A DNA stretch of 18,384 nt. Origin: Candidatus Aenigmatarchaeota archaeon. Its GTDB lineage: Archaea > Aenigmatarchaeota > Aenigmatarchaeia > QMZP01 > JAFGSV01. This document shows, in pieces, positions 1 to 18,384 of this stretch (position 1 is its first letter; the number at the start of each line of letters is the position of its first letter). The stretch covers positions 1 through 18,384 of the forward strand of contig JAUXKD010000001.1 of the NCBI GenBank assembly GCA_030624445.1, given 5' to 3'. The notes beneath the pieces were generated by a model. That model saw only the letters and a list, made by a program, of their open reading frames with translations. It had not been told where the DNA came from and searched no databases. Made by a program: the position numbers and the translations under genes.

Positions 1-31
1 GGCCAGTACTTGGGAGAGGTCGGACGCCGTT

Positions 32-1078
32 GTGGCGCAGAGGATCAACGTCTTCCAGATAGGCGGGATCATAAGCAAGAAGATTCGTGTTCTGGACGGT
101 GAAGTTGTCATCATTGAGGAGGACGGCAGGGCCCTTAAGACATTGGAAAGGGGCGTTCACAAGGTCGGCTGGGCATTTTCCGGTTCCAGGAGAAGCGCGA
201 CCTTCGTGGACACGAGAGCGAAGACCGTCCGCAGGGAAGTGGAGGGCCTCTGGACGCGCGACGACAAGGAGATCACCGGGGACGTGGAAATGAAGCTGGT
301 GGTCTCCGACCCCGAGAAGCTGAGAAGCGTCATGATGAATAACCGGGACATGCTCACGCTCGAAGACGTCTGGGAGGAACTGAAAAAGGAAATCGCAGGC
401 GAGGCGGTGGCGCCGGTCGTCAAGAAGAAAAGCGCGGACCAGTTGCAGGGGGACAGGAAGACGCTTAAGGAAGTGCAGATTTCAGTCGAGGTCGGGCTTA
501 GAAAGAAGCTTGAGATAACGGGCCTCGATCTCCTCTCGTTCTCGATGAAGTTCATTCTGCCCGAGGAGTACCGGGAGTACCTGAAAGGCCGTGGCAGGAT
601 GAAGGAGGAATCGGAAAAGGCTGTGTCCGCAGAGGAGGAAGAGACAAGGAAGGCCATCCATGAAAGGGAGGTCGGGGAAATAAGAGGCACCGTTGAGGGC
701 AGGGACCAGGTTCTGGACAACCTCGAGAAGGAAAGGATGAAAAGGGAAGTGGAGATGGAGATCGAGGAGGAGGAAACCCAGCACGACATGCGCGACGCCA
801 TGGAAGCCCTCAGGCTGAAGGAAATAAAGGACAGGCAGAAAATGCTCAAGGATAGTGAAAGGAAAAGGCTCGGGATGGATTCGCTCAAGAAGGCGTTTTC
901 CGAAGGGGAAGACCCGGAAAAAAGGTACGACGAATTGCAGAAAATGATGGAAGCGACCGAAAAGAAATACCTGGGCAGGAAGATAGACAAGGAAACGTTG
1001 AAGAAGATCATGCAGAAATACGAGCAGGAGAAGACCGAGCTGGAGGTAAAGTTGAAGAAAGGTAAAAAGGAGGTGTAG
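32..1078 (+). CDS. SPFH/band 7-like coiled-coil protein, first visible gene of a four-gene operon
   Basis: Residues about 15-175 resemble an SPFH (stomatin/prohibitin/flotillin) fold: a beta-rich start (DGEVVIIEEDGRA, LERGVHKVGW), then a segment running from VDTRAKTVRREVEG to LSFSMKF. The rest (about 185-348) is an extremely charged Glu/Lys/Arg-rich helix, almost certainly a long coiled coil. No membrane anchor or signal peptide is visible, so it is probably a soluble or peripheral scaffold. The start used is GTG, with GGGAGAGGT about 11 nt upstream. The frame is also open to the left edge of the window, so the true start could lie outside it. The next gene follows 2 nt after the stop, behind a strong GGAGGTG. 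The family call is from fold-like pattern and is moderately sure; the cellular role is unknown. Confidence 0.7.
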   Translation: MAQRINVFQIGGIISKKIRVLDGEVVIIEEDGRALKTLERGVHKVGWAFSGSRRSATFVDTRAKTVRREVEGLWTRDDKEITGDVEMKLVVSDPEKLRSVMMNNRDMLTLEDVWEELKKEIAGEAVAPVVKKKSADQLQGDRKTLKEVQISVEVGLRKKLEITGLDLLSFSMKFILPEEYREYLKGRGRMKEESEKAVSAEEEETRKAIHEREVGEIRGTVEGRDQVLDNLEKERMKREVEMEIEEEETQHDMRDAMEALRLKEIKDRQKMLKDSERKRLGMDSLKKAFSEGEDPEKRYDELQKMMEATEKKYLGRKIDKETLKKIMQKYEQEKTELEVKLKKGKKEV

Positions 1079-1080
1079 AA

Positions 1081-1602
1081 ATGGAGGAAAGCATGCTTGA
1101 TGTCATTGAAAACATGGAAAGGGTCGTTCCGGAGTACAGTTATTCCAGCGTAGCGGCCATCGTGCAGACAGACGAGAAAGTGAGGGATTTCCTTTTGGAA
1201 AAGATGAAAGAAATAAAGGACTATCTGTTCCACGTCGTCCAGATAAGTTACGAGCTGCAAAGGGACAAACTCAGCGAGGCGGCGGAGAGCGTCTGGAATG
1301 ATGTGAAAATCCTTATGAACAGGATCGAAAACAGCAAGACCGCTTCGCTCAAAGGGGACAAGAACTACTGCGTCGAGTGCAAGGACAGGATAGAGAAAAA
1401 CATCCAAAGCCTTGTGAGAAGGGACAGGGAACTGGTCATGTCTTCGAAAGACATGAGAAGGACCGCACACCTTCTGTACAAGGAACTGATCGAAAAGGGC
1501 AGGGAGAGGCACTTTATTAAAGGCGTGGATGGAATTAAAAAATACGTTGGTGAAATGGATTCGCTCCTTGACAAAAGGGAGAGGATCATCACGGGAGAAT
1601 GA
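1081..1602 (+). CDS. Small helical protein of the SPFH operon (paralog A)
   Basis: A 173-residue, mostly helical, charged protein with no transmembrane segment. I do not recognise the family. GGAGGTG at 1068-1074 sits six bases before the ATG, and the gene starts 2 nt after the SPFH-like gene, so the two are co-transcribed. A CVEC pair near residue 97 is the only cysteine motif. It aligns end to end with the next gene product at low identity. Both have ME-x5-YSY near the start, a shared TD-K-R stretch, an LF-x5-Y segment, and an R-D-x2-L-x2-S-x3 to KKY+ pattern at the C-terminus. This suggests a tandem duplication. A structural or adaptor role with the SPFH-like protein is only inferred from the operon. 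Confidence 0.75.
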   Translation: MEESMLDVIENMERVVPEYSYSSVAAIVQTDEKVRDFLLEKMKEIKDYLFHVVQISYELQRDKLSEAAESVWNDVKILMNRIENSKTASLKGDKNYCVECKDRIEKNIQSLVRRDRELVMSSKDMRRTAHLLYKELIEKGRERHFIKGVDGIKKYVGEMDSLLDKRERIITGE

Positions 1603-1603
1603 A

Positions 1604-2104
1604 ATGAGCGAATGGGTAAAGGCCACCGGGGAAGTGAAAAAGGAATTCAAGGAAATGGAAGGGGCGCTTCGGGGGTATAGCTACAGGGAGCCGAAGAAGG
1701 CGGAGAGCACTGACAAGAAATTCAGAAGGCTTGTCGGGGAGGAGACAGGCAGATGCAGAGACTCGCTCTTCCCGATGATAGAAGCGGCTTACATGGATAA
1801 TGACATGGACAACGCTGGCCCGCTCGAGGAAGTGATGCAATGGCTTGACATATTCATTCTCGAACTTGGGCTGCCTCTTGTATGGGACGACAAAGCCGGT
1901 TATAAGAACTTCGCCAAATTGATTCGCTCTGATGTCACCCTTCTAAGGAACAGCAGGAAACTGTCGGAAATACTTGACAGGATGCAAAAAGAGGTGCTGC
2001 ACGGGAAGGGACACTCCGTGATCAGGAAGTGCGCCCAGCTCAAGAAATACATATCCGACCTGCTGACCGTTTTCAAGAGAAGAAGACACGCCCTCGGAGG
2101 ATGA
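1604..2104 (+). CDS. Small helical protein of the SPFH operon (paralog B)
   Basis: A 166-residue helical protein of unknown family. The ATG at 1604 is chosen because GGGAG at 1593-1597 lies six bases upstream and the preceding gene stops at 1602. A longer in-frame start at 1529 would overlap that gene by 74 nt. It is basic at the C-terminus (KRRRH) and has no membrane segment. It looks like a diverged paralog of the preceding gene: shared YSY near residue 26, TD-K at about 37, and a C-terminal R-D-x2-L-x2-S then KKY pattern. The downstream gene begins after a 1-nt gap, which implies coupled translation. Function is unknown. Confidence 0.75.
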   Translation: MSEWVKATGEVKKEFKEMEGALRGYSYREPKKAESTDKKFRRLVGEETGRCRDSLFPMIEAAYMDNDMDNAGPLEEVMQWLDIFILELGLPLVWDDKAGYKNFAKLIRSDVTLLRNSRKLSEILDRMQKEVLHGKGHSVIRKCAQLKKYISDLLTVFKRRRHALGG

Positions 2105-2105
2105 A

Positions 2106-3152
2106 ATGAGGGAAAACATCGAAGGTGCAGAGAAAAGGATTGAATCCGAGATAGAGGCCGTCAGAAAAGAGCTTCAGACCGAAACGGCTACGAGAGAGGA
2201 AAAGGCGAGTTCGAGGCTGGACGACATCCTGTCAAAGAAAGGGATGGAGTTTTGCTCAAGATGTAAAAAGAAGGTCGGATCGCGAACAGACTGGGCGGGC
2301 AAATGCTGGTGGAAAGACTGCGAGAATCTTTTGTGCAGGGAATGCTGGGACGTCAATAAGTGCCGGTTCTGCACGGACCATTCAAAAAGGATTACAGGCG
2401 AACCTGAAGAGCAGGCCAAGAAAAAGGAATTCTTCGAGGAAGAGGACGACGACATAAAGGTGGACCTGCGCGCGATGATTGATAGCGAGGATGACCTCAG
2501 GAACAAAAAGCTCAAGTATTACACGTTTGAGTATGCGAACTGGCTGATGAAAAGGATGGAGAAGGCGGGCCCAATCGACTGGACACCCAACGAGTTCTTG
2601 AAAAAACCCGAGGCGAGGATGGACAGGGACGATGAAGATTTCGTAATCTCATTGAGTGTGAAAGGGTGGTTCCGGAGAAAGACGAAGCTTTCCGTCGTTG
2701 TAGCGACATTCGACTCGGCCGGGGAACTGGACATGAACTCACTCACGGCGTACCTGCACAGGCTGTCAAGAAAGCACAAGGGATACAAGCTCTTCGTCCT
2801 CGTGGGCGACGGGGCGAAACTGGACGCCGTCAATTTCGTTAACAAGTTCGCTGACAAGGATTTCTCCCTGTACATGGTGGAACCCAGGAAGGGGAACCTT
2901 TATTACAACATCAAAGACACCATCGCGAATGGTTACTCGAGATGGTTCAACCAGAAGAGTGAACCGTACGACTTCAAGGAAAAGCTTAAAAGGCTGGCCG
3001 ACCTGGTATCCGGCAGGCTCATCGTGTCCGAGAATGAGGTTGCCAAGGAATTCGGATTCAGGGAGCGTGACGTCCACGGAATCCTCAAGTCCTGTCCCAC
3101 ACTGTCGTACGTAAAGGACACGCAGACATTCGTGTGGAAAGAGCCGTCATAA
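2106..3152 (+). CDS. Zinc-finger / alpha-beta / winged-helix protein, last gene of the SPFH operon
   Basis: A 348-residue multidomain protein. Residues 1-45 form a charged helix, probably a coiled coil. Residues 50-92 hold Cys50, Cys53, Cys67, Cys72, Cys77, Cys80, Cys86, Cys89 and His92. This nine-ligand spacing is typical of a two-zinc cross-brace (RING/FYVE-like or double treble-clef) module. An acidic linker follows (about 109-118), then an alpha/beta domain (about 175-285) with hydrophobic strands such as LSVVVATF, YKLFVLVGD and FSLYMVEP. The fold is nuclease- or Rossmann-like, but I see no clear catalytic motif. The C-terminus (about 290-345) looks like a winged helix (ENEVAKEFGFRERDVHGIL). 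GGAGG at 2096-2100 supports the ATG. Its stop overlaps the stop of the convergent deacetylase gene. The family is not recognised. Confidence 0.75.
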   Translation: MRENIEGAEKRIESEIEAVRKELQTETATREEKASSRLDDILSKKGMEFCSRCKKKVGSRTDWAGKCWWKDCENLLCRECWDVNKCRFCTDHSKRITGEPEEQAKKKEFFEEEDDDIKVDLRAMIDSEDDLRNKKLKYYTFEYANWLMKRMEKAGPIDWTPNEFLKKPEARMDRDDEDFVISLSVKGWFRRKTKLSVVVATFDSAGELDMNSLTAYLHRLSRKHKGYKLFVLVGDGAKLDAVNFVNKFADKDFSLYMVEPRKGNLYYNIKDTIANGYSRWFNQKSEPYDFKEKLKRLADLVSGRLIVSENEVAKEFGFRERDVHGILKSCPTLSYVKDTQTFVWKEPS

Positions 3153-3956
3153 AGTCCTCAAAAAATGCCAGCAGAGTTCGCCTATTTCATCGGAATATCC
3201 GCCTTCCAGAGCCATGAAGGTAGGGATACCGAGTTCCTTTATCATTTTACCTATTTTCCCGTATCCCTCTTTCGTTACATTCTGCCCGGCAAGAGGGTCT
3301 TCAGCAAACGTGTCGAGGCCCAGGGATACCGCCAGCAACTCGGGCCTGAAAGACTCAACTGTCGTGAGAGCCTTTTCAAGGGTCTTGAGGTACGCCTTTT
3401 CGTCAGTGCCTGGGAGGAGAGGGAAGTTGTGGCAGTTTCTGTCTGATTTCAGGCCTGTCATCGGATAGAGGGGTGACTGGTGCAGCGAGACGTAAGAGAC
3501 ATCCTCGTCTCCGAGGAAAATCTCTTCTGTACCCTGCCCGTGATGGACGTCAATGTCCAGAATCACTGTTTTCCTGTTCAGTTTCTTTACCGCTATCGCT
3601 ACGTTGTTGAAATAGCAGAACCCTCCCAGTGAATCCCGGCCCGCGTGGTGCCCGGGAGGCCTGGTGAGGGCGAATCCAAGATTTTCAGCCGCCTTTATCG
3701 TTACACCGGCCGCGAGCAGCGGGTATTCGATGTCTATGGGAGGCGTCTCGATGCCCGGGTAATTCATGCCCCTGACTTTTTCAAAATGCTCCCTGGTGTG
3801 CACAAGAAGCACGTCCTGTTCCTTCGCAGGAGCTCCGGAAACGAATCTGAACCCCTTCTCTTTCAGAACATCGTGTATCCTTCTGACTCTGCCGGGGCTT
3901 TCCGGATGCCCGGGGATCTCGTATTCAAGGCACTGGGGGGAATACACGATCAGCAT
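3147..3956 (-). CDS. Histone deacetylase / acetylpolyamine amidohydrolase family enzyme
   Basis: A zinc-dependent arginase-fold deacylase, 269 residues. Diagnostic motifs are all present: RPPGHHA (99-105) with tandem catalytic His103-His104; GFCYFNNVAIA (112-122); DIDVHHGQGT (134-143) with zinc ligands Asp136 and His138; Asp215 in LGLDTFAEDPL as third zinc ligand; and EGGY (251-254) with the transition-state Tyr. The start is placed at the Met beginning MLIVYSP because family members begin there. An upstream in-frame ATG would add a 14-residue hydrophobic run and erase the promoter. TATAATAT at 3981-3988 lies 25 nt upstream, so the mRNA is likely leaderless. The substrate cannot be told from sequence: acetyl-lysine on protein, acetylpolyamine or another acyl amide. 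Confidence 0.93.
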   Translation of the reverse strand: MLIVYSPQCLEYEIPGHPESPGRVRRIHDVLKEKGFRFVSGAPAKEQDVLLVHTREHFEKVRGMNYPGIETPPIDIEYPLLAAGVTIKAAENLGFALTRPPGHHAGRDSLGGFCYFNNVAIAVKKLNRKTVILDIDVHHGQGTEEIFLGDEDVSYVSLHQSPLYPMTGLKSDRNCHNFPLLPGTDEKAYLKTLEKALTTVESFRPELLAVSLGLDTFAEDPLAGQNVTKEGYGKIGKMIKELGIPTFMALEGGYSDEIGELCWHFLRTL

Positions 3957-3988
3957 AATTAATAACACGGGGGAAAATAATATAATAT
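3957..3988. promoter_or_regulatory. Interleaved divergent promoters
   Basis: Only 32 nt separate the deacetylase start (-) from the divergent membrane-protein start (+). TATAATAT at 3981-3988 is 25 nt from the - start and touches the + start. TAATTAAT at about 3956-3963 is 25-30 nt before the + start and touches the - start. Each promoter element therefore lies on top of the other gene's transcription start. Confidence 0.5.
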
Positions 3989-4834
3989 ATGTTTCCATTT
4001 CACAAGCCCAAAGGCCTTTTCGGGAAGGTCAAGGAGGCATTCCAAAGGTTGTCTGACAGGACAAGACTGGGACTCAAGAGGCTTCCGAGCGCCGGATACT
4101 ATCTTGACCGGATCACCTACAAACTGGGGAAGTTCAGACGGGGTGCCGGATACGCGATAGAGGATGCGAAAATCGAAACCAAGAAGATGTCGAAACACAC
4201 GGAGGCTTTCCTCTTCTCCATCATAATCATCCTTGCCTTGGCGATGCTTCTTCGGGCCGGAAGTTCGGATTTCATCAGTTCCCTGATTGCGCTGTTGGTG
4301 CTGGTCCTGGTGGTCGTCATTTACATGCAGCTGAAGTTCCAGAAGAGGATGCTGGACCAGTACGTTCCCAGACTGGAGTTCGTGAGAATAAGCAAGTGCC
4401 AGTTTTACTCGGACAGGATAAGGACGGTGAACCTCTACGGGGCGAAGGAGAAGCTTGACCGTATCAAAAAGGTGAGGAACCTTAAAATTGGATACGACAT
4501 AATAAACGACAGCTTCACTCCACTTTCCATTCACTCGGCCTCCGTTATTATAAAGGTGAAAGGGGGGAAGAGTATATCGCTGCCGTCTGCCATGTCGGTA
4601 GTCAACGTTGAGCCGAAGAGGACCTCTTCTTCCGGGGTGAGCTTCAGGCTGCCAAGGGAGGTGGATTTCGATTCCATTGACTGGGTGGAGCTTTCGCTCA
4701 AGGGGAACGCTGACAAGAAAATACTCACAGAACCGCACCTCTATGTAAACATCGTGACCAGAGGGAAAAAGCCGAAGTTCATTTTCGAGCCTTTCGATAA
4801 ATTCAGGAAAAGGCCAGAGATAGCAAGCGGGTAA
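3989..4834 (+). CDS. Two-transmembrane protein with C-terminal beta-rich domain
   Basis: 281 residues, family not recognised. A basic N-terminal region (1-70, rich in Lys/Arg) is followed by two hydrophobic helices, about 73-89 and 94-114, with a short loop between them, so both ends should lie on the same side. The positive-inside rule puts both ends in the cytoplasm. The C-terminal half (about 125-265) alternates hydrophobic and polar residues like a beta-sandwich and contains no cysteine pairs beyond one Cys in ISKCQF. The start ATG has no close ribosome-binding site, which fits leaderless translation. It is divergent from the deacetylase gene and stands alone. Confidence 0.7.
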   Translation: MFPFHKPKGLFGKVKEAFQRLSDRTRLGLKRLPSAGYYLDRITYKLGKFRRGAGYAIEDAKIETKKMSKHTEAFLFSIIIILALAMLLRAGSSDFISSLIALLVLVLVVVIYMQLKFQKRMLDQYVPRLEFVRISKCQFYSDRIRTVNLYGAKEKLDRIKKVRNLKIGYDIINDSFTPLSIHSASVIIKVKGGKSISLPSAMSVVNVEPKRTSSSGVSFRLPREVDFDSIDWVELSLKGNADKKILTEPHLYVNIVTRGKKPKFIFEPFDKFRKRPEIASG

Positions 4835-4926
4835 TAAACCGGCACACTGTATGGTCGCTATATGTGCACAGATGCCTTTTTTCGGATTGTAAAACAAATG
4901 CATGCAAGGGGATGTCTGAAAGCTAA

Positions 4927-4938
4927 ACATTTATAAGG
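4927..4938 (+). promoter_or_regulatory. TATA box of the pilin-like gene
   Basis: ACATTTATAAGG lies about 30 nt before the ATG at 4967. A start site near 4957-4962 would leave a leader of only a few bases. Confidence 0.6.
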
Positions 4939-4966
4939 GAAATCGGACAACTATATACAGATAAAC

Positions 4967-5434
4967 ATGAAAATGAAAGCACAAGCAGCAATGGAGTATT
5001 TGATGACTTACGGATGGGCAATTCTGATAGTGATCATAGTGGCCGCAGCACTCTACGCTCTTGGAGTGTTCAATCCAGCAACGTGGACAGGAACAAGATC
5101 AACTGGCTTTGCCAACATCGGGCAGCCGACCGACTGGATATACCAAAGCACCGGAGTTTTTAACATAACACTGAAGAACAATCTGGGAAGTCCGATAACC
5201 ATCGTCTTAGGTGGCGTTACGGCGGCCTGTGGATCAGGCGGAGCGAGCGTGACGTTGCAGAACACAACTGATGGGTTGACACTCGGAGCTGGTGGGTCAA
5301 AAGAATTCAGTGGTGCATGCGCAGCCATACCGGCAGCCAGCAGTTATTCGTCACAACTGACAGTACAGTACACTAAGACAGGTGGGACATACACCCAGAC
5401 AGACACCGGAACGGTGACAGGCGCCGCAATCTAA
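4967..5434 (+). CDS. Class III signal peptide pilin-like protein
   Basis: 155 residues. The N-terminus MKMKAQAAMEYLMTYGWAIL, with the hydrophobic stretch that follows it, is a textbook archaeal class III signal: a short basic leader, Ala-Gln cleavage site, Q-x3-E motif, then a hydrophobic helix of about 20 residues. A prepilin peptidase should cut after Ala5 and leave Gln at position 1, with Glu five residues on. The remainder is Gly/Ser/Thr-rich and beta-prone, as in minor pilins, with two cysteines (CGSGG and GACA) that could form a disulfide. The matching peptidase could be the A24-family protein encoded at 11372-12226. It probably forms part of a type IV pilus or other surface filament. 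T-rich sequence after 5460 may end transcription. Confidence 0.88.
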   Translation: MKMKAQAAMEYLMTYGWAILIVIIVAAALYALGVFNPATWTGTRSTGFANIGQPTDWIYQSTGVFNITLKNNLGSPITIVLGGVTAACGSGGASVTLQNTTDGLTLGAGGSKEFSGACAAIPAASSYSSQLTVQYTKTGGTYTQTDTGTVTGAAI

Positions 5435-5462
5435 ATCCGAAAGCAGCACTCATCCATCCAAA

Positions 5463-5480
5463 CACTCTTTTAATTTTTTC
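5463..5480 (+). terminator. T-rich terminator after the pilin-like gene
   Basis: The run CTCTTTTAATTTTTTCAG starts about 30 nt after the stop codon. Archaeal RNA polymerase terminates on such U-rich stretches without needing a hairpin. Confidence 0.4.
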
Positions 5481-5526
5481 AGTTTTACGTTTATTTCTAT
5501 TCCGTTTTTAATGCATCGCCTCAATT

Positions 5527-5874
5527 ATGGTTATGTGGAAACAGGTCATCATCGTCAGAAAGGATCTGAAGCTCAGCAGGGGAAAGCTTGCTGCCCAGGT
5601 GGCGCACGCATCGCTTGGATCCTACAAGGCATCGCCTTTCGAAAGCCAGCTCGAGTGGGAGGCCTGGGGTTCGAAAAAGATCGTGCTGAAAGCCGATGGT
5701 CTCAAGGAGATTATCGAAATACAGAAAAGTGTGAAAAGGGCCAGGATGCCCCATGTGCTCATAAAGGATGCGGGAAAGACGGAGGTAAAACCCGGTACGG
5801 TCACCGCCCTCGGGATAGGACCCTGCAAGGAAGAAGTGGTAGACAAAATAACAGGGGAACTCAAGATGCTGTGA
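5527..5874 (+). CDS. pth2: Peptidyl-tRNA hydrolase, archaeal type (Pth2)
   Basis: 115 residues, the normal length of archaeal/eukaryal Pth2. The enzyme releases tRNA from prematurely dropped peptidyl-tRNA. Family signatures are clear: an N-terminal strand KQVIIVRKDL, then SRGKLAAQVAHASLG (the conserved GK-x-A-x-Q-x2-HA region), a central KIVLK strand, and the C-terminal T-x-T-A-L-G-I-GP motif (TVTALGIGPCKEEVVDKITG). The translation could also begin at the second ATG (5533), two codons later; the difference is trivial. It stands alone between the pilin-like gene and prefoldin alpha on the same strand. Confidence 0.95.
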   Translation: MVMWKQVIIVRKDLKLSRGKLAAQVAHASLGSYKASPFESQLEWEAWGSKKIVLKADGLKEIIEIQKSVKRARMPHVLIKDAGKTEVKPGTVTALGIGPCKEEVVDKITGELKML

Positions 5875-5887
5875 ACGGCTCACGTTC

Positions 5888-5899
5888 ATTTATATAATT
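5888..5899 (+). promoter_or_regulatory. TATA box of the prefoldin alpha gene
   Basis: ATTTATATAATT lies about 55 nt before the chosen start. A transcription start near 5918 leaves a leader of about 30 nt carrying the GGTGAT ribosome-binding site. Confidence 0.55.
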
Positions 5900-5949
5900 A
5901 TTAAATTATAAATGATCAATTCGTTAGTAATGTTAATCCGGTGATAAGA

Positions 5950-6402
5950 TTGAAGAACGAAAAACAGAAGGAAATTCAGGAAAAGGTGCTGTTGTATCAG
6001 ATACTGCAGAACCAGCTGGAAGAATTCGGTAAGCAGGGTGTTGCGCTGGAGAACAGGCTGAACGAGCTGGAAACGACAACGAATGCTCTGGGAGAGATAA
6101 AAAAGGTTGGGAAAGAGCCCGACACCTTGGTCCCTCTCGGTGGAGGGTGCTTCAGCCACGGAAAGATCACGGAGAAGGACAAGTTCATCGTTGAGGTCGG
6201 CGCCGGCATAATGATAGAGAAAAGTCTTCCTGAAGCATTGGCCGTAATAGAGGAAAGGAAAGAAGAGGTTGAAAATGTCAAAACAAAGCTTCAGGAGGAG
6301 ATGCAAAAGCTATCCAACTCCATGAACCAGATAACGATTGAACTCCAGAAATCCGCCGGAAAGGCGGGAGAAAGCGACGGTGACGATATAGCTGTTGATT
6401 AA
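5950..6402 (+). CDS. pfdA: Prefoldin alpha subunit
   Basis: 150 residues. Prefoldin is the jellyfish-shaped hexameric chaperone (two alpha, four beta) that hands unfolded proteins to the group II chaperonin. The layout is diagnostic: an N-terminal coiled coil (to about residue 50), the central beta-hairpin region TLVPLGGGCFSHGKI followed by FIVEVGAGIMIEKS, and a C-terminal coiled coil (about 80-135) ending in a short acidic tail. TTG at 5950 is chosen as start because GGTGAT (5939-5944) precedes it at a 5-nt spacing. GTG at 5941 is in frame but would lie inside that site. Its stop shares the bases TTAA with the stop of the convergent nuclease gene. Confidence 0.9.
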   Translation: MKNEKQKEIQEKVLLYQILQNQLEEFGKQGVALENRLNELETTTNALGEIKKVGKEPDTLVPLGGGCFSHGKITEKDKFIVEVGAGIMIEKSLPEALAVIEERKEEVENVKTKLQEEMQKLSNSMNQITIELQKSAGKAGESDGDDIAVD

Positions 6403-6764
6403 CCCGGCTCGGGTATCCTGATTTCCTTGAAGCTCACTTTTTTCTTTTCCGTTAATTCTTTTATTCGTTTTTGTTCCCGGGTCAGCCCGGAACCGGCAGT
6501 CTTGAATTCCACGAGCACTATCCCGTCCTCGTTGAACTGGACGCCGTCTATGGGATTCCCGAGGAATCTGAAGTTGCGCTCGTCGTACGGGTACAATTCC
6601 AGGAAAGGCATGAACTGTTCCGTCATCTTCCCATACTTTACGCTCAGGCTCTGCTTCCTCGAAACGGTCTCAAGCAGGTCGGTCCTTAATCTCATGTAGG
6701 ATTTCGCAAGAAAGATGATCACGAAAACCAGCACTGCTATTATCAGCGACAGAATCCATATCAT
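6399..6764 (-). CDS. Membrane-anchored Holliday-junction-resolvase-like nuclease
   Basis: 121 residues. An N-terminal hydrophobic helix (about 3-22) is followed by a basic linker and a small PD-(D/E)xK-type core. The core motif runs FLGNPIDGVQF, then DGIVLVEFKTAGS, then L-x3-Q-x-RIKEL. The D in PIDG and the E-x-K in VEFK match the catalytic Asp and Glu/Lys of this nuclease fold and of the archaeal Holliday-junction-resolvase-related family. The start at 6764 overlaps the HAD stop by ATGA, so it is translationally coupled to that gene. An in-frame ATG further upstream would lie inside the HAD gene and is rejected. Activity is inferred; the membrane anchor is a feature of this family. Confidence 0.8.
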   Translation of the reverse strand: MIWILSLIIAVLVFVIIFLAKSYMRLRTDLLETVSRKQSLSVKYGKMTEQFMPFLELYPYDERNFRFLGNPIDGVQFNEDGIVLVEFKTAGSGLTREQKRIKELTEKKKVSFKEIRIPEPG

Positions 6765-7450
6765 GATATCGAGTCCAGTACGTCCAAAAGCTCCTGCACA
6801 TCGTTGATTTCGTAATCGGGCTTCATGGACTTGTCTTTGGCTTTTGTCCACTCCCCGTATTTTGCCAGGACGGTTTTTATCCCCAGTTTTTTGGCACCAA
6901 GAATGTCCCTGTTTGGATTGTCCCCGACGAATACGACCTCTTGTGGTTTGAGGTTGAGCTTCTTCAAGGCCACTTTGTAAGGGTGAGGGTCGGGTTTTTT
7001 CTTTCCTTCTGCGTCGTCACTCGTTACAACGATGTCGAAGAAGTCGGCGATCTTCATCGCCGTCATCCTCAGCCAGGCTCTCATCCTCGGGGCGTCGCTC
7101 ACGACGGCCAGCCTGAAGCCGAGCTCTCTTAGTTTCAGGAGGGTAGGTATTACGTGCGGGTACGGCTCAAGGAAACCGTTTTTTACTCTCCTGTATGCAA
7201 CGATCCCGCCGCTGAGTATCTTCCAGTCTAAATGTCCGACGGTTTTCAGCAGGAACTGCTGGAAAATCTTGCCGTACTCTATGCCGTGCTCATCGTACAG
7301 GTCCCAGAGGATGCGCATGGCCTTTTCCTTTTCCAGAGGGAGGCCGGCATTTATCATCGCGGTTATCGCGGCCTCGCAGCTCATCTTCTTCATTTTCAGG
7401 AAGTCTATGAGGGTATTGTCCAGGTCGAAAAGGACGGCTTTTATTCGCAT
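6761..7450 (-). CDS. HAD-superfamily phosphatase
   Basis: 229 residues, a subclass I HAD hydrolase with an alpha-helical cap. All four motifs are visible: motif I DLDNT (Asp9 nucleophile, Asp11 acid/base), motif II VVSD with Ser118, motif III Lys near 151-152 in KKPDP, and motif IV GDNPNRD (Asp177, Asp182) for Mg. A small phosphometabolite is the likely substrate, but it cannot be read from sequence. The ATG at 7450 has TTTTTTATTA (7471-7480) 25 nt upstream, which suggests a leaderless mRNA. The gene is followed by a nuclease gene overlapping by 4 nt (ATGA), so the two form an operon. Confidence 0.92.
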   Translation of the reverse strand: MRIKAVLFDLDNTLIDFLKMKKMSCEAAITAMINAGLPLEKEKAMRILWDLYDEHGIEYGKIFQQFLLKTVGHLDWKILSGGIVAYRRVKNGFLEPYPHVIPTLLKLRELGFRLAVVSDAPRMRAWLRMTAMKIADFFDIVVTSDDAEGKKKPDPHPYKVALKKLNLKPQEVVFVGDNPNRDILGAKKLGIKTVLAKYGEWTKAKDKSMKPDYEINDVQELLDVLDSIS

Positions 7451-7652
7451 GACTATTAAATGTCCCGTGTTAATAAAAAAAGCGTCAAATGGTGACCGGT
7501 CCGTGAGCTGGATCGCGGCAGAAAATTTCCCGGATATTCCTTTTCATAATGGAATAAAAATCCATTTGGAATATTTTTCCGATTTTTTTCGGGTAATTTT
7601 ACACCCAGAAAGGAATAAAAATTTTCAAGAATCGGTATCAAGGTGGGTCAAG

Positions 7653-7664
7653 CATTTATATAAC
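7653..7664 (+). promoter_or_regulatory. TATA box facing a gene-poor stretch
   Basis: CATTTATATAAC is a strong archaeal TATA element. The expected start, about 25 nt on, is near 7684. No conventional protein gene follows, which is the main reason to suspect an RNA gene here. Confidence 0.5.
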
Positions 7665-7683
7665 CTTTCACAAATTATCATTT

Positions 7684-8063
7684 GTAGACTATGAAAATGA
7701 ATCACCTGTACTGGCCCGTTCATTGCAAGTTCTTGGCACGTGCAGGAGTCTACACAACCCCAGTGAACATCTTTTCGTCACCTTACTGCTGATCTGGGGA
7801 TGATTCCTTGTTTCTGAGAGATGACCCATAAAATGGCGGTAAATTCTAAGAATGCTGGATGCGGGGGGCAAATCCTAAATATTGTTGGTAAAATTTGGCT
7901 TCCGTCCTCCATCCCTAATATGCGGCAGGGACCTGGGACGAAGCAAAGCCCTAGGAGCTAAGCCTCTCATCCGGAAGATGGAATCCTTAAAAATCAAACA
8001 ACTGGCATTTGGGCGCATCACCATGCTGAATTGATATATGGTGCAGTCATCTATTTATTTTTA
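7684..8063 (+). ncRNA. Possible structured RNA in a 690-nt gene-poor stretch
   Basis: Nothing convincing for a protein lies between 7451 and 8138. This part follows a good TATA box and contains several local stems. GTAGACT (7684-7690) pairs with AGTCTAC near 7750. CCCCAG near 7760 pairs with CTGGGG near 7795. CCAT-AAA-ATGG is a short hairpin. GCTTC-GTCC near 7900 pairs, with one bulged base, with GGAC-GAAGC near 7940. CACCAT/ATGGTG at 8019-8043 is followed by a T-rich run that could terminate. I searched by eye for RNase P signatures (GGAAAGTCC, ACAGA) and the SRP helix 8 signature (AGCAGCC) on both strands and did not find them. A 33-codon leaderless reading frame from ATG 7691 to TGA 7792 is an alternative explanation for the promoter. 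Identity unknown. Confidence 0.35.
8019..8063 (+). terminator. Hairpin plus T-rich run
   Basis: CACCAT (8019-8024) pairs with ATGGTG (8038-8043), followed by TCTATTTATTTTTATG. It would end a + transcript started near 7684. Confidence 0.35.
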
Positions 8064-8138
8064 TGCCATGGGTTTTCCCGCGCGTCTCCAATGCCGTCCT
8101 GTGTAATGTTTCATTTCAAGGCCTGCTTGGCGGCCTCC

Positions 8139-9095
8139 TCAGGGAAACAAATCCTTTCCGACTTTCTCCAGCATCTTCATGCCCTTTACCTCATTCTTGT
8201 ACAGAGGCATGACCTTTATTTTGAATTTTTTGAATTTCTTCCTGATGTCCTTGAGTCTCTCTAACTGCTGCTTCCTCTTTTCACTGCAAAGGGGACAGTG
8301 CATGTTTTCGGGTATTATCTGGTTCACTATGATGCCCTCCACTTCAATGCCGTACTGCTTCAGGGCTTCCAGGGATCTCTCGGACTCAAGTATGCTCATC
8401 TCTTCCGGGATCATTACGATGTTGTAGTGTGTCTTTTCCGGGTCGCTCAGTGTTTTCTTTGCGTTCTCTATTCTCGTTTTCATGGCCTCCATCTGCTCGA
8501 GGCCGGCGTCCGTGGTTTCATCTTCATTGGCGAAAGGCAGGAACTTCTTGACAAGATTTGTAACCCCGGAGAGCTTCGCCCTCAGCATTATCATCTTCCC
8601 TACCCAGGAATCCAGCACGTCGGGCAGGGAGAGGAACCTGAGGGTATGCCCCGTAGGCGCCGTATCGAATATGATCACGTCGTAATCCTGGGACTGCATG
8701 TATTGCATGAACTTGTCCATGGCGGCGACCTCGTCTATTCCCGGCGTCATTCCGATCATATCGAACGTGTCCCCCAGACCAAGGCCCTTCAAATGTCCGA
8801 TTTTCTCTATCTGTGGCAGGAACCTTTTCTTGTAATCCTCCATCGCCTTTTTCGGGTCTATCTCCACCGCAAACAGGTTTTTGCTGATTTTCTTGACTTC
8901 CCCTCCGATTTTCATCTCGAAGGAGTCCGACAGCGAATGGGCCGGGTCCGTTGATATGAGGAGCACCTTCTTACCTTTCCTGGACAAATGCAGGGCATCG
9001 GCGGCGGCAAGGGAGGTTTTTCCTACGCCGCCCTTTCCGGAATAGAGAAGGTATTGCGTATTCCTCTTCCTTTTCAGCAAATTATCAAGTTTCAT
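8139..9095 (-). CDS. Get3/ArsA-type ATPase
   Basis: 318 residues. A deviant Walker A GKGGVGKT (20-27), switch I DPAHSL (50-55), PGIDE (109-113), switch II DTAPTGHT (144-151) and the paired-cysteine motif CPLC (267-270) identify a single-domain Get3-like ATPase. In eukaryotes Get3 binds zinc through this CxxC as a dimer and delivers tail-anchored proteins to the membrane; archaeal homologs have the same layout. A single ATPase half without arsenite-binding cysteines argues against a classical arsenite pump ATPase. It starts 24 nt downstream of the GGGP synthase stop on the same strand, so both genes are probably one transcript. No ribosome-binding site is evident. Confidence 0.92.
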   Translation of the reverse strand: MKLDNLLKRKRNTQYLLYSGKGGVGKTSLAAADALHLSRKGKKVLLISTDPAHSLSDSFEMKIGGEVKKISKNLFAVEIDPKKAMEDYKKRFLPQIEKIGHLKGLGLGDTFDMIGMTPGIDEVAAMDKFMQYMQSQDYDVIIFDTAPTGHTLRFLSLPDVLDSWVGKMIMLRAKLSGVTNLVKKFLPFANEDETTDAGLEQMEAMKTRIENAKKTLSDPEKTHYNIVMIPEEMSILESERSLEALKQYGIEVEGIIVNQIIPENMHCPLCSEKRKQQLERLKDIRKKFKKFKIKVMPLYKNEVKGMKMLEKVGKDLFP

Positions 9096-9119
9096 AAGAA
9101 TCCAGTCAATTATTTATTT

Positions 9120-9941
9120 TTATTTGGCACCCGTCTTGGTGTGTATAGCCTTTGCGAATTTTTTTATTCTTTCCATGGGATTTTTCTCATCCTCGATTTT
9201 AGTCCCCACATGAATACAGTTCGCTCCGGCCGCTACAAGCTCCCGGGCCTGCTCGGGTGTCTTCACTCCCCCGGCTATCACGATGTTTATATCGCATACT
9301 TTTCTTATCGCGGAGACCGTATCAAGGGGAACGTGAGCCGGCGCTCCGGAACCCGATTCAAGAATTACAAACCTCATTCCCATGTACTGGGCGGCCATGG
9401 CGTATGCCACTGGCACATCCAGCTTATCCCTTGGAAGCAGCTTGGCCTCTCCCACATACCCAACCGTCTGGCCAGGTTCGAAAACGAGGTATGCCGTCGG
9501 CAGAGCCTCGATCCTGTATTTCTTGACCATGGGTGCTCCCAGTGCCTGTGCCCCTGATATCCAGTAAGGGTTTTTTGAATTCAGAAGGCTCATGAAATAT
9601 ATCGAGTCGGCATATTTCGTTATGTTGCTTATGTTGCCGGGAAAAAGATGCAATGGTATTGAGACTTCCTCCTTTATGAGCTTTGCCATCTCGTCGAGTG
9701 CAACCCCCTGGGCGCCTATGGATCCCCCCAGCATTATGACATCCGCACCGCCCTCGTACATAGCCTTCGCAAGTTTCAGGGCTTTGGGCGGGCTGTGCTT
9801 GTCCGGGTCTATAAGACCCATGAACACGCCGCTCCCGGAAGAAGTTATACCATTCACGTACTTCTCAACTTTCCCTCTCTTCACATTGTGCGTTTTTCTC
9901 GGTATAATCTTTCGAACGTACCGGCTTACCTTCCCTTCCAT
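9120..9941 (-). CDS. Geranylgeranylglyceryl phosphate synthase
   Basis: 273 residues, a TIM-barrel prenyltransferase. It joins sn-glycerol-1-phosphate and geranylgeranyl diphosphate, the first committed step of archaeal ether-lipid synthesis. Visible family motifs in order: FMGLIDPDKHSP (40-51, Mg/phosphate), VIMLGGSIGAQG (68-79), IPLHLFPGN (95-103), YFMSLLNSKNPYW, then the phosphate-binding end of the barrel (ILESGSGAPAHV, IVIAGGVKTPEQA, GANCIHVGTKIE). The first 30 or so residues are a basic extension. The start at 9941 sits about 25 nt from the shared TATA element at 9960-9972, so the mRNA is likely leaderless. The Get3-like gene follows after 24 nt. The function is among the surest in the window. 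Confidence 0.94.
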   Translation of the reverse strand: MEGKVSRYVRKIIPRKTHNVKRGKVEKYVNGITSSGSGVFMGLIDPDKHSPPKALKLAKAMYEGGADVIMLGGSIGAQGVALDEMAKLIKEEVSIPLHLFPGNISNITKYADSIYFMSLLNSKNPYWISGAQALGAPMVKKYRIEALPTAYLVFEPGQTVGYVGEAKLLPRDKLDVPVAYAMAAQYMGMRFVILESGSGAPAHVPLDTVSAIRKVCDINIVIAGGVKTPEQARELVAAGANCIHVGTKIEDEKNPMERIKKFAKAIHTKTGAK

Positions 9942-9959
9942 TGTAATACATTGGTCTCA

Positions 9960-9972
9960 AGTTTTTAAATGT
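9960..9972. promoter_or_regulatory. Shared symmetric TATA element of a divergent gene pair
   Basis: AGTTTTTAAATGT is centred about 25 nt from both the epimerase ATG (9991, +) and the GGGP synthase ATG (9941, -). Read on either strand it is a TATA-like box, so one element may drive both leaderless genes. Confidence 0.55.
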
Positions 9973-9990
9973 CTCTTCGTATACTTATCT

Positions 9991-10875
9991 ATGCTGCTTG
10001 TTACTGGTGCGACCGGTTTCGTTGGCAACAATCTCACCGCCAGTCTTCTAAAAAAAGGCCATCGTGTGAGGGTCCTGTGCCGCAGAAAGGAGGACGCGGG
10101 AAAATTTTCTTCAAAGGCCGAAGTGGCCTTTGGCGATATAACAAAACCCGAGACTTTGAAAAACGCGTTCAAGGGTGTCGATACCGTGTTTCATCTTGCG
10201 GGGCTGGTTTCATACTCGAAGCCCAGGGATGAGCTCTTCAGGATAAACGCGAAAGGAACGGAAAACCTTTTGGCTCACTGCGAAAACGTTGACAGGTTCA
10301 TTTTCTCTTCCAGCGTATCGGTTTACGGAGAAATAAGGGGGAAGGCCGACGAGAATTATCCACTCTCCCCCAGAACCCATTACGGGGAGTCAAAGGCCGA
10401 GGCTGAAAGGCTGATCTTGGATTCAGGCGTGAAGAGTGTGATATTGAGGATTGCCCCTATTTACGGAAGGGGGAGCCCCAGCTGGAAGAAAAATCTCGGC
10501 CTGCTGGAACGCGGGTTTCCCATACCGAACACAAAAAACACGACACATGTGGTTCATATTTCCGACGTAATACAGGCCTTTGAAGGGGCACTGAAAAGGG
10601 GAAAAGGCGTCTATAACATAGCGGGCGGGACGCCTGTCCCATTCACGGATTTTGCCGAAACCATAGTCAGGCAGCTCGGAAAAAGACCCAGAAGGATGCC
10701 CATGTTTGCGGTGAGTCTGTTGGCCCGACTCACAGGCATGAAGACATATCTGGACGTGCTGATCATGAATCGCCACTACGTTATTGACAAGGCGCGAAAG
10801 GAGCTCGGTTACAGGCCCAAGGCAGACTTCGAACTCGAAATCAAACGGATGGTGGAGTGGTATAAAGAAGCCTGA
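9991..10875 (+). CDS. NAD-dependent epimerase/dehydratase (extended SDR)
   Basis: 294 residues. The Rossmann glycine motif GATGFVG (6-12), the FHLAG segment (67-71), the SSSVSVYG strand with catalytic Ser (106-113) and YGESK (Tyr131, Lys135) define an extended short-chain dehydrogenase/reductase of the nucleotide-sugar epimerase type. The C-terminal part holds the substrate lid (VVHISDVIQAF, then GVYNIAGG) and a basic helical end. The start is ATG 9991, about 25 nt after the TATA element; the frame is open further upstream, but that part is antisense to the GGGP synthase gene and lacks the family fold. The substrate is not readable. Sugar-nucleotide epimerisation for glycans, or a lipid-linked sterol-dehydrogenase-like role, are both possible. 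Confidence 0.9.
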   Translation: MLLVTGATGFVGNNLTASLLKKGHRVRVLCRRKEDAGKFSSKAEVAFGDITKPETLKNAFKGVDTVFHLAGLVSYSKPRDELFRINAKGTENLLAHCENVDRFIFSSSVSVYGEIRGKADENYPLSPRTHYGESKAEAERLILDSGVKSVILRIAPIYGRGSPSWKKNLGLLERGFPIPNTKNTTHVVHISDVIQAFEGALKRGKGVYNIAGGTPVPFTDFAETIVRQLGKRPRRMPMFAVSLLARLTGMKTYLDVLIMNRHYVIDKARKELGYRPKADFELEIKRMVEWYKEA

Positions 10876-10967
10876 CTGATGTCGGTTTTAAATTTTCCAA
10901 GCCCTCATGTTTTTGATTTTGGATTATATTTGCTACTTTTTAATCCGAAATAAACAGCATGCGTAAC

Positions 10968-10977
10968 ATTTATAAAG
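10968..10977 (+). promoter_or_regulatory. TATA box of the MC1 gene
   Basis: ATTTATAAAG, with the expected start near 11000, gives a leader of about 20 nt containing the perfect ribosome-binding site AGGAGGT (11008-11014). Confidence 0.6.
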
Positions 10978-11020
10978 TAGAAGAACAAAAATAGATTGAA
11001 AATCTCTAGGAGGTATGAAT

Positions 11021-11305
11021 ATGGCAAAAGTCAAGAAATACTATGAAATGAAAATTGGCGGAAGCAAGCATGTATTCACAGGTAAATCACCACGACAGGC
11101 TGCTCTAAAAGCGGCTGCCAGAGGTTTTAGCGACATAACGCTCAGGGAAAGGGGCAGAAGGAACAAGGACGGGACACAATCCATCCACAAGTTCAAGGGT
11201 TCTGTCAATGTGATAGACGCACCTTCCAACAGACCATCATGGCTTCCGGCAAGAGTTAAAAAGCCCACGGTAAAGAAAGTGGGCGTTGACAGAGTCAAGA
11301 AGTAA
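11021..11305 (+). CDS. MC1-type chromosomal protein
   Basis: 94 residues, the usual length. MC1 is a small basic architectural DNA-binding protein that bends and compacts archaeal DNA. Recognisable parts are HVFTGKSPRQAALKAAARG (residues 18-36), DITLRERGRRNKDGTQSIHKF, and DAPSNRPSWLPARVKKPTVKK near the C-terminus, closely matching the known MC1 pattern of K-x-PRQAALKAA, LRERG, and APxNRPxWxP. ATG 11021 is preferred to ATG 11015 because AGGAGGT ends directly at 11014, leaving six bases to 11021 and none to 11015. Its strong promoter and ribosome-binding site fit an abundant protein. T-rich DNA follows the gene. Confidence 0.92.
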   Translation: MAKVKKYYEMKIGGSKHVFTGKSPRQAALKAAARGFSDITLRERGRRNKDGTQSIHKFKGSVNVIDAPSNRPSWLPARVKKPTVKKVGVDRVKK

Positions 11306-11324
11306 TCGCCTTTGGCGTGAACTT

Positions 11325-11352
11325 CTTTTCCATTTTATTTATTTTTTTCTAT
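11325..11352 (+). terminator. T-rich terminator after MC1
   Basis: TTCTTTTCCATTTTATTTAT and the T-run that follows begin about 20 nt after the MC1 stop. Confidence 0.45.
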
Positions 11353-11371
11353 ATCTTTCTGCGGCATTTTT

Positions 11372-12226
11372 TCATGATATTAAGGGGAAAAACGTCCCCC
11401 ACAGGCTTCCATAGAAAAGCGTGATCAATAGACATATTATAAAAACAGGGGCGAAGCGCACGCCCTCCTTTATCCAGACTTCTCCGCCTTTCTTCTTGAA
11501 CTCATTGACCTCATTTTCGGTGAGTCCCCTCCACTTATCCGAAATTATGACGTCGCCCATCCTTAGCTTTTTCACTGGGATCTTTTTCTTGAAGAGGTCC
11601 CCCTCCACGGCCTTGGCGTACTGGAAGAACGATAGTATGAACACTGACAAGAGAGGCATGAAAAATATGCCGGGAAGATCGTAAACGAGAACGGAAAAGC
11701 TCTGCCAGAAGTAGAATGTGATTGATATTGATACCACCAGTAAACCGAAGAAAACCACGCCTATTGTTTTCACGTTCCCCTTAAGATTCGTCTTGAAGGT
11801 AGAGTACACACGGGGTGACCTAAAACCCAGCATCAGGGCGTAACCCACGAGGTAAAAAAGTGAGATTATGAAAAAGTTGAAAAATATGGTCATTGGAAAC
11901 GGCATCGAGCTTCCCCCGAGAGGCAGGAAACCACCCGCATCGGGAAAGAGAAAACCGAGCGCGCCCAGCAACCAGGCATCGCCGTCCCCCCACTGCTTGA
12001 AGTAATAAAGCAGAAGGCCGAAACCGAGAAATGCCAGGCCGACAAGAACCGAGTTGAACAAAATTGAGAAGTCGTTAAGAATGAAAGAAAAGATCCCCCT
12101 TGTCGCCAGCGCCAGGGTTATGATGGAGTAAGGCAGCCAGTCGGGAAACTCCGTGTAGCGCAAATCCCAGTACGCGCCGAGACCGAATCCGGCAATCCCC
12201 ACAGCGAGCAGAATAAATTCAAACAT
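11372..12226 (-). CDS. A24-family prepilin/preflagellin peptidase
   Basis: 284 residues, a polytopic membrane aspartyl protease that removes class III signal peptides from pilins and archaellins. The two catalytic aspartates are visible: Asp21 in AYWDLRYTEFPDWLP and Asp83 in the GxGD motif WGDGDAWLLGALGF. Several hydrophobic helices surround them, with further ones about 120-140 and 158-205 and a last one near the C-terminus. A soluble stretch (about 210-260) interrupts the last helices. The start is placed at the Met of MFEFILLAVG (12226). A longer frame would run into the tRNA-Pro(GGG) gene, and a TATA-like ATTTATTTATC (12244-12256, read on -) lies about 25 nt upstream. Likely substrates are the two pilin-like proteins of this window. 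Confidence 0.88.
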   Translation of the reverse strand: MFEFILLAVGIAGFGLGAYWDLRYTEFPDWLPYSIITLALATRGIFSFILNDFSILFNSVLVGLAFLGFGLLLYYFKQWGDGDAWLLGALGFLFPDAGGFLPLGGSSMPFPMTIFFNFFIISLFYLVGYALMLGFRSPRVYSTFKTNLKGNVKTIGVVFFGLLVVSISITFYFWQSFSVLVYDLPGIFFMPLLSVFILSFFQYAKAVEGDLFKKKIPVKKLRMGDVIISDKWRGLTENEVNEFKKKGGEVWIKEGVRFAPVFIICLLITLFYGSLWGTFFPLIS

Positions 12227-12259
12227 AATAATATTTGAAAAGGGATAAATAAATTTTAA

Positions 12260-12445
12260 TGGGGCCGCGGAGATCTGTTCAAGCATTTTACCATTACGAC
12301 GAGCGGCTTCTTTGGAGATTCATCCGTTCACGTTTCAGAGGAAATCATGGGTGTGTCGCCGCCATTAATCCGGGCAAAAAGCTTATTGAACTCCGGTTAC
12401 GAGGCCCCCAGCCTCGAGTGATAGACCAAGCTACACTACGGCCCC
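12260..12445 (-). tRNA. tRNA-Pro (GGG) with one T-loop intron
   Basis: Read on -, acceptor GGGGCCG (12445-12439) pairs with CGGCCCC (12267-12261), discriminator A at 12260, no CCA. The anticodon arm is CGAGG-CTGGGGG-CCTCG, giving anticodon GGG. The T-stem is CGGAG/CTCCG. Its loop is split by a 111-nt intron (12275-12385) after A58. The bulge-helix-bulge pairing is excellent: central helix GTTC/GAAC, bulges AAT and AGA, and inner helix AAGC/GCTT directly adjoining. Removing it gives T-loop TTCAAAT and a 75-nt tRNA. The D-stem has one T-T mismatch. Confidence 0.92.
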
Positions 12446-12502
12446 TTCTGTTGTGACTTTCTGATGTGAAGTATTGTATGAATTAATATATATGTAAATA
12501 TA

Positions 12503-12719
12503 TGGGGCCGCCGAGATTCCCACCGTCTCCTTCACATTTTCCGTCAGCCGCTTCTTGCGACATGAGGGTCCACGGCGCGGTGAAAGAGTGGTTTTGAACT
12601 CAGGTCTTGGACTCCCGAAGCCCAGATGCTAGACCACTGAAGGGCCTCACCCCTATAACAGATGTGTTCCCGTTGAAGTCGTTTACACAAAGGAGCAGGC
12701 CTAACTACACTACGGCCCC
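12503..12719 (-). tRNA. tRNA-Pro (CGG) with D-loop and T-loop introns
   Basis: Read on -, acceptor GGGGCCG (12719-12713) pairs with CGGCCCC (12510-12504), discriminator A at 12503. The anticodon arm is TGGGC-TTCGGGA-GTCCA, anticodon CGG. The T-stem CTGAG/CTCGG encloses a 76-nt intron (12517-12592) after position 59, with central helix TTCA/TGGG (two G-T pairs) and bulges AAA and AAT. A second, 66-nt intron (about 12637-12702) splits the D-loop. Its inner helix GGCCT/AGGCC adjoins the splice bulges, and its removal gives D-loop AGTTTGGTCTA, one base different from tRNA-Pro(GGG). The mature length is 75 nt. The D-loop splice register could be shifted by a few bases. Confidence 0.88.
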
Positions 12720-12947
12720 GTGTATCTATCTATATTGATTCAGCTAATAAATAAAAATTGAGTACAGAGAGACCGGAAGACGGGAGATCGTCGAATCGCT
12801 AATAAGAGATTACGCATGCTGCAAATCCGAATCCCACTGCATTCCGGGAATCGTAACATGACTCCTTCAGATATTGGTCGTTCTGAATATATTTATAAAT
12901 TTACGATACAATTATGCTTAGATTTAATTGCGGTGAGAGTTGATAGC
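12720..12947. other. Spacer between tRNA-Pro (CGG) and the secreted-protein gene
   Basis: About 230 nt with no convincing gene. AT-rich DNA at 12726-12760 may hold the promoter of the tRNA on -. The part 12770-12865 is more GC-rich and has short partial repeats, but it gives no tRNA fold. ATATTTATAAAT at 12889-12900 is the likely TATA box of the next + gene. Confidence 0.4.
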
Positions 12948-14300
12948 GTGAAGTATCTGATTTCGGGGTTTGTCTGCTTGATTTTCCTCGCGTCAGTCGG
13001 TCTTTCCGCTGCACAGAAGATTGGCATGGAGGTTTCACCCGAGGAACGGACGGTAAACTTGGGGAAGGCCGCCATATTCGAAGTCAAGCTCGAAAACAAG
13101 ATGATGAGGACCGATGATTTCTACTTTTTTGTTACCGGAAGGCCTTCGCACTGGATAAATCTTGACACCAGTTACCTCATATTGCCTCCCCTTGTCACCG
13201 AGGATGTTAAAATCGAGTTTTATCCCAACGACGAACCGGGTGTTTATGATTACGATGTCTTTTTCCAGTCCGCGGATGAACCTGATATTGTTGTAAGCAA
13301 AAGAATACGCCTGAGGGTCCTGTACGAAGGGAGAAAAATTGAAGTGCTGGACCATGAAATCTGGAGAGAGGGTGACAGCATAAAGATGAGAGTGGATATC
13401 TTTTCAAACATTGAGGATGAAGTCACGATGGATTTCTCGCTCTCGGGCAGTTCTGGAAAAACCATCGCCACGGCCACGCGCACATTCACCGTGCAAGGGG
13501 AAGAAACCATAACCCATACGTTGACAATCCCTTCGGATATTGTCGCGGACACGTACGTTGCAAAGATCGTGGTAAAGGAAACTGAAGAGGAATTCCAGTC
13601 GTCTTTCGATATCGAACCCGTGAGCAAGATGGTAAAAACGGACAGTGAAATCGACACCCTCTTTTTCCATGAGAGCAGGATAACCCTTTCGAATGAGGGC
13701 AATGTCATTGAAGAAGACTACAAGGTCGTGTCAGACATCCCGACCGGTCTCGTGACCTTTTTCAAACAGCCTGAGAAATGCGAGGATAACGAGTGCGAAT
13801 GGATCATTGGCAAGCTCAATCCAGATGAAAGCCTCCAGATCATATACAGGCTGGAATACTGGCCCCTCTTTCTCCAGGGTATGGTGATATCCGTACTGCT
13901 GGTCTCATTTTTCGTGTTTGCATGGAAAAGGGCCAACACGCCGGTGCTGAAAAAGGAGATTGAGAAAAAGGGTGAAGGGGCTTACACCGCCGTCATCGAA
14001 ATAAAGAACCCGGGTAAAAAGATAACGAACGTAGTCATCAGGGACCACGTCTCGCCCCTTTTCAAGGTAGGAAGGGAATTCGAGAGCGTGAAACCTGCAA
14101 TCAGGGAGACCGAAGAGGGGACAGAACTGGTATGGTCAATCGCGTCGATAGAGCCGAAGGATCATAGAATGCTGCATTACAGCATAAAGCCGTTGGTGAG
14201 CGGTCAGCTGAAGATGACCAAGGCGTACATGAGGTATGTGACCGCCAAGGGCAAGAGGTCAAAGGTAGAATCCAAAGAAAAAGGCCTTTCTGCCGCCTGA
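12948..14300 (+). CDS. Secreted one-TM protein with repeated beta-sandwich domains
   Basis: 450 residues, family not assigned. An N-terminal signal peptide (MKYLISGFVCLIFLASVGLS, residues 1-20) is followed by about 285 residues of beta-rich sequence with features of CARDB/NEW3-like domains (VSPEERTVNLGKAAIFEVKL near the start of the mature protein). Then come a KCEDNECEW cysteine pair, a transmembrane helix (about 307-326) and a basic flank. A cytoplasmic region of about 120 residues is itself beta-domain-like (YTAVIEIKNPGKKITNVVIRDHVSP). GTG 12948 is chosen because GGTGAG lies about 10 nt upstream and the signal peptide begins there. GTG 12933 is possible. The frame extends further up but through the promoter (TATA at 12889-12900). 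Possibly a surface or envelope protein. Confidence 0.75.
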   Translation: MKYLISGFVCLIFLASVGLSAAQKIGMEVSPEERTVNLGKAAIFEVKLENKMMRTDDFYFFVTGRPSHWINLDTSYLILPPLVTEDVKIEFYPNDEPGVYDYDVFFQSADEPDIVVSKRIRLRVLYEGRKIEVLDHEIWREGDSIKMRVDIFSNIEDEVTMDFSLSGSSGKTIATATRTFTVQGEETITHTLTIPSDIVADTYVAKIVVKETEEEFQSSFDIEPVSKMVKTDSEIDTLFFHESRITLSNEGNVIEEDYKVVSDIPTGLVTFFKQPEKCEDNECEWIIGKLNPDESLQIIYRLEYWPLFLQGMVISVLLVSFFVFAWKRANTPVLKKEIEKKGEGAYTAVIEIKNPGKKITNVVIRDHVSPLFKVGREFESVKPAIRETEEGTELVWSIASIEPKDHRMLHYSIKPLVSGQLKMTKAYMRYVTAKGKRSKVESKEKGLSAA

Positions 14301-14378
14301 AGTCTTTCAGGTTCCGGCAAAACATGGGTAAAAGCCTGCATTAAATTTTTAAGGTTTCTCCGTTATATTGAATTAAGT

Positions 14379-14594
14379 CCCGAGGTAGCTCAGACTGGCT
14401 AGAGCGATCGGCTGTAGACGGGCACACCGTGATGTAAACACGGTCTGATGAGTGTGTTTGTTAGACGCAGTCGCTCGAAAGAGACCGATAGGTCGGGAGT
14501 TCAAAAGCCCGCTTTTCCCAGGAACTTCAGCCCCGTCACCAGAAAAACGGGCGAAGAAAAATGGAAATGCAGGCTGGCAATCTCCCCCTCGGGA
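14379..14594 (+). tRNA. tRNA-Tyr (GTA) with anticodon-loop and T-loop introns
   Basis: Acceptor CCCGAGG (14379-14385) pairs with CCTCGGG (14587-14593), discriminator A. C1-G72 is the archaeal tyrosine identity pair. D-stem GCTC/GAGC. The anticodon arm is ATCGG-CTGTAGA-CCGAT, anticodon GTA. A canonical 37/38 intron of 66 nt (14418-14483) has bulges AGA and AGA and inner helix CGGGC/GCTCG. A second intron of 75 nt (14506-14580) sits at 59/60 in the T-loop between stems GGGAG (14495-14499) and CTCCC (14582-14586), with bulges AAA and AAT and inner helix GCC/GGC. The mature length is 75 nt. CCA is not encoded. A TATA-like AAATTTTTAAGG (14343-14354) precedes it. Confidence 0.94.
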
Positions 14595-14650
14595 TGATTT
14601 TTATTTTTTTACCTATTGCATTTTTTTATAATGAGCATCAATAATGTATT

Positions 14651-15727
14651 ATGAACCGTGACCTGAAAGCCATAACACCCGTAATATCCATTATAATTCT
14701 CCTGCTTATAACAGTCGCCCTTGCGGGGGCCTCATGGTCCTTCATCTCAGGCTACTGGTCAGGCATGACTGGAAAGCAGATAGAAGTGACTGATTCGTTT
14801 TGCGTTGGCGGTAATAGGGGAAAAGTTTTCATAAAGAACATAGGTTCGGGTGACATAAGAACCGCAGACGTCAGAGTGATAGACAAGGAAACGGGCATCG
14901 ACGTCACAAGCGAGGCGATTTGGAGCACTAAAGCGCCAAGGTCCGGGCTGGTGCTCGAATTTAAGCTTGAGGATGGGAGCGGCACAAATGCAGGGGATAC
15001 CTCGGGATATGGTAACGACGGTGCCCTTTTGCCCACTGGAGTGGAGCCGACTTGGGGCACGGGGAGAAAAGGCGGCGGCCTGGAATTCGATGGTATAAGC
15101 GGTTATGTTGATGCAGGAACTGATTCTAGCCTGGACATGACGAATGCCATTACAATCAGTGCCTGGGCTAAGAATATTGGCAATAACACGAACGGCTGGT
15201 CTGCCGGTAATCGCTATGATGATGTAGTCACCAAATGGGATTGCACGGGCAGTTGCTCTGAAACTAGTTGGTGGTTTGGAATAACTTCTGACGGCCGCGT
15301 CTCTTGGGTGGTGATTAATTCCACAGGCCGGTACACAATTCTCGGCGCAAGAGGCACAACCATCATCAGAGATGATTCGGAGTGGCATCACATCGCCGTG
15401 ACTTACGACGGATCGAACGTGATGATATACGTTGATGGAATTGTCGAATTCGAAAAGAGTTATTCGGAGGGCATCAATGTAAACTCCAGCATACCAATAA
15501 GAATAGCGGCTTCCGGACATGTCCTTCCCGGTGCTTTTAACGGCACCATAGACGAGGTCAAGGTCTACAACAGGTCGCTTTCCAATGATGAGATAGAAGC
15601 TCTCATGAATGACAACGAAATCCTAATTTCTGGGGAAACGATGACCATGACGCGTCCCTGCAGTAACAGGTGCAACTACAGAATTATCTATGGCGGAGTG
15701 TCAAGGTCTGCAATTGTCCAGTGCTGA
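14651..15727 (+). CDS. Pilin-like protein with embedded LamG (concanavalin-like) domain
   Basis: 358 residues. The N-terminus MNRDLKAITPVISIIILLLI, with the hydrophobic run that follows, is an archaeal type IV pilin signal: basic leader, cleavage probably after Ala7, then a hydrophobic assembly helix. A short pilin-type beta region follows (about 40-95). Residues 98-325 form a LamG/concanavalin A-like jelly roll: LVLEFKLEDGSGTNAGDTSG, GLEFDGISGYVDAG, ITISAWAKN, WHHIAVTYDGSNVMIYVDG, and GTIDEVKVYNRSLS. The pilin-type C-terminus then resumes (CSNRCNYRIIYGG to the end), so the lectin-like domain is inserted into the pilin. This implies an adhesive, probably sugar-binding, filament subunit. TATA-like TTTTTTATAA (about 14623-14632) lies some 25 nt before the ATG (leaderless). 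Confidence 0.9.
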   Translation: MNRDLKAITPVISIIILLLITVALAGASWSFISGYWSGMTGKQIEVTDSFCVGGNRGKVFIKNIGSGDIRTADVRVIDKETGIDVTSEAIWSTKAPRSGLVLEFKLEDGSGTNAGDTSGYGNDGALLPTGVEPTWGTGRKGGGLEFDGISGYVDAGTDSSLDMTNAITISAWAKNIGNNTNGWSAGNRYDDVVTKWDCTGSCSETSWWFGITSDGRVSWVVINSTGRYTILGARGTTIIRDDSEWHHIAVTYDGSNVMIYVDGIVEFEKSYSEGINVNSSIPIRIAASGHVLPGAFNGTIDEVKVYNRSLSNDEIEALMNDNEILISGETMTMTRPCSNRCNYRIIYGGVSRSAIVQC

Positions 15728-15730
15728 ATT

Positions 15731-16780
15731 TCAAACAACTGAGAACCCTTTATATCGCTCGGGGACGATAAATCTCGTTCCCACGCAAAGACCATCTGCC
15801 GCCGCCGTTATAGGCCTGAAGTGGTGCGAGTCTCTATCAGGCCTGTCATAGCCTCCGGATGCTACAATCCCATGAATCCCGGATGATGCCATCTTGCGAT
15901 GTGCTTCTATCTTTGACCAAGCCCAGCCCCTGCCCTTTGTTTCTCCATCTTTTTCCGCAACCTCTGATTCCAGGCCTGTCGGGTCCAACACCACTCTGAT
16001 AACTCTTTCCTCAGTTTCTTGACTCCTTCCATCGCTAAAATATGACTTAGGTCTTATCCCTCGCTGGTCGGTAAGAACGACCGACATTATTCTGTCCCGG
16101 TAGTCATCCGTATCGGCAAGACATGTCGTCACAAGAGCGTGAAGTCCGTCATTGTCTCTGAATATATTGTCATTGTCTTCTATTTCTTCCGGACTTCTCA
16201 GATCGTCTTCATTTATGATAGGAACAAAACCGTCTTCCATATATTGCATGTATTTCGCTATGAGTTCTGATCTCGTTTTATCGTCTTCAAAATCGGTGTG
16301 GGTTACTATTGACTGGGAAACAATGATTCCGAGTTCTCCAAAATATTGCTGGTAAAGGTTCATCAAACCGGGCTGGCCTATCCCTGCATACAATCTCTTT
16401 CTGTCAGAATCGGTATAATCCTTCATTTTCAAATCTCTGTAGTATTTCTGGTTCATCTGAATTATTTTTTCTCCCTGCCGAATTGCACCGGAAGTTGTTA
16501 TGAAAACTTTTCTGCTTTTTCCAGGGTTTCTCAATAGATAGTTAACCTCATCTGCAATGCAACTTATTACTTTCCTTGTTCTTTCCATTAGACCGTGACT
16601 TATAACACCCGTGCCGAACTTTAATCCAACAACATCTATTTCATCCATATCAGGAACGTATGATTTATAGTTTTCCCTGGATTCTTTGTACATTGGCCTT
16701 TCCCTTCTCCCATCCCATACATAAAAATTTGATTCAGGAAGTTCCGAATGCATAGTTCTATGAAGACTTTCTTGTTCCAT
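15731..16780 (-). CDS. Glutamate 5-kinase-like amino-acid kinase
   Basis: 349 residues, amino-acid kinase superfamily. Parts matching glutamate 5-kinase in order: VVGLKFGTGVISHG (phosphate-binding strand-loop, about 50-63), ITTSGAIRQGEK (about 94-105), AGIGQPGLMNLYQQYFGELGI (about 132-152), FVPIINEDD (about 186-194), FRDNDGLHALV (substrate Asn/Asp, about 208-218), VVLTDQRGI (about 235-243) and KGRGWAWSKIEAH (about 282-294). The last replaces the usual GTGGMxTK motif, so it is a divergent member. No PUA domain follows. No proA or proC partner is in the window, and the gene is more AT-rich than most of the window, which suggests transfer or a different substrate. TATA-like sequence at 16811-16824 serves the - strand. 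Confidence 0.82.
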   Translation of the reverse strand: MEQESLHRTMHSELPESNFYVWDGRRERPMYKESRENYKSYVPDMDEIDVVGLKFGTGVISHGLMERTRKVISCIADEVNYLLRNPGKSRKVFITTSGAIRQGEKIIQMNQKYYRDLKMKDYTDSDRKRLYAGIGQPGLMNLYQQYFGELGIIVSQSIVTHTDFEDDKTRSELIAKYMQYMEDGFVPIINEDDLRSPEEIEDNDNIFRDNDGLHALVTTCLADTDDYRDRIMSVVLTDQRGIRPKSYFSDGRSQETEERVIRVVLDPTGLESEVAEKDGETKGRGWAWSKIEAHRKMASSGIHGIVASGGYDRPDRDSHHFRPITAAADGLCVGTRFIVPERYKGFSVV

Positions 16781-16960
16781 CTTATCACGTGTTATTACTA
16801 TAATATAGTTAATTTATAAATATTATGTTTGTGCGTGTATAAAATTCTATTGTAACAAATCCGTTTGCTCAGAATCCTAACGCAAAGAATTAACGCGGTT
16901 GGTCCGCATCTGCTTCGCAGGACAGAACTCGTCCCGTCATCTTCACAAAAGATCGGATTA

Positions 16961-16971
16961 AATTTATAAAT
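16961..16971 (+). promoter_or_regulatory. TATA box of the 5S rRNA gene
   Basis: AATTTATAAAT is centred about 25 nt before the first 5S base. Confidence 0.6.
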
Positions 16972-16991
16972 GCTTGGCATAATATATACTC

Positions 16992-17098
16992 GGCGGCCAA
17001 AGTGGAGAGGTTTACCCGTTCCCATTTCGAACACGGAAGTCAAGCTCTCCGACGGTCTGGGTGGTACTGGCTTCGGCTGGAAAGCCCAGATCGCTGCC
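16992..17098 (+). rRNA. 5S ribosomal RNA
   Basis: Terminal helix GGCGGC (16992-16997) pairs with GCTGCC (17093-17098). The universally conserved loop B/helix III block is present (CCCGTTCCCATTTCGAACAC and then GGAAGTCAAGC). Helix II GGAGAGG pairs with CTCTCC. The GGTCTGGGTGGTACTGG part follows the usual 3' domain. About 107 nt is slightly short, so the ends may extend a few bases. It stands alone, without 16S or 23S genes, as in many DPANN and some other archaea. Confidence 0.95.
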
Positions 17099-17181
17099 AA
17101 TCTTAATGTTTTCTGACATCGCCCTTCTTCCTGTCTTCTTTTGATGATTTCCCGTGTATAAATTCGTCCGGAAATGCAAAA

Positions 17182-17192
17182 GCTTTAAATTA
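17182..17192 (+). promoter_or_regulatory. TATA-like box of tRNA-Asp
   Basis: CTTTAAATTAT lies about 25-30 nt before the tRNA-Asp 5' end. Confidence 0.45.
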
Positions 17193-17216
17193 TGTCCGAA
17201 TAAAAATATTCAGAGT

Positions 17217-17317
17217 GCCTTGGTAGTGTAGTGGTCTAATTGGTACACGAAGTGTATCAAGACTAAGCATATGGGACTGTCACTCCCATGACCCGGGTTC
17301 AAATCCCGGCCAAGGCG
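17217..17317 (+). tRNA. tRNA-Asp (GTC) with a 27-nt D-loop intron
   Basis: Acceptor GCCTTGG (17217-17223) pairs with CCAAGGC (17310-17316), discriminator G at 17317, no CCA. The anticodon arm is TGGGA-CTGTCAC-TCCCA, anticodon GTC. The T-arm CCGGG-TTCAAAT-CCCGG is uninterrupted. The D-loop holds a 27-nt insertion (about 17239-17265): inner helix TTGGTACAC/GTGTATCAA with a GAA loop, flanked by two TAA bulges and a 3-bp GTC/GAC helix, a small near-canonical bulge-helix-bulge. Removal leaves D-loop AGTGGTCTAA and a 74-nt tRNA. Confidence 0.93.
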
Positions 17318-17345
17318 TACTGATGCACACTTTTAAAATATAAAA

Positions 17346-17371
17346 CCATTCCTACAATAATTTAGGAATGG
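17346..17371 (+). repeat. 9-bp perfect inverted repeat at the tRNA-Lys 5' end
   Basis: CCATTCCTA (17346-17354) and TAGGAATGG (17363-17371) are separated by 8 nt, and the second arm includes the first two bases of tRNA-Lys. TATA-like CTTTTAAAATATAAAA lies just upstream (17330-17345). Confidence 0.6.
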
Positions 17372-17578
17372 GCCCGTAGCTCAGTCTGGCTAGAGCACCA
17401 GACGAGTGCGTCGTTTCGGCGCACCAGGTGAAGCTTTTAATGTCATTAAAAGCGTGTTTACTGCCTCCGCTGAGGGGGCGGGATGACAGAATAAACCTGG
17501 GTGTCGCGGGTTCGAAGCAACAGCTTTTCCGGAAGCATCCGTTTTCAGAAAGGCTTTGCGGAAATCCCGTCGGGCCCA
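17370..17578 (+). tRNA. tRNA-Lys (TTT) with three introns
   Basis: Acceptor GGGCCCG (17370-17376) pairs with CGGGCCC (17571-17577), discriminator A. D-stem GCTC/GAGC. Three introns. (1) 30/31, 31 nt (17402-17432): outer helix AGAG/CTTT, central helix CACC/GGTG, bulges AGA and AAG, an ideal motif. (2) 37/38, 55 nt (17440-17494): inner helix TGTCAT/ATGACA, bulges TAA and AAA. (3) 59/60 in the T-loop, 48 nt (17517-17564): central helix TTCG/CGGA, bulges AAG and AAT. The spliced anticodon arm is CCAGG-CTTTTAA-CCTGG and the T-arm GCGGG-TTCGAAT-CCCGT. The mature length is 75 nt. The body resembles archaeal tRNA-Lys. Confidence 0.92.
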
Positions 17579-17658
17579 TTTGGTTTATTTTTTAAAAAAA
17601 TTGAGGTTACATTCTTGTAAGAAACGCTGTCATGTTCTGGAGTCGGTTTTCTCTCGAG

Positions 17659-18384
17659 TTACTTGATGCCAACTATCGTATTTTTATCTGTTGGTCCGAA
17701 ACTGTTTGGATTATGATTATTTTGCAATTCTGCAAGGTAGCTTTCATAAGTTCCGTGAGGCCTGAAATTATTAGGTAAATATGAAAGACTCTTTTCCTTT
17801 ATCGGAAACGTGCCTTCCCTACTAATTTCAACAAATGTGAAAGATATCTTGTCAAACTCGTCTGGTCTCTCTTCAAAAAGACCTTCAATGTGTTCCTTTG
17901 TGTCGGTGTATCTTTCAAATGGGGACCCTAAATCAGGTGTTCTGTGTTCCATCCAGAAATTTCTTCGCCCCGACTCACTGCTAGGACAAGGAAGGTAAGG
18001 TACAGCAAAAACCATCTCCCTTTTTTCTCCTAACTTATAAGCGTCATTTAACGTATCGTCAATCATTCTCATTTGTTCTTCATCGAGAACACCAAAAGGC
18101 ATAATACACAACTCATATTCTGAACCTCTTATTTTTTTTAGCTCTTTATCTTGTTCACTTGGGGTGAAAATTCTTTTGTCTCTTAGACTTTTTCTTTCCA
18201 GAGGCATATCCGATTCATATTCAACAACGAGTGGTATGTTTCTTTGTTCTGCACTTTTGGCTTTTATTCTATCCCTTGCACTTCCATCGACGGGCTCTTT
18301 TCGGACAAACAGATATTGCATCTGAATCAATTCTTTGTTAGGTTCTAACTGACCCTGTAAATCCTTTCTGTAAGTATTATCGTA
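17659..18384 (-). CDS. Unrecognised AT-rich gene, 5' end outside the window
   Basis: At least 242 codons. The frame is open to the right edge and reads protein-like up to it (YDNTYRKDLQGQLEPNKELI before the first internal ATG at 18321), so the N-terminus is probably missing. No signal peptide, membrane helix or metal motif is visible. Short conspicuous pieces are CIMPFGVLDEEQM, FAVPYLPCPSSESGRRNF and KISFTFVEIS. It looks soluble, charged and alpha/beta. I do not recognise the family. Its base composition is clearly more AT-rich than genes at the left end, like the kinase-like gene at 15731-16780, and it lies just beyond tRNA-Lys, a common insertion point for foreign DNA. No integrase or attachment-site repeat is visible, so transfer is only a suggestion. 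Confidence 0.65.
   Translation of the reverse strand, partial: YDNTYRKDLQGQLEPNKELIQMQYLFVRKEPVDGSARDRIKAKSAEQRNIPLVVEYESDMPLERKSLRDKRIFTPSEQDKELKKIRGSEYELCIMPFGVLDEEQMRMIDDTLNDAYKLGEKREMVFAVPYLPCPSSESGRRNFWMEHRTPDLGSPFERYTDTKEHIEGLFEERPDEFDKISFTFVEISREGTFPIKEKSLSYLPNNFRPHGTYESYLAELQNNHNPNSFGPTDKNTIVGIK

Follow-up and report, generated by a model that had tools for sequence, protein, structure and literature searches.

Dense tRNA introns in an Aenigmatarchaeota genome that encodes an epsilon-type and a lysine-less alpha-type splicing endonuclease

All five tRNA genes of the window (the whole 18,384-nt stretch of DNA analysed here, from a Candidatus Aenigmatarchaeota archaeon) are interrupted, and the genome (G000) encodes two different splicing endonucleases, one of the fused epsilon type and one of alpha type that lacks the catalytic lysine. 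Judged by their motifs, the nine window introns are archaeal BHB introns, the removal of which can be predicted. It is probable that the five genes are functional, that a broad-specificity endonuclease, in the first place the epsilon enzyme, excises their introns, and that the density of introns arose partly by spread. The tRNA genes of the window are:

12260..12445, minus strand: tRNA-Pro(GGG) gene, 1 intron (111 nt); spliced 75 nt, score 56.4
12503..12719, minus strand: tRNA-Pro(CGG) gene, 2 introns (66 and 76 nt); spliced 75 nt, score 56.9
14379..14594, plus strand: tRNA-Tyr(GTA) gene, 2 introns (66 and 75 nt); spliced 75 nt, score 62.0
17217..17317, plus strand: tRNA-Asp(GTC) gene, 1 intron (28 nt); spliced 73 nt, score 57.1
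17370..17578, plus strand: tRNA-Lys(TTT) gene, 3 introns (31, 55 and 48 nt); spliced 75 nt, score 61.8

ARAGORN reported no tRNAs in the window and an Rfam search a single partial one. The genes were identified by a purpose-written intron-aware cloverleaf parser with hand-set scoring weights, which found all five with scores of 46.8-52.9, compared to 26.2 for the best of 80 dinucleotide shuffles. The window was also cut into 202 overlapping tiles covering both strands; the top five tiles sat on the five tRNA genes (that on tRNA-Tyr, which a tile border splits, scoring 34.3), and the best of the remaining 197 scored 28.2. Removal of the introns gave a standard cloverleaf in all five cases, and the parser scores of the spliced tRNAs (56.4-62.0) compare with 54.5-60.9 for the four intact tRNAs of the genome. 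An earlier note on this DNA, made from the sequence alone, had listed nine introns in five genes with about 555 nt in total, seven of them away from the canonical site 37/38; the parser recovered the same nine (556 nt) and the same seven. That every tRNA is interrupted is true of the window only. Its mature lengths of 74-75 nt agree with the four 75-nt tRNAs but not with tRNA-Asp. The introns are:

12275..12385, minus strand: Pro(GGG) intron at 58/59, T-loop, 111 nt; BHB score 12.6, central helix 4/4
12637..12702, minus strand: Pro(CGG) intron at 17/17a, D-loop, 66 nt; relaxed BHB, score 10.1; helices: central 3/4, inner 5, outer 0.6; boundary and length differ from those of a previous parse
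12517..12592, minus strand: Pro(CGG) intron at 59/60, T-loop, 76 nt; BHB score 11.4
14418..14483, plus strand: Tyr intron at 37/38, canonical, 66 nt; BHB score 14.1
14506..14580, plus strand: Tyr intron at 59/60, 75 nt; BHB score 11.9; resembles a spreading intron family
17239..17266, plus strand: Asp intron at 21/22, D-arm, 28 nt; relaxed BHB, score 10.0, outer helix absent
17402..17432, plus strand: Lys intron at 30/31, 31 nt; BHB score 9.6; central helix 4/4, inner helix absent
17440..17494, plus strand: Lys intron at 37/38, canonical, 55 nt; BHB score 13.9
17517..17564, plus strand: Lys intron at 59/60, 48 nt; BHB score 13.0; possible member of the spreading family

The BHB scores at the nine splice sites (9.6-14.1) lie above the random-site mean of 2.9. 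Intron boundaries were picked among up to 135 slides. Of the nine introns, six individually exceed the 95% point (10.7) of a best-of-280 null from another locus, while the Asp intron, the D-loop intron of Pro(CGG) and the 30/31 intron of Lys fall below it.

Interruption is also the rule outside the window. In the rest of the fragmented metagenome assembly, which is 67% complete, the parser found 22 further tRNA genes, 18 of them interrupted and 4 intact, so that the density foreseen for the remaining tRNAs holds for most of the set and not for all of it. Genome-wide, 23 of 27 tRNA genes are interrupted, by 37 introns (less certain cases included in this count are the introns that L070, Arg(TCT), has in its anticodon arm and the anticodon intron of L022, the TAT gene). 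The 27 genes are a lower bound, the T-arm pattern used (RGTTCRAA) skipping tRNAs in which position 59 is not A; one hit of this pattern (C80:3319), inside the epsilon gene, was left out of the parsing. For Ser(GCT) the parser tied on an acceptor-stem intron, which was rejected in favour of a better-fitting 47-nt intron at 8/9 (BHB score 13.0). Rfam gave 13 tRNA hits at E<=1e-3 in the genome; standard searches thus miss about half of these tRNA genes, which biases the number of tRNAs counted in archaea of this kind.

The earlier note had proposed an endonuclease of relaxed specificity, for example heterotetrameric as in Crenarchaeota or of the fused epsilon type as in ARMAN. An epsilon-type enzyme is indeed encoded, by a 398-aa ORF on contig C80 that is a full-length homologue of the ARMAN-2 enzyme (residues 5-397 align with 8-387 of 4fz2, E=1.2e-96) and thereby fits an epsilon2 protomer, in which three units are fused into one chain of about 390 aa. 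The two are identical at residues Y160/K161 of the ARMAN-specific loop and at the triad Y236/H251/K282, the roles of which are taken from the accessible portion of PMC12397907; among 18 aligned epsilon proteins the triad is present in all and the loop Tyr-Lys in 17 (G025 has Tyr-Arg). Pfam detects one domain in the protein. The outcome named as fatal to the proposal, mostly intact tRNAs and only a strict alpha enzyme, was not what we found, with epsilon present and 18 of the 22 further genes interrupted. The host, however, groups with Candidatus Aenigmatarchaeota and not with ARMAN/Micrarchaeota or Crenarchaeota. It differs further from Ca. Micrarchaeum acidiphilum ARMAN-2 (4fz2, 9w2k; PMC12397907), with which the enzyme shares length, loop and triad, by a separate alpha gene, which accompanies epsilon in 15 of the 41 genomes of the order, including two single-contig ones (G005, G034); the portion of PMC12397907 consulted contains no mention of alpha and epsilon in one genome. 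A third endonuclease candidate, on contig C104, was below the Pfam cut-off and, judged by eye, resembles an AsnC/Lrp regulator.

The alpha-type gene, on contig C40, was overlooked in the earlier note. The protein shares both Pfam domains (PF01974, PF02778) and the catalytic Tyr and His with Methanocaldococcus jannaschii EndA (PDB 1a79), but has Ala at the equivalent of Lys156 and a longer loop, with a Lys of its own, between Tyr and His. Because the catalytic lysine is replaced, the alpha4 triad is incomplete and we did not file the protein as a standard alpha4 member. In its relatives the position is Ala, Thr or Ser in 75 of 80, and the His is kept in all 80. Of 113 alpha rows from overlapping genome sets, 107 were scored: the 103 without the catalytic lysine all have the long loop bearing [G/D]xK, and the four with it all have a short loop. 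These sequences suggest that a lysine-less form is widely conserved in an enzyme for which the excerpts of PMC6379350 seen describe the triad as shared by all four types.

It is conceivable, though we hold it only tentatively, that the lysine-less alpha is the main splicing enzyme, its loop lysine having replaced the catalytic one, and that epsilon is an addition or backup. The single-contig genome G061, of the same class, has canonical introns as well as introns at 59/60, 30/31 and 53/54, yet encodes a single-domain alpha of this kind as its only endonuclease, no epsilon match being found there; an epsilon search of 12 alpha-only genomes likewise matched only their own alpha in every case. 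The strict coincidence of lysine loss and long loop, together with the invariant His, argues in the same direction, but may stem from one ancestral event, and Nanoarchaeum (3iey_A) combines a long loop with the catalytic lysine. Moreover, epsilon occurs without alpha in 21 of the 41 genomes of the order (many of them incomplete), and two other archaeal enzymes lost cleavage activity when this lysine was changed to Ala, according to the part of PMC12397907 available. G061 nevertheless shows that epsilon is not strictly required, contrary to the earlier note, in which a relaxed enzyme such as these was a necessity. Nor does epsilon entail dense introns. G070 encodes a protein of epsilon length and gave no match to alpha, yet its Rfam tRNA hits at E<=1e-3 number 42; the presence of epsilon and the density of introns are thus not tightly coupled.

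Among the relatives, T-loop introns located in different tRNA genes resemble one another, a likeness that the earlier note had overlooked. One intron family has 14 occurrences, in 7 of 145 genomes: 12 tRNA genes (11 by the parser and one tRNA-Tyr by hand), one weakly resolved tRNA and one 16S rRNA. Parser scores of three copies rose when their segments were re-cut (L257, 30.5 to 50.6; L267, 24.5 to 40.8; L273, 29.1 to 46.5); L269 scored 35.9, and L266 (26-28) was placed by hand. The 59/60 introns of different tRNAs in these relatives are 86-100% similar where they align, and G005 and G002 carry near-identical introns in different tRNA genes. Four inserts of one 16S gene share a common core with many tRNA introns; the BHB scores of the three inserts tested (9.5-10.6) lie under the null 95% point of 10.7. 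RNAalifold on 19 mixed intron sequences gave no consensus structure, and Rfam assigned the Asp intron of G005 to no family. Compared to 13 hand-picked introns of relatives, the Tyr 59/60 intron of the window scored 33 and 32 (null 95%, 24; reached by none of 200 shuffles) and may belong to the family, as might the Lys 59/60 intron (29; reached by one of 200). DNA searches with the family sequences gave no match in G000, and similarity among the introns of G000 alone did not exceed shuffles (best 22, null 95% 26).

Spread is at odds with the idea that the introns are old, inherited vertically with each tRNA gene and kept for a function such as the guiding of modification. The canonical Tyr intron resembles, by eye, a 64-nt stretch at the tRNA-Tyr locus of G024 (L266), which has the same upstream gene, and three canonical introns contain C/D-box-like words, as such inheritance would lead one to expect. 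The close likeness of relatives' 59/60 introns in different tRNAs speaks against it, as does the match of the G000 Gly(GCC) intron to the G005 Arg(TCT) intron (73, shuffle null maximum 29), and we consider it unlikely. Pro(GGG) and Arg(GCG) are, in addition, intact in G005 but interrupted in G000, and hence represent clean insertions. The same insertions weigh against decay or assembly artefacts, by which the genes would be tRNA pseudogenes that are never spliced. The near-silence of ARAGORN and Rfam in the window and the fragmented metagenome assembly could be cited in favour of such artefacts; but the spliced products score like intact tRNAs, the inserts bear BHB motifs, and the identical architecture recurs in the single-contig G005 and G061, which makes this explanation highly improbable.

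We thus favour excision of the introns from the pre-tRNAs, before the tRNAs are used, by a broad-specificity splicing endonuclease. The first candidate would be the epsilon enzyme with its ARMAN-specific loop, and the lysine-less alpha might be a helper or backup. The introns would be so dense partly because some of them spread. The central helix of a 59/60 intron pairs with T54-T55-C56-R57, which is near-universal, and its outer helix is the T-stem itself, so that the same intron could be removed by splicing from nearly every tRNA. In the relatives, copies of one family occupy site 59/60 of many different tRNAs, and copies also lie in a 16S rRNA gene. Such introns suggest a simple rule of spread, in which the splice motif makes use of the region that varies least among all tRNAs. 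On a wider scale, and more speculatively, the moved lysine of the alpha loop may have relaxed specificity in Aenigmatarchaeota and Nanohaloarchaea without a second subunit, epsilon being added later in one branch, which could have freed mobile BHB introns to enter the T-loop and 16S rRNA, and LAGLIDADG homing endonuclease genes to lie even inside tRNA introns.

BHB introns and their spread are already known. What looks new is a lysine-less alpha beside epsilon, in genomes that have two genes for splicing endonucleases, and an intron family common to tRNAs and 16S rRNA; extreme tRNA disruption together with an epsilon-type endonuclease is now extended to Aenigmatarchaeota. As far as the portions of PMC4033280 and PMC4090602 seen allow comparison, the multi-intron tRNAs and intron transposition of Thermoproteales (Sugahara 2008, Fujishima 2010) likewise involve BHB introns, of which a single tRNA can have as many as three, at many noncanonical sites and with similar introns across different tRNAs. 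They differ in the phylum, in the enzyme, which is (alpha beta)2 and not epsilon plus lysine-less alpha, and in that one family here is common to tRNAs and a 16S rRNA gene. The 16S rRNA BHB introns of Thermoproteales are also archaeal 16S inserts, but in the accessible part of PMC4496867 the introns of different loci are described as too different to compare, whereas the 16S and tRNA introns here share a core. Many of those rRNA introns carry LAGLIDADG genes; here a LAGLIDADG protein, for which the phage records searched held no relative, is encoded inside the tRNA-Tyr gene of one relative, G024.

Over the whole window, ARAGORN returned no tRNA matches, and Rfam one partial tRNA and one 5S rRNA. 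The tRNA genes were resolved with a purpose-written cloverleaf parser that permits introns at any position, and intron boundaries were refined by the sum of the tRNA score and the bulge-helix-bulge (BHB) score. All nine introns that the earlier note had claimed in five tRNA genes were recovered (parser and BHB):

tRNA-Pro(GGG), window: intron of 111 nt at 58/59
tRNA-Pro(CGG), window: introns of 66 nt at 17/17a and 76 nt at 59/60
tRNA-Tyr, window: introns of 66 nt at 37/38 and 75 nt at 59/60
tRNA-Asp, window: intron of 28 nt at 21/22
tRNA-Lys, window: introns of 31 nt at 30/31, 55 nt at 37/38 and 48 nt at 59/60

After splicing, the five tRNAs scored 56.4-62.0 in the parser, compared with 54.5-60.9 for four intact tRNAs of the same genome (G000); dinucleotide shuffles (n = 80) reached at most 26.2, and when the window was cut into 202 overlapping tiles, both strands included, the top five covered the five tRNA genes and the other 197 scored 28.2 or less. 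The interruptions are classed from their sequence as predicted BHB introns (BHB scores 9.6-14.1, three of the nine being individually weak after allowing for boundary-sliding freedom). Up to three introns per tRNA, as well as intron transposition, are already known from Thermoproteales (available text of PMC4033280 and PMC4090602), and no report of tRNA introns of this kind in Aenigmatarchaeota/Aenigmarchaeota was found in the accessible parts of the open-access literature. The 5S rRNA gene (Rfam; window 16989-17102) lies upstream of the tRNA-Asp and tRNA-Lys genes.

G000 is a metagenome-assembled genome of 657,772 bases in 134 contigs (66.95% complete, 0.16% contaminated), of which C57 corresponds to the window, and its tRNA genes were sought by a loose Rfam search (19 matches at E≤10) and a T-arm pattern (95 matches, a number not above its control). 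Parsing of the 73 pattern matches that were retrieved gave one repeat of a known gene, six tRNAs scoring at least 40.4 (two of them earlier weak Rfam matches) and 66 segments scoring 30.0 or less. Together with the window, 27 tRNA genes were found, 23 of them interrupted; every tRNA is thus interrupted in the window, as had been stated, and for the tRNA genes found in the genome this is nearly true (Val CAC, Arg CCT, Phe GAA and His GTG are uninterrupted). The parser placed 37 introns in these 27 genes: T-loop sites (58/59 or 59/60) account for 13, the canonical 37/38 for 12, the D-arm for six and 30/31 for three, and one each lies at 8/9 and, tentatively, at 32/33 and 38/39. TGATGA words resembling C/D boxes occur in three canonical introns, those of Tyr (window 14418-14483), Cys and Ser(TGA) (loci L009, L059), which are possibly modification guides. 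A tRNA with the Ile-like anticodon TAT is present in G000 and the relative G061 (L022, L156), and a Leu-like tRNA with anticodon AAG in G000 and G005 (L095, L248); A34 is unusual for archaeal tRNAs.

Two splicing endonuclease genes were identified in G000, on contigs C80 and C40. The earlier note had predicted an endonuclease of relaxed specificity, such as the crenarchaeal heterotetrameric or the fused epsilon type, and a gene of the latter type is present: the C80 ORF (398 aa) aligns over its whole length to 4fz2, the epsilon enzyme of ARMAN-2 (E=1.2e-96), and the protein is classed by sequence as a predicted epsilon type. In the ARMAN-2 enzyme, loop Y160/K161 and triad Y236/H251/K282 are reported to be required for cleavage (available text of PMC12397907), and the aligned residues of the C80 protein are identical. 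Among 18 aligned epsilon proteins the triad is kept in all and the loop Tyr-Lys in 17 (G025 has Tyr-Arg). Epsilon enzymes are already known from ARMAN-1 and -2, according to the accessible part of PMC4033280.

The C40 protein is a single-domain alpha type with both Pfam domains. Tyr and His are kept, and Ala occupies the position of the catalytic Lys156 of the M. jannaschii enzyme; because this lysine is missing, the protein is not classed as a standard alpha4 enzyme. None of the 33 alpha rows taken from the class's genomes has the lysine, and in the best 80 of 541 named-record loci the site holds Ala in 68, Thr in four, Ser in three and Lys in five, with His in 80/80. Of 113 alpha rows (the two row sets have genomes in common), 107 could be scored for loop and lysine: all 103 without the lysine carry a loop of at least 14 residues with [G/D]xK, and all four with it have a shorter loop. 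The exchange has an exception in Nanoarchaeum (3iey_A), which combines the long loop with the lysine. The alpha gene adjoins tRNA genes alike in G000 and four relatives (G002, G005, G034 and G065), which makes it unlikely that C40 was misbinned. The named relatives of the protein are mostly Candidatus Aenigmatarchaeota. These points were not found in the accessible portions of open-access papers on splicing endonucleases of Micrarchaeota, ARMAN, DPANN or Nanohaloarchaea or on the catalytic lysine.

Reading the endonuclease type from ORF length in 41 genomes of the order, G000 included, gave alpha plus epsilon in 15 (counting G011, where just a fragment of epsilon is present), epsilon only in 21, alpha only in three and neither in two, absences carrying little weight in incomplete genomes. 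Both genes are present in the single-contig genomes G005 (of the window's family, like G001 and G004) and G034 (of its order). The class also has other layouts, either two adjacent single-domain copies or a protein of ~365-372 aa with two full matches (G044, G051, G057, G073; G049, G066, G077). The claim that such intron density requires an epsilon enzyme is contradicted by G061 (one contig, 874,769 bases, 90% complete), whose only endonuclease is a lysine-less alpha; an epsilon query against it and 11 further alpha-only genomes gave no match beyond alpha. In G061, 13 of 15 parsed tRNA loci have introns, and the noncanonical ones include 59/60 (BHB up to 12.0), 30/31 (13.0), 53/54 (10.6) and 29/30 (8.5). 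If these are spliced, the long-loop alpha, or an enzyme missed by Pfam PF01974, must do so. With Rfam tRNA matches at E≤1e-3 as a proxy (more matches, fewer interruptions), ten genomes gave 8 (G005), 8 (G061), 10 (G010), 15 (G009), 19 (G065), 24 (G012), 28 (G034), 30 (G002), 36 (alpha-only G053) and 42 (epsilon-bearing G070). Counts vary in genomes of both enzyme kinds, and density is therefore predicted by neither enzyme alone.

In G005, 10 of 14 parsed tRNA loci are interrupted, and its Asp, Ser(GGA) and Gly(GCC) genes share almost the same intron sequence at 59/60 (the Gly copy with an extra stretch). Searches with the Asp intron against six family genomes, and then with a composite of such introns against 145 relatives, located this intron family at 14 separate sites across seven genomes. 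The parser resolves eleven of these as tRNA genes (40.8-52.8; three only after the segment was re-cut), a twelfth is the tRNA-Tyr gene of the relative G024, resolved by hand, another is a Leu(TAA) gene that parsed weakly (35.9), and the last is a gene for 16S rRNA (Rfam RF01959, 1317 bits); ten tRNA copies sit at 59/60. A DNA search of G000 with the family gave no direct match. Compared with 13 introns of relatives, the family match of the window's Tyr 59/60 intron beat all 200 shuffles and that of its Lys 59/60 intron 199 of 200, and the G000 Gly(GCC) intron scored 73 against the Arg(TCT) intron of G005 (null maximum 29). Pro(GGG) and Arg(GCG) are interrupted in G000 and intact in G005.

A core pattern, written after the family had been seen, matched 19 distinct places in 667 kb of sequence biased to tRNA loci, against 2 in the reversed sequence; two of the 19 (L100, L224) are by eye unlike tRNA or rRNA introns. 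Four matches fall in one rRNA gene:

16S rRNA gene of the relative G003, L272 636-2433 (G003:C23): core matches near 1004, 1338, 1499 and 2218

The BHB scores of the three inserts tested there do not stand out. The available text of PMC4496867 describes 16S introns at different loci as too different for comparison.

At 59/60, the central helix of the BHB would pair with T54-T55-C56-R57 and the T-stem would serve as its outer helix, so the same intron could be spliced from nearly any tRNA. Copies would move by recombination, reverse transcription or homing as candidate routes; intron gain via an integrating element has been proposed (accessible part of PMC3293823). One possible vehicle is a LAGLIDADG protein (~207 aa; PF14528, 4.5e-10), of a kind for which no report inside an archaeal tRNA intron was found in the open-access text available:

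tRNA-Tyr locus of G024, L266 736-1578 (G024:C34): LAGLIDADG protein inside

On the most plausible reading, the protein lies in a 639-nt intron at 35/36 (BHB 10.4, the highest among 1,287 boundary pairs and alone not significant); two nucleotides further on is a 64-nt canonical intron, and after it comes a 59/60 copy of the intron family described above. A putative membrane-anchored protein is encoded upstream of tRNA-Tyr in the window (12816-14300), and its look-alike, by eye, at L266 2-676 suggests that the two tRNA-Tyr genes are orthologous.
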